A DNA stretch of 64,000 nucleotides from Tausonia pullulans. Its lineage: Eukaryota; Basidiomycota; Tremellomycetes; Cystofilobasidiales; Mrakiaceae. The position numbers were made by a program, and so were the translations under genes. Shown one piece after another: positions 1-64,000 of this stretch. The stretch covers positions 124,001-188,000 of the forward strand of contig OX637637.1 of NCBI GenBank assembly GCA_951802195.1. Direction: 5' to 3'. Within the stretch, counting starts at the first letter, position 1. Each line of letters opens with the position of its first letter. Below the pieces are notes generated by a model that was not told where the DNA came from, did no database searches, and worked only from the letters and a program-made list of their open reading frames with translations.

Positions 1-839
1 GGGACATCCTCATCTCTCTCCCTTGCTTCCCTCTTCTCTCCCCCACATACTCCTCATCCCCATCGTTGCCCGCATCCATCCCCCCAGTGCCCCTCAACGA
101 TTCATCAAAGGTCGACGGCCCGCCTCGGAGAACCGGAGATAGACGCTCGGCACCGCGGGCCGCCGAGGCCGGCGGTTCATTTGGGAGTGATGCGGAGCGG
201 CAGTTTCCGGAGATGTCGCTGCCTCCCCCGTCCTCTCTGTTCTGCTAGCTCATCGCCCCTCGGCCTTTGAACTTCAATCCAAGCCAAAAAACAGACAAAA
301 CACAGCTTGAATTCGATGGGAAGCGCCGCAACCACTGCCAAGCTTTCAACAAAGCCAGGGCATCGCGCAGAAGACCGGTAGACAACTATCAAGCGGGTTG
401 CAGTGTGGGATACTCTTTCTCCATTGCACGATCTCCTCGGGAGCTCTCACGAGAGGGTCGGAAAAGGAAGATGAAGGGACTGCGTAATCAACATCTCGAA
501 GTACGAGTGCAGACGAAGAGCTTAAGTCGCCGAGCCTCAGCCAATCTGCCGGTCTCTTCCCCGGCCTGCTGACCATTGATGACTTCGCAAGGGCGTGCGA
601 GACGCATCCCTTGAGCCGCACGCCTGATTTTAAGAGGTAATCCGAGTAGAGAAGGATCGACTCCGAGCTCTGATGAGCACTTAGAAGGTGTGAGGAGGAC
701 AAATAGAACCGACAGTCCCGATTGGACTGCCGTTTTCCCGAACAAGTCATCAGATGTCTCGGTGGGACGTTCATTGGCATACTGGCGGAGCTGTTAAGAA
801 TCCCTCGCCCATGCAACCCTCGCCTCCCCCCCCATCCTG
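1..839. other. no gene recognised
   Basis: Open frames here are short, overlap on both strands and resemble no family I know. The first 60 bases are CT-rich, as in a fungal promoter or 5' leader, but nothing convincing follows. Confidence 0.4.
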
Positions 840-1385
840 CTTGAGTGGACGAAGCGACTACGTGTGGCTTGGCGGACGATGTCAGGATTGCTCCAAAGGT
901 CAAGGGCTGAGGAGAATAGGTGAACAGGAGCGTTGGTGGAGGAGTGGAAACGAAGTGGTAGAGGTGGTACGGGTTTGCTTCGAGGTCTTGGACAGTTTTG
1001 TCGAGTCCAGATGATAGCCACAGCTAGAGTGCAGGACAAAAATCTACGATGAGCAGAGCGTCATATGGACGAGGGTTGTGAACAATGGAGGGGATGATAA
1101 GCATGAGAAAGATGAAGAAGCTAGGAGGCATGGCATGCTTAAAGGGAGAAAAGGAGCAAGGATGAGAAAGCAAAGAGTTTGCGAAGATCGGGCGAAATAA
1201 GGAACGAAGAAGAGGGAATGCCGAGCAAGCAAGGCAGAAGCTGCAGAGGCGAACCGCGCAGAACACCCGAAGCCCGTCGAGCGAAGAAATAGTGGAAGGC
1301 GCATGAGTGCAGGCGCGGAAGTAGCTAGGCGCAGGCCGAGGTGGCGAGTCAGCGAGGTCCTGGCAGGCAGCCTATATGCATGAGT
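840..1385 (+). repeat. dispersed repeat, copy A
   Basis: This stretch aligns by eye with 21265-21757 on the same strand and with 19955-20385 on the opposite strand. Shared landmarks include a GAGGTCTTGGACAG-like block, a TCTACGATGA block, a GGAATGCCGAGCAAGCAA-like block and an end motif resembling GAGGTCCTGGCAG. The copies differ by many substitutions and small gaps, so they are old. No open frame is kept among them, so the unit is probably non-coding. The class (solo end repeat, short non-autonomous element or other) cannot be decided from three copies. Confidence 0.6.
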
Positions 1386-1594
1386 CTTCCTTGTCTCACC
1401 TGATGGCATCTAAGACAAGTCCAATGCGGAATATGAGCATGTAGGCAGACATGGGCAGGGCCAGTGAACACAACAGGTATAGAAGGAGAAGACTAAAGGC
1501 TCTTTATCAACCAACCTACAGATCGCCCGCGCCCCTCCCCGTACCCTCCCACGTATATTTCCTCTCCCACCCACTTCCTTCCTCTCTCCTCATC

Positions 1595-2234
1595 ATGACA
1601 TCCTTTGCTCCACGTACTACCACTTCCTCAGAGGCATTGACCGTTGTCACCGCTCTTATCATGACCAAGCTCACCCTCAAAGAGGTCAAGTTGATCAAGA
1701 GCGGCGACACTGATAACGACGTCCAGGACCTCTTCGGCAACTTCATTGTTTACACTCAAATCACACCCGACACCAAGGAGGAATTTCTTGGATCTCATGC
1801 TATGTTCTCATTGAACGTCCATGGCGCTACAAATGACAAGCCCGGGACACCAGAGCGCGCATGGCACCCTTATAAGAAGGGTGAGCTCTACGACATCGGC
1901 TAGAGCGGTGCCTTTTAGAAACCCGAAGTTAAAGGCGAGATAAATCCTATCAGAATCAATTTCATCAACTGGGTTCCCATCGACGGAGGTCTCTATCTGA
2001 TCGTCAGTGTCACGGAAGGCCAGGCTCTCGCACCGTACATCGCACTGTACATCCCTATGTTCGTCGATGTCGCTGAGATGCCCGTGCAAAGCTCAATCTG
2101 GTACATGACCTCCGAGAAGGAGATCGTCTGGTACTACGAAGTGCTTAAATAAAGGGCTCAATCGTCCCCGTCTCTCCGTACTATGACAAGGACTCTTGGA
2201 CACTGCTCGACCTCTCCGGGAAGGACCTAACGTA
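1595..2234 (+). pseudogene. decayed gene of unknown family
   Basis: From the ATG at 1595 a coding-like frame of about 100 residues runs to a stop at 1901-1903. Beyond it the same frame again looks protein-like: hydrophobic and aromatic residues are well spaced, with VPIDGGLYLIVSV, ALAPYIALYIPMFVDV and SIWYMTSEKEIVWYYEV stretches. Frames stay coding-like until about 2234 despite in-frame stops and a frame change. No intron borders remove these interruptions convincingly. I do not recognise the family. It could be a recently inactivated host gene, or an intron-rich gene that I have misread. Confidence 0.45.
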
Positions 2235-3021
2235 GCTGCTTTTGCTTGGGCGACCTACATAACCGTGACCAATTGGGCGGACGCTACGCCGCTGGTTTCT
2301 CTCGGTGCCGGCTGTGGGTCTTGTGATGATGAAGCAGCGAGAAGATACAGCTGTTCAAAATAAGGGGAGGAGATCAGATGAGCCCGAGCTCAGAAGAAAG
2401 AGACAGCGACAGCCGCTCACGTGATAGTCGCAGTCAGCGAGCTTGAGGTTGTGCAGTGTGTCTCTATCATCCTCATCCTTCGAGCTGACATTGTGCTCCA
2501 TACGATGGATTGTCATTCATGGCCATCTCGTGAGTGCTCAGATGGCGAGATGTGGCCGGGCAGTTGGGGAGGAGCAAGAAGGATCAGACATAACGTTTTC
2601 AGCAGGTTCCACAGAATGCTTTTAAAACTCGTCTCAAGGACAGAAATTCGCTTGAATGGCAGATGTTTAGCGCATGGATGCGCGCCGTTACCGTGTCAGG
2701 CAGCCAAGCGCATGCATGCGAGCTTGAGACCCTGGAAGCTTATAAAGTTGGAGATCCGTGTCTGAAATTAGTGAACCATCCACCATGGGCGCAAGATGAC
2801 TTGTCCGAGAGCTGAGAGACGAACCTTCGAAGTCCGAAGGCAAGCGGTGCGGAGATGGCGGAGATGCGGAGTCTGGGCGGACAAGCAAGCTCGGCTTCGA
2901 CCGATGTCTGGGCTGATCTCTGGCCTATATCTTCTCTTCTTCAAGGCCCTCGTTGGTCAGGCATCATCTCTCACCTCCTCTCACCATCTTTCCATCTCAC
3001 AACTTCTCCTTCCCAGCTATC
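2235..3021. other. intergenic, no gene seen
   Basis: Only short overlapping frames. The last 100 bases before 3022 are CT-rich, which suits the promoter and leader of the dehydrogenase that follows. Confidence 0.4.
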
Positions 3022-4539
3022 ATGACCATTGCTTCCCTCTCCGACATCGCCTCCACCAGCAACGCCGGTGACTCGACATCCTCCTTCCCACCCGCCGTCA
3101 AGAAGCCAGTCTACCAGATCGCCTCCATTCCTGGCGACGGTATCGGACCCGAGGTCGTAGGGGCCGCTATAACTGTCCTCAAGGCCCTCGCCAAGAAGCG
3201 CGGCACCTTCAAGCTCGAGTTCACCGACTTTGACTGGTCGTCCGAGACTTACAAAAAAACCGGCCGCTACGTCCCTGAAAACCATCTCGAGATCCTCAAG
3301 GGTTTTGACGCCATTCTGTAGGTTCCCTCTACTGATAGAACCCTGAGCGATCCGCTGATGCCTCGCACTCAAGCTTCGGTTCCGTCGGCGCTCCTGATGT
3401 CCCTGATCACATCTCCCTCTGGGGACTTCGTCTCGCCATCTGTCAACCTCTCCAGCAGTATGCCAACGTCAGGTGTGTGGTTCGACGAAAAACTCTATGT
3501 GCCTCACCTCCGACAGGCTAACCAAGAGCTGACCTGAACGCACGCAAACAGACGAACTCGCGTCCTCGCCGGTACCACGTCCCCTCTCGCCAACCTCAAG
3601 CCCGGAGCTATCGATTGGGTCATCGTGCGGGAGAACTCTGAGGGAGAATACGCCGGTCACGGTGGCCGCTCTCATGTGGGTTGGGACCACGAGGTCGCCA
3701 CTGGTGAGCTGATCTCCTTCCTCTTGCAACTGATGCAGCGCTAGACACTGATATTTGGCGCCCTCAATCCTCACGTACTTTGTCCTTCCCTATAGAGGTC
3801 TCCATTTTCACCCGAGTCGGAGTGCGGCGCATCGCCAAGTTCGCCTTCGAGTTGGCGCGCTCCCGCCCTCGTAAAATGCTCACATACGTCACCAAGTCGA
3901 ATGCCCAGCGGAACGGCATGGTCATGTGGGACGAGGTCATCAATGAAGTTGCTAAAAACTACCCGGACGTCAAGCTCGACCACATGCTGGGTGAATTCAC
4001 GCAATCTTCGAATCGGCGCGTTCTCTGAAGTGGCGACGCTGACTCTGACCCTCCTCCCTCGACAGTCGATGCCGCCACTGTCCGGCTCGTTTGCAAGCCC
4101 GAGTCGCTCGACACCATCGTTGCCACTAACCTCCACGCCGACATACTGTCTGATCTGGCTGCTGCTTTGGCTGGGAGCATCGGGGTTGGTCCGACCGTGA
4201 ACGCTGATCCTTCACGCCGCTTCCCTTCGAGTCAGTTATCCCCTTGGTTTCTCTGACCTCGGATAGGACTGATTCTTTCTTCCTTTGCGTCTGCTAGTGT
4301 TCGAGCCCATTCATGGCTCCGCCTTCGACATCACCGGCATGGGAGTCGCCAACCCCGTCGGCACATTTTGGAGCGCCTCGGAGATGCTCGAGTGGCTTGG
4401 CGAGAAGGAGGCCGCCGTCGAGCTCATGCGCGCCGTCGAGGCTGTCTGTGTCAAGGGTATCAAGACGCGGGATCTCGGGGGCAACGCAAGGACGCAGGAG
4501 GTCACTGATGCGGTCGTGGAAGAAATCATGTCGGCTTAG
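3022..4539 (+). CDS. isopropylmalate/tartrate-type dehydrogenase (decarboxylating, NAD-dependent)
   Basis: Member of the isocitrate/isopropylmalate dehydrogenase family, which oxidises and decarboxylates 2-hydroxy acids with NAD and a divalent metal. Six exons fit in frame: 3022-3317, 3374-3472, 3552-3703, 3796-3990, 4066-4230 and 4298-4539, giving 382 residues. Motifs include IPGDGIGPEVV near residue 35, the substrate-loop region with ISLWGLRLAICQPLQQYANVR, VRENSEGEYAG, the metal-binding NLHADILSDLAA segment and EPIHGSAFDITG near the C-terminus. SLWGLRL and the RENSEGEY segment resemble tartrate/D-malate dehydrogenases more than fungal Leu2, so the substrate may be tartrate or malate. An N-terminal extension of about 30 Ser/Thr-rich residues precedes the core. 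Start chosen at the first ATG in frame after the CT-rich leader. Confidence 0.88.
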
Positions 4540-4837
4540 CTAGCGGGGAGACCGTGGACTTAGCATTCCTTGAATTTGCGATTTATGTGTCAGCTCCCAC
4601 ATTCTCGTTCGCTTTAGCTGAAATGATTGGCTCTGGATGAGGCCAGCTCTCGTACATGGGATAAATCTAACCGGAGACAAGGGACCAAGCGAGGATGCCA
4701 AGGAAAGAGGATGAGCAGGCCGCAGCATGCAGACAAAGCTGAACATCGGCGGTTCGGACCGAGATCAGCGAGCGTTCAAGTGAGGGCGCTTCTCTCCCAA
4801 CGCCCACCAGCTGTTTCGCTCACGCAGTTCACACCTC

Positions 4838-7800
4838 ATGGCAGACGGGTATGTTGTGTTCTCATTCTGTTACGAAGGAACGATCTGAGAGCCCGAAGAT
4901 TGATCAAACTGTTGACAGCTCCGAGATGAGAGATGTCCCTCCCGCCCCGAAGCGAGCGAGGCTCATACCCAAGGCCTGTGATCCATGCAAGCTAGGAAAG
5001 CGCAAATGCGATGGTCAGCTGGTGAGATTACGCCCATATTCTGAGCTTGGTTGTGGAAGATTGGTCGAAGAGTGTTGATAGCGGCGAGTGGATTGACGAC
5101 GCGGTCTACCTTACGAACGAAGCCCTGCGGCTACTGCTCGCACTCCGACAAAAGTGTGTACCCTTTGCTTCAAACAGCTCCAAGTTGGTCGCTGAAGGCC
5201 TGCCTCTCAGCCTGCACGTATGCCTCGGTTGACCGGCGTCGGAAGCAGCCCAGCGCAGGTCTCAATTCAACGGCGGTCGCGGGCAACGCGTCGCGTCCGG
5301 CTACAGGAGGGCAACAGACGAGCACACAACATTTTAATCCACCCGAGCTCGTGATCTCTACGCCTCGCAATGAACACAGTGTAGTATCAACCCCACAGTC
5401 AGGGCTAGCACGGCCGCCCGATACTTCGCCACCTGCACGCTTGTCGCCTACCACAGACAGACGGGGATCTTTTGGCGAGGTTCAGTCCGACGGCCTTGGC
5501 CAGACGTCACCCGGGCCAACAGCCGATGACAATGTGACGTTGGCCCTCCTCGCAAAGGCCATGGCCAACGAGCAGTTCTCGCCGGACAGCAGTAGCGCGC
5601 GCGCCGAAGCTGGAGGCGATGAGTCAGTCAGCGGGCGGGACCATCTCCGTACGTTGTCGCAGGAGCTACCAAAGGGTGTATCGCTAGATTCGTGAGCTAA
5701 CAAACTTGAATCCTCCAGGTTCCGTCACCTTTCTCGAGAGAGTCCACCGACATCTCTCCGTTGTTTTTGCTCTGCGCTCGTTCCCGCGAGGGCAGGCCTT
5801 TGAATCGGAGGACGGGAAGGACGAGCCGGACCTCTCCAGCTTCTTCCTTCCGCCTCAAGAAGAAGGCCTCGCCTATGTTCGATGCTTTTTTGAGCAGGCG
5901 AGAGCAACTCTGAGATTGCATTCCGACCTCCGTACTTTTCACCTAACAGCTCTGATGGACAGGCCGCGGCGACATACCGCTTCCTCGACCGAGCACACGT
6001 TGAGGACCTTGCTCGGCGATTCTATCAAGGCGTCGATCAGGTGCGCAACAGCTCCGACGATAGTGCGCTCGTTCTCGTGGTCATGGCGGTCGGGTGTGTC
6101 TATCTCTTTGCCACAGTTAGTTATGTCTGGCCTGCCATTAGATCTGACGATGTCTCTTCGCCTTTGCTTCAGGTGCCTCTGGACGCCATCTTGGAATGGA
6201 TCCGATCCTCAGGCCATGACACCTCTCGCGTGAGTCGAATTCTCACCATTTGATTGCAGCCCCCAATCCCTTACGTCGAGTACTCAGTCTGCAGCTATTT
6301 CGCGCGTCCAAACGTCAACTTGACCTGGCAGCCACCACTCCTCCGCGCCTGACGCTGATCCAAGTGCATCTTGCCATCGTGCGTACCAACGTTGCGCGCG
6401 CGAGGTGCAGCTTGGTCGATCATGCTTCACTCACGTTGACTCGTTCACAGGGTCTGCTTCATCTCGGCCTCGCTCGATTCCAATCTGCTTATCTGTCGCT
6501 CGGAACCGCCGGACGGCTTGCCTGTTTGCTGGGCCTCCATCGGCGTAGCGAGGAAGCTTCGGGAAGCCGGACCGACGAACTTCGGCGCAGGACTTTTTGG
6601 TGCAGTTTTATGATGGACAGGTGAGTTGAATGTCGGCAGTGGCACAGTGGCGTTTGCGTCGCTTAATGATGCTATTGATGCGTCCAAAAGGTACCTCTCG
6701 CTCGTCACTGGCTTCCCCGTGCTCTTTGATGAACGAGACATCACCCAGCTCTATCCCTCGGTTCCGACGGCAAGTTCCGTCTCACGTGGAGTCAGCGACG
6801 ACGCCCGTTCGTTGATCGGCGCCCTCGCACACATCAAGTTTGTCCCGATACAAACTCTGTTACAATGGCCTTCCTGATCAGAATGACTCTTATCAGGCTT
6901 TCGCGTATCATGGGACACGCCCTTCGTGCGCTTCAGAACCCCCGTGCCCTCTCGCCCGAGGAACGCGATTCCAGGGTCCGCAACCTTGAGGCGGAGCTCG
7001 ATTGCTGGCTCGCGGAGACGCCAGACTTCTTTCATCCAGCTCGCTGCCAGGATGCCTCACACGAAGTCTTCACCCAGGTCCTGGCCCTCTTTCAGCGGTG
7101 CGTTTGTATCAAGGGGAGTTTACCAGAGGATCGCATTGACCCAAATATTGTCTGAGTAGACAGCAACGAACGGTCCGCTCGGCTTATTATTTCCTCAAGC
7201 TCTTCCTTTACAGAACCTATCTTCTCGACGCATTCCTCGACCACCTACCGACGACAGGACCTTCGCCTTCGTCAAGTAGCAAAATCACATCTGAAATTGC
7301 GGCCTGCGCCGAGGCTGCGGTCCGGATTTCCCAGATAACCTCATCTTTTGGGAATGGCTTGAGCTACGCTGGTGTCTTCTGGGTGGGTTTTCGCGAGTTT
7401 CGAGGAGGCACAGAGCACAATCTCACGTCACTGCTGACAATATTCGCCTAGAACACTGCGTACTTCTGCTTCGCGAGCTTGACAGTACTCCTCGTCTACC
7501 TCATGGTGTTCGAGGACGCTCCAGACCGCGCTGAGATAGAGCATGTCATCGAGAACGCCATGACGGGCCACGTCCAGCTCACGGGCTCAACAGAGCTCGA
7601 AAGGGAGCAGATACTTAAGGTGAGAACCCTTTCATCTCACGATGGGTTGATATGCTCACGCACTGATTGGCGTTGACCCTTTCATCATTCCAGGAGTCAC
7701 GCCGCATCACTGAGCTCATACGCCAGCGAAGCCGAGGAGGCAGAACGAGCTGGGCCGATACGGGGGAGAATGCCCCCTTGTCTGGACCGAGCACTTTCAT

Positions 7801-8129
7801 CGAGCCCATGCCATCATCTTCGAACGTGGGAGAGGCTGTCTTGACGGCGTGAGTTCGCCATGGTTGGATTCTCCTATCAGCCCTGCCAGCCAGCGTGCAC
7901 TCAGCTGACGCAACCCACCACACTTTTCTCTTCCTTGTTCCTCTTTCCCTCGTCTCTCAGAGACACCGACTGGACCACGCTGTGGAGGGACACGGAAGCC
8001 GTGTTTCAATTTGGCTTTGATGCTGCCGAGTTCACCTTTGCACCGTCGCCCATGACCTCGACCTTCGATCTGGGCTCAGATGGACTTGACGGCGGTCATG
8101 GCGGTGGTGGTTCGTCTTTCATGATGTGA
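4838..8129 (+). CDS. Zn2Cys6 fungal transcription factor
   Basis: Probable nuclear DNA-binding regulator. The zinc cluster is split by two introns and reads C-x2-C-x6-C-x5-C-x2-C-x6-C (ACDPCKLGKRKCDG, then PCGYC, then SDKTC), followed by a basic linker. The middle homology region characteristic of fungal regulators is visible at 6450-6760 (LHLGLARFQSAYLSLGTAGR, then LRRRTFWCSFMMDRYLSL). The C-terminus is acidic and Gly-rich. The start at 4838 (MADG) needs an intron at 4849-4918; otherwise translation could begin at ATG 4926. One intron, 5898-5962, has a GC donor and a CTAAC branch site 17 nt before its AG. Many exons; internal borders between 6000 and 8000 were not all resolved. Target genes unknown. 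Confidence 0.82.
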
Positions 8130-8529
8130 TGTTCCTTGCGAGGGATTTGATCTCGAAAACTGATACTATGAGAAGATGCCGCCTGGACGCGATAAGGCGA
8201 AGCCACAATAGGCGAATCGCACGCACTAAAGGCCGTCGGATAAGTGGGGATCTCAGGTAAGGAGAGTTCCGGTTGATGCCGGTGAAGACCCTTGGAAACA
8301 TACGTGAGCGAAGACGGGAGCGGCCATCTCACATCAACCGATTGAGTCTGGGATACATATTACGGTAATGACAGTGTCAAGGAAAAGATGACTAACAAGT
8401 TCCGATGAGAGACCCTGAGGCTTGCGCCTGAGCTGAAGTTTGATTCGACTGAGCCAGAGGTAAGCTGGGCGAAAGCCAAGCAGGAACGTTTCTGGCATAC
8501 ATGAAAACCTATCTGGACATAGCCTCATA
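8130..8529. other. intergenic, no gene seen
   Basis: 3' flank of the transcription factor. Only antisense or short frames. Confidence 0.35.
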
Positions 8530-9090
8530 GCGGTGCATATGCTCGATGGCATCACGCAGGGTATCCCCAACGTTGATTGGGAGCCATCTGAGGTCTCGGC
8601 AGTCAAGATGTATCTCGTACCGGAGTGCATCTTGATAAGCTCATCACAGGTTGGTAGAGACGATTTGCAATTGAAATTTCTCGCTGATTGTGAAAGAGCG
8701 GGCTGGCCAGGGATTCCTCTATACGGAAGGTCGTTCGCCAACTCTGACGGAAAGATAGGGCACTCCAACAGTGGTGTCAGAGGAAGGATCAACGATAGCT
8801 CCGGAATATCAGTGGTTCCCCTCATCGTTATCCACATTTCCACGTTGTGGACTATTGTCGCGGGCGTCGATCCTTCCAATACCCAGTTACGACTTCCGCC
8901 AACTGCCACCAGAGAGTCTCACTGTCACTGAGTATACCTATCTTATTGGCGCTTCAAAGTACGACACGAGCAAACGAGAGTTCGTCTTATTCGGCTCTCT
9001 CACACGTCCGGCGCCACCAAGGGGCGTTCGTTACATTCGTACCACCTTCCGCTCCTTCCCATTGACTACGGTCGTTGTACTTTTTAAGTT
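8530..9090 (+). pseudogene. GH18 chitinase remnant
   Basis: Two neighbouring frames carry pieces that resemble the C-terminal half of a fungal family 18 chitinase. The first has PGIPLYGRSFANSDGKIG (around 8709-8762), matching the GMPLYGRSF..TDG.G signature. The second, in another frame (about 8840-9000), has YDFRQLPPES, then VTEYTYLIGASKYDTSKREF, similar to the WDYKALP...SYSYD..KRELVSYDTP region. The catalytic DxxDxDxE segment is absent and the frame changes between the pieces, so this is a degraded fragment. I see no intron that would join the pieces. Confidence 0.45.
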
Positions 9091-9457
9091 GCGGATGGTT
9101 CTATAGTTAGGACTCAATACAAAAGCCTCAGGGGATGCAAGACCTGAGAGATGATCCACCTGCACGCCTTGGTCTCGGCCTGGACCAGGACCCATGCTGA
9201 CCGGTTGTCCATGATCTACGTGCCCTCTCCCAAGCGTCCTCTTACAACGCCGCGGTCACGACGAAGCCTCACGAAACGAGACGGTGAAAGTAGTCGAGTC
9301 TTATCAAAGTGTCATTATCATGGCAGTATCAATCGTACAGGGCTCGAGGACGGTTCGCTGCGCGCCCGGCCACCGGCTGCCCATCTCCGTCCCTTCGCCG
9401 GTCTCCTCCAGACCTCCTCAACCCCTCCGGACCCCCGTTTTGATGTCGGGTATAGGC

Positions 9458-10150
9458 TCAGTACTTCAGACAGATGTAGATGGCGTGGATGACGCCAGGA
9501 ATGTAACCGCTGAAAGAAGAGAGAAAGCCGCACGAAGGTGAGGTCAGGGACAAGGCGGAGGAGAGCAGGAGAAAGACGCACAGGATGGTGAGGAGGATGT
9601 TGATGAAGCTGAGAGAAAACCAAAGTAGATCAGTCTCGGGTTCTGGATTAAGCAGGCCCCTAAAATACATACAAGTCCGCGTCTGGGGAGGAATATCATA
9701 GGTCAAGAGATTGGCAACGTTAGCGCGCAGGTTCGACTCGGCTCCGAAGCGTCATCATGACTGGGCTAGCTCAGCCCGACGGCACGCCTCCCTGCATGCT
9801 GCCTCCTCCAATCTCTCCATCCAGCCTCGGAGGACGTATACAGGGACTGTCGTCGGAGCGCTGTAGAGCCAAGCCCCTGATGCGCAAGAGAAAGGGGAGG
9901 AGTGACATACGGCATCCGCGCTCGAGGAAGACACCGAGAGGAGGGAGGAAGATCGCGCAGATGATCTTGATGATGTCGGAGCACTATAAGGCAGGTCGGA
10001 AGGAGGTCAGCCCAAACAGCAGGGAGGAGGGGCCTGCAATGCCGCCGTCGATAGACAGACAGTAGATGCAGCGTTTAAAGGGGGAGGGGGGAGCGAGTCG
10101 AGACAACGAGAGGATCAATATCAAGCAGGGGGACGCACAGTGACGGCCAT
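9458..10150 (-). CDS. PMP3: Pmp3-family plasma-membrane proteolipid
   Basis: Small two-helix membrane protein of the Pmp3/RCI2/UPF0057 family, which affects membrane potential and salt tolerance. Five exons on the minus strand, 10139-10150, 9911-9983, 9673-9682, 9582-9608 and 9458-9509, join in frame to 57 residues: MAVTCSDIIKIICAIF, then LPPLGVFLERGCHADF, then FINILLTILGYIPGVI, then HAIYICLKY. This covers the whole family with normal length. All introns are GT..AG. The first exon has only 12 nt (four codons) and the third only 10 nt, so the gene is invisible to simple frame searches. The family usually has Gly where His follows the conserved GC (GCHAD). Its neighbour across 2.1 kb is the glycerol gene pair. 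Confidence 0.93.
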
Positions 10151-12293
10151 GGTTGCAACGTTGGCTGGGTTGTTCTTGAGTAGCGAGAGAAGGGGCGATG
10201 GATGTGGTTGAGCGCAGGACCAGTCCCTTCCTTGCCATGGGCAAGGACAGGTCGGGGTAGCCAAGAATACGCGGTCGTCAATGCACGCCTCCGCGAGTCC
10301 GCAGTCTGCCGCCCAGCGCGATGAGCAGCGGCGGACGCCCCCACAAGTCACAACGTCATTCTCACGCGGCGCCCAGCTAGCTGTCTGGTATGGCTCGGCC
10401 TGCGCATATCTCACTCTACTTTTCGAGAAACTGAGGCTGCAATACTAAAGAGTTCAAGCCGGATCAAGTTCGGACGGCCGACGGAGAGCTCGAGTGAGGC
10501 GATGTCCGGTCCCGGTGCGCCGCGCTGGCCCGGGGGAAGAATCACAAGGACTTGGGGCCTCGGCCGGCCAGCGCCCCTCCTTTCTCTGGCTGTACCTATC
10601 CCTGTCAGTCTGCTCTTCTGTCAATTCTCCCGCGGCTGGTAAACGTCCGCTTTAGTCCCTGTATCTAACTTGGGAGCCGGCCGCCGAGGGATGATCACCA
10701 AATGACATATGAGGTGAGCCGCGGACGGCCGCATGGGGGCAAGCGGAACGTCAGCTGCTGACAAGCGACAAGGATCTGCAATTCTGCATGACGTCGGTTC
10801 TTCATGTTCCGATCCCTCTCGCGCATAGTCGTCTTGTCATGAACGAGGACGAGTCCCTCAACCCTCTTCTCTTTTTGTTCTGCCGACCTAGAGTGAAAGC
10901 CGCCATCGCCTCTGCACCTACCGCTTGAAGACAACGCCGAAAGCCTTCTTGGATCAGCGATGCCAAGGCCGCAGTCCGGGACGCCATATTTCAAGAGAAG
11001 CTTGGGTGGTCGGCGGGGTGGAACGTGAAGTGAGGGCGACGATCCAGATACAGCTACAAGGTGAACGTATGCTTGAGTGGGATACATGAATTCGCGCGCG
11101 CGTGTGGCACCACCCCCCTCCCCCCCCCCCCCCCCCCCGGACCAATAAGGAGCGCAGCTTCGGATATCTGTGAGAGCACATGAGTGTCAACTCACCAGAG
11201 CTATCAATGACCCAAAGCACGTGAGACAGACCAGGTCAAAGCTTGTGGCGTACACGAGAACCTCGAACTCCACCGTTTCACTCGATTTAAGCTAGCCATC
11301 TGTCTCAACAAGGCGCTCAATGGGTGTGTGAGGAGGAAGGTCAATGACTGATGAGAGAGTTCATCAGCGCGGTTCAGGATGATAGTCAGTGGCACTACCA
11401 TTTCCAGAGCTCACCGTAGTCAGGAGCGAGAATCCCGGCGGTGAACGGCCGCGAATGAAGATGACTGCGCCATCGCCACCGAGCGAGTGAGGGGGATGGA
11501 GGGCTCCCGTTGCTACCTGGAATGAGCACTGGTGCTCGCAGCAAGATGAGCAAGAGAGGATGCGGGCGGTCAAGGGCCGCCCGCGTAGATTCCGAGGTAG
11601 CGATAGTACCAGCAGATCATTAGATTGAAGGGAAGGCGGGGAAGGAGGAGGAAGGGGGGGGGGGGGGGGGGGGGGTGACATCTCGCACGGGGAAGCGAGG
11701 ACTCAGGGCAGAGCGAACCCCGACGATGGCCGAATCGAGAACGCGCCTTGACCGTGGAAGAAAGCGAGTCTCCTGAAACGCCGAACCTGGTTGGATTCAG
11801 AGATGAATTCTACGACAGAAATCAAGGTGAAAGAAAGGGGGGTGGGGGGGGGGAAGGCCGGGGGGGCGAGCAAGTGAACTTGGCGAATTGATCGTGACGC
11901 GCAGTGTGTTCGTTGTTCACGACGACCCGACAATCAACCTGTGCCTCAACATTGCTCTCCACAGATGCAATCCCTAAGAGCCCTACCTGTTTGCTCTAGT
12001 TATCTGACTGCTCATCCTGGTCAAGACGAGACAGGAACGTATTCGCTCTTCTTGCTTTTAGCACAAATGCTCACATTATCCCATTCCCATCTCTTTCCTT
12101 TCCTTTCATTCTTCATCTCTCATCCCTGCATTCACAGGCGGCGGTTGTGAATGGTATGAAAACACTTTTATATTAGGCTACAGATACCCCTTCCCTGAGG
12201 GAGTGAGAGTTGGGTCGGTGTACGAATCCGAAAAAAAAAGCGAAGCGATCGAAACAAACGAAACCAGAGAAGCCATCCAGGTCATGGAGCGTC
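10151..12293. other. long intergenic region with homopolymer tracts
   Basis: No gene recognised in 2.1 kb. The part nearest PMP3 (10450-10700) is very GC-rich and probably its promoter. Two homopolymers stand out: about 19 C at 11120-11138 and about 22 G at 11654-11675. The 3' flank of the phosphatase gene ends this stretch. Short proline- or glycine-rich frames here are by-products of the tracts. Confidence 0.5.
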
Positions 12294-13763
12294 TTAGAAG
12301 CCCTGCATACCCCTGAAAGCCCCCTTGATGTCCGCCGCGGGCGTACCCACAGGCGTGGGTCCCTCCGGCACACCGTTGGAGTTAAGCTTCCTTCCGAGCC
12401 GCTCAGCGAAGCCCGAGAGGTCCGGGGAGGCGCATCGCGAGACGGCGGGCGTCTGGAGAGGGGTCGGGAGGGGCGTGGGGCGGTCGGCGGGCTGGGTGAT
12501 AGAGAGGTGGAGGACGCCGTTGGACCACTGAGCTTGGATCCTGCAAGTAGGAGAGGAGGGCGTTTAGTGACGGATGAGGGGGAAGGAGGGGGGGGAAGGG
12601 CGACAACGCACTGCGAGAGGTCCTCGACGAGGAAATCGGGCTTCTCAACCTCGAGCGACTCGCGAGAGTGCGAGGTGCAGGTGGCGATGACAATAGCGCC
12701 CGAGGCCCTGCCGGAGCGGATTCCAGTGGGGGCGTCCTCGAAGACGACGCCTGTTGCGAGACAGGTCAGAAACAGGTCCGCCGCGTTTGAAAGATAGATG
12801 GGCGTGGAGGGCTTACACTGGTCGGCGGTGACGCCGGAGAGCTTGGCTCCGAGGAGGTAAGGGTCCGGGTGGGGCTTGCCCTTCTCGACGGACTCGGCCG
12901 TCACGAAGATCTTGGGCGTCGGGAGACCCGCGGTCGGGATGGCCTTCGAGGCGTAGTAGTGGGTGGCTGGAGGAGCAGGGTTGTCAGTCGTTGAGGACGA
13001 AATGTGAGAGAAGAGGTATAGAGACCCACAAGAAGTGCAGATGGCCCATCCCTCCTGTCCGTTACTAGGAAAGAGAGAACAAAGTGATCAGCGGGTGCAA
13101 AAACTGGGCAAACGTAGGGGCAAGCGTCAGGACGCACCGCTCCTCAGTTCCCTCGCTGAGCTGCTCAAGGAGCCTGGCAACACCGGGGAGGGCAATGATG
13201 CCGACACCTCCGGCAGCGCCCTTAGCCTTGGCGGCGGCGAGAATGGCGTCCTCGAAGCGGACGACCTCCTTGGCGAGAAGCTCCTCGTCCTCGATGAGGC
13301 ACTGGAGGAAGGGTGGAGGGAGGAGGAAAAGAAAGTCAGCAAGGGTAGGAATGAGGTCATCGTTTGCTTCCCGAAAACACCGCCGCCGCCGCCGCCGTTG
13401 CCCCTCCCGTCCCCATCTTGCCCACTGCTTCATCGCATCACGCGGCTTGTGCCCTTACTCACCCACTTGCGGAGGGCATCGACGGTGCGGTATCCGTGGG
13501 CGGAGCGAAGGATGTGGGGGAGGTCGATGAACGGGTACGACTCCTTCATCGTCTCCCAGGCGACGACAACGGCGGGCGACGAGTCGATGAGGGTGCCGTC
13601 CATGTCGAAGAGGCACTAGAGAGGGACGAGGCGAGCGTCAGCGAAAAGCGCGAATGGGAGGGCTGCCATCTCGCCTGCTCAAGAGGCGGGATGCAGCCAG
13701 AAACGATGGGGGGAGAGAGCGACGCACGGCCTTGGGGTTGATGGTGACGGGAGTGAGCGACAT
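12294..13763 (-). CDS. HAD-superfamily phosphatase, glycerol-3-phosphatase/2-deoxyglucose-6-phosphatase-like
   Basis: Subfamily IA haloacid-dehalogenase-like hydrolase. Reading down the minus strand from ATG 13763: MSLTPVTINPKA, intron, then CLFDMDGTLIDSSPAVVVAW with the nucleophile motif DMDGT, HGYRTVDALRKW, the IIALPGVARLLEQL segment (motif II region), NGQEGWAICTS, KGKPHPDPYLLGA (motif III lysine) and VVFEDAPTGIRSG (motif IV acidic pair). This set of motifs matches yeast Gpp1/Gpp2 and Dog1/Dog2, which dephosphorylate glycerol-3-phosphate or 2-deoxyglucose-6-phosphate. An extra C-terminal tail of about 80 Pro/Thr-rich residues ends in GMQGF before the stop at 12294. It is divergently transcribed from GPD1, the enzyme that makes glycerol-3-phosphate, which favours the glycerol role. 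Seven or so exons. Confidence 0.85.
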
Positions 13764-14994
13764 TGTGAGATGAGAAGAGGGAAGGAGGTGATGCAGGGGG
13801 GAAGTGGAGGGGGGGGGGGGCAGGAGATAGTCGGTGGTGGTTGATGGGGAGAGGAGAGAGAAGAAAGAACGCGGGCTGAAAAAGTCGAGGAATGGGAGAG
13901 AAGCAGGGAAGAGGGAGAGGGCCCTTGATTGTCCTGACGGGGCGTAATCGACATTGACGAGAGCGTGAGGCGCCGCATCCCGCCCGCCCGCAACGCTGGG
14001 GCGTGGCGCAGGAGAGGGAGCGGCTGCAGTGATGGAGAAGCGAATATGGGGTTTCGCTAGATTGACCGACTCCTACGACCGCTTCGGGCGAACGGGCGAA
14101 CAAACAGGCGCGAGGGAAATGACGTTTCTGCCGCCGACGGCCGCTGGGCTCCGCGGGGCAAAAATGATGGATCAAATGCCGCTGCCCTTGCCCCTCTCGT
14201 GCGGCAAGGGCAGCCCTCCTGTCTGTGCGCCGCTGGGCCGCTGGGCCTGCAGGAGACAGCTGCTGTCAAATGCAGCGACCTGTCCCTCTGTCGGGCTCCC
14301 GTCGGTGCCCGCCTCTCGCTCTTGTCTCCAGCTCAGACCATAGATGCGTGCCAGTCGCGCTCGCTGCCCCTTGCTCTGGCCCACGAGCGCTCTCCCTCGC
14401 CCTGCCCCGGCGAGCCCGCATGGCCGTTGCTGGCGGCAGGCCTCCAGGACCCTTCTTTCTCCGGGGGAGAGTGCGCCCCTTGGGCATCCCCCGCAGAAGG
14501 GTCGAGAGCCGGCCAGGAGGGTGATCGCGGAGAGCCCCGCCCCAGGGATCTGCCCCTGCTGGCCCAATCTGGCGAAGGGTCGTGATGAATGGGAGCCTGC
14601 GAAGGCGGAGACGACGACGGAGGGAGGGGAGGAGGATATACGATGTGGAAAGACGCCCGGCCGGCGAGCCCCGCTGGCGTCGACTCGCTGTCCTGCCCGC
14701 GTGTGACGCTGCCGGCTCAGCCAGGCTCGCGCCCTCCCGAGGCCAGAGACGCTCGTTCCCCACACTCGTCGTCTCTTGCCCTCTTTCGTCACCAGTCGTC
14801 AAAGCCTTTCTCACACCGCCCGTGTCCATCGTCGCCCTCGCACGCCTCTCTCATCCACAACCACCACACCACAACCCACCCACCCACATCCTCCACGCCT
14901 CTCCGGACTCCCCCCCCTTTCTCTCCTTGCCTGCCCTTTCAGCTCCGCCCCACCCCCCATCTTATCTCGTTCTCTCATCGCTTCCTCCGTCGCC
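13764..14994. promoter_or_regulatory. shared divergent control region of phosphatase and GPD1
   Basis: This 1.2-kb gap separates the two start codons of a divergent pair and must hold both promoters. CCCCT (the core of the yeast stress element STRE) occurs on the plus strand at 14191-14195, 14367-14371 and 14476-14480, and as AGGGG at 13796-13800. In GC-rich DNA such pentamers also arise by chance. The 230 bases before GPD1 are strongly CT-rich, and a G tract sits near 13810-13820. Long frames on both strands here have skewed Arg/Pro/Ser composition and look like by-products of GC content. Confidence 0.6.
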
Positions 14995-17062
14995 ATGTCG
15001 TCCCAGCCCGCCCCCTCGTCCGACCTTCCCGTCAACAACGTCCAGGCGCCCGTCGCTCCCACGCCCTCGGCCGTCAACACCGCCGGCATGACGCTGTCGA
15101 CGTTCCCCTCGCCAATGTCGACCCCGACGTCGTCCCGTCCCCCGTCGCCCATGATGAAGGCCATGTCGAGCGTTCCCGCCTCGGGCGGGGGAGCAGGAAT
15201 CGGGGCGCTCTCCAACCTGCAGCACATCACCTCGGCGGACCAGCTGCCTCCCAAGAAGCTTCGTCGTGGTTCCTCGGTCGGCTCGTCGTCGCTCCCGCCC
15301 TCCCGCCGGGGCTCGTCGACGAACCTCCCTCGCATGGAGGCCCTCTCCCTCTCGGGAGCCTCGACGCCCGTTCCTCAGCGTGCTCCGGGAACCATCGACA
15401 GAGTCGCCGTCATTGGGTCGGGCTCGTGGGGTACTGCTCTCGCGAGGATCGCCGCTATCAACGCCGCTGAGAAGGAGGGCTTCGTCAAGGAGGTCCGCCT
15501 CTGGGTCCGCGAGCGTGAGGTGAGCAAGCTTCCATCATTTTTTAAAAAATTGTACTTTGCTTTACGAGAGGACCACGAGGAGAGGAGGAGGAGGCAGCAA
15601 GGGGAGAGTGATGGGCGGGCATCTCAGCCCTCTTCTTTCGCCCTCGGAAGAAGAGCACTGTCAAATCTCCCCCTTGGGCGCTTGTTTCTCTCCCCCCTCC
15701 CCCCCCCAAAAAAAACACATCTCTCTCGGTCTCTCCCTCTGCCTCTCTAGTGAGACGAGCACGCTCTGGATCTCTCTTTTGTGCTCTCATGCTCTTCCCG
15801 CGAGAGAGAGGGGCTCTTCCTCTTGCGCCTTCAGCCCTCCCTTCAGCCCTCGTCGAAAAAGACCGCCCGCTGACGTCACGCCCTGCCCTCCCCCTTCTTC
15901 CCTCTTTCCTCCTCTCCACCTTCAGATTCCCGGCAAGGGCCTCCTCACCGAGATCATGAACAAGGAGCACGAGAACGCCCGCTATCTCCCTGACGTCGAT
16001 CTCCCGACCAACCTCGTCGCTGTTCCCAACCTCGTCGACGTCGTCAAGGACGCCACCCTCATCGTCTTCTGCGTTCCTCACCAGTTCCTCCCTCCCGTGA
16101 GTGCTTTCCTCCACCCTCTGCATTCTTTTGCACTTTTGCTCACTTACGCCCTTTTACGCCAGGTCATCGCCGAGCTCTCCAAGCCCGGTGTCCTCCACCC
16201 TGGAGCGCGCGCCCTCTCGGCCATCAAGGGTATCGAGGTTAACGGCCCGGACATCTTCACCTACCCGTGGCTCATCGAGGAGAAGCTCGGTCTTTCGTGT
16301 TCGGCCCTCGGAGGCGCCAACATCGCCCTCGAGGTCGCCAAGGCCCAGTTCTGCGAGACGACCATCGGTACTCCCTCTCTTGAGGATGCCGCGGCGTGGC
16401 ATGCGGTCTTCGATACGCCCATGTTCAGGGTGCACACTGTCGAGGACGTCTCTGGTGTCTCCCTCGCGGGAGCGCTTAAGAACGTCATCGCCATCGCTGC
16501 CGGTTTCGTCGATGGACTCGGCATGGGAGGCAACACGAAGGGTTCGTTCCTTCTCGTTCCACGCTTCCCCCCCCCCCCCCCTCCCCCCCTCGCCTCTTCT
16601 CTTACTAACGCCCCCTTCTTTCCTCAGCCGCCATCCTCCGCATCGGTCTCATCGAGATGTCCAACTTCACACTGGAGTTCTTCCCCGACGCCTCGCCGGA
16701 GACCTTCTCCGCCCACTCGGCCGGAGTTGCCGACCTTATCACGACGTCGTTCGGTGGCCGGAACCGCAAGTGCGCCGAGGCGTTTGTCAAGACGGGCAAG
16801 TCGTTTGAGGAGCTCGAGGAGGAGCTGCTTGAGTACGTTCGGGTCGCACCCTCATCTCCCTCCCTCTTGCCAGGCTCCATTGCTGACCACGTTGGGTTCG
16901 ACCTGAAACAGCGGCCAGAAGCTCCAGGGCACCATCACCACGAAAGAGATCTACGAGTTCCTCGAGGCCCGAGGTCGCGTCGACGGCTACCCGCTCTTTG
17001 AGAAGGTCTACCGGATCTCCTTTGAGGGGCTTGACGTCAAGGCCATGTTCGAGGGCCTCTAA
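14995..17062 (+). CDS. GPD1: NAD-dependent glycerol-3-phosphate dehydrogenase
   Basis: Reduces dihydroxyacetone phosphate to glycerol-3-phosphate, feeding glycerol (osmolyte) and lipid synthesis. Five exons, 14995-15519, 15926-16096, 16163-16541, 16628-16832 and 16912-17062, give 476 residues in frame. The NAD-binding [16 protein letters not shown] lies near residue 135, followed by [17 protein letters not shown], the catalytic region LSAIKGIEV and [11 protein letters not shown], then [30 protein letters not shown]. The N-terminal 130 residues are an extra Ser/Pro-rich extension absent from the core enzyme. It contains RRGSSVGSS (about 95) and RRGSSTNL (about 107), good basophilic-kinase sites; yeast Gpd1 is controlled by phosphorylation in a similar N-terminal stretch. 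Intron 1 is unusually long (406 nt). The divergent neighbour is the glycerol-phosphatase-like gene. Confidence 0.95.
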
Positions 17063-17553
17063 AGCACCCACTCTCCTCCCCATCCCCCCCACCCCCCCCC
17101 CCCCCCCGCCTTCCCTCCCCTCCCCCCTCTTTCCTCTTCGATCGATTTCGAACCGCTCTTCAATCGACGCGCATGCCTTCGTTTCATTTATACAACTGTA
17201 GTCATACAAACCCTCCCAGCCTTCTCTCTCTCCCTCCTCTCCTCCCCCTCTCCCCCTACACCCTTTCCAACCCTCCAAACACCACGCCGCTATTCGGATT
17301 TGTTGGTCCCGTGGGATGGCTTTGCGTTTTATCGTAATGTTTCTTTTTGTCTAGACATAGAGAGACAGAAAGAGAGACAGAAAGCACAGAGAAAAGGAGG
17401 AGAGAGATGTCATGTGCAGGAACAGCGATGAGGATGGACGGACAGCAGAGAGACTGGAAGGCGCCGCCGCTCTATTCCTACCGACCGACCCACCCCCCCC
17501 ACCCTCCCTCCTCCCTCACCCACACCCAAGCCCGCGGGTACCTCCTGGCTGGC
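17063..17553. other. convergent 3' flanks
   Basis: Space between the ends of GPD1 and the fucosyltransferase-like gene. It contains a C-rich tract at about 17085-17107 and an AGAGAGACAGAAAG-type purine repeat near 17356-17385. No gene seen. Confidence 0.5.
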
Positions 17554-19676
17554 TCACACGTGGACTTGGCGCGAGATCCCGCCGTTCCACTCGCGGACTC
17601 TGCGGGCGGCGAGGATGGACACTGTTGGTCGACGACGACGACGACCGTCGACGAACGGCTGGTGGGTCAGCAGATGGGCAGGGGAGGGAGATGGGGGGTG
17701 GGAAGCGGCAGTGGGCAAGTGGTGGTGGGGGTGGGTGCAAACGCTCACTAGTTGAGCCGTGCGTCCCTGAAATCCGAGGGGGAGAGAGGGAGAAGGCCAG
17801 TCAGAGCAGCTCAACAATGGAACAACGATCGAGGGTGTCCGTCCGCCCGCCACTGACCGACGAATCCCACGCCATTGGACAAGAGCCAGTTGTCGATCAA
17901 CATTGGGTACCTGCTCTCCCTCCGACCGCATCGTCAGCCCCACCTCCTCGTCCTTTCCCCTTTCGGTCGTCGATCACAGGAACCTCACCAATCCCCCCAC
18001 ATCTCCCGAATTTCCGCACTCAGCTCCTCCTTGACCCTTACCCACCCGATCTGCGCCTCCAGCTCAGCGAGGAAAGTAGGATTAGTCTCGTCTGTCGTGA
18101 AGACGACGCGGTCGACGACACGGGGGGGATTGAGCTGGAGGAGGTGGTGTTGGACTTCGGCGACGAGGGCGATGTAGGAGGAGGCGGGGAGACAGGAGGA
18201 GGGGATAGTGGTCGTGGTGTTGGAAGGGGAGAGCTCAGGGCATTCGGCGAGGTTGATAAAGTCGCCTGTGGTTGATATGGCGCAGGCGTCGTGGATCAGC
18301 CAGCAGCGAGCCGGAGCGAAACGAAGTAGCAGCGAGGGAGATCGGACGGACGCACCGTGCCTGATATGCACAGCTACATACGCCGGCATCTCCCACTCCA
18401 TCTCCTCGTCGTGCCCCTCCCCCTGGTCTGCCTGACCAAACAGCCTCCGTGCAACAATTCTCCCCTTCCTTTCAAGGTCCTCCGACCAGCGCATCTCCCT
18501 ACCGACAGATGGCCACGCGCCGACCTCTGGGCCGTATTCCCCGTCCCATTCGGAGGGTGACCAGGCGGTTGGAGAGGAAGTGGCGAAATAGACTGGACGG
18601 ATGGAGGGGAAGGGGAAGCGGGGGGTCAGTGGTGGTGGAGAAGAGGAGAAGAAAGGGTGGAGAGACGGACGGTTGTCGATGCAGACCATAGAATTGTCAG
18701 GTAGGAAATGGGGTGAGATGGTCGTGTTGAGAGAGGAGAGATATTCCGGGAGTTGGAGGGACTCGGGGTGGAGGTAGGCGGCAAGGACGTCGAATTGGGG
18801 ATGGAGGGGCGAAGGAAGGGCGACTGCAGGCACATTGGTGAAGACGGGCTCTACGAGGGCGAGAGAGAGAAAGATGTGATGAGCGAGCCGCTTTCAGCCT
18901 GGTGTAAGAAATTGGTGGCTCAACTGATGTGGTATGGGACGAAAGCGAAGTCCAACGGATCAGGAAAGCACTGCCAGCATCCAAGCTCCCACCACTCCCC
19001 CAACGACGACGTCGTCGACGACTGCTGGCCGTCGCTCTCATTAATCCTCGGCCAGTGTCCCAACTCAACGACTTCCTCCCACTCCACGACCCCCTTCCAG
19101 TCCGGGTACCTCTCCCTCAGAGCAGAGACAAGTCTCGGCAGGTCAAAGACCGCTGAGAAAGGCAACCGAAGTTCTGGGTCCGTAATAAGCGAGACTCCAC
19201 CGAGCTGGCCGGGGTGGCCGAGGAAAGCTGGAAGAATCGGGATCCGAGAGGTGAGGAGGGCGAGGTGGATCGTGTTGGCTTGACTTATCACTGAATAGGG
19301 AGTTAGCTCCGGTATGAGAGGAAAGGAAAGTGGAAGACGGACCTTGGTTGTTCCAGCCGGCGATGTGGCCGGAAAGGAGGTAGTGCTCATCGTGCTTGAA
19401 GCGATCTTGAGATGATCGGAGCAAGCTGGATCAGTTCATCGCTTCTGGAGTCGTCCATGATTGAATCCGCATCATACCCATAAAGTTGTCACCTCCGTTG
19501 ATCATCTCTCCCTGGAGCACACCTCCGCTACTGGGGCGCTCGTCATGCCCTGCAAAGCCAAGCGGGGCGAAAGAAAAGGCGTCCTCGAAGCGCGCTGTCC
19601 GCCAGAAGAGGTAGGCCACAATGAGGAGGGCAAGGACGGCGGCAATGGTTGGGAAACGGGATGTGCGGAGGAGCAT
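17554..19676 (-). CDS. O-fucosyltransferase-like type II membrane glycosyltransferase
   Basis: Reading down the minus strand from ATG 19676: a short cytosolic MLLRTSRFPT, one membrane anchor (IAAVLALLIVAYLFW), then a lumenal domain. Segments in order: HEDEHYLLSGHIAGWNNQ-like motif, VISQANTIHLALLTSRIPIL, VCIDNRPSLHPFF, MPAYVAVHIRHGDFINLAECP, VDRVVFTTDETNPTFLAEL, YPMLIDNWLLSNGVGFVGTHGSTMS, and RRVREWNGG before the stop at 17554. The VAVHIR.GDF and GxxGSTxS motifs match the GDP-fucose protein O-fucosyltransferase superfamily; fungal members are common but few have known acceptors. The usual HIRRGDF has His in place of the second Arg. Introns were placed to keep these motifs continuous. Likely in the Golgi. 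Confidence 0.78.
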
Positions 19677-19954
19677 GAGATTGGAGCTGGTTTGAGGGGG
19701 ACAAGGTCGGGAGAGAGCGACGGTAGTAAGCAAGAGTGTAGGCGAGGCCGGAGTCGAAGGGTTATTGGATTCAGTCGTCCGCAGGCTGTTAGGCCCACCC
19801 TTCAGTCCGGGGGAGGGCCGGCATTTATATTTACTGGCGACAATAGATTCTTCTAGCTGAGGTCACAATGGTGAAAGAGACCTTATCTGCTCTCAAAAGG
19901 AACGTGAGGCTGAGTGGTCGTTGGAGAGATAAGTAAGCGCACGAATCTTCCTCG
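19677..19954. promoter_or_regulatory. upstream region of the fucosyltransferase-like gene
   Basis: Lies directly upstream (in minus direction) of the start codon. An AT-richer patch with TTTATATTTA is at 19823-19840, a possible TATA-type site. Confidence 0.3.
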
Positions 19955-20385
19955 TGCATTCCTGTCAGGATCTAGCGGATTCACCACCTCGGCTCCGCGC
20001 CTTCGTGGCAGTCAGAATCTCGCGGACTCGCCACCTCGGCTCCGAGATTGTGTAGCATCTATGTCTCTGGCTTGCTCGGGTCCCCTATCTGAAACCTTTC
20101 TTCCGCCACATTGTCCCACACTCTTTGCTTTCTCAGCTTTCACCCTTGTCCCATCATACCATACTTCCTTATATTCCCACCCTTCTCATCCCCTCCCTTG
20201 TTCTACACTCTGACTATCATTCGGACGCGACAAACCTGCCCAAGATCCCGAAGCGAGCCCGTGCTAGTTCCAATACCTCAGTTCCACTCCTCCTCCGACG
20301 CCCCTCTTCTCATCCATCCTCCTCAGCCCTCGGCCCTTAGGCTAATCCTAACATTGTTCCCACGTAACTCCCGTTCGGGCCTCGA
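19955..20385 (-). repeat. dispersed repeat, copy B (inverted)
   Basis: The reverse complement aligns with copies A and C. The end near 19955-20035 contains the motif CACCTCGGCTCCG twice in direct repeat, which the other copies have once. The internal block resembling ATTGTCCCACACTCTTTGC and the block with AAGATCCCGAAGCGAGC-like sequence match the complements of copies A and C. Confidence 0.55.
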
Positions 20386-21264
20386 CCTCGCAGGCCAATA
20401 ATACCGAACGCCATTTTCCCACTGTACGTTATCACGTTGCAATATTTCTTTGATCCTCCAGTACATCTGCTTTCCAGTTCCACTCCCGCTTCCACCGTTA
20501 CAAAGGTGTAGGAGCGACATTCCGGCGGTGGTCTTCATCCTTTCTCCCGTCAAGCCGGCTGGTGCCCCCCTACTCCTCCTCTGATCGATCGACCTTTACC
20601 TCTCTCTCCTTTCAATGCGCCTCCCGCTATGATATACACCTACATTTGATCCTCCTCTCTCTCTCTCGATTCACCATCCTCCCCTTCGATGCCGCTGACC
20701 TCCGTCCGGTCGATTCCAAAGTCTCACAAGCTGTGGATCCGCAAGCTTTCCAGCTGGAGGGTTATCACATCTCAAACGCACATCACCAGTTTGTAAGGCG
20801 GCGACCTTTTCGACTACCATGTATGGCAGATTCTGTTGGCCTGGTGCTCTCTGCTCAAAGCTGACATTCCTTCGTGAATAATGAGTCGCCTTAGCCACCT
20901 TGAGGTACTCAAGAAGGTCGAAAGGGTGAAGACGATTTGCAGGAAGGCTACTACGGGAGAACAAACTGTTCGAATTGACCCAATGGTGAAGGGCTGAGGA
21001 AGATGGGTTAGGGGGGGGGGGGGTCAGTGGACGACCGGACAAGCTAAGGAAGCATACTAACAGAAAACGAAGGCTGATGAGGCCGCAAATGCCTGGACCG
21101 GGAATTGCTCATCTCATATGTCAGCGCTTGAGAAGTCTCAAGGCAGAGTAACGATGCCAGATGGGCTCATTGATCTGGCGGATGAGAACAAAAAGGTCGT
21201 CCAAACCAGTCGAAGGTTGCGGCAAGATGTAACGACGAACGATGAAGGAACATTTCGGGTGGGC
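20386..21264. other. stretch between inverted repeat copies
   Basis: 880 bases bracketed by copies B and C in opposite orientation. No recognised gene; a run of 12 G lies near 21010-21021. A 54-codon frame at 21119-21283 has no known relatives. Confidence 0.35.
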
Positions 21265-21757
21265 GATAAATGGACTTGAATTATCGGAGTAGGAAGATGT
21301 TCCTGGCCGGAGTGTTAGAATTGGCCCAAGGATCAAGGGCAAAGGAGGATGAGCGAGGAGGGGAGGGTTGGTGACTGAGTGGACTGAGAGCAGCTGCGGG
21401 TGATGGAGTGAAACTGAAGTGTTAGAGGTGACACAAGATCGCTTCAAGGTCTTGGACAGATTTGTCCGGTCCAAATGACAGTCAGAGTGCAGAACAAGAT
21501 CTACGATGAACTGAGCGTTGAATGGACGAGGGGTAAGGACAAGGGAGGGGATGAGGGTGAAAACGCAAAGAGTGTAGGGCACATGACACATAAAACAAAG
21601 GAAAGGGTAGTGAGACAAGGAGCGTGAGCCAAAGTGGCGAAAGAATGGTCAAATATGAGGAATGCGGAGCAAGCAAGGGGAAGGCTACACAGGCACAGAG
21701 TTAGCCAAGCGCAGAACCGAGATGGTGGTCCGCGAGATCCTGACACGGAGACACGAG
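21265..21757 (+). repeat. dispersed repeat, copy C
   Basis: Aligns with copy A on the same strand through the ATCGCTTCAAGGTCTTGGAC block, the GTGCAGAACAAGATCTACG block, the GGAATGCGGAGCAAGCAA block and an end motif with CGCGAGATCCTGACACGG. It ends about 245 bases before the first acetyltransferase start codon, so it may overlap that promoter. Confidence 0.55.
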
Positions 21758-22000
21758 GCACAGAGAACGTTGGAAGAGCGCTCTTCTCGAGGTCGAGCTT
21801 CTTCGAACGAGGCATACGAGTAGAGATTGGCCATATGATCTTTTGTTGCCAACTGCACGTGAGTCTCTTTTGTCATCTTGCCATGGGTGGGAGTGCTCGC
21901 TTGCGCGGGCGGCTTTCGCCGAATCCCTTTGACTCCACGCGACCCTCTGACTCACTCTTCCAACTAACACAAACATTTCCCCTTCTGTTCTCTTCTCAAC

Positions 22001-23171
22001 ATGATTGCAAGCTTCGCCACCTACATCCCACGCCCCGTTTCCGACCGCCCAGAGATCGTCCTTGCGCCCGTGGACGCGGCACGGGACTGGCCGTTCCTTG
22101 GGCGAGCTCACATGAACGCTATGGATGACGACCCGATCTCGCTGAGGATCAACCCGGTGCATCTGAGGAGGAGCATGGAAGAGAGAGTTGGTGAGTCTGT
22201 GCTGGCGAGCGAGACGTAGGCGACGCAAGAAAGGACGTCGCGATGGCTCAAGCTCAGCCTCCGAGAACTGCGGCTGATGACCCATTCCTCCGTTCGCAGA
22301 TGCTTACATCTATGCCAAGCAGCGCGAAGCTCACTTTCTAGCTCTCCGACCTAATCCTCCTCGGGAAACGACGCACATGATCAAGGCGACGATCGCCGAA
22401 ACTGGGGCCGTCGTCGGGATGGCAATCTGGGTAGCTCCACTCGACCGGACCGAGACGCTGGGGGACCTGACGGAGGACGAGAAAAAGGACGAGGAGTTTG
22501 TGAAGAAGGCCAAGGAGAAGGGCAAAGAGGAGAGGGAGAAAGCTATTGAGACAATGATAGATGGAGCGTTCCGCGAGGTGAGGAATGTCTTTTCAATGTC
22601 CCCGATCTCATGCAGAAGCTAAAAACTTTTCTCTTTCCGCACACAGGCCTTCCTTGGAGAGATGAAGCGCCGCCATAAGGAGGTTTTCAAGGGCCAGCCG
22701 TACTGGTACCTCGTATGTTGACCATTGCTCGTCCTCGACTCCGGCTGATCTCCTATGACCAGAATTGACGGGAAGGTCCTCCATTCCAGAGGCTCCTCTT
22801 TGTCGACCCGGCGTACCAAAGCCTCGGGATCGGCCAGAAGCTCCTCGCATGGGGAACGTCGCAAGTATGTAGCGTCGTTTTTGTCCCCCGCTTCAGGCAG
22901 ACTCTCCTTATGCTCAGTTCCGCCCCCTCTTTACTTTGGGTAACAGGCCGACGCTGCATCCCTCCCCTCGTACGTCGAGGCAACGATCCCCGGCAAGCGC
23001 GTCTACGAGCGCAAGGGGTTCGAAGTCATCGGTTGGTCTGAACTCCCGGGGTCGACGCGGAAGGAGGACAAGGGAACAATTGCGGAGGGGCCGCTCCGGT
23101 GGCCGTACATGCTGAGGCAGCCCCAGCCGCTTAAGGGTCAGGAGGGACAGCAAACGGAGGTTAAGGCTTAG
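22001..23171 (+). CDS. GNAT-family acetyltransferase, paralogue 1
   Basis: Exons 22001-22190, 22300-22577, 22647-22712, 22790-22864 and 22947-23171 give 277 residues. The fold is recognisable from the central strand with TTHMIKATIAETGAVVGMAIWV, a charged helical insert of about 35 residues (TEDEKKDEEFVKKAKEK...), then FVDPAYQSLGIGQKLLAWG with the acetyl-CoA pyrophosphate loop Q-x-x-G-x-G, and YVEATIPGKRVYERKGFEVI for the last strand-helix. This resembles fungal N-acetyltransferases of unknown substrate. Downstream paralogue 2 has the same intron positions and phases, so the two arose by tandem duplication. Start is the first ATG after a pyrimidine-rich leader ending TTCTCAAC. Confidence 0.85.
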
Positions 23172-23948
23172 TCAGAAGAATCGGCAGGACGCCACGTGAG
23201 ATTTCCATAGATGGTCATGACTTGTTGTTATCTTTCGTCTCTTCAACAATTTCTGTTGAGCAAGATGTGTGGCTGTCAAACGTGATGATGTAAACCCGGT
23301 TCCGCGCGCCGGTCTGCCTGATTGATAACGGCCTCCTCACTCTGCTCGAGATTATGTTGCTCGATCTTTCACTTGTTTTGAGCTCCCTGTGACTATACCT
23401 CAAATCAGAGACTGGAGTAATGATGGCCAATGCTTTCGAGATGTATGGACCTCGGTCCGACTCGACCAAATAGGTCGGAACTCGGAGCTCAGGGTTCATC
23501 AACCTTTCCTCTCTAAACACTACTACTACTATCCTCGATTTTATGATGTCTGCCGCCGCGAGCAAGTCTAAAGGATGCTCCTGGTCGAAGTCTTCCGATG
23601 GCCACATATGACGAGAGAGTCTCAGTGGGTGAAGAAAAAAGGTTTATTCATTATTTTTATTCTATTTGTGGGAGGATATTCGAATAGGCAAGAGCTCAGC
23701 GCTGGAGAGCGCGCGGATCGCGCCTGCACGTCGGTACTCCTGTTTCTTCCGTCGCTTAGGGATTTGTCTTTGCTCTCCCACTTCCCCGAGAATGCGCTGG
23801 GACCTCACCATCACCCCCAGTCTGTCCCTTCTTCCCACTTCTGGGTTCTGACTCGCGTCGGCAACGCGGCAAAAGGCGCGCATCGAAACCGAAGACGGCC
23901 TCAGCCGATCTGAGAACTCCGCTCACCCTCAGAACTCCAACCACCACT
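23172..23948. other. spacer between acetyltransferase paralogues
   Basis: Holds the 3' flank of paralogue 1 and the promoter of paralogue 2. An AT-rich patch with TTATTCATTATTTTTATTC is near 23644-23665. No separate gene seen. Confidence 0.4.
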
Positions 23949-25016
23949 ATGTCCTCTGGCCCAGAAGTCGTACTCTCCCCTATTGACCCGTCTACCGACT
24001 GGCCTGCACTCTCTCGGATAAAAGTCCGGGCTTTCGACGAAGACCCAGCGATCGTCCTGAGGGCATTCCCGAAGGACCTGAGGCCAAGCTTTGAGGAGAG
24101 GGTTGGTAAGTATCGACGAGAAGCGTCGACCAGCGCGCGCTTCTTCTCTCGTTCACCCTTCAAGCCGAGATTATGAACGCCCCTACACACGCTCCCGATC
24201 AGACAACTACACCTACCTCAAGCACCGTGAAGAGGCCAACTTTGCCTCGCGTCCCTTTGGCCCTCCGCGCGACGTGACGTACACCATCAAGGCCACACTC
24301 GCGTCTTCGGGCGAGATTGTTGGCCTGGCCAAGTGGGTCGTCCTCGCCGATCGAACGGAGACCAAGGGTGAATTGACGGCGGAGGAGAAGCAGCAGCAGG
24401 AGGCGGCGAGCAAGGTCGAGGAAGAGAGAAAGGAGCCGAGGGAGAAAGAGATCGAGGCGCTCATGGATGGCGAGTTCCTCAAGGTCAGCCTTCTTGTGTG
24501 AACTTAGAACATACATCGGCGATCTACTGACCATCCATCTCAGGAGTCCAAGGGCGAGATGAAGAAGCGCCTCAAAGAGGTCTTCCAGGGCAAGCCGTGC
24601 TGGTATCTTGTACGTCGACTCGCTCGACATATCTGGCGATGCCGCGCTGATGGAAGTCTATGGCGATGATTTGCACAGAAACCCGTTTACGTGGACCCTC
24701 AGTATCAGGGTATTGGCATCGGAAAGGCCCTCATCGCATGGGGAACAAACCAGGTCGGTTAACAACGAAACATCGCTTCCCATGCCATCGCTCATCATTC
24801 CCATCCCTCATCTACATGTTTCTTATCCAGGCCGATGCTAGCTCGCTCCCGTGCTACCTCGAAGCCAGCCCCGCGGGCCAGCCCGTGTACGAGCGTCTAG
24901 GCTTCAACGCCGTCGGCTGGTCCGATCTGCCTGGGTCGAAGCGCGAGCAGGACCGCGGGACGCCGGCGGCTGAGGTGCTGAGGTGGCCTTACATGGTTAG
25001 GGAGCCGAGGAAGTAG
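23949..25016 (+). CDS. GNAT-family acetyltransferase, paralogue 2
   Basis: Exons 23949-24105, 24203-24483, 24544-24609, 24679-24753 and 24831-25016 give 254 residues. Exons 3 and 4 have exactly the same lengths (66 and 75 nt) as in paralogue 1. Matching segments are VTYTIKATLASSGEIVGLAK, YVDPQYQGIGIGKALIAWG (acetyl-CoA loop Q-x-x-G-x-G) and YLEASPAGQPVYERLGFNAV, ending VLRWPYMVREPRK. The charged insert is Glu/Gln-rich. The N-terminus lacks the first 12-15 residues of paralogue 1. Substrate unknown. Confidence 0.85.
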
Positions 25017-25381
25017 GAGCGGCGTCCCGAGGGAAGATGATGAAATTACAGACGCGTGGGCAGCGAAAGTGGGATAAACCCAGCGGCGAAGGTAACTTTC
25101 ATGACGGTCATGCCGGGCACTGGAGAATTCCGTCGTCGACAATCTCGTGGTAGCTATCGAGTTGGCCAATGCGAATATATTGACGTCGAAATGTGAGGCC
25201 CCCCTTTGCGTTGTAAACTGAGCTTTCTCGTGGATCAGAACGACTGCCGAGGGTGAGGGCCATGCGCACGGCTTGGATCGGCGCGTTGTCCCTCGCTCTT
25301 CCCCTCGCTTACTCCGTTATATCGAACCACCATCACCGCATCAAAATCCACGTCAACGCACTTCCTCTCTCACACGCTAGC

Positions 25382-27601
25382 ATGAGCACAGAAACTGGCC
25401 CACAGAAAAAGGCTATTATTGTTGGCGCCGGCCCCGTCGGCTGCCTCACGGCGCTCTCACTCGCGAACCGCGGTTGGCGTGTCGAGGTCTGGGAAGGCAG
25501 GCCAGGTCCGTGTCCATCTCTCTAGCTCGCAATCCATGGTCCTTACGCGAGCGAGAGACGCAGGGCCTGATGAGGGAGGAAGATTGCGGATCAGGGTAGA
25601 GCAAGCTGGAAGATCGGGGAAGGGCGACGACAACCCCAAGGCTGACGCGTGCTCCCTCGCTTCTTTCCTCCTGGTATCGCCCTCGTTCAGACCCTAGATC
25701 GGAGAAGGGCAAGGCAGAGGCGACCCGGTCTGTCAACCTCGCAATCTCCTCCAGGGGTCTTGCCGCCCTTCACGCCATCCAACCAGACCTTGGTGAGTGA
25801 ATTCTTATGTACGCGTTCTGTTTTCCTTATTGCGTCTGATGGCCAGGTTTCCAGGCGACGAGTTCCTGAGTCTTGCACTCCCTATGAAGGGTCGTATGAT
25901 TTGGGATTTTTCCAACAAGTGAGACCTTCACCCGCCCAGCCCCCGACTTCGTCCATTCTGACGCGATCTAATGACTCTCACAGGCAGAACTCACAGCTAT
26001 ACGACCCAGTCCTTGGCTCGTGCATCAACTCGATCTCGCGTCCCCTTCTCTCCTCGACGATTCTCTCTCGCGCCGAGGCTCATCCGAACATCAACGTCTC
26101 TTTTGAGGCTAAGGTCGGCCGCGTCGATTGGACGCACCGGCGGCTCTACCGCGAGGGCGCGCGCGGAGCCTGGATCGAGGAGGGCGCCGAGGAAGGCTGG
26201 GACCTACTCGTTGGCAGCGATGGCAACTGGAGTGCGGTTAGGCGTGACATGCTGAAGGCGCAACCGTGAGTGCCGGATCGTCGATAATGGCGGGGTGTTA
26301 GATTGACTCACTTCAGCTCTGGCCAGAACCACCTATACCCAGACTCAGATTCCACACGTCTGGATCGAGCTTCACCTCCCTCCCGGTCCGCCCAATCCGG
26401 CGACGGGTGAGGACTCGACCTTTCTGATCTCACCGGAGCACCTGCACATTTGGCCTCGCAAGGACTTCATGCTCATTGCTCTCCCAAATAAGGTCCGTTC
26501 CATGGTCGGGGGTCTATGCTTGAGCTTTGCTGATGAATTCCCTGATTCCAGGACAAGTCCTTCACCATGACGTGCGCCATCTTTCTGCTTCTTGCCTCTA
26601 CTTTCCGCTGACCTGAAAGCTGCTTAATTAGTCTCTACGCTCCCGAGAGCTCCATCACCGCCCTCTCGACCCGCGAGCTCGTTCGCTCCTTCTTCCGGTC
26701 CAACTTTGGCCGCACAGCTGGGACCACGGCTGACCAGGTCGACATCATGTCGCTCATGGGCGAGGAGAAGGTCATCGAGGACTTTGAAGCCGCCCGCCGT
26801 GGCGGTCTCACCAGCATTTCGGTCGACCCGATCAGCTATCCAAAGGGTGCTGGCGTGCTCCTCGGCGATGCTGCGCACTCGATGGGTGCGGGTCGCTGCA
26901 ATCCCAACTGGGGAGGCTACGGGCTAACCTGTGTGTTCATCACTTTCTTTCAGTTCCATTCTACGGCCAGGGCCTCAACTGCGGGTTGGAGGATGTCCGG
27001 GTGCTCGACGCGCTCCTCAAGAAATACGCGATCACGGGTACCTCTGGCTCGGCGCAGGACCTCGAGCGTGCTCTGAAGGAGTTCTCAGACGTCCGCAAGG
27101 CGGATCTGGCTGCTATTCTCAAGTTAGCCATGGGCAACTAGTGAGTCGCCCGACCAGTATCTTCCCTTTGCCTCCTGCCAGTCGCTCACACACAAGTGAC
27201 ACCCACCACAAAGCGACGAGATGAAGTCCAGGGTCCTCTCCTCGCTCCACGCTCTCCGCCGCCAGGTCGACGCCCTCCTCTCGTCGCTCTTCCCTCCACC
27301 CTCCTCAGCCCAGATCCTCGCCTCGCTTGCCGAGCAGCCGACGACACCTTTCCCCGCCGGCAAAGTCGCCCGCTGGACGTCGCTTTACCACCTAGTCACC
27401 TTCCGGCCAGACGTCGGGTACGCCGAGGCCGAGCGTAGGGAAGAGTGGCAGAAGTGGGTCGTTGAGAGACTCGCAGGAGGAGTTGCCGCTGGTTTGGGCG
27501 TTGGGGCGGTCGGATGGCTCGTGTGGAAGAAGGCAACCGCAGCTGGGCAGGGCGGCTTCGGCGGTGTTCTCGGCCATCTCGTGGCAACGGCGAGGCGATG
27601 A
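25382..27601 (+). CDS. BNA4: kynurenine 3-monooxygenase
   Basis: FAD- and NADPH-dependent hydroxylation of L-kynurenine to 3-hydroxykynurenine at the mitochondrial outer membrane. Segments in order: AIIVGAGPVGCLTALSLANR (FAD-binding GxGxxG), TRSVNLAISSRGLAALHAI (signature of this enzyme), [96 protein letters not shown], and near the C-terminus a membrane anchor (AGGVAAGLGVGAVGWLVW). About ten exons, all joinable with GT..AG introns, for instance the one splitting HSMV and PFYGQ. The ATG at 25382 matches usual family length; an in-frame ATG at 25262 would add 40 residues with a hydrophobic start and is less likely. Its stop is 53 bases from the stop of the convergent PPCS gene. Confidence 0.93.
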
Positions 27602-27654
27602 GAGGGACATTTTCGCCGATCAATATTGATCCATCAAGCGCCCCAAGTCATCGC

Positions 27655-29262
27655 TTATGCTATCCAATTTGTGTGTCGCTCAATGAGCTCCCTCACCATG
27701 ACCTCCTCAATCTCCTTGCCCTCTCGAAGGGCTTCTTCGCTCAATCGAACCCACTGCTCTTTGCCCTCGGGCTCGACAAAGACGACTTCGAACTTGCGGC
27801 GGTGGAGGTCGTTGCCAATGACCAGCTGGTGGCCGTAGTTGACGAGCGCACCTCGAGCTTTAGGAAGAAGGAGCTCCGGGTCCGTTTCGAGCTGTTTGAG
27901 CCAGGTGGAGAGTGAGCCAGCAAATAGATAGGCGCGAAAAGGAGGACAACGCTGCGAACCTTGAATGAGACGATGTAGCCCTCGTGGGCCCACTCCTGGA
28001 CGAGCGGCCGGAGTATCTTGGGCACCTGATCCATCGTGAGTGTCAACCGGCCATCGTCCGTCTCGGCGGACGAAAATGCCGTGCTAGATTGAATCTTGTG
28101 CTCCGACTGTGAAAATGGGCGTGCGCGGATGTTAGTACAATGGCAGCGGCTGCTCCTTGGCGTTCTTGCATGTTCCCTCACCATGCGCTCTGGCGGCAAG
28201 AAAAAGTCTGAGACGGCCGCGGCGAGGTAGAACATGCCCTGTCGGCCTGCACTGGCCATCTGCTCGCTTACAGCACGAAGCATCCAGAGGTACTCATTGA
28301 CCGTCACAAACGGGATGCTGAGCATGAGTCCGCGCCGCTTGACGTCGAGGTGGCGCTTAAGGATCGGAAGGAGGGTCGGTGTCTCCGAAGAGTTGACGGA
28401 GATGGTGCTATCATCGGCAGAGATCTGGAGGAGGTCGAGGAAGGGGTGCGTCGAGTGCGAGTAGTGGCGAGAGAAAGGGAGGAGCGAGTGTTGGCGGTGC
28501 ATGAAGATGACCGCGTAGTCGTTCTCGAGGAAATATTCGGCCGAGGTGGCACCTCGGGTGCCTGGAAGAATGCAAGCTGGTCAGCGATGTCTTTAGAACA
28601 AGATGAGGCGAGAAACGCGTCCGGCCGTCGTCCCCATCGCTACATCTTCCAGGCGGTATGGCCATGTTTCAACAAGGATCTCTCAAAATAGAGTCACAGC
28701 TAAACCTCGGTGCCTCTCCCAGCCGGATGGCATGCCAATCTAGGTTCCTTAGAAGCCGCCTCGGGCAGGCGAGGAAGACGGCATGGCTGAAATCGCACTG
28801 CTCCGATGCTCTTTCTCTCCACTGCCTTCCTCGCCGCCAATCGAACGCCCCAGTTTGCTTGACATAACAGGGCTCACCTGCTGAGAAGTTATCGAGAAAT
28901 CGAACCCTGAAGCCAAGAGCCGATCGTATATCAGTCTCCGAGTCGTTAGGCTTCTCTCCCTTCAGCCCAAGTTACGTCGCTGACTCACATGTTCTGCTCC
29001 AGCGGGACCGATGTGCCGCCGCTCTAAGTGAGGTAGAGAGGCCCGCGTTTGGCAAGGTTAGGTTCCTTGTTCCAACTTGCCTCTAGCCAGTCAATGACGA
29101 CGTCGACGTCGGCAGAAGGAGACTGACTGTGACGAGGACGACCCGCTTCCCCTCGGCCGTCATCCGCTCGACGAACGCCTTTACCTTGGCGGTCGTCTCA
29201 TCGAGGTTGGTGGGTGGCTTTTGGCCGGAGAAGTAGGCTGTTGGTGAGATGGGATCGGGCAT
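27655..29262 (-). CDS. CAB2: phosphopantothenate-cysteine ligase
   Basis: Second-stage enzyme of coenzyme A synthesis, joining 4'-phosphopantothenate to cysteine. Exons on the minus strand 29128-29262, 28989-29023, 28878-28906, 28182-28561, 27960-28106 and 27655-27891 join in frame to 320 residues. Motifs: KRVVLVTSGGTSVPLEQN, VRFLDNFSAGTRGATSAEYF, YLAAAVSDFFLP, LTMDQVPKILRPL, YIVSFKLETDPELLLPKAR and VIGNDLHRRKFEVVFV, all typical of eukaryotic PPCS. Exons 2 and 3 are only 35 and 29 nt, and the intron after exon 3 is about 316 nt. Start chosen at MPDPISPTAYFSGQ. Confidence 0.93.
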
Positions 29263-29522
29263 GGTCGCTTGCGAGTCCTCAGATGGGAGTTGGGGCGAGG
29301 AAAGAGAGAGAGAGTGGAACGACAACGAGAGACACGAGCACCCGCACGGCCCTCCATCTTCGCCTCAGGGACCTGTCTGTCCACGAAGGACGGCGCCCGT
29401 CCGTGGCTTTCGCGTGCCTATAGGCACGGCGACCTCTTCGCAGAGTTGCTGTATATCATTACTAGATCTAACGCATTGCCTATTGGCTCATGTGTACAGC
29501 ATGCGCACGCGCACACGCGCGC

Positions 29523-30288
29523 TCAATCGCTCGCCATGAGTCCATCGAGCCTCTTCCGGCCAATCTTCCACACATCCCCAACGGCCCTCTCACACTCGGT
29601 CTTCCACTCTTCCGAGCCTCGCTCTCTGACGCGTTCGGCGCCGCCTAGAAGATCTTCCATCTCCGGGACGATCTGTGCCCTCGACCGGCCGTTGACGAAG
29701 GTGATGTATCGCAGGCCTGGGAAGAGGCGTTCGTAAACCGCGTTGAGGTCTCTCAGCCTTGAGATTGAGAGAACAGTATACAGGGCCGGAGAGATGGTTA
29801 GTCTACCGTGATACTTCAATGTGCGCGCTTGGTGGCGGGCCTGCAAGACATCGCATCCTCCGACTGACCTGTCAAGCGTTTCCTGGGTCGTCGCAGGCCC
29901 CGAAGTCGACGACTGCTCCCTCCGACTCAATTCGCTGAGGACGTCGTTCTCTCCTATTCGGGCTGAGATCCATCCATCCCGCCGAGAATGCGGGCGATCA
30001 GCCCTGTGATCAGCCTACTCCCTCTCACCAGTCTCACTCACGGTGGCCCTCGACAAACGCAGCCTTGTCGTCCCAGCCCCAGCCTGACACGACTTCTTCA
30101 GCCCGATCCAGGACCGCCTCGTACGATAACGAAGGAACCGCGGACGTCGATGCGAGGACCTCGGGGACAAGTTTGACCTTGAGGACGGGCGTCGGCTCGA
30201 GCAGGAGGGCGAGGAACGCTTCGAGTATTGGAGGAGGCGACGCCGAGTCTGACAGGGCGGAGACTGGAGGGAGATGAGCGGAGGGCAT
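29523..30288 (-). CDS. OHCU decarboxylase (ureide pathway)
   Basis: 2-oxo-4-hydroxy-4-carboxy-5-ureidoimidazoline decarboxylase, which makes S-allantoin in uric acid breakdown. Exons 30042-30288, 29869-29962 and 29523-29757 give 191 residues. Typical features: helical N-terminus, FVEGHPRIGENDVLSELSRREQ containing the conserved HPRIGE motif across the first splice site, then LRDLNAVYERLFPGLRYITFVNGRSR near the active site, and a C-terminal helical segment ending GLMASD. No peroxisomal tripeptide is visible at the C-terminus. Divergent from SFM1, with 149 bases between start codons. Confidence 0.9.
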
Positions 30289-30437
30289 GATGGTGGTTGA
30301 AGATAAGGAGACTGTCGTTGGCAACGCGACGTGGGCGAGAGAGTCAGCAGGAGCGCACGCCCCTCGAGTGCGCTCACGGCCGAAGGTCAAGGCAAGGAGA
30401 GCTCTTTCGCTCAACCACCATTTACTCACCTTTTGTC
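30289..30437. promoter_or_regulatory. 149-bp bidirectional promoter
   Basis: The only sequence between the start codons of the OHCU decarboxylase and SFM1 genes, so it must drive both unless transcripts overlap. I see no clear TATA box. Confidence 0.5.
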
Positions 30438-31500
30438 ATGCCTGTCGAATACGTCATCGGTCCGTCGTTGCTCGAATGCACGTGCGCTCACCAGTCTGTT
30501 CTGACATCTCCAAACAGAGCATCTTGAGGAGGACGACGCCGAGTCCAAGGCCGTCCCGGACTGGGTCCAGGTGAGAGCAAGCTGCGTTCTTCTTTCTTAA
30601 CTAGTTCATCAGTCACTGACAAAGCCCAATCTAGCTCGAGTACTCTGTTGGTCCTCCGTCATTAGACCCTTGAATGTCCGCAGCGCACTGACACCCGCAC
30701 CCAACACTAGCACATGCTCACCCTTGCCGGCCCTTCCTCGACCGTCCATTTCACCTCCCTCTCCTCCACCTCGGCAGCCGCCCTGTCCTCCTCCCTCTCA
30801 TCTTCCTCTGACTCTAAGGGGAACCCCGTTGCGGCCCTTCAGGCGCACACGACCGATGTTCTCCAGCTCATGAAGGAGCGGTCGATTCCACTCGACAAAG
30901 TCTGCCTCCTCGACCCGCGGGCCGAACAGGAGATCTCGACGGATGACGACCAGCACTTCGAGCTCTTCCTGTTTGGCGGCATCCTTGGTGAATCTTTCTC
31001 GTTTCAGCGGTGTCGTGTTGTTTCGTACGGGCGCGAGACGCGTATTGACTGACAGGCGCGACGCGCGACGACTTTTGACAGGTGACGACCCTCCGCTCGA
31101 CCGGACGAGCATCCTCAGAAAGAAGGGCTTCCCAAGCCGGCACCTCGGACCCGTTCAGATGACCACTGATACCGCCCTCGGCGTCGTCAAGAAGGTCGTC
31201 GTCGACAAGGGTGAGCCAGGGCCAGCGACAGATGGCCCTCTCGAGCGCGCGTTGACAACCGTCGGCACCCAGTCCCGCTGAACGAGATCAAGTACAACGA
31301 GTTCCCGACGATCCACTTCAACAAGCAGGAGAGCGTTGAAATGCCTTTCCGCACGTATATCCAGCTCGTTGCTCTTGTTTCTTCGCTAACGAAGGCATCG
31401 TCTCCCAGGTTACATCAAGACCGCCGACGGCGAGCCTCTCCTCCCGCCTGGCATGAGGGACCATCTCAGGAAGGACCTGGACAGGGCGTTTGAGTTCTAA
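30438..31500 (+). CDS. SFM1: Sfm1-like protein-arginine methyltransferase (SPOUT fold)
   Basis: SAM-dependent SPOUT-family enzyme; yeast Sfm1 methylates ribosomal protein Rps3. Seven exons, 30438-30459, 30518-30570, 30635-30646, 30711-30987, 31082-31210, 31273-31350 and 31409-31500, give 220 residues. Landmarks: MPVEYVIEHLEED, VPDWVQLEYSHML, VCLLDPRAEQEI, FLFGGILGDDPPLDRT, RHLGPVQMTTDTAL, IKYNEFPTIHFNKQESVEMP, FRYIKTADGEPLLPPGM. These match Sfm1 from end to end at normal length. Exon 3 has 12 nt and encodes only LEYS. The last intron (31351-31408) uses a GC donor: only TTC-C/GC...AG/GT-TAC restores the conserved FRYIK. Confidence 0.93.
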
Positions 31501-31797
31501 GCGATGGATCTTTGAGTCCTGAAACAAGTTCTGCGAGTAAGAGAGGACACCTGCACTACATCTCCATTTTACGACACGACACAGAGCTGGGAAGACGGTG
31601 AAGAGGAAGACGGGGAAGAAAAGCAAGTCTAGGAAAGGGAAAGAGATACACGCAGAGGTCCCCGATGGTGACCGGGCTGGGTCATGAGCCACCAACCTCG
31701 GTGTACGACAGAAGGGGATCGCATTTAGCGGGCAGTAGCGAATCCGACGCGCTTGTTTCCGACATCGAAAACCTTTAGAAGATTAAGTGAAGGAGGG
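31501..31797. other. convergent 3' flanks
   Basis: Space between the ends of SFM1 and the protease gene. Nothing further seen. Confidence 0.4.
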
Positions 31798-33717
31798 TCA
31801 GCTATTTAACCCCAAGGATAGAAGCAGGATGAGGGGAAGATGCGGGCTAGTGGTTGTGCGCAAACCCTCAAAAAGAGCAAGCAGCCGGGAAATATGTCCA
31901 GATGCACACCGAAAGAAAACATAACGTACATTGTAAACACCCTGCATCCAAGCGTCTCCAACCAGCCAAGATCCAAGCCCAAGGCTGTCCTGTAGCACAA
32001 AAAGGATAAGCTTTGGGGGTCCAGAAGATAAGAGATACTTCGGAAGACGTACATCGCCCACAAGGGCACCAACACACTGGCTCGAGCCGGTAGAGACCGA
32101 GCCAAGGTTGAGACCCGCAGAAGTGAAAGGGAAAGCCTCTGGAGGAGCGGGAGTGAAGGTATTGTCAGTTGACAAAGGCCAGTACGAGAAGAAGGTAACA
32201 GGGCGATCTGCGGGTGGAGAGGAATTGGAACTCGACGGCCGCCAGTTCCAGTCTCCTCCTACTTCGACAATAATAAACTTTGTAGAAGAAGTACTCACTT
32301 CCTCCGAACACGAGGGAGATGGTTGCGGTGGAAGAGCAAGGGAAAACGTAAAACCCGGCGTAGTCGGATCCAAGGTAGTCAGTGGCATCACCAGATCCGG
32401 GGACCTGGGCCCAGACAGCGGCGACGTCGGCAGTGCTTCCATCTGTGATGTTCATGAATTTTCAGTCTTTGATTTTCACTGTCCGACTTCAGCAGGATGT
32501 ATTCACAGGCGAGGGTGGTTCCGCTGTCAATGATGGCGGTCTTTGAGGAAATCCCGACGGGGGAACCGTTGACGGAGACGCCTCCGAGAGAGACAGTCCA
32601 GTACTGGGCCTGAGTGACTATAAAGCGCCAAGATGTATCAGAGGGGGTTGCGAGGGGGAGAGCCTGTTTCAGAGGTCCAAACGGACCAGGGGTGTAGGTG
32701 ATAGTGCCGGAGTAGTGAGCCGAATTGGTACCTCCGAGGTAGAGCTCCGAGCCGCTCGTTGCGAGGCGGAACGAGAAAACGGGAGCGGTAAGTTTTCCCT
32801 GAGCGACCATAGTCTGGAAAAAGGGGTTTCCGCCGAGCTGGGAGAGGGCGGGGAAGGCCATGCCGGCGAGTCCGTCGCTGGCGCTGCTCGAGAAGGAGCC
32901 GGCCATGGCGGTGACTGGGCTGAAAAGCTGGCCGGTGACTTGGATACCGCCGACGGAGACAGTGTCCATGTAGATGGGGCCAGAGGAGGTCGAACCGTCT
33001 CCGTACCTGTCATAAATTCAGGCACGAATCTACGAGACGGAGCGAATTGGAGATGTCACCTACGAAATGGAGAACGATCCAGACTGCTTCTTGGCGGTCG
33101 AGGAGACGGTGTACTTCTTGTGTCCGCTGGAAGAGAAGAAAATTAGGGCGGTCAGCCCCTGTATTGGACATGTTAAAACCATAAGATACGTACACGCAAC
33201 CTCCAGTCTTGCACGAAGCGTTGGGGACCCAGAGGTCGCTCGATCCAGTGTCAAAGTCGATCTGGAAAACTTGGCCTCCAATAGTGACCGGACCCATCCA
33301 AAGAGAGGTCTATTGAAGAGACAAACACCTAGTCAGAAACCTGAGACCGAGTGGTATGCGAAAAGTGATGGCTGACTGACCTGGTCGGAGAGGGCCTCAG
33401 AACCAGTGGCTCGCTTCTCGCCCGCCTTCCTGGCCGTGCTGGACGAGCCGAACTTGCTGTAAGTCAAAGAGAAGGATCTCGAGTCAGGGAAATAAAATCA
33501 AGGGCGAGATTGATTTTGGGGTCACCGACGTGCGAGTGCGCTCCCTCTGGGCGAGGAGCCAGTTAGTGTCAATAGTCGGCTTGGACCGGATGCTGAGGTA
33601 GACGTCCGATTTGTGGATGGGGATGCGGATGCCGTCCATCGCAGGGGAGGGGGCAGGAGCAGCCATGGCACCGGTGGCCGAGAGAGCGCCGGCAGTGAGG
33701 AGAAGGGCTGAAATCAT
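31798..33717 (-). CDS. secreted pepsin-like aspartic protease (family A1)
   Basis: Reading down the minus strand from ATG 33717: signal peptide MISALLLTAGALSATGAMAA, a propeptide rich in basic residues, then the mature enzyme. The first catalytic motif is FDTGSSDLWVPNASC, followed by a disulfide partner in KTGGC; the flap region is YGDGSTSSGPIYMDTVSVGG and the second catalytic motif is AIIDSGTTLA. Later segments DVAAVWAQVPG, YVFPCSSTATISLVFGG and GSWLVGDAWMQGVYN match the C-terminal lobe. The final exon is uncertain: the frame may end at 31806 through a last intron or run to 31798. Introns are numerous and short. Probably secreted or vacuolar. A member of this large family rather than a recognisable orthologue. 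Confidence 0.85.
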
Positions 33718-35982
33718 TTGGGATGTGGATGAGTGGAAAGTGAAGGAGGAGAGAGGAAGAGTGATATGGATGTCAGTGATGAGAAAGAGACAGGGAGTCG
33801 TTCGCGCGCCTTTAAATGCCACGATCCCCGGTCATGCTGACCATCTGGACCTTCGTATCCTAACGATCTCCAGGAGATCCACATGCCACATTTTGCTCCT
33901 AGCTTCGTTTCAGAGATCGCCTTAGCTCGAGAACAGAGGAGACAGCACGTCAACGGGACCTGTCCCCCGGAGGACGTAGCTATTCCTGGTGATCCGATCG
34001 TGGGGAGAGAATGTGAATAAGGCCGCGTACCGGCAGTCAACTCTCGAGATGGCGAACATGGATCTAACGATGATGTTGTCCGTCTGTGCCCACAACCGCA
34101 ATGTGGGGACCATGGAGAGTGTCCACATGGATAGGATTCGGTAGGTTCTCTCGGAATAGACTGGTGCTGTCTATTGCTTCTTATAGAAACAGGGAGGCCA
34201 CCACGCGGCTCACCTTTGAGCGAATAAGATTTTCATACACAGGAGTACTAGTCCCTGACGGCATCGGTACATGCGATAGTAGAGCTGGATGCACGCTAGA
34301 TGGCCGAGAAGCAAACGGGTGTCGGCAGAGACAGGCCGAGGCACATAGACGATTGCCGTCCTGAATTGGCATCTCGGCCGAATGACATGGTCATCAGACA
34401 AATCACAATCACAAAGGAAAAACAACGACCGAGAGATTCACTGGCCTCAGCGTGCGTTACAAGCATCTGAAGTCAACATCTGCTAGAGGAATGATGACGG
34501 TCGAGAAAGGAGGCCCAGAGTCCTCAGCTATCTGGGCGGGGGACTGGCTACTGGTTGAGTGACAGTATTCTCCTACAGGTCAGTCAACGCTGCAAGGAGA
34601 CTCCAAACGGTTCAGGCGCAGAGTCTGGTGAGTTGTTATAATGGCGGTGAACAAGCTTTGAAGTACTAGACAGTCGGCACCTATAATGATCAGCACACGC
34701 GGGCATACAGCAACTGATCCGTGAGATGGAACACTGTCGGCTGACCCTCTCGCACGCCTGTCGCCAGCATGTCAGCAACGCGTCGTTGATTCTAAGGGGT
34801 AACCTGAAGCAATGGAGACAGACATCCCACTATCTTAAGGCCAGAGCGAAATGAAATTGAAGGGCGAGTTGCGCTGACTCGGCGGTCAAGCTCAACCCCC
34901 AGGCTAGGACGGTTTGGACCGAGTCAGAGAGTGGGTTAAGCCTAGCTATAGCTCTCTCGATGAAGCTCTGTCAGACAAGTTCGTCTCTGGCTCCCTCTCT
35001 ACCTGCCCCTCGATCTTTATTAGACCGCAATTCTTGCTCCTTCTCTCAAGATGGTCGGCCCATTGTCTCTCGGGCGTCCAGTTCCTAAAGCTAAGCTGAT
35101 ACGCTGATGCGTCTTTCAATTCGCGGGCTCGCATGTCCGCTGGGAGCTTCAGCCTATTCATATAGTAGCCACATCAATGAAGGTTGCCAGCTTCCATGGT
35201 CTTCATCTCTCTCGTCAACATGAACGCTGACCAATGTTCTCAATCCAGGAAGAGCAGGGGACAGCACCAGTCTCCTCCGGAGGTTGGCCCCAGCTGCTCT
35301 ACCCTCGTCTCATTTGAACCCATGTCCTCTCGCGGCCAACTGCAAGTCGCTCGCGTTTCTGCGTGCTGGCCATTGTGCGCAGCAGTCGACTGCTAAGGAT
35401 CGCACGCCGGGCTCGCCCGAAGTTCGAGCGACCTCTCAGACGCCGGCAAAACATTCTGGTCGTCTTGGCCTAATCTCTGACCTCTGTACATGTCCTCCAC
35501 TTCAGCCACCGTCAAGGGGCTGCGCAATCGCATGTGGGCCGGAGGAGAAAATAGCGCTCGAGCAATTTCCTCAGTCTGAGCTGATTCTCCATTCATGGTG
35601 CCATGGAAGCTTTGCATGGAAGAACAGAGAGAAACCTCCGTATGAGACCTGGAACTTCGAGTTCCGAAGGCGAACACTTGCGGAATCCATCAGCGAGCCC
35701 CTGTCGTGAGCCTGCGAGCGCGCTTTTCATTCTGACCTCCCCTTTGTTCCTATCTCACGCTCTTTGTTCTGAGTTCTCCTGCCTTTTCTTCCAACACCCA
35801 CCAGGTTGACATCCTTGCTCTCTCTTTCAGTCATTCCCCGTCCATCTCTAGCTTGAAGCCAGGCTCCATTGTCTTCACTTTTCTACTTTACACCCGAACC
35901 ACTCTCGTCTGCGCTCTGGCAGCTCGGATAGCCCACCATACCACCAACTTCCCTCGTCATCCACTCAGCTCTCTTCTCTGCT
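33718..35982. other. 2.3-kb region without a recognised gene
   Basis: Frames are short and mixed on both strands. The left end is the protease promoter and the last 150 bases look like the CT-rich leader of the next gene. Several segments (34914-35100, 35280-35710) have faint coding character but no family resemblance. Confidence 0.4.
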
Positions 35983-37476
35983 ATGTCCCCTACTCTCAAG
36001 TCCCTCTTTCCTCCTCCGACTCGCTCAGCCGTCAACGGGCCTCTCTTCATCGGCCTTAACGTCGTCCGACTATTGTCGATGACCTCGATCCTCCTCGTTG
36101 TGGCCTCCAGCTTGGTTGTCATGGTTTCGTTAGTGCCACTATGCCTCCTCCCGTCGCCCTCTCTCTCCTGCTTAACTCTGACCGGTCATCTCTCGGAATC
36201 GTTCTTCTTCTAGCGACTTCAAGGCCGTCGATGCCTGGAGGAAGGCCGGCTCACGTGAGTGGGCTGGGTTTGGTCGAGGGTCGGCGCACTTCGTCGTCTC
36301 TTGAGCAGCGGACCCCTTTCATCGATACGTCCCTTTGACAATCTGGTACTCTCCGGCCTTCAGCCTCTTCCGGTCTCTCATCCATGGAGGACGACAAAGA
36401 CATGTTTGATTGCGATACAATCAACTTTTCATGTCGGTAGTCCGGTTTTCGGCGTAATTGTTTGACGCTCTATGAACTGAGAAGCGATCTCCCTTTCATC
36501 TCTCCCAGCAATCCCCAACGTGAGGGCCGTCTCCCTCGCCTGGCCCATTCTTCGCTCACCTGATTATCTTCTCTTCAATCCCATAGCAAGCTGGGGGTCC
36601 CTTCTTCTCCGTCCTCAACAGAGTCATCGTTCTCCTCGTCTGCGTCATTCTCCTCCTCAGCGAAATCGGTGGCCCGCGCCTCGTCCGAGTCTTCTACGAG
36701 CGGTGAGCGCCAGACTCCATCGTCGACTGTCAGTCGAATCTGACTTGGATCTTCCAGCTTCCTACCCCCTCTTGGTCCTGCCTTCGGCCTCGGATTTCTC
36801 GGCTTTGCGCAGTGCTTGTGAGTTCCCTCTGCGATGACATGTTTCCCAGCCCACCGAGCTTCTCCTCCCCCTCTCTCTCAGCGTCGCCACAACTGTCCTT
36901 TCCCACCACGTCCCGCTCTTTTCTCAAATCTCTGCCTGGACCCTCTTCATTCTCGGATGCATCAACCTCTTTCTCGTAGGTCATTCCCGAGCCTTTGTAT
37001 CTCCTCGTGTGCGGCTGATCTCTCCTTTCTCCATCACTCAGGGCTACTTCTCTACCTCTCTTAAAACCCACCGCCAGATCTTCTCTTGGGAGAAACTCTC
37101 CTCGATCACCCCTCAGACCTCGTTCGCATACTCCGCCTACTCGAATCTCTCTGGCGACTCGTCCTCCTCTTCCTCCTCCTCGGACCCGGAGAAAGGCGGC
37201 CAAACGGCGAAGAAGCAGAATATCGGCGATGACGACGCAGAGGCCGCCTTCTCTCGTTCTCCGTACGTCGGCAAGATTCCCAACGTCACTTTCGGAGGAG
37301 CCGCTCGGGCGGCCGAGAAGGCCAAGGTCAAGACGGCGAAGGTGGCCAGGCCCGACGGCAGCCACGGAATACCCATTGGGGGGAGTTGGGGCGGATTTGG
37401 GAAAAAGGGCGAGAGGGAGGCGAGGATCAAGGGGTATGTCGTGAGCAAGCCGTTCAATGTCGTGCCGAAGCCCTGA
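35983..37476 (+). CDS. fungal four-helix membrane protein of unknown function
   Basis: Starts MSPTLKSLFPPPTRSAVNGP and then shows four hydrophobic segments: FIGLNVVRLLSMTSILLVVASSLVVMV, one around VLNRVIVLLVCVILLLSEIG, one around LGPAFGLGFLGFAQCL, and SAWTLFILGCINLFLG. The cytosolic tail of about 140 residues has a Ser run ([16 protein letters not shown]), an Ala/Lys-rich stretch, and ends with a Gly-rich GIPIGGSWGGFGKKG and VVSKPFNVVPKP. I recall similar small four-helix proteins in basidiomycete genomes but none with a known role. Five or six exons; the first introns are placed by frame only. Confidence 0.7.
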
Positions 37477-38209
37477 GCATGAGTGAGTCTAGCATTGGCG
37501 TGCTCGGGAGGGCGGAGAGATGCGCGATTGCTGACCATGAGTTTTCTCACACAGGGCGCCGCAGCACACTCACTCCCCTGTGTTTAACTTCACATGTGCT
37601 TTTCTCCCTCGTTCATCTCTGTCTCTTTCCTAGCCTTTCTCATCCCTTCAAGTTGTCTCCCTAATGACACGCTCAGTCTTTCGCTATCACACTCCTTTCC
37701 ACTTCATCACGACCCAACCCGGATGGTCGCTCACGCTCTCTTTTTCTTTCGCTTTCTATTCTCCCACTCATTCTGTCTGGCCGATCGATGACCACCATCT
37801 CTCATGCGCACGCAAAGAAGCGGCGACAAGAAAATCCTTTCGAGAAATCCATGATAGACGAACCGGAAAAGAGAGGAGGACAAGAACGGGGGGAAGGGGA
37901 GGAGAGCGAGACCGAGCGAGAGAACGGCAAGGGAGGAGTGAAGCAAGCGAGCGAAAGCGGAGAAAAGGCGTGATAGGGCTAAGGTGGGCCATGGGAGGCG
38001 AGTGACGTATAGAGTGCTGAAGAAGACGAAGAGAGGATAAGAGACGAGGCTGGGTGGAGGGGAGGGGAGTCGTAACGCGCGGAAGAGGCAGGATGCAAAG
38101 GGGTTAAGAGACTATTGACTGGAATGCTAAGAAGTCGAGGTGGAGGCCGAATAATGTGTGTGAGAGAGATATGCTGAAGAGGAGGCGATTTAGAAGAGGC
38201 TAAGGTCGG
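37477..38209. other. convergent 3' flanks
   Basis: Between the ends of two convergent genes. Contains a purine-rich stretch near 37870-37975. No gene seen. Confidence 0.4.
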
Positions 38210-41200
38210 TCAGGCTTGAGGCAACACCCGTTCAGGCGAACCGGCGACATTGAGCCGTTTCCTCGGCGCACTTCCCTCACCGCCCTCGAAGAACCCACTA
38301 TCATCAGCGGCTCCTCCTCCCGTGCTACCCCCACTGCTGTCCTCCCCATCAGCGATGGCAGCCTCTGCCGCCCGCTCAAGCTTGGGCTTCTTCGCCGGGC
38401 TGGCGGTGTCAACCGCGGTCGTCGCCTCCTCTCCGTTCTCCCCCTTCCGCTCAAGCACACCACCGACAATGAGCGACGAGATCCTCGAGCTCGGGCCCGG
38501 GGTCGTAGCCATGGCCATCGACGCCGGACCACCAGGCGTGCCCATCATGCTCGAGCTAGTGCCGCCGGCTGCGACGAGGCCCCAAGGCGTCTCCCTCCGC
38601 TTGCGGATGAGGCTAGCAGCGAAAAACCGCTCGTCCTCCGGCGTGCCCGCAACGTAGTCCCATCGACCAACAGCGGCGGGCGTCGCCGGGGCGAGGCCGA
38701 GGCTCCGGGTGAGGGAGAGCGACTGCGGGGAGGAGAGCTGGAAGTGCGAGGATGACGTCGGTGGGGATGAGCCAAGGTGTTGCGAGCCCGCGGTCGAGCC
38801 CCCGAAGGTCGCGCCGCCAGAGGTGAGAAGGAGACCTGGCCGCGAGGCGGAAGAAGGAGGGATAGACGAGGAAGGATGGTGATACGAGCCACCGCCACCG
38901 CCAGAAGACGTGTGGTGCGAGGACGAGGACGACTTGAAAGGCGTCCGCGTCGCCGAGATAGAGGGCGAGTAGGAGCCAAACGTCTGGCCCGTGAGCGTCT
39001 TGATGGGCGTTGGGTAGAGAGTCGGGAGCGTCGGGGCGGGGTCTCTCACAAGAGAGAGCACGCTCGCGGGTCCGACGATTCCTGCGCCGTTGGCGGGAGA
39101 GTTGATGGTAGCCTTGCTGGCCGTTGCTTTCGCTGTAAGCGTGACCGGGTCGACGCCAGACGAGTTGACTTGAGCAGAAGTTGCGACGGGGGGTTCCAGA
39201 GGACGGCGGAGGGGCATCTGAGGCGAAACGAACAAGGGCTCGTCATGCTGGTTTCGAGAGTGTGGTTGATGGGTGCTGTTCTGGGACGCCGCCGTGGAGG
39301 GCCGCCGTCGAACAGCGTCGAGGATGGTGCTTATCGGCGGACTCGACCCAAGCGCCGAGTCCGAAGGAGAGGCAGGGATCCGCTTTTTATCGCCGCCAAT
39401 GGCCTCCTCGTCCGAGTCGTACTCGTCCTCGCGGGTCCACCGGCGAGCCGTCCCGCCGACGACGGGGTGAAGTTGGAGGTGTAGCAGCTTCTGCTGCTGT
39501 TGGTGTTGCTGCGATGCCGACGGTGGCAGAGTTGGCCGGGTCTGGGTGCGGGTGTGCGGAGTCGGCGTTCCGAGGAGCGCGTTTGGCCGGTTGAGAATGC
39601 TGTTGCTGTTGCTACCGTTCGGGCCGGCGACAAAAAGAGACCCTCCAGAAGGAGCCGGCGGAGGCATCGGTGACTCCTGAATGAAGGGCGACGAGGCGCC
39701 GTCGGGAGACCGGGCCCGGCTGGCCGTCGGCGAGCGAAAAGCGCCTCCAGAGCCACCGCCGTTGCTGCGGTAAGTCGTCAGCCGGCTTTCCTGCGAAGGC
39801 GATTCCGGCAGCGCCTCCACGTGATCAAATCCCTCGTCGTCCTCGTCCTCATCCTCGTCATCGATGAGCGCCGAGCTGCTCGCACCGGCGCGGTTGTCGA
39901 GGAGCCCGCCGAGGCTGGCCGACCGGCGGTGGAGTGGCACTCCGGCGCCCGAGATGGGCCTCACGTTCGCGCCTGAAGACGAGCCGCGCCTGAACCCGCC
40001 GATAACAGGCTGCTGGGGGACGAGAGGAAAAAGCGCCTGGCGCTCGATCCGGCTTCGCTCGAGCTCGCGACGCTCCTCGCTAGCCTCATCGTCGTCATCG
40101 GCGGCGGTCGCGATAATGGCAGCCCTGCCACCGATTGCAGATTCGCCACCATCTGAGTGGTCATCTTCCTGGGCTGTGGTCGAGGGCTTAACGGGGCTGC
40201 TCTCGCCCGTCTTGAGTTGCATGAGGAGCTCTGCCGCATCGCCGTCCTTCTCGACCGAGTGCTCGATGGATGCCGCGGAGAGCGAAAGCCCACCATTGAG
40301 CGAATTGCGGTGAGAGCTCGAGGAACCCGCGGGTGAGGGCCCGCGAGGCGAGTACGAAGTCGGGTGCTGGCGGTGGTGCGGATGGTGATGAACCGGAGGG
40401 GAGTTGTAACCCCAGTGGCCGCCGCCGTTTTGCACGTCCGGCAGCCAAACGGGCGGCGTGTAGGGGTTGTAGGACCGGACCGACTCGTGAAACGCCGGCA
40501 CGAGAGGGTATGTTGAGGGCGACTGACGGCCACCAAGCTGCGATGTAGAAGTGACTCCAGTAGAAGCCGACGACCCATGGTTGGAGTCGACCCCGCTCGC
40601 CGCCGACCCAGAGCGTGTCTCCCTCTCCGTCCGCTTGGCCGCTACGCCCGCTGCCCTCGCCCGGTCGGCCTTCTGTCTCGCCGAGAGAGGCAGGAAGTCC
40701 GCCGGCTCGCGACCCACACGCTCCTCCTCCGACTCGGCCTCCTCCAGCTCGTCGTCGTCGACCGCCGCTGCCTGAGTCTTGGCAGCCTTGCGATTGACGC
40801 GCGTGCTCGGTCGAGCGGGCCTCTGAGCGGCAGGCTGAGCCTCGGGCGTCTCGGCCGGAGCCGCTCGCTTCTTGCCCTGGCCTGTAACGGCTTTGCTGTT
40901 GGGGGCCGGAGCGGCTTTCGGCTTGCCTTTGCCCTTGAACATCGAGGAAGTGGCGGTGCTGGTGGAGCTTTGGCCGGTCTCCTCCTCTTCTTCCTCCTCC
41001 TCCTCCTCCTCCAGCTCATGTTCATCCCCATCCGACTCATCCGAGGCGGGCTCTAGGGAGTCCCGGTTCTTGCCTGCACGCTTCAGAGCCCTGTGCATGC
41101 GTCAGACATGGGAAGAAATGTCAGTCTTCAAGAGCCACGTCACCTCTCCCGCCACCTTGCATGCCGAGAGAGTAAGAAGGCGGAACGACGACAAAGCTAC

Positions 41201-42691
41201 GTACCGACGCTTCGCCGCCCACTTGCGCTTGCTCTCGAGCGCCCGCTCGCGTCGCTCTTGTTCGGTCCTGGGCCTGTCTTCGTCTAGGGGAAGGGGCGGC
41301 ATATGTGTGTTAGTCCCCAGCCGTGGAGCAGGGTTCCGAGCAGGAGTCGTAAGATAGAGAGAGATCTGGATTGTCTCTGCCTCGGTTGTGAGGCCAGTCC
41401 GCAGGGCCGTCGAACGAACGGTCAACTCCAGGCAGCTCCTCGTCGACGACGCGTCATGAGAACTCTGGGTCGCCAACATCTCGAGCAAGCACAAGCTCGA
41501 GCTCAATCGCTCTTCCCTATGGGACAACGGATACAAAAAGGAGGGGAAAAGGTCGTGAAGAGTCGAGAGAAGCGAAGCGACTGACCCTTGTCCCAGCGGG
41601 TTCTCCTCGGCTGAGCGGCGAGCGGAATCCCGTGCTTGTCGCAGAGATGGCGTCTCCAGATGGACCTCGCATGCTTGCCGCGGTACACTGAGGGTAAGCA
41701 ATGGGGAAGGGGCCGGTACCGAGGGCGGAAGGGCGGGCGTGAAGGGTAGAGCGAGCAAGGCGAGACAAGCGTGAGAGGGTGGGCGGTGAGGTTGTGGGGG
41801 GGGGGGGGAAGAGTCAGTCTTTCGTCAATCTTGGCCGTTCCCTTCAGATCGTCTTTCCCGCTCGGCCTTTCCACTACACGCGCCCACGTACTCTTATCGC
41901 AGAAGCAACATTCAAAGACGGCGTCGTCGCCGGCGCCCGTCGTTGCCGGCCCAGGGTTGGGGTCAAAGAGGCGGCCCTGCTTGCCGACGATGTATTGCTT
42001 GCCGTCGACGACGCGATAGACGATGTTGACCTTCTCGCCCTTCGGCTGCCTAGCATTGGCGAGTCGCGAGCTCTTGGCCTCTGCAGAGGCCGGAGCGGGA
42101 GGTGGAGGTGGGGAAGGGTACGACGGAGGGCTGCCAGGAGCAGTAGCAGTCGAGGACAACGACCCGGCGGGCATGGATGCGGCGACGAGGCCTTGGCCAA
42201 GGTCGCCGCCGTCGCCGACAGCCGTACCGCCGTCGGCCTTGACCATACTTGCCAGCGGGTCGGCGGCCATCATCGGAACCAGACGGGGCAACGAGGACGA
42301 GGAGGGAGAAGGAAGAGGAGGGTGAGAGAAGGACGGCGCGGACGAAGCCGCTGGCAGGGCGGGATGTGGGTGAGAAGGCGGAGCGCCAGTAGCAGCGGGA
42401 GCGCCGCCAGTGCCGGCCGCCTCCTCGAGCTTGGCGGCCGACAGTTGAGAGCCCGGCATAGGGTCGGGAAAGAAGTAGAGTGGGGGCTGCTGGAGGGACG
42501 TCTCGCGAAACGGCAGAGAAGGGCGTCTTGCAGGCTGCTTGGACGGCCGCTGACTCGCGGGATCTTGGAGGTTTGGTGTGAAAGGAGTGCGGAGGCGGAG
42601 CGAGTTGCGACGCGTCGAACCCTCACTCACCTCAGCTCGCCTCACGCTTGGCCCCCTGTTCTTCCCAAAGTGAGCGGAGGCGAGGGTCCAT
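38210..42691 (-). CDS. large nuclear protein with a C2H2-type zinc finger and long low-complexity tail
   Basis: From ATG 42691 (MDPRLRSLWEEQGA) an intron leads to a Ser/Pro-rich segment, then a conserved core: KVNIVYRVVDGKQYIVGKQG, the CxxC of FECCFCDKSTWA, an intron, YRGKHARSIWRRHLCDKHGI (H-x4-H), PLAAQPRRTRWD, an intron, RPRTEQERRERALESKRKWAAKRR and an intron. The HARSIWRRHL.DKHGIPL..QPRRTRWD block is shared by fungal zinc-finger proteins. The last exon (about 960 codons) has an acidic Glu run, AT-hook-like basic patches, His/Gln/Ser-rich repeats, GRWDYVAGTPEDERFFAASLIRKRRETPWGLV near the end, and a final KRLNVAGSPERVLPQA. Likely a transcription regulator; no orthologue named. Long frames on the opposite strand are by-products. 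Confidence 0.75.
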
Positions 42692-43783
42692 GACTGCGGG
42701 AGGCCCAGGCCAGGGAGGCGTTGGTCGTATCGAGGAAGGCCACCCTTGAAAGAGAAAAAGAGAACACTGCATCAGAGATCCAGACCTGAAGATACCCAGC
42801 ATTATTGTCAAGATCCAGTAAGTCAGCGACGGCAGCAGCGCGTCATCGATAAAGCTCTGTGCCGCCTGCTCGTGCTCGGGAGCTGTTCATCTGGTGGAGC
42901 CAGTGAGTGCACCGAAACGTAGACCACGGTGTCGAGAGTACCTTCTCGCGCGCGCCGGACTGAACGAGCTGGTACTGGATGGGCATACCCATCTCAAGCC
43001 AAACTGAGGATGGCGAGCAGAGGGCGCTTCTAGCAAATGAAGACGGCAATATATCTCGAACCGGCCCAGCGCGTCAAGCGCCTCAAACTTGACCTTCTGA
43101 TGCCATGTATCCACTCCTCGCGGATGAGTCTTCTTTTCCTACAGCCCTCGGTTCATATGTGTTACGACCATCGAATCACCCGCAGCTTAGACGTGCTCTG
43201 GCTGTCGCCAATGGGAGGAAGCGGATGGGGAGAAGGGGAGCCCACTATAGCGCGCGCGCTTCCGAAAGAGGTGGGAATGGCACAAAGAAGTCAGGGAATG
43301 AAGAGGTGGGTGAAAGGAATGAAGAATGAATGGTAGGGGAAAGAGGAAGAGATAGGAGAGTTGGAAGGAGGACGAGGGAAGAATGGGATGAGGAGAACAC
43401 CAGGAACGCACCCCCACGACCAACGACCCTCATCACGACCAACACATCCAGCACCAGTATCAAGGCTGCCACCACCATCACCAACTCTGACATAGGGGAT
43501 AGGGATTCCACATAAGGAGGAGGGGAGGGGAGAGTACAGATGAGGAGGGGGGGAGGGGGGAGGGGGGAGAGGAGAGGGAAGAATGCTCAAAAAGTAAGTA
43601 AGAATATACTTATTTTGTATCTAAATCATGAGTTATACGTAGAGAACGAGGTAACCCTATGAGAGATGGTGATTCGTAGCTAGATAGAGAAAATCCCTTC
43701 GCATTGTGCAGCCAGAACGTGTCTCCTCTGAGCTGCTGTTGTCGCATCAAACCGATGTTGAGATCTTCACGTTGAGATATATT
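42692..43783. other. upstream region, purine-rich
   Basis: Promoter side of the zinc-finger gene followed by a GGA/GAG-rich stretch (43300-43580, ending in GGGAGGGGGGAGGGGGGAG). No gene recognised. Confidence 0.4.
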
Positions 43784-43785
43784 TT

Positions 43786-43887
43786 CCGAGCAACCTCGGT
43801 TCGAGTCCGGGCACTGCCTGTCTGCCTGTACGATCATGTACAAGGCACGGCGGTGTAGTATAGATGGTTAGTACACTCGGTTCTGAA
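43786..43887 (+). tRNA. permuted tRNA-Gln(CUG), copy 1
   Basis: Complete cloverleaf with its halves in swapped order. The 3' half comes first: anticodon-stem strand CCGAG (43786-43790), variable CAAC, T arm CTCGG-TTCGAGT-CCGGG (43795-43811), acceptor strand CACTGCC (43812-43818), discriminator T. A 29-nt linker (43820-43848) with its own hairpin follows. Then the 5' half: acceptor GGCGGTG (43849-43855), TA, D arm GTAT-AGATGGTTA-GTAC, A, anticodon strand CTCGG (43876-43880) and loop TTCTGAA. All stems pair: acceptor 7/7 (one G-T), D 4/4, anticodon 5/5, T 5/5. Anticodon CTG, U73 and the arm sequences match eukaryotic tRNA-Gln. B box and A box are intact but in reversed order. T5 at 43895-43899 is a Pol III terminator. 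No normal-order copy lies nearby. Confidence 0.8.
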
Positions 43888-44205
43888 GACAATCTTTTTG
43901 CCACCACTGTCGAGACGGTGGAGGAAGAGAAGACTACGGAAACACGGCGTGCTCACACCCGCTGGTAGTCGTGGCGGCAATCCATCCCATCACGCACGCG
44001 TGGCGGTGCAGGATCTCCTGCTGGTCAGGATCTCATAGGATTCTCTCGCCCGCCAGCACCTCATTCCTCGTGAAATGAAGCGTATAAAGCAGATCATACT
44101 AACTGAGGGTGGCGGAGGCGGCGGCGAAAGGTGACCAATCAACCTGCCTGATTTTCAATCGGCGTGCTCGCCCACCTCCTCGAATACACGGCAAAAGGGA
44201 TTGTC

Positions 44206-44307
44206 TTCAGAACCGAGTGTACTAACCATCTATACTACACCGCCGTGCCTTGTACATGATCGTACAGGCAGACAGGCAGTGCCCGGACTCGAACCGAGGT
44301 TGCTCGG
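44206..44307 (-). tRNA. permuted tRNA-Gln(CUG), copy 2
   Basis: Identical to copy 1 over all tRNA positions and the linker, on the opposite strand: 3' half at 44274-44307, linker, 5' half at 44206-44244 (reading downward). Immediate upstream bases are AAGATCTT instead of ATATTTT, yet the four bases next to the anticodon stem (TCTT here, TTTT in copy 1) can both pair with the AAGA that spans the end of the 5' half. This would form a short helix beyond the anticodon stem, as needed by tRNA splicing endonuclease. A TTTT terminator lies 3' (44193-44196 on the plus strand as AAAA). Confidence 0.8.
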
Positions 44308-44576
44308 AAGATCTTCGCTCATTGCAGGAAGCGGACAGAACACGGCGTCCCGTGGACACCTGGTTGTTGCGTCTTCTGCCGTGTTGACCCTAATTCAGCT
44401 AGCTAAACAGGTGGCACTGCCCGTTTTCCTCTGCGGGAAAGAGTTGTAGGCGAAGAGAGACGGCAAAAAGACACCACCGGCGTAGAAGCAACAATAGGGT
44501 AGGCAGTGGTCAAGCCGCCCTCGACTCGATCCTAGCGGGGTCACCCACCTCGTGGTCGCATGAGGGAAAAAGAAGT

Positions 44577-44660
44577 TGATCGATCAGGGACTCGAACCCC
44601 GGTATCTGGCGTTCTGAATGAACCACAAGCCAACGCCCTAACCACCTAGACTAATCGATC
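44577..44660 (-). tRNA. tRNA-His(GUG) with 11-nt intron
   Basis: Normal-order gene. Acceptor GATCGAT pairs with ATCGATC, D arm GTCT-AGGTGGTTA-GGGC, anticodon stem TTGGC with GCCAG, loop TTGTGG then an 11-nt intron and C38, variable ATAC, T arm CGGGG-TTCGAGT-CCCTG, A73. Mature length 73 nt. No encoded CCA, as in eukaryotes. T5 terminator just downstream (AAAAA at 44567-44571 on the plus strand). Confidence 0.92.
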
Positions 44661-44780
44661 ATGCATTGCGTCGCTCTGACAGTAGCTGCGTCCGAGCATA
44701 GGTGTACAACTGCCCGAAATCAAGTCGGTCCAAGAGATTGTCCCTCGTCCCTCCCCATCTGTAGACTCCCCCTCCTCCCC

Positions 44781-44855
44781 CTCCCTTACCCTCCCCTCCC
44801 TTACCCTCCCCTCCCTTACCCTCCCCTCCCTTATCCTCCCCTCCCTTACCCTCCC
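44781..44855. repeat. 15-bp minisatellite, five units
   Basis: Five consecutive copies of CTCCCTTACCCTCCC, one carrying a single T for C. The complementary strand is G-rich with regular G3 runs and could form quadruplexes. More C-rich degenerate sequence continues on both sides. Confidence 0.9.
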
Positions 44856-44869
44856 CTCCCCTCTCTGTC

Positions 44870-45180
44870 GCTGTCTCTCATAGGGCCATACCGTCAGCCA
44901 TGTCCGAATCATGACTCAGACACAAAGGGCACACCACTCCAGAGAGAGGGAGGGAGGGAGGCGTAGGAGACGAGCGACGGAGGAGGAGGAATGGGAGGGC
45001 GGAAAGGAAGGGAGAGGTGAGCATAATCGACCAGTCACACACATGCCCACCCGTCCGAACGACTTCTGCCATCCCTCTCTGGTCCTCTCCAGCCCCCAGC
45101 CATCGCCGCTGTCGCCACCGCCATCACTACTACCGCATCCTTCACTACCACCAGCACCACCCCCTGCCCAGCGTGTTGAC
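44870..45180 (+). repeat. tRNA-neighbouring repeat, copy 1
   Basis: TCACACACATGCCCACCCG at 45035-45053 and the following bases match the reverse complement of 60000-60035 with few differences. A second piece at 44870-44900 (GTCTCTCATAGGGCCATACC) matches 60167-60195 on the same strand. So both places share two blocks, one of them inverted. Both lie within 1 kb of tRNA genes. Confidence 0.45.
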
Positions 45181-45388
45181 CTTCGCACCACATGCGCGTC
45201 AGCCAATGATTGCACCCGATGATGGATCCGGGCTCTCGGATTTCGCTGTGTGTGACATCGACAAGGCCTTTGAGCTTGCTATACCGTCAAAAACGAAGGT
45301 GGCAGGACCGGGCGACGAAAATGCAAAAGGCAGGGTGGAGTTCTTACGTGGAATAATAGTGCCGATTGCAAGACGTGAAAGTGTAATC

Positions 45389-45473
45389 CACCGCTTAGCT
45401 CATCTGGTAGAGCGTGAGACTGTAACGATTGAAAGACCTCTCAAGGTGTGCGGTTCGAGTCCGCAAGCGGTGA
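45389..45473 (+). tRNA. tRNA-Tyr(GUA) with 12-nt intron
   Basis: Acceptor CACCGCT pairs with AGCGGTG (C1-G72, the eukaryotic Tyr identity pair), D arm GCTC-ATCTGGTA-GAGC, anticodon stem TGAGA with TCTCA, loop CTGTAA, intron CGATTGAAAGAC, C38, variable AGGTG, T arm TGCGG-TTCGAGT-CCGCA, A73. Mature length 73 nt. TTTT terminator at 45478-45481. Confidence 0.95.
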
Positions 45474-45650
45474 ATGGTTTTGTCACACCCTCATCCTATC
45501 TCCTCGAGAAAGAGGGGGCGGTTCTGTGATTGACGAGCTGCTGTTTGTGCGACGCGGCAACGGACAGGCGCGTCGAGGCCAGACCTTCGATCTGTCATTC
45601 TTTTTGCCCCCAACCATTATCACACTTACTGCTTTCTTCTTGTGTTCTTC

Positions 45651-46365
45651 ATGTCCAGCCCAAAGTCAACAAATCCTTCCCCTTCACCCCTTCAAACTCG
45701 TCTCCTCACCCGGTTCCCCGCCCTCCACCGACTGCACCTTCTCCATCCGTCCTTGCCGATCCCTTCCCTCGTGGCCTCCTTCGTCGTCCTCCACGAACTC
45801 ACCGCCGTCGTCCCAGCAGGCGCCATTTTCCTCGCGCTCCGACAGTCAGGCTCGGGCGAGCGCGTCGTTGGCGGATTGGCGAGCCTCGAGAGACGCGTTC
45901 GCGGGGGGGTCGATGAACACGGCGAGGGCTGGGTCGAGGGGTGGCTAAAGGAGGGCGAGGTCATGGCAGAGAAGATTGGGAGGAGGTATGGAGTGCTTGG
46001 ATTTGAGAAGAAGGGGTCCAAGGCGAAAGAGCAGGATATGGAGGGCACGCCGCTCTCCTCAACCCCCGTCGATCCAGCCGTCGTCCTCGACCCAGCGGCA
46101 GTCCGTCTGCAGGGTGTACGAGGCCAGCAGCTCGCTGGAGATGTGGCAAACGCCGTGGGAGCGTACGTGATAGTCAAGGCGAGTCGTTCCTCGCACGCCA
46201 CCATCGCTGCGTCCCTGACACCCCGACTCATCGCAGGCACTCCTCCCGCTCCGCATCGCCGGCAGTCTATGGCTCAGTCCCCCATTTGCCAAGGCATTTG
46301 TCGTCCCAATTGGACGGCTCTGGTCGCGGGCGACGGGTGGACTGAGGCGACGCCCGTATTTATGA
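45651..46365 (+). CDS. probable mitochondrial membrane protein of a fungal family
   Basis: Two exons, 45651-46178 and 46237-46365, give 218 residues. N-terminus MSSPKSTNPSPSPLQTRLLTRF is basic and Ser-rich as in a mitochondrial presequence. A hydrophobic segment with SLVASFVVLHELTAVVPAGA is followed by a charged middle part and a second amphipathic stretch, KALLPLRIAGSLWLSPPFAK, ending GLRRRPYL. The HELTA and LLPLRI signatures recall small fungal mitochondrial proteins such as Mrx11, but I am not certain. The intron has a GC donor (AAG/GCGAGT) and a TCGCAG acceptor; splicing there joins VIVK to ALLPLRI in frame. Stop in the first exon frame would otherwise follow after a non-conserved tail. 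Confidence 0.7.
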
Positions 46366-46871
46366 GATATCGAGGAGGTGAACGGAGGACACGCGCGCGC
46401 CCAAGCTCTCGCGATGAAAGGGTCGACCTGAGCCTACGCGTGAAAGGGAAACAGAGAAAATATCCCGACATGAGTAGATGCGAATGAAGCGTTGTTGGTG
46501 CTTCTCGCTGTAACCTGGCTGAGATGACGGTGAGCCCCGTTGAGCCGCCATGCAAGTCATGAAAAGGACGGGTTGACGGATGGCGGCGGCTGATTCGGAG
46601 ACCGACCGAATGAACTATGAGAGCCTCGGCTTTGTGCGCTCATAGCTTGTGCCCCGCTCCGGGCAGTGACAGAGCGGATCAAACATGAGGGAGCGCAGAC
46701 GTCATCCATGACGCGCGTGGGAGAGCAGACGCGAAACCACGGACGGGTCAGCCGCCCCAGAAAACGACATCACGTCTTTCTTGCGTCAAACAGCCATCTC
46801 CCATCCACTAAACAATCAACACAACACACCTTCTCTTCCATCCATCCTCTCCCATTCCCTAACTTCTCCTC
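46366..46871. other. intergenic, no gene seen
   Basis: 3' flank of the preceding gene and promoter of the next. Nothing else recognised. Confidence 0.4.
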
Positions 46872-48948
46872 ATGTCCGCCTTCCGTTCCGCCGCCCCGTT
46901 CATGCGCTCCTCGCGCGCTCTCGCTCGCCCTCTCCGGCCGGTCCAGCCTTTGGCGGTCGCTTCCCGAGTGCGCTCGCCTCTCGCAACCATGGGACTCCAT
47001 GCCATCCACTGACGCTTCTCCCATCACCAGTCGCTCCGCCAGCCCGTCCGCTTCGCTTCGACATACGAGTCTGCTCCTGCTGCATCTCCTGTCCACTCGC
47101 ACACGCCTGTTTGTCGCACTTCCTCTCTCCCATCGTGCATGCAATCTCTGATTCGACTCCATCTTCGCAGATGTGGATCGTCCTGGCCGTCCTCGTCGGA
47201 GGCGGAGGAGCTCTCGTCTACTACACTAAACCTATCCGGTGCGTCCATCATGACATCATGATGTTGTCGTATGATGCGCGTTGATGAGAGAGCCCCGCCC
47301 GGATCCGGAAGTGCTGACTCGGCTACCCTCTTTCGTCTTTTCCTTTTCTCGCGCTCAGGGAGCTCGCCCAGAAGGCGCAAGGCGCTCTTGACACGGCCAA
47401 GGACTCGACTGGTCAGGCGACCAGCTTCGTGAGTTTCGAGATACTGGCATCATCGCATCGCCCACCCATCTCTAACTGAAACGACCTCTCTCAGGCCACC
47501 TCCGCTGCCAACGCCGCTGGCCTTGGCCCCGTCTTCGCCATCTCCCAGGTCGCCTACTCTAAAATCCAGGAATACGGTGGCCTGAGCAAGATCCTCGACG
47601 ACATCTCGGCCGACATCAAGAACCAGGACATCCCTGCGGCTCTTAACAAGATCAAGAAGGTCGGAGGCAAGGACGTCGAGCCTTACCTCAACGAAGTCGA
47701 GAAAGCCATCAAGGAGGCCAAGGGCAAGGTTTCCGACGTCGACTGGCAGGGCATCCTTGCCAAGATCCAAGACTCGGCTGGAGACGAGCTCAAGAGCATC
47801 ATCAACGTATGTCCACGCTATCCTCTCTCTACCTCTTGGTGGGGGTCATCCTGAACAGACTTCCCCATTGCCTACAGTTCATTAAGCCATATATCCCCGC
47901 CTCGGGCCCCGTCATCGCCGCGCTCGCCTCAGGCAACTTTGAAACAATCTCCTCGACTCTTACCAAGAAGATCAAGGAAGAGGGCGGCGACCAGCTCAAG
48001 GAACTCGAGGCGACGGCTAAGAAGCTTTACTCCAAGGCCGAGGAGGTTACCAAGGACAAGCAGCTGGACGTCCAGAGCCTCATCAAGCAGCTCAAGGAGG
48101 GTGAGTGGGCGGGCACGCTTCTCTCCATGCGTCGGTCTGACAACTGACGGTGGTGTCATTTCTCCAGTGGACGGCGAGGACCTCGACAAGGTCATTAAGC
48201 AGGTCAAGGACCTCGCCCGCAAGGCCGGTCTCCCCGCCGATACCATCGAGTCGTGGCTCGCCGAAAAGGGCGGCAAGTTCGACACGGACGCCTTTGTCAA
48301 GAAGGCCCAGTCGCTCGCGGAGTCGGGCCCAGCCTCAGTCGTCAAGGACCAGGTCCAAAACTTTGACACCGACAAGGCTGTCGAGGCTGTCAAAACCATC
48401 TCGCCAGCACTTGCGAGTCTCCTGGCACTCACGCTCTCCCAGGCGGGTGTCAAGCTTGGATCGTCCGGCAAGAGCGCTGCCAAGGACGGCAAAGAGCAGT
48501 GTCAGTCTCTCTTGCTTCGTGTGCGAGGCAGGATCGGCTGCTGATCCAGTATCTACATCTCCCCCAACAAACAGACGAGCAGGCTAAGAAGCAGCTCGAG
48601 ACCCTCACCGGCACGCTCTCCTCCGCCTCCAGCACGCTCTCCAAAGACCTTCAGTCGCGTCTCCAGGGTCTCCAGAAGGACCTACAAAAGTCGCTCGACG
48701 AGGCTCCCTCGATCTCTGAGACGACCGATGCCGCCAAGGACGCGGCCAAGCAGGGCAAGCTCTCGACGGCCGAGGCGGACAAGAAGAAGAAGGAATGGGA
48801 GCAGGCGGCGAAGAAGGTCCAGGATGACGCGAGGAAGCACGTCGAGGCGGCCCTTAAGGACCTCGAGAAGGCCGTCGAGAGTGGCAAGGCTGGCGAGGGA
48901 GGAAAGACCGTCCTCGCTGCGTACAAGAAGTACCTTGGCCGGGACTAA
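46872..48948 (+). CDS. probable mitochondrial single-pass helical (coiled-coil-like) protein
   Basis: Exon 1 encodes an Arg/Ser/Ala-rich presequence (MSAFRSAAPFMRSSRALARP), continued by SLRQPVRFASTYESA in exon 2; FAS-TY is a plausible cleavage area. A membrane segment MWIVLAVLVGGGGALVYYT follows, then about 400 residues of Lys/Glu/Ala-rich helix: KIQEYGGLSKILDDISADIK, EVEKAIKEAKGKVSDVDW, TISPALASLLALTLSQAG, and a final KKVQDDARKHVEAALKDLEKAV...YKKYLGRD. The topology (matrix presequence, one inner-membrane helix, long intermembrane helical domain) recalls inner-membrane scaffold proteins, but I recognise no named family. Seven exons with GT..AG introns. Same strand as the preceding gene, 506 bases away. 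Confidence 0.72.
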
Positions 48949-49137
48949 GACCACCTGGGTCAAGCGTTTTGTTCTGTCTCTGGATTCTCGGGACGACCCA
49001 ATGGGATCGAATGGGGTCGTCTTTGTGTTTAGTTCCCTCACTGTTGTTTATATCAACCCATCTGTATCCTATCCAACATTTGTCTCATGCCTCGCATACT
49101 TCAACAGCGAACCAAAGTTAGAGATTCATCGACAGTT

Positions 49138-51274
49138 TCATCGGTGGCCTCCGCTCCTACCTCCCCATCCCCCGTCATTTCTCTCTCTCCGATCAAAATC
49201 CCTCCTCCGGTCGTCCTCGCTCCTCCTAGTATCGTAACCATTTCTAGGGGGACTTCCTCCTCCTCCACCTCCCCGGGGAGGTCCACCAGCCACAGCCGTG
49301 CGTGTCATCTCCCGTCTTCGCTCCCACGGATCCATCTCCCTCTGCCTCGGTGGCGACCGCGGAGGAGGAGGCGACCGACGACCATATCCTCCTCCTCTTC
49401 CACCGGAGGCCCATCCCAGGCGGGGCTCAGCGCGCGTGTGGCCCCCCGGTCCCTCGCCACCGGATGAGAGAGACGGCGGGTGAGGAGCAGAGTAGCGGTT
49501 GTTACGAGGAGGGAGAGGCTCGTCCCTGCGCGAATAACCACCGAGGTAGGAGTAGCCGCTTGCTTCATTGGAAGAGGAAGGTAAAGGAGGAGCGCGATGA
49601 TGAGGAGGGGGAACGCGGTCGTAGCCTGCCCGGAAGGAGGACGACGACGACGGAGGAGGCGCTCGTCCTCCGCTTCCGAAACCGTTCGCATACCTCCCTC
49701 CTCCACCATCGAGCTTCGCCCTCACGGCAGCGCCGACGGGAGCGACCTGCTTTCGGAGATCATTGGCCCCCGCGGAGGCGTACTCGAGCCGCCACTCGTC
49801 GTTGTCGCCATCCGGGGGAAGGATCTGGAGGTCAAGTTTCTTGCGGCCGGAGGACCAGGCTTCAATTTCCTGTGTGACGAGGTCGGGAATGGCCGCCGAG
49901 CGGAGGAAGGAGACTTCGAGAGGAGGAGTCGGCTGCGGCGCTTCAGGTGGGAAGGTCGTGAGGCCTTGGATGGCGGCATAGGCGGACAAAGAAGACGACT
50001 CGTCTTCGTACTGCATGCACCACGACAAGAGAGGCAGGTGAATTAGCAGACACGCAAGAGCGAGAGGATAAACGAGATAGGACGCACAGTAACGAAAGCG
50101 TGCGACTTGACGGGCGAGAGCCACCAGCCGACCGAGTCCCTCCCGACGCCAGCGGACGTGTCAAGGGGACCGAACGAGGACAAGAACTCAGCGAGGACCG
50201 CGTCGGGGAGGGGTCGACGGAGGTTGGTGATGTAGAGCGAACGCGTCGGCGGGTGAGCATCCGAGGGCAGATCGACCTTGGCGCGCTTGGGCGCAGAAGA
50301 CGAGAATGGTCCTGCGGAAGGGAGTCAACAGAGGTGCACAAATGAGGAGAGTAAGTAGGACAGCACGCACCTTCATCGGCGGTGGGAATGCTGTCTTCGG
50401 GCGAGAGAGGGCGCTTAGTCGAGGGAGCGGCCGCCTGCGGGGCCAAGCTTGCCTCGACCGGAGTGAGGGCGATACCAGCAGCAACGGCTCCCTCAGCTCC
50501 TTCAGGTCCAGCTCCGAGGATCTCGGCTTGTTTCTCCTCTGCAATCTGAGCCTGATAGCGGAGGAAGAAAATTGCGATCGGTCAGTTCGGTCGTGACGTG
50601 TTACGTCGCATCGAAAAGAGACAGCTCACGTACTTCGGTTTTGGGCAGAGGCGTCTCGCTCGAGTTGAACGCGACTCCCGGGCCCTCCTGCATCTCGACA
50701 TCCTCCTTGGGAGGAGCAGCCGCCTTCTCAGGCTCGGCAGTCGTGGTCTCGGAGGCTGGCTCGGGCTCAGCATGCGTAGCTGCCTCTTCGCGAGCGGCCT
50801 CGACGACGGCCTCCGTCTGATTAGAGGCAGGCTCAGGAGCGGGCTCAGATTCAGCGACAGCAAGAGAAGGAGCGGCCTTCCCCTCCTCAGCAGGTGCCTC
50901 CTCGGTAAGGGCGACGGCGACGTCGTCCCCAGCGTGGACAGTCAAGGTAGATGCGGCCGTCGCGTCATCAGCAGCGGCGGCGTCGGTGTTTGAGGTGGCA
51001 GCGAGGGCGACCTCGAGTAGATGGACGAGCTGAATCAGGGAACCGTCGTACGGAAAATTAGCTGGCCGATCTCTAGAGTGAGAGGAACAGGCCTGCGTGA
51101 CGGACCTCGGCCTTCTTCATGGTCGACTTGTACTCAATGCCGCGAGCATCGAGCTCCTCCTTGATTTCTGGAGGGGTGAAGGGCGAGGGTCGGGTCAGTA
51201 TGAGGATGCTAGGATGGATGGGTGCTGAGTGAGTGAGCCTCACTGGGGATGGTGAGTTTGTGGGGGTCCGTCAT
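49138..51274 (-). CDS. Acinus-like RNA-binding protein (SAP + RRM + RGG-rich tail)
   Basis: From ATG 51274: MTDPHKLTIP, intron, KIKEELDARGIEYKSTMKKAE, intron, LVHLLEVALAAT, which together form a SAP domain. An Ala/Glu/Pro-rich acidic linker of about 150 residues follows, with KRPLSPED and PKRAKVDLP nuclear-signal-like patches. The RRM is LYITNLRRPLPDAVLAEFLSSFG, then SPVKSHAFVTYEDESSSLSA and LEVSFLR; the KSHAFVTY core is characteristic of Acinus. The C-terminal 200 residues are rich in Gly, Arg, Pro and Ser with RGG and RRD motifs. Acinus joins Sap18 and Rnps1 in the ASAP complex at the exon junction complex, a role consistent with this intron-rich genome. Divergent from kynureninase. Six or so exons. 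Confidence 0.75.
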
Positions 51275-51754
51275 GAGGGATTGGTGGTGGTTGAGAGGGA
51301 GACAGGCGTCCTCTCCCCCTCTTGTCGCTTTCCCTAGCGCACGTCGCAATAGCATCACTCCGCCGCCTCGTCCTTCTTTTCGACGACGACAACAACAACG
51401 ACAACGCCCTTCTAGGACCCCCGCTACTCCAGCACCCTACGGCGGCATCCATCGCCCTCGTCCGTCCTCTTCTTCCCCCTCCCTCACTGCTAGATGCGCC
51501 TATCGGCTCTGGCCGCTTCCTTCCATCACTCTTGACTATCTGCCCGGCAGCCATCCTGACGTCAAGGCTCGCTTCTCAAGCAACGTACACTGACGCAGAA
51601 TTTCCTATCTCGTGTGTTGCTCTTGGTCGTTCATCATCTCTGGCAGATACCCGACCGACTGGTCCCTCCGTGCTTCAACGACATACTCCGACCCTCGCCG
51701 ACTCGACCCAGTCATACAGCTCTTTCTCCGCTTTTGCTGCACCTCTTGAGATCA
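51275..51754. promoter_or_regulatory. divergent promoter of Acinus-like gene and kynureninase
   Basis: 480 bases between two start codons. Includes an imperfect GACGACGACAACAACAACGA stretch near 51380. No clear element. Confidence 0.4.
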
Positions 51755-53831
51755 ATGACTTCTCAGCAGTCTACCATCAAGGAGGCCCTTTTGCCCTTCA
51801 CCGACATCGCCAACCCGGCGACGGCCGCCCAGCTCGATGCATCGTACCCGTCCAAGACGCGCGACCTCTACGAGCTGCCGACTCGACGCGCCCTTGGAGC
51901 TCAGGGAGGCGACCTGGGTGGGTCTATGCTACCCCCTTTTCTAGAACCTGGGACTTGACGGACCGTTCTCGAAGCTGACGTGCCGACCGAGGTCGTGCTT
52001 ACACTGCATGCCGCGCCTCCTCGTGCTTCAGACGCGCCCGCTGTCTATATGGCCGGCAACTCACTCGGCCTGTTGCCTAAGAAAGCCAAACAGCTTATCT
52101 CCGAAGAGATGGACGTCTGGGGAACAATGTGAGAACAGGATCAATCAGACACACGAAGAGTGCTAGGCGTGCCGGCGCCGTCCGCCGTCCGCCTGCCTCT
52201 AGTCTTTGTTCCGCTGACCTTTTCCCTCTATCTTATCTGCATCGTTTAGCGCCGTCATGGGCCATTTTGCTCACCCTCACGGCCGGTCATGGAAGGACAT
52301 TGATGCCCACGTCGTCGCCCCGCTCGCGGAGCTCGTCGGCGCGGCTTCGCCCTCCGAGGTTGCATGCACGAGCACGCTCACATCAAACCTCCATAACCTC
52401 TTCGTCACCTTCTTCCGACCCGAGGGAAAGCGGCGCAAAATTCTCGTTGAGGGAAAGGCGTTCCCGAGTGACCAGGTGCGCGTCGGCCGGGGCTGGATCA
52501 TCTTCTGCATGTCTCCTGTGCCGACTCCACTCCCTCACGCACCCCCAGTACGCCGTCCAGAGCCATCTGGACCTGCACGGCCTCGGCAAGGAAGCCCTCA
52601 TTGAGCTTGAACCCCGCGAGGGCGAGCTCAATCTCCGGACGGAGGACATTCTCGCCGTCATCGAAGAGCAGGGTGACGAGGTGAGTCGCTTCTTCGGACC
52701 TCTCCCTCTCTGCCACAGTTAGCTGACGGAAGAAACACGCTCCTGGCTTGTTAGATTGCGCTCGTCTGGCTCTCAGGCGTTCAGTTCTACACAGGCCAGT
52801 TTTTCCAAATCTCGGCGATTACCAAGGCTGCTAAGGCCAAGGTACGCGTTGGCTGGCTCGTTGTTCCCCCACCGTATCTCCGGTCGCTGACATCAGAGCT
52901 GCTCCGTCCAGGGCTGTACCGTCGGTTTTGACCTTGCCCATGCGGTGGGGAACGTCCCTCTTAAGCTGCACGACTGGGGTGTCGGTGAGGAGATCTAGCA
53001 TCTTCCTGTCTTTCTTCCGCTTGAGTTTGCCCTGATGGATCTTTCTCTCGCCCAGACTTTGCCGTCTGGTGCCACTACAAGTACCTCAACTCTGGCCCCG
53101 GCGCCGTCGCTGGTCTCTTCGTCCATTCAACCCACGATGCTGCCAAGCTTCCGCGGTACGCTCCTCTCTCCTCTGTCCTCTCTCTTCCCCTCACGCCACT
53201 CATTCCCTTCCCCTCTCCTCTCAAAGCCTCTCCGGCTGGTGGGGCCACGACCACAGCACGCGCTTCGCCATGCCCCCTACTTTCCAACCCATCCCGGGCG
53301 CTCAAGGCTTCCAACACTCAAACCCACCTCTCCTCTCCATGATTCCACTCATCGCGTCGCTCGAGACCGTCTCTCACGCGGGAGGCATCCATGCGCTCCG
53401 TGAGCGATCGTTCCTTCTCACTGGGTACCTCATCGCTCTTTTGGGAGAGAGCAAGCATGAGAAGAAGGCGTTCACGGTCATTACCCCCGAGAGTGAGGAG
53501 GAGCATGGTTGCCAGCTGAGTCTCAAGATCGAGGGTGGGGAGAAAGTCATGATGCGGGTGTTTGAGGGGCTCGTCAGGAGAGGGGTCATGGGAGACGAGA
53601 GGAAGCCCGAGGTCATTCGGCTATCGTGAGAACCTTGCTCTTCTCTTCTCTCCCCCTCCCCCTGACAATCAGGATGATACTGACGTGTCGGATTGACATA
53701 GGCCCATCCCCCTGTACTCGACGTTCGAGGACGTCCGGGTCGTCGCGCTCGCCCTGGAGGAGGCCCTCGATGACGAGGCTGCTGGCCGGGCTGAGGGCGC
53801 AAAGGGGATTGAGATGGTGGAGACGAGCTGA
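51755..53831 (+). CDS. BNA5: kynureninase
   Basis: PLP-dependent hydrolase that cleaves 3-hydroxykynurenine to 3-hydroxyanthranilate and alanine; cytosolic. Segments: [20 protein letters not shown], intron (51918-52031) joining GGDL to [128 protein letters not shown] (Lys of HYKY is the PLP lysine), [33 protein letters not shown] and [16 protein letters not shown]. Family length normal, about nine exons. Its stop is 118 bases from the stop of the convergent ILV2. Confidence 0.95.
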
Positions 53832-53949
53832 TCAAGGGCTTCTTTATGGACCGGACTGCATGCATGGATAGAGAGAGTGAAAATACAACTAAATGGAAAA
53901 AGGCCAAGGCAGTGACGAACGAAAGTTAAGAGGGAGAGTGAGGGCAAAT

Positions 53950-56900
53950 TTAAGTCGAGGGCGTCGCCGGCTCGCCGCGGAGGAGAGGATGAATGAGCTG
54001 CTCGTGGAGGGCCTTGCCGGCGGCAACCACTGAAGGAAACAATCGATGGAGTCAGCGATGAGATCAAGCAATCATCGACGGAAGTCTCGAGTCCCAACTC
54101 ACTTGGGAAGACGTGCTCGTTCTTCTCAACCTCGCACTCGAGTAGGATCGGGACGTTACCGTCCGACTCGAGGAACTCCTTCATCGCTTCCGGAAGGTCG
54201 GCGCGCGAGGTACAGCGGATCGCTTTGCAGTTCATGGCCTTGGCGAGCTTGACGAAATCGCTGATGGAAGCAGGAGGAAGGGTCAGGCTCGTTCAAGGAG
54301 AGAGAAGACTGGAAAGGGGGACTCACGGGTTCGTCATGGGGGTGCCGGAGTATCTGGGGGGAGGGGAGGGGGTCAGCTTGTAAAGAAATAAACTGACAGC
54401 GAAGCAACCCACCTCTTGGAGTAGAAGAGATCTACGAGAGATCAGATGGGTTAGCTACATGACCCATCAGTCAAGAGCAAGAGTCATCCACTCACCCTGC
54501 CACTGCAGAACCATGCCCTGGAACTCGTTGTTGAGGATAAGTACCTTGACGCCGATCCCGTACTGCGCGGCCGTCGCGAGCTCCATGGCCGTCATGGAGA
54601 AGGACGCGTCGCCGTCGATATCGACGACAATCTTGTGCGGGGCAGCGACTTTGGCGCCAATGGCTGAGGGGAGACCGAAGCCCATGGTGCCAAGGCCACC
54701 GGAGGAGACTAGAGAAGAGGAAAAGGGAATGTCAGTCCACGCGATCATTCTTTATGGAGTGGTTCAGTGCACACTCACCCCACGACCGAGGATTCCGCCA
54801 ACGGTAATGTTGACAGGCCCACATCTGGTGCTGGCCGACACCCGTGGTAACAATCACGTTTTCCTCTAAGGAAGCAAGCGTGAAGGTCAGTCCGCAAGTC
54901 AAGAGCGAAATAAACACGATCGATTCTCGCTGCCACTCACTGCCGAGGGCCGTAGCCTGCCGGTTGAGCTCCTCGATGACCTCCTGAGGTTTCATCCGAT
55001 CGCCCTCCTTGCTCGGCTCAAACGTGAAGGGGTACCTCTCCTTCCACGCCCGGATTTGTGCAAGCCATGCGTCCCTTGGACGGCTCTCAATCTGTACCCG
55101 CCACCATTACCATCCCCTGGGTGATCAGTAGAGAGGAACGAAGGGGAAGGATGAGAGGGGAGCGAGGGGACTTACACGCGGAACGAGCGCCTCCATCGAG
55201 GCGACGACATCGCCAAGAACTGGGATCGTCGCTTCGACCACCTTGTTAATATTCTTGGGTTGGATTTCGAAATGAATGATGCCACCCTTGCCCGTGAGCG
55301 AGGCGGCCCTCGCAGCAGGTGCGAAAGTGTCGACCTTGCCCGTGACACGGTCGTCGAACCGCGCTCCCAGAGCGATGATGACGTCCGCCTCCTGCATCGC
55401 GAGGTTGGCGTACGCCGAGCCGTGCATGCCGAGCATATGGAGCGCGCGATCTTCGATCTCCTCGTCAAAGGCGCCGAGACCCTGAAGGGTCGTACAGACG
55501 GGGATGGAGCCATTTTTCGAAAGCTGCTCGAGGAGTTCCGGGCCACGTGGGGAGGAGAGGACTCCGTTGCCGCAGTAGATGATGGGTCGTTGGGCTTGGT
55601 TGATGAGATCCGCGGCGGCAGCGATGAGGTGATCGTTCTCCGGAGGGGAGACCTTGGCGGCCGGGGTGGATGAAGAGGAGTTCGTCAGGTAGGGCGAGGC
55701 CGACCCTGGAGCGGCTGACTTGATGAGAATCGGCTGGCGGAGAATACCGGCGGTCACGTCCTTGGGTAGGTCGACGAGGACGGGGCCGGGGCGACCAGAG
55801 GTGGCAATCTTGAAAGCCTCGTTAATGCGGCGGGGGAGTTCCGAGATGTCCTTCACCATGACGTTCCACTTGGTGCACGAGCGCGAGATGCCGACGATAT
55901 CGGCCTCCTGGAAGGCGTCCGAGCCGATAGCGGATGTGGCGACTGGCCGAGGGAGGTTGGTAGGCAAGGTCAGTCTCGAATAAAGGAGAACACACCTGCC
56001 TCGGTCCGCACGCCGCCTCACCCTGTCCACAGAAAACGACAAGCGGGACGCCATCACTCATAGCGTCTTGCATCGGCGTCACGACATTCGTTGCTCCCGG
56101 TCCAGACGTGACGAGGACGACGCCCGGCTTGCCAGAAACGCGCGCATATCCCTCGGCCATGTGCCCTGCGCCCTGCTCGTGTCGAGGAAGGACGAAATCA
56201 AAGTGCTCCGAGTTGTGAATCGCGTCAAATACAGGGAGAATGGCACCCTAAAGTTGGAAGCTGTCAGTGAAGAGGCGACTTCGACACTTTCAACTGAGCG
56301 AGGATGGATTCACGCCCGGGTAGCCAAAGACGTGCTTGACGTCGTGACGGAGCATCATTTCGTGGAATATTTCACCGCCCGACATGCCGACGAAGCTGGT
56401 GGAGGCGGAATGGCGCATATGAGAACAGGTCGAACCAAGTCGAGTCAGAGCAGAGCACGCGCGATGGATTGATTAACCGATGACAGACGTGTGATCCCAT
56501 TCTGTAGGAGAAGGCGCGTTTTCGGGCGTGGCGACCCTAGGCTTTTGGAAGTTGGGAGAGGGAGCAGGCCGTCTGTGTCGAGACAAGGGGTCAGCCCGAT
56601 GAAGGGGAGGAGGAAAACCGATGCTGGCTGCAGGGACTCGAAATCCAAGGTCGAGTCCTATCTGTCCCGAGCAGGGAGGGAGGGAAGGAGTGAGCGAGCG
56701 ACTCACACGACAGCAGCCGCCCCAGGGACTCCTCGGCCAGCCCTAGCAGCGAGACGCGACTTGGCCTCTGGGTCGATGGCAAAGCTGGCGCCTTTGCTCG
56801 GGGGGATGTTGCCGAGCGAGGATGAGGACCGCTTCGAGGGACGGGTAGGAGCCGGGGCTGAGGTCGGCGACGAGGAGAAAGACGACGCGAGCGCGACGAG

Positions 56901-56957
56901 GTTCGAGGGCGGTCGATTGCGGGCGAGGAACGCTGCCCGGGAGGATTTGGCGAGCAT
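53950..56957 (-). CDS. ILV2: acetolactate synthase catalytic subunit, mitochondrial
   Basis: ThDP- and FAD-dependent first step of branched-chain amino acid synthesis. From ATG 56957: presequence [20 protein letters not shown], Ser-rich; then [44 protein letters not shown] (Glu activates ThDP), [21 protein letters not shown], a long central exon with [40 protein letters not shown] and [14 protein letters not shown], then [45 protein letters not shown] (GDG metal-ThDP motif) and [13 protein letters not shown], ending [13 protein letters not shown]. The residues commonly altered in herbicide resistance (Ala/Pro of the N-terminal part and Trp of LQWQ) are wild type as far as seen. Confidence 0.96.
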
Positions 56958-57337
56958 GCTGGCGAAGACAGGAGAGAAAGAGATGGAGGAGAGGTGGGAA
57001 GGTGATGGTCGAGCGGGGCCGGGCCCGATAAGTGGCCGGTCGAGCAAGGGAAGATGAGAGAGAGCGGCCAACGCCGGTCGGCCCTGTCCTCCGAGAGGAG
57101 TGCCACCTGTCCTTTCTCGAGCCAACCAGGCCAGACATGTTGCCCAGAGCTTCCTTCCCACGCACAGAATCATCGTCTCTGCTCTAATTCCAGCTTAGCA
57201 TCGAGGTGATGAAAGGGGGTTCGACAACGAGACGACGCGACAGGTGCGCATATACGCTCCCTCGCCGCCCTCGGACCAAACGCGCGTGCTTCTCTCCCCC
57301 CTCATCAACCACCCACCCCTCGAACCCCGACCGAGCC
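56958..57337. promoter_or_regulatory. divergent promoter of ILV2 and the membrane-protein gene
   Basis: 380 bases between two start codons. I see no TGACTC-type amino-acid control site in this interval. Confidence 0.4.
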
Positions 57338-59241
57338 ATGCCTCACTCTGGCGTCATCGCCGCCGTTGTCGTCCACCCGGCAGCCTCCCACAGCCTCCCA
57401 TCATACCAATCCCAGTCTGTGTACGCGGCAACGCGGAGCGGGTACGCCCCGCCGCCGATTTCTGCCGCGACATCAGACCAGGAAGGCGAAGACGACGACG
57501 ACGAGTTCGCGGGCGACATGTCGACCGAGCAAGGCTACAGTGACTTCACACGACGTGGCCTAGACGAGCACGATGACGTGGATGATGTTGTGGAGGAGGA
57601 AGAAGACGACGATGATGAGGATGAGGAAGACGACGACGACGACGACGACGACTGCGACCGCGTCGCGCTTGTCCAGGTCCCTTACCGGACGGTCCTCATC
57701 CGCTACGCCCTCGTGCCCTTGCTAGCCTTCTTCGCCCTCCTCGGTATCTCTCTTTTCGCTGTCTTTGGCTGGCCGCCACACGATCCGGAGCAACCCACGC
57801 GATGGCCGCATCAGGTCGTCTGGGGTGCCTTGTTCTTCGGCCTCTCTGTCCAGTCCCTATCGCAGGTACGTCCGAGTCTGCTGCCTGGCACTACGCAACA
57901 TCTCATCTCGATCACCTCATCGCTGAAACACGTGGGACGATCTCTCTTCCTCCAGTCCCTAAGGGTCCCTATCTACACTGGAGTTGCCCTCCTCCCTCTT
58001 CGGCCAACGTCTATCACCGTCCTCCACACGTGCCTCCACACGCTCGCTCTTGAGTGCCTTCGCTTCGTCGCCATCAGTATCATTGTCCCCCGGCTGTCGA
58101 CGACGGATGACGGTTGGCCCCCCTCACAGGAGGCATATCCGACCGTTTGGGAACAGTGGCCGTCGTTCGCGGCGAGCTACTGGACGGGGATCGGCTGGGC
58201 TTTGGGAGAAGTCGCCGTTGGAACATGGCAAAGTGCGTCGACCGCCCCTTTCTTGTGGCTGGCTTACTTGCGTGCTTGGTTCGTATTGACTGTTTTTTTT
58301 TTTTGGGGGGGGGGGGGAAACAGCCTATACGCAGCTAGGTTACTACGCCTCCGTCCTTCCGCCTCCCCTCCCGCGATCCCTCGCTTCATCCGGCATCGCG
58401 GTATCCTCAGATGCCCCTCCTCCTCTGCCGTCCTCACAAGTCAACGCCCTAAAGCAGCGCCTTTCCCAGCATCACCATCAGTCCTACATGGACCACGATT
58501 CTGGGACGCTGACACCATACGCAGACGAGGAGAATGGCGGCGTCAGCAATGAAAGCCATGTTGCTCAAGGGCACAGCGCCATCAGCACGGCGAGCCGACG
58601 ACGGAGAAGGGTCGCGAGATCGGCGGTGCTGAGTCGGACGCTGGATATCGATCTGGCGGAGGAGCGGCTCGAGGCGGAGGTACATATCTCTCGCTGTCGC
58701 TTTCTGATATCTTTGCTGACGGAAAGGGCATGATGTTCCAGCTCTGGGAGTTCGTCGCCGTCCAAGAGCGCAAGAGCATCGAATCCCTCCTCGGCGTCCC
58801 CCTCCCCAACATCCCCGCTATCATCTCCGCCCTCTGGCGAATCGACTCGCTTCTCCTGAACGTCGGCCTCACTCTGTGCGTCTCCTCGCCTCTCTTTCAA
58901 TCGCCTCTTACCCCCTCTTACCAACCTTCCTTCACAGCGTGCTCTCCGCCCTCCACGCCCAACATGAGACGGAACGTCTCCTTCCCACGCAGCTTGCACA
59001 TATTGCTCCCTTGTTCGTGGCTCTTGCGGCGGGGCATGCAGGCGTGAGCGTTGCGTGGGTGCTGGGGATGCGGGTTTTGGGTGGTGCGTCTCCCTCTCTT
59101 CTCTTTTCTGTCTCGCTCTAGGGTGGAGTGACTGATAAGGTGTTTTTGGGATGTTAAGCGCCAACGACCACATACGCGAGTCTGTTTGTCGCACTCGGGG
59201 TTTTCTTTTGGGGGCTGGGAAGCTGGAGGGCTCTGGTTTGA
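57338..59241 (+). CDS. multi-pass fungal membrane protein with acidic N-terminus
   Basis: MPHSGVIAAVVVHPAASHSL starts a cytosolic region ending in a long Asp/Glu run (about residues 80-105). Hydrophobic segments follow: VLIRYALVPLLAFFALLGISLFAVFG, VVWGALFFGLSVQSL, IYTGVALLPLR, VLHTCLHTLALECLRFVAISIIVP, WTGIGWALGEVAVGTW, and after a basic linker (STASRRRRRVARSAVLSRTL) IPAIISALWRIDSLLLNVGLTL, IAPLFVALAAGHAGVSVAWVLG and TYASLFVALGVFFWGLGSW. I recognise the layout from other fungal genomes but no function. One intron contains T12 directly followed by G13 (58293-58317) just before its acceptor AAACAG. Frame joins were checked at most introns. Confidence 0.72.
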
Positions 59242-59683
59242 TGAGATAGAGAGTGGGTGAGGCAGGAGGATGAGAAGCTGGGTGTTTTCTGAATAGCCAA
59301 TGGACTCTCGTGATACGGTTCCCGCTGAGTGGAATTTATTGATGGCATACCTTGTGATGACCTCTAGCATGTTCTTTACTTTTTGAGTTGGCTGAGATCC
59401 TCGGAGATATCAAACCTGACCATTAACAAGATGGCAGTCGCCCCGAGGCTTGCCCGCCCAGCCTGCACAGGTTCGAGATTTTCGAAGTCCACAATTGTTG
59501 TATACCTTTGAAGCCAAGAACACTAGTCGATTGAGCGTTGGTTCGTGGTCTCCATAAGATCCACGATTGAAGTACACCATGACGTCGGGCGAGCGGGTCA
59601 CCAATTCGAAATCGGCATCACGACCAGAGTCAGAAACGCGCAAAAGAAAAATTCTTCGTTCATGAAGGTAGAGCATGAGGGGT
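59242..59683. other. 3' flank and tRNA-Gly downstream region
   Basis: One 88-codon minus-strand frame (59410-59676) has no known relatives and is not called. Confidence 0.35.
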
Positions 59684-59774
59684 TAATGGTGCCGGGAATT
59701 GAACCCGGGCCTAGTGCATGCTGCAGATGTTCTGTCGTGGCAAGCACCAATGATAGCCACTTCACCACACCATT
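59684..59774 (-). tRNA. tRNA-Gly(GCC) with 19-nt intron
   Basis: Acceptor AATGGTG pairs with CACCATT, D arm GTGA-AGTGGCTA-TCAT, anticodon stem GGTGC with GCACT (one G-T), loop TTGCCA, a 19-nt intron, T38, variable AGGC, T arm CCGGG-TTCAATT-CCCGG, A73. Mature length 72 nt. B box GGTTCAATTCC is intact. A T5 run lies about 33 bases downstream. Confidence 0.9.
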
Positions 59775-59929
59775 GTCTGTATCTCAGGGAAGCTTCATCT
59801 TCCTACAATCGATCGTAAGCTGTTCAGGTGCACCTGCCTCACGATGGCTTAAATACAAAAAAAAACGATGGTGGGCAAATAAATAAACACGAGTGGTCGT
59901 GGGAGGGTCGATATTCTAGGGCCGGGGCT

Positions 59930-60195
59930 GGGGCTAGGGGTGAGTGGTGCTAATGGTAATGCTGGTGGTGGTGAAGGGGTTGATGGCCGTGAAAGCAGCG
60001 ATGGCTGTCGGCCATTCGGACGGGTCGGCATATGTGTGATTTCGGTCATCTTTCTATCCCCCCTTTCTCCTCACCCCTAACTTCTCCTTGTTACACTCTC
60101 ACGGTTTAGTCCTCTCCCTTCCGTCACTCCCTAGCTGGAATCTCTCTCCCCTCCTCCCTCTGTATGTCTCTCAGAGGGTCATACCGTCATCTACA
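59930..60195 (-). repeat. tRNA-neighbouring repeat, copy 2
   Basis: See 44870-45180: the block at 59995-60050 matches in reverse complement, and a small block at 60167-60195 matches directly. A second internal likeness is the CACCACCAGC-type trinucleotide stretch that follows the block in both places. Confidence 0.45.
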
Positions 60196-62780
60196 CTTGG
60201 TCCATGACTTCAGTACAAAAGAAAAAGCTGCGAGAGTTATTGTCTCTGGGGTTGAAAGGGATTGAATTGTTTGGTGCGAGGGGATGTTTGTTCGGGTCTG
60301 GCGATGTGGCATCTTCTCTGAATCTTCGCGATCGATGACCTCAACGCCCCAGCCGCGGGGCGCAGCCCACCCGTCGACTACTACTAGAAGGGATGCCGAC
60401 AGAGCGACTTGAAGAGTGTCTAAGGGCTCAGGTCGAAATCTGACGAGGCGGCTGGCAAGAGGGCAAACGTCGCTGGACGACGCATGGTGGCCGCCGGACG
60501 ATTCACGGGCTTGTCTTGTAATGGGCATTAATCAGTATTTCCACTACTGAGAGACAATGTCTGAATCAGCTCACGTTCTTCCCTTTGATACTTGCTACAC
60601 AATTCCTTTACTGTGGCTGATCGAAGCACAGTCGTGGAAGACCGCGGCCGCAAGCTACCTACGGCCATGCAGGTATGCACCAGGCTTGTGAGTCCCAACC
60701 CAGTGTTGGCGGAAGAGTTATTCATGTACGCTACTAAATTTGGTTCTGACTGTTCTAAAATACCCGCTCTACCTCGTGTCTACCTCGGCATCATCTTCCT
60801 CCTCCTCCAGGGGATCATAAACGATCAAGTCGGCAGCCCTCAGACAAGCGCTGCCATCCTCTGTAGTGTGTTTGTCGCTTTTCTCGCGTAGAGGGTGAGT
60901 GGGAGCATTCCGCTAAAACATCGGCGCGTTGAGTTGTGCTCGCGATAGAGTTCACCACCCACGTTGAGCTGCTCCCTCTCGCCTGCCAGGCTCTGGTGCT
61001 CCCTATCGCGCTGCCAGTCAGTCCCCCACAGGAAATCCGGGGACGTCTGAATTGCATTCCCCTACAAGCGAAAGCGACTTGTGCGGTCATTTGAGGATAA
61101 CCCAGCCTCCACCGGGACCCTCTCAGCTTCCCTTCTGGTCCTCGGGTTCCCGTGACTGAACCCTACCAATCTCTACATCGGATATCTGTCGGCTACTCTA
61201 CGATAAGCACCAATCCCGAGCTCAAAATCCCAGTCGACTCGGTCCTGCTCAACTTGTTCGAGTTCCCTCCAACGCTCACCTCCATCACACTCTTCCTCTG
61301 AGATAAAACACCTATCGTGCAAACACTCACCCAACATCCTTCGCTCCAGAGCTCATGTTCCCCATGCAGCGCTTTCTCACCGATGCAGACATTAAGGCGG
61401 ACTCTGACGAGAGCACTCTCGCCGAGATCGGCGGCCTTCTCCAGCGACGGTTCGACTGAGGGGCGGGTCGAGGTCGAAGATCTTACTGGGAGGGCGTTCT
61501 GATCACGCAGAGCCCCGCTCACACTGACTGCAAGAGCCAGCCCTGGTGGAGAAGGGTTAATGAACATAAGATGGGGAACAAAGATCGTCAGCGAGCTCAT
61601 GCGCTCACTTGGAATGGGACTGTCGTCGCGTGCCATCCAGTTTCGTAGCTCTCGAATCCCTTTTTGTGCTTTCGTCCATGGAAAGTCTGGATCATTCTTT
61701 CCTCATACGACAACAGAACTGATTCGTTTGGTGTTCTCTGGCTTCCTTACAGCTCCCGCCTTCCCTCTAAAGTCGTCACTCCGGCCGATCAGTCGCGGGC
61801 TGTTTCTGTCGCTGGCTCATCTCCGTTTCTTCTGCTCGCGTGTTCCTGTCTGATGCGTTCCACCCCTGCCGTTAATCCGGAACTGTCCTGCGCAGCGCTC
61901 CCTGATGTCCGTTGATCGCTCTGAATGCAAATGGACGTCTCAGCACGACGGCTCACAGCGGTCGAGAGTCATTGAAAAGAAAAGCAGCGAAGCTTAGGCC
62001 GAAGATGTATTGCTAAACTGAGCCTACGAACAGAGAAGAAGCGTTGCCTGGTGGGTGAAGCTTTGCACGCACGAGCGGGGGAAGGACAGACAACTGCACC
62101 GAGACAGCCCCAGTGCGATGTCCAACCCGCACGCGCGCAGCAGCGGCTTACTCTTTTGTCTTCTTCCGCTGACGTCGGGAGGATCTCATCATCCCGACAC
62201 GTTGCCTTGAGCGTCCGGCCTGCGGCCCAATCGGTCAACAACCATTCGTCCTAGAGGCTTGGGCTGGAGGGCTCGGCGATGGGCTTGGCTCCGGAGGAGG
62301 TCGGAGGAAGACAGAGAAGGGAAGCGATGCCCGCAGTGTTCCACCACCCGCCTCGGTCTTTTACCCAATCCCCGTGGTTTGGCGCGCGTGCACACGCCAG
62401 CGAAGCGAACAAGTTTGTCCTTGGCTGCCGTCTGATGGCGATATATGGCTGGAGACCGACGATGTGGTGGGTGGGTTGCACGAGGATCGCCCCTCCTCCC
62501 CACGCGTGTGCCGTCGAACGGGCGATTGCGAGATGACTGGAGCAGAGCGAATAATAAACTCGCGGCTGGCTGGCCTGGGGATGCCGAGGGTCTGGTTCGG
62601 CGGGGACCTGCATACGCCACTCGCTGGGCCACGCCGCCGGCGGAGGAAGAGCCAGCCGCGGCGGCCGCCGCCTCTCACCTTTCTCCCTCTCGTCTGCCCT
62701 TCTTTCTCTGTTAACCGCCGCCGTATCTCTCCCCCCTCCTCTTCCAACGCATCCCCAGCCAGATCTCCCTCGGTCCCGAG
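60196..62780. other. 2.6-kb region without a recognised gene
   Basis: Frames of 60-150 codons overlap on both strands without family resemblance. A patch at 61195-61510 has weak coding character (PELKIPVDSVLLNLFEFPPT) interrupted by a stop, possibly a fossil gene. Confidence 0.35.
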
Positions 62781-64000
62781 ATGGCGACGCCCATGACTCT
62801 CAGCCCTGGCGATGTGGGTCCTCGCCTTTCCTCGTCCTCTTGGTTGTCGTCGATTCTTTCGTCCCTCTCGTCCTCCATCGTCTGGTGGTTGCGCGCGCGC
62901 GTCCTCGCGCCCTCGCTCCTTCTCGGCGGCTTGGCCCTCCTTCGCCCGAAGGTCACGAGCTGCCGTCTCTTGCCCTTGCCCTCCGCTTCTCAGCTGGAGG
63001 GTTGGGGGAAGCCGCCGGCTGCAGGCTCTATTTCGCCTCACCCCAGGCCTTTCCATCCTTTTCGCTGCTGACCGAACTCTCTCGTCATCGCTCCTTGATC
63101 GTCCCCATTCTCTCTCTACCCTCCTCCGCACGTTTGTCCCACATCGGTCCTCCCTTTCTCCCCTTCCGCCTCCTCATCCAACATCTATCGCCGTCGATCC
63201 ATTCGCCCCCACTCGCCGTCCACCCTCAATGCTCGTCATGCAGTCGCCGAGGAGCCACTCGCCGAGCGCCGCCGAGCGTGCTGCCTACTCGTCCAAAACG
63301 GTTAGTCCTAGCGCTTCTGCTCTTTTCCCTGCCTGCACTCTGCGCAGGTGTGTGTGCGTCCATCGGAGGAGAGCGTCCATTCGTGCCTGCTTGAGTCTGC
63401 GCTCGCTGGGGAGTCGTGCGGTGTCGGACGGCGACAGACGACGACAGACGACGACGACGACGCCGACGTCGTCTCCCTCGCAACTTCGGCCCGGGCAAGG
63501 CCGCGGCTCCCCTTTCCTTCCATCAGCCTTCCCCTCCTCCTGCTCTTCCTCCCTCGCCACACCACTCTTGCGGCCTTGCAAAGGACGAAGACAACCGACA
63601 ATCGACGAGCAGCACGCCATTCACCCCTCGCTTGCTGCTAGCGAGCAAGGCCGGGCCGGAGAAACAGCCAGTGAGTTGCGTTGGTCATCCGCCGCTGGGT
63701 CAAGCGGGGAGGAGCAAACCGATGGCCGCCTTTGGCTCCTCTCCCCCCTTGACTTGCGCGCGCGCCGAGACGCTGCCGAGACTGACGCCGTTCCCTCGCC
63801 CTGGCCTTGCTGCTCTTCCCCATCGCATCGCTGCTTCTTTTCCTCCCTCCCTCCAGGCCCATCTCTTGCCGTCCTCTCGCTCTCCCGTCCATCCCCGCGG
63901 TTTCCCCACCCCACGTGCTCTCCCTGCTCGCTCCAAGCCCCCATCTTCTCGGCTTCGTGCCGTAGCCGAATCGGGCGACAGAGTTTCCCCCTCGCTCGCT
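62781..64000 (+). other. probable promoter/leader of a gene beyond the window
   Basis: Strongly CT-rich, as upstream of other genes here. Candidate first exons are an ATG at 62781 (MATPMTLSPGDVG) and one around 63228-63240 (MQSPRSHSPSAAERAAYSSKT) followed by GTTAGT as a possible donor. The second looks more like a real exon, but its continuation is not identifiable. Confidence 0.3.

Follow-up and report, generated by a model that had tools for sequence, protein, structure and literature searches.

Can a tRNA gene whose halves stand in swapped order be a working gene in a fungus? The question is raised by a locus in the window (the whole 64,000-nt stretch of DNA analysed here), where the 3′ half of a tRNA-Gln(CUG), TCCGAG...CTGCCT, is read upstream of its 5′ half, GGCGGTG...TTCTGA (Table 1). 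When the two halves are joined in the usual order they form a cloverleaf with seven acceptor, four D, five anticodon and five T pairs, all 21 of which are present. The swapped order proposed in the initial annotation is borne out by this result, and the U73 discriminator, the 29-nt linker between the acceptor ends, the position of the B box before the A box and the T5 run that ends the unit were likewise read correctly. The interval given there, 43786–43887, was right in the order of the halves but lay one base off at both ends, with T38 belonging to the 3′ half. The names A box and B box were assigned by the established consensus.

A second copy lies close by on the opposite strand, and the linker is 29 nt in both window copies. 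We placed the split at 37/38 because T38 is constant (T in 21 of 21 copies of the family described below) and stands before CCGAG, so that it was assigned to the 3′ half, and because the base 3′ of A37 varies among the copies (a, g or t) and therefore lies outside the tRNA. This junction in the anticodon loop coincides with the canonical site of tRNA introns, and introns occur there in both neighbouring ordinary tRNA genes, which were read by hand.

Table 1. Features of the permuted tRNA-Gln(CUG) copies and of the ordinary comparator genes in the window
Feature	Position	Strand	Basis
Permuted tRNA-Gln(CUG) gene, whole	43785..43886	+	read from sequence
3′ half of tRNA-Gln(CUG), positions 38–73, U73 discriminator	43785..43819	+	sequence, covariance model
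B box GGTTCGAGTCC, upstream of A box	43798..43808	+	read from sequence
Linker, 29 nt, position 73 to position 1, without T4 run	43820..43848	+	read from sequence
5′ half of tRNA-Gln(CUG), positions 1–37, anticodon CTG	43849..43886	+	read from sequence
A box TAGTATAGATGG, downstream of B box	43856..43867	+	read from sequence
T5 run, likely Pol III terminator	43895..43899	+	read from sequence
Second permuted tRNA-Gln(CUG) copy, whole	44207..44308	−	half search and covariance model
Second copy, 3′ half	44274..44308	−	
Second copy, linker	44245..44273	−	
Second copy, 5′ half	44207..44244	−	
T4 run after second permuted copy	44193..44196	−	read from sequence
Ordinary-order tRNA-His(GTG), short intron at 37/38	44577..44660	−	read by hand; comparator
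Ordinary-order tRNA-Tyr(GTA), 12-nt intron	45389..45473	+	intron site read by hand; comparator

The permuted gene belongs to a genome-wide family

The window is part of an assembly of 23.86 Mb in 21 contigs. A genome search with the ordinary-order tRNA as query returned 42 pieces that resolve into 21 loci; the 3′ half comes first in all of them, and they are spread over seven contigs: C18 (9), C11 (3), C12 (3), C16 (2), C17 (2), C1 (1) and C14 (1). With one mismatch allowed, a D-arm pattern matched 51 places in the genome against 6 for the reversed control; these comprise the Gln D arm at the same 21 loci, another D arm at 13 places and, at the remaining 17, a His-type D arm, that of the tRNA read by hand as His.

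There are 14 distinct sequences among the 21 loci, and a 31-nt core of the 5′ half is identical in all of them. The linkers measure 4, 5, 7, 8, 11, 23, 24, 29 or 46 nt and are mostly unrelated between contig groups, except that the linker of C17_580 resembles those on C18 and that the C14 and C11 linkers are one base apart; several C18 copies sit in shared blocks and have identical linkers. The copies are thus not all independent, because nine of the 21 are on C18 and some of them share blocks, and the identity of the halves could partly reflect gene conversion. A run of four or more T follows the 5′ half within 25 nt at every locus, compared with 3.9% of window positions, and no T4 occurs inside the permuted gene, linker included, at any of the 21.

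An ordinary gene elsewhere could in principle supply the mature tRNA, as the initial annotation had pointed out. Among the matches listed in genome searches by three routes (whole-tRNA query, D-arm pattern and anticodon-arm pattern), no ordinary-order tRNA-Gln(CUG) gene was found, although a distant one could escape such searches. The uninterrupted CTG anticodon-arm pattern gave three two-mismatch matches, as did its reversed control, and we rejected all three: ARAGORN and Rfam report no tRNA at any of these sites, the match on C11 (L122) retains a CTCTGAT loop but has no T arm after it, and at L123 there is only an unrelated tRNA ∼100 nt away. Ordinary-order genes were seen at the loci examined for Ala, Arg, Asn, Glu, His, Leu, Lys, Ser, Trp, Tyr, Val and others, names that are ARAGORN labels and in several cases unreliable, apart from His, which was read by hand. 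Many of these genes carry 37/38 introns.

We also looked in the genome for tRNA-Gln(UUG). An anticodon-arm pattern gave 24 matches against 17 for its control, none of them tRNA-like, and two Gln(UUG) sequences used as queries returned nothing; CTTTTGANTC matched 147 times (control, 88) and a D-arm pattern 13 times (control, 22). That no tRNA-Gln(UUG) gene was found in either order, and with it no decoder for CAA, is taken as a limit of these searches.

The two halves are conserved and change together

All seven acceptor, five T, five anticodon and four D pairs are kept at 21 of 21 loci, and the cloverleaf retains U8, G18G19, U33 and the TTC loop. We looked for helix decay and found no broken pair at any of the 21 loci; changes occur on both sides instead. 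Three acceptor stems are found, GGCGGTG/CACTGCC (15 loci), GGTTGCA/TGCGACC (5) and GGTGGCA/TGCTACC (1), and four of the seven acceptor pairs (3–70, 4–69, 6–67 and 7–66) differ on both sides. The halves before and after the linker have thus evidently co-evolved, and they are intact throughout while linkers and flanks diverge.

The strength of this pattern was measured on an alignment of 15 of the 21 loci that covers all 14 distinct sequences. Pairing is present in 100% of 294 cells, compared with 95.5% in shuffles (0/500 as high), and falls to 27–43% of cells when the partner is slid by 1–3 columns. Both partners are altered in 15 cells, where shuffles average 4.2 (none of 500 reaches 15), and a covariation score of 0.160 compares with 0.070 in shuffles (0/500); related sequences may exceed shuffles of this kind even in the absence of structure, as the tool itself cautions, but the slid control retains that relatedness. 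Two further measures do not rise above the shuffles because only three acceptor types exist: the number of pairs changed on both sides (4 versus 3.0; 136/500 as high) and the number of further pair types (4 versus a mean of 6.0; 499/500 as high).

Standard tRNA searches do not report the permuted copies

Neither ARAGORN nor Rfam at its gathering cut-offs detects either permuted copy in the window, where both see only the other tRNAs, and at ten more loci the Rfam tRNA model likewise misses the permuted genes. A permutation-aware covariance search, a check that had been suggested for this locus, behaves very differently. We built two permuted models, of which the one that includes Gln rows (R1) is biased because of them; for the model without them (R2), made for the chance estimate, seven ordinary tRNAs from this genome were permuted in silico (Trp, Asn, two Ala, Arg, Tyr and His). 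In a scan of the window, R2 matches the two copies at 44.3 bits and E 6.2e-13 each, the E-values of such permuted models being rough according to the tool and the bit scores unaffected. The four other window matches up to E 10 reach at most 24.9 bits and all overlap the two ordinary tRNA genes. Given the window and 19 loci (23 rows, some loci overlapping), R2 detects every one of the 21 loci in the genome at E ≤6.2e-13. When up to three mismatches are allowed, the window contains the 31-nt core of the 5′ half twice, and none of 100 shuffles contains it.

In a scan of 57 of 96 genomic loci, model R1 scores 65–78 bits for the Gln copies only. Its next scores in the same set, 39.6 and 36.2 bits, are forced fits to ordinary tRNAs and were rejected as permuted genes of other isotypes. 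A search of viral contigs gave 0 matches.

Predicted transcription and processing of the permuted genes

If the permuted genes are active, they must be transcribed with their internal promoter elements in the swapped order. We found no common TATA position among the 21 leaders. Nor do the leaders appear to supply a substitute A box, since 18% of the 17 distinct leaders reach 7/8 matches, compared with 31% of random window stretches. A downstream B box, an arrangement known from yeast U6, was not found in the 138–400 nt that follow the permuted genes. The genome does contain a match to PF04182 (B-block TFIIIC) at 28.7 bits.

The genome also encodes the parts of a tRNA splicing machinery. Two PF01974 loci are present, one of them identified by sequence as Sen34 (PDB Sen34 chains, E 2.4e-15) and the other as Sen2 (E 6e-7); the Pfam domain is matched in both, with the Sen34 exon slightly under the cut-off (25.9 versus 27 bits). 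A PF09511 RNA ligase domain, which we take to belong to a Trl1-type enzyme, is encoded as well (best piece, 92 bits). Together with the ordinary genes that have 37/38 introns, these sequences suggest that 37/38 splicing operates in this fungus.

The flanks of the junction were examined for an intron-like motif. Among 18 distinct cases, pairing of leader and trailer beside the junction (BHB motif) is no better than in shuffles (z −2.2 to +0.8); C14_35 and C17_217 form a leader/trailer helix with a 3-nt bulge, similar to a relaxed BHB. A purine three bases before the 3′ site is expected to pair with U32, and such a purine at the intron-like position −3 is found at 9 of 21 loci, being absent from nine C18 copies, two C16 copies and C17_580. 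We also folded the linear transcript with RNAfold; its minimum-energy structure is not the cloverleaf, and its stability is unexceptional (z −1.39, 18/200 shuffles as good).

Taken as a whole, these observations indicate that the loci are very probably working circularly permuted tRNA-Gln(CUG) genes of type II (37/38); our searches turned up tRNA-Gln(CUG) genes in no other form. Weighing against this reading are the leader/trailer pairing at shuffle level, the purine at just 9 of 21 loci, the lack of a conserved TATA position, substitute A box or downstream B box, the fold of the linear transcript, the partial dependence among copies and the two covariation measures that do not exceed shuffles. 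Function, which the initial annotation had also proposed, is argued for by the sequence comparison, because the halves co-evolve and are conserved. We further consider it likely that all tRNA-Gln(CUG) of this fungus comes from the 21-member family by way of circular precursors, transcribed by Pol III despite the B-before-A order, with a TFIIIC B-block protein present. Maturation would then probably be carried out by the splicing machinery and pass through a circle, as in Cyanidioschyzon.

We modelled the maturation scheme on the algal cases described in the portions of a 2014 review drawn on here (PMC3978253). Pol III would produce one RNA consisting of leader, 3′ half, linker, 5′ half and U tail, which would fold into the tRNA body with the linker joining the acceptor ends and the anticodon loop open at 37/38. 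The Sen endonuclease would cut off leader and trailer in the manner of an intron, and a Trl1-type ligase would close the RNA into a circle by joining positions 37 and 38. In the last steps RNase P and RNase Z would excise the linker before CCA is added, and ligation might precede or follow the opening of the linker.

Relation to known permuted tRNA genes

The 2014 review, in the portions drawn on here, lists 34 permuted tRNA genes from algae and Thermofilum pendens and none from a fungus (PMC3978253). Our search of open-access literature, made by title or by the start of the abstract, likewise yielded no published fungal case, in keeping with the lack of a fungal precedent noted when the locus was first annotated; among the matches listed, the basidiomycete literature on permuted and tRNA genes consists by title entirely of mitochondrial genomes. 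We therefore regard the fungal genes as type II permuted tRNA genes, a kind already described, in a lineage for which we found no report of them.

The closest counterpart is the permuted tRNA-Gln(CTG) of the red alga Cyanidioschyzon merolae, which in Table 1 of the review is a type II 37/38 gene with a 31-bp intervening sequence (PMC3978253). The isoacceptor and the junction are the same, the linker is of similar length to the 29 nt of the window copies, and in both systems a T stretch follows the 5′ half and no terminator lies within the linker. The differences concern copy number and promoter: the table has one Gln(CTG) gene for the alga whereas the fungus has 21, and according to the same portions of the review most permuted genes of C. 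merolae have a TATA-like element within 50 bp upstream and the alga lacks TFC1/TFC3 homologs (PMC3978253), while the fungus has no conserved TATA position and does have the PF04182 match.

Other type II permuted tRNAs are listed there for Ostreococcus, Micromonas and the Bigelowiella nucleomorph (PMC3978253), and permuted tRNAs also occur in Auxenochlorella according to the part of a further paper drawn on here (PMC12636532). The listed genes of the first three share with the fungal ones the 37/38 junction, with linkers of 5–64 bp and mostly no intron, but they differ in isoacceptor (Ser, Leu, Cys, iMet, Arg and Asn) and come from green-algal lineages and the nucleomorph of a chlorarachniophyte. 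Thermofilum pendens resembles the fungus in the circular permutation itself, and there the anticodon has no gene other than the permuted one; its genes differ, as far as those portions of the review describe them, in being type IV (59/60) with a T-loop junction, archaeal promoters, single copies and an intron in each (PMC3978253). The linkers of 4–46 nt found here compare with intervening sequences of 1–74 bp in known permuted tRNA genes. Ordinary intron-bearing fungal tRNAs, such as the neighbouring His and Tyr genes, share the 37/38 cleavage site, and presumably the Sen endonuclease that acts there, but have their halves in the usual order and the A box before the B box.

If this reading is true, it would be the first such case in fungi and would imply that permutation either originated or persisted beyond the algae and archaea, with the isoacceptor and junction seen in Cyanidioschyzon. 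The family would apparently be the sole source of tRNA-Gln(CUG) in a basidiomycete whose tRNA genes are otherwise, as far as seen, in ordinary order. It would make three matters testable in fungi: the use of swapped-order internal promoters by Pol III and TFIIIC, whether the Sen endonuclease needs the tRNA body alone or an intron-like motif, and the origin and spread of a permutation, given that relative ages can be assigned to its copies. A further lesson is that a whole isoacceptor can escape annotation, since ARAGORN and Rfam are silent at the two window copies.

Alternative explanations

The alternative that departs least from working permuted genes accepts their function and dispenses with the circle: RNase P and RNase Z would cut the linker first, and the endonuclease and ligase would then join the paired halves. 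All required cuts fall at the same places, nothing in this fungus fixes their order, and the linkers range from 4 to 46 nt, all of which such a route would accommodate; against it stand parsimony and the precedent of C. merolae, where permuted tRNAs mature through circular RNA in the account drawn on here (PMC3978253). We regard it as unlikely. A more radical possibility is that the loci are non-functional relics, in which a tandem pair of tRNA-Gln genes was stripped of its outer halves, the remaining piece was spread by segmental duplication, and CAG decoding falls to a different tRNA, such as tRNA-Gln(UUG) by wobble. The C18 copies that lie within shared blocks with identical linkers fit such a history, and neither a tRNA-Gln(UUG) nor an ordinary CUG gene was located by which the alternatives could be judged. 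Relics would nevertheless be expected to decay, yet the halves are intact at 21 of 21 loci though linkers and flanks diverge, the three acceptor versions stay paired through changes on both sides, the T runs are retained, and no remnant of an outer 3′ half (GTCCGGG) is found downstream in the 400 nt examined at 15 loci and the 138–144 nt examined at six. A relic origin is in our judgement very improbable.

That the loci yield a tRNA-half or circular regulatory RNA in place of a decoding tRNA would agree with the weak junction motif but leaves unexplained the full conserved cloverleaf, from U8, G18G19 and U33 to the TTC loop, and the co-evolving acceptor stem; as no other source of tRNA-Gln(CUG) was found by the three search routes, we give this very little credence. 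Least credible is an assembly artefact, which the initial annotation had also considered, or contamination by algal contigs. The listing of permuted tRNAs so far from algae and archaea, in the portions of the review drawn on here (PMC3978253), is what speaks for a foreign origin. An error would, on the other hand, have had to produce the same order at 21 loci on seven contigs with 14 distinct sequences and differing linkers and flanks, and the window contig itself has basidiomycete-like neighbours and intron-bearing ordinary tRNAs.

Neighbouring genes and other tRNA loci

The fungal identity of the host is supported by these neighbours. The protein encoded at 45651–46484 carries the FLILHELTA family (PF10306), and the 16 of its 37 relatives that are named, for example from Termitomyces, Boletus and Mycena, are all basidiomycetes by what we take to be their class placement. 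For a second neighbouring protein the named relatives among the best 120 of 5235 matches are Mycena species, and for a third the named relative is Mrakia frigida, with one weak match.

A dispersed block, CTCCCAYTGAC...CTCGATGG, is more or less complete at L009, L011, L013, L017, L019, L023 and L002 and lies in reverse orientation ∼190–910 bp upstream of several permuted genes. We rejected it as an element specific to permuted genes, since it also occurs beside an ordinary tRNA-Trp; it is perhaps a remnant of a tRNA-seeking repeat.

Several ordinary tRNA loci were noted in passing. tRNA-His(GTG) is also present at L015, L017 and L072, with introns of ∼11 to ∼70 nt, and is labelled Thr, SeC or Tyr by ARAGORN. 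L015 (280–428) and L017 (271–419) each contain a gene that ARAGORN calls Ala(CGC), with a 77-nt intron, and that, read by hand, is maybe a tRNA-Pro(CGG) with a long intron. In the window, ARAGORN proposes an ordinary tRNA-Gly(GCC) with a 19-nt intron at 59684–59774 (−), a candidate under the Rfam gathering score, and at L123 a tRNA at 1292–1405 (−) scores 52.5 bits, over that threshold, and is labelled Ile(TAT) with a 42-nt intron by ARAGORN. Dense tRNA clusters in repeated blocks, labelled by ARAGORN as Val, Lys, Ala, Ser, Leu and others, occupy ∼674–1374 kb of contig C6 (L070–L093).
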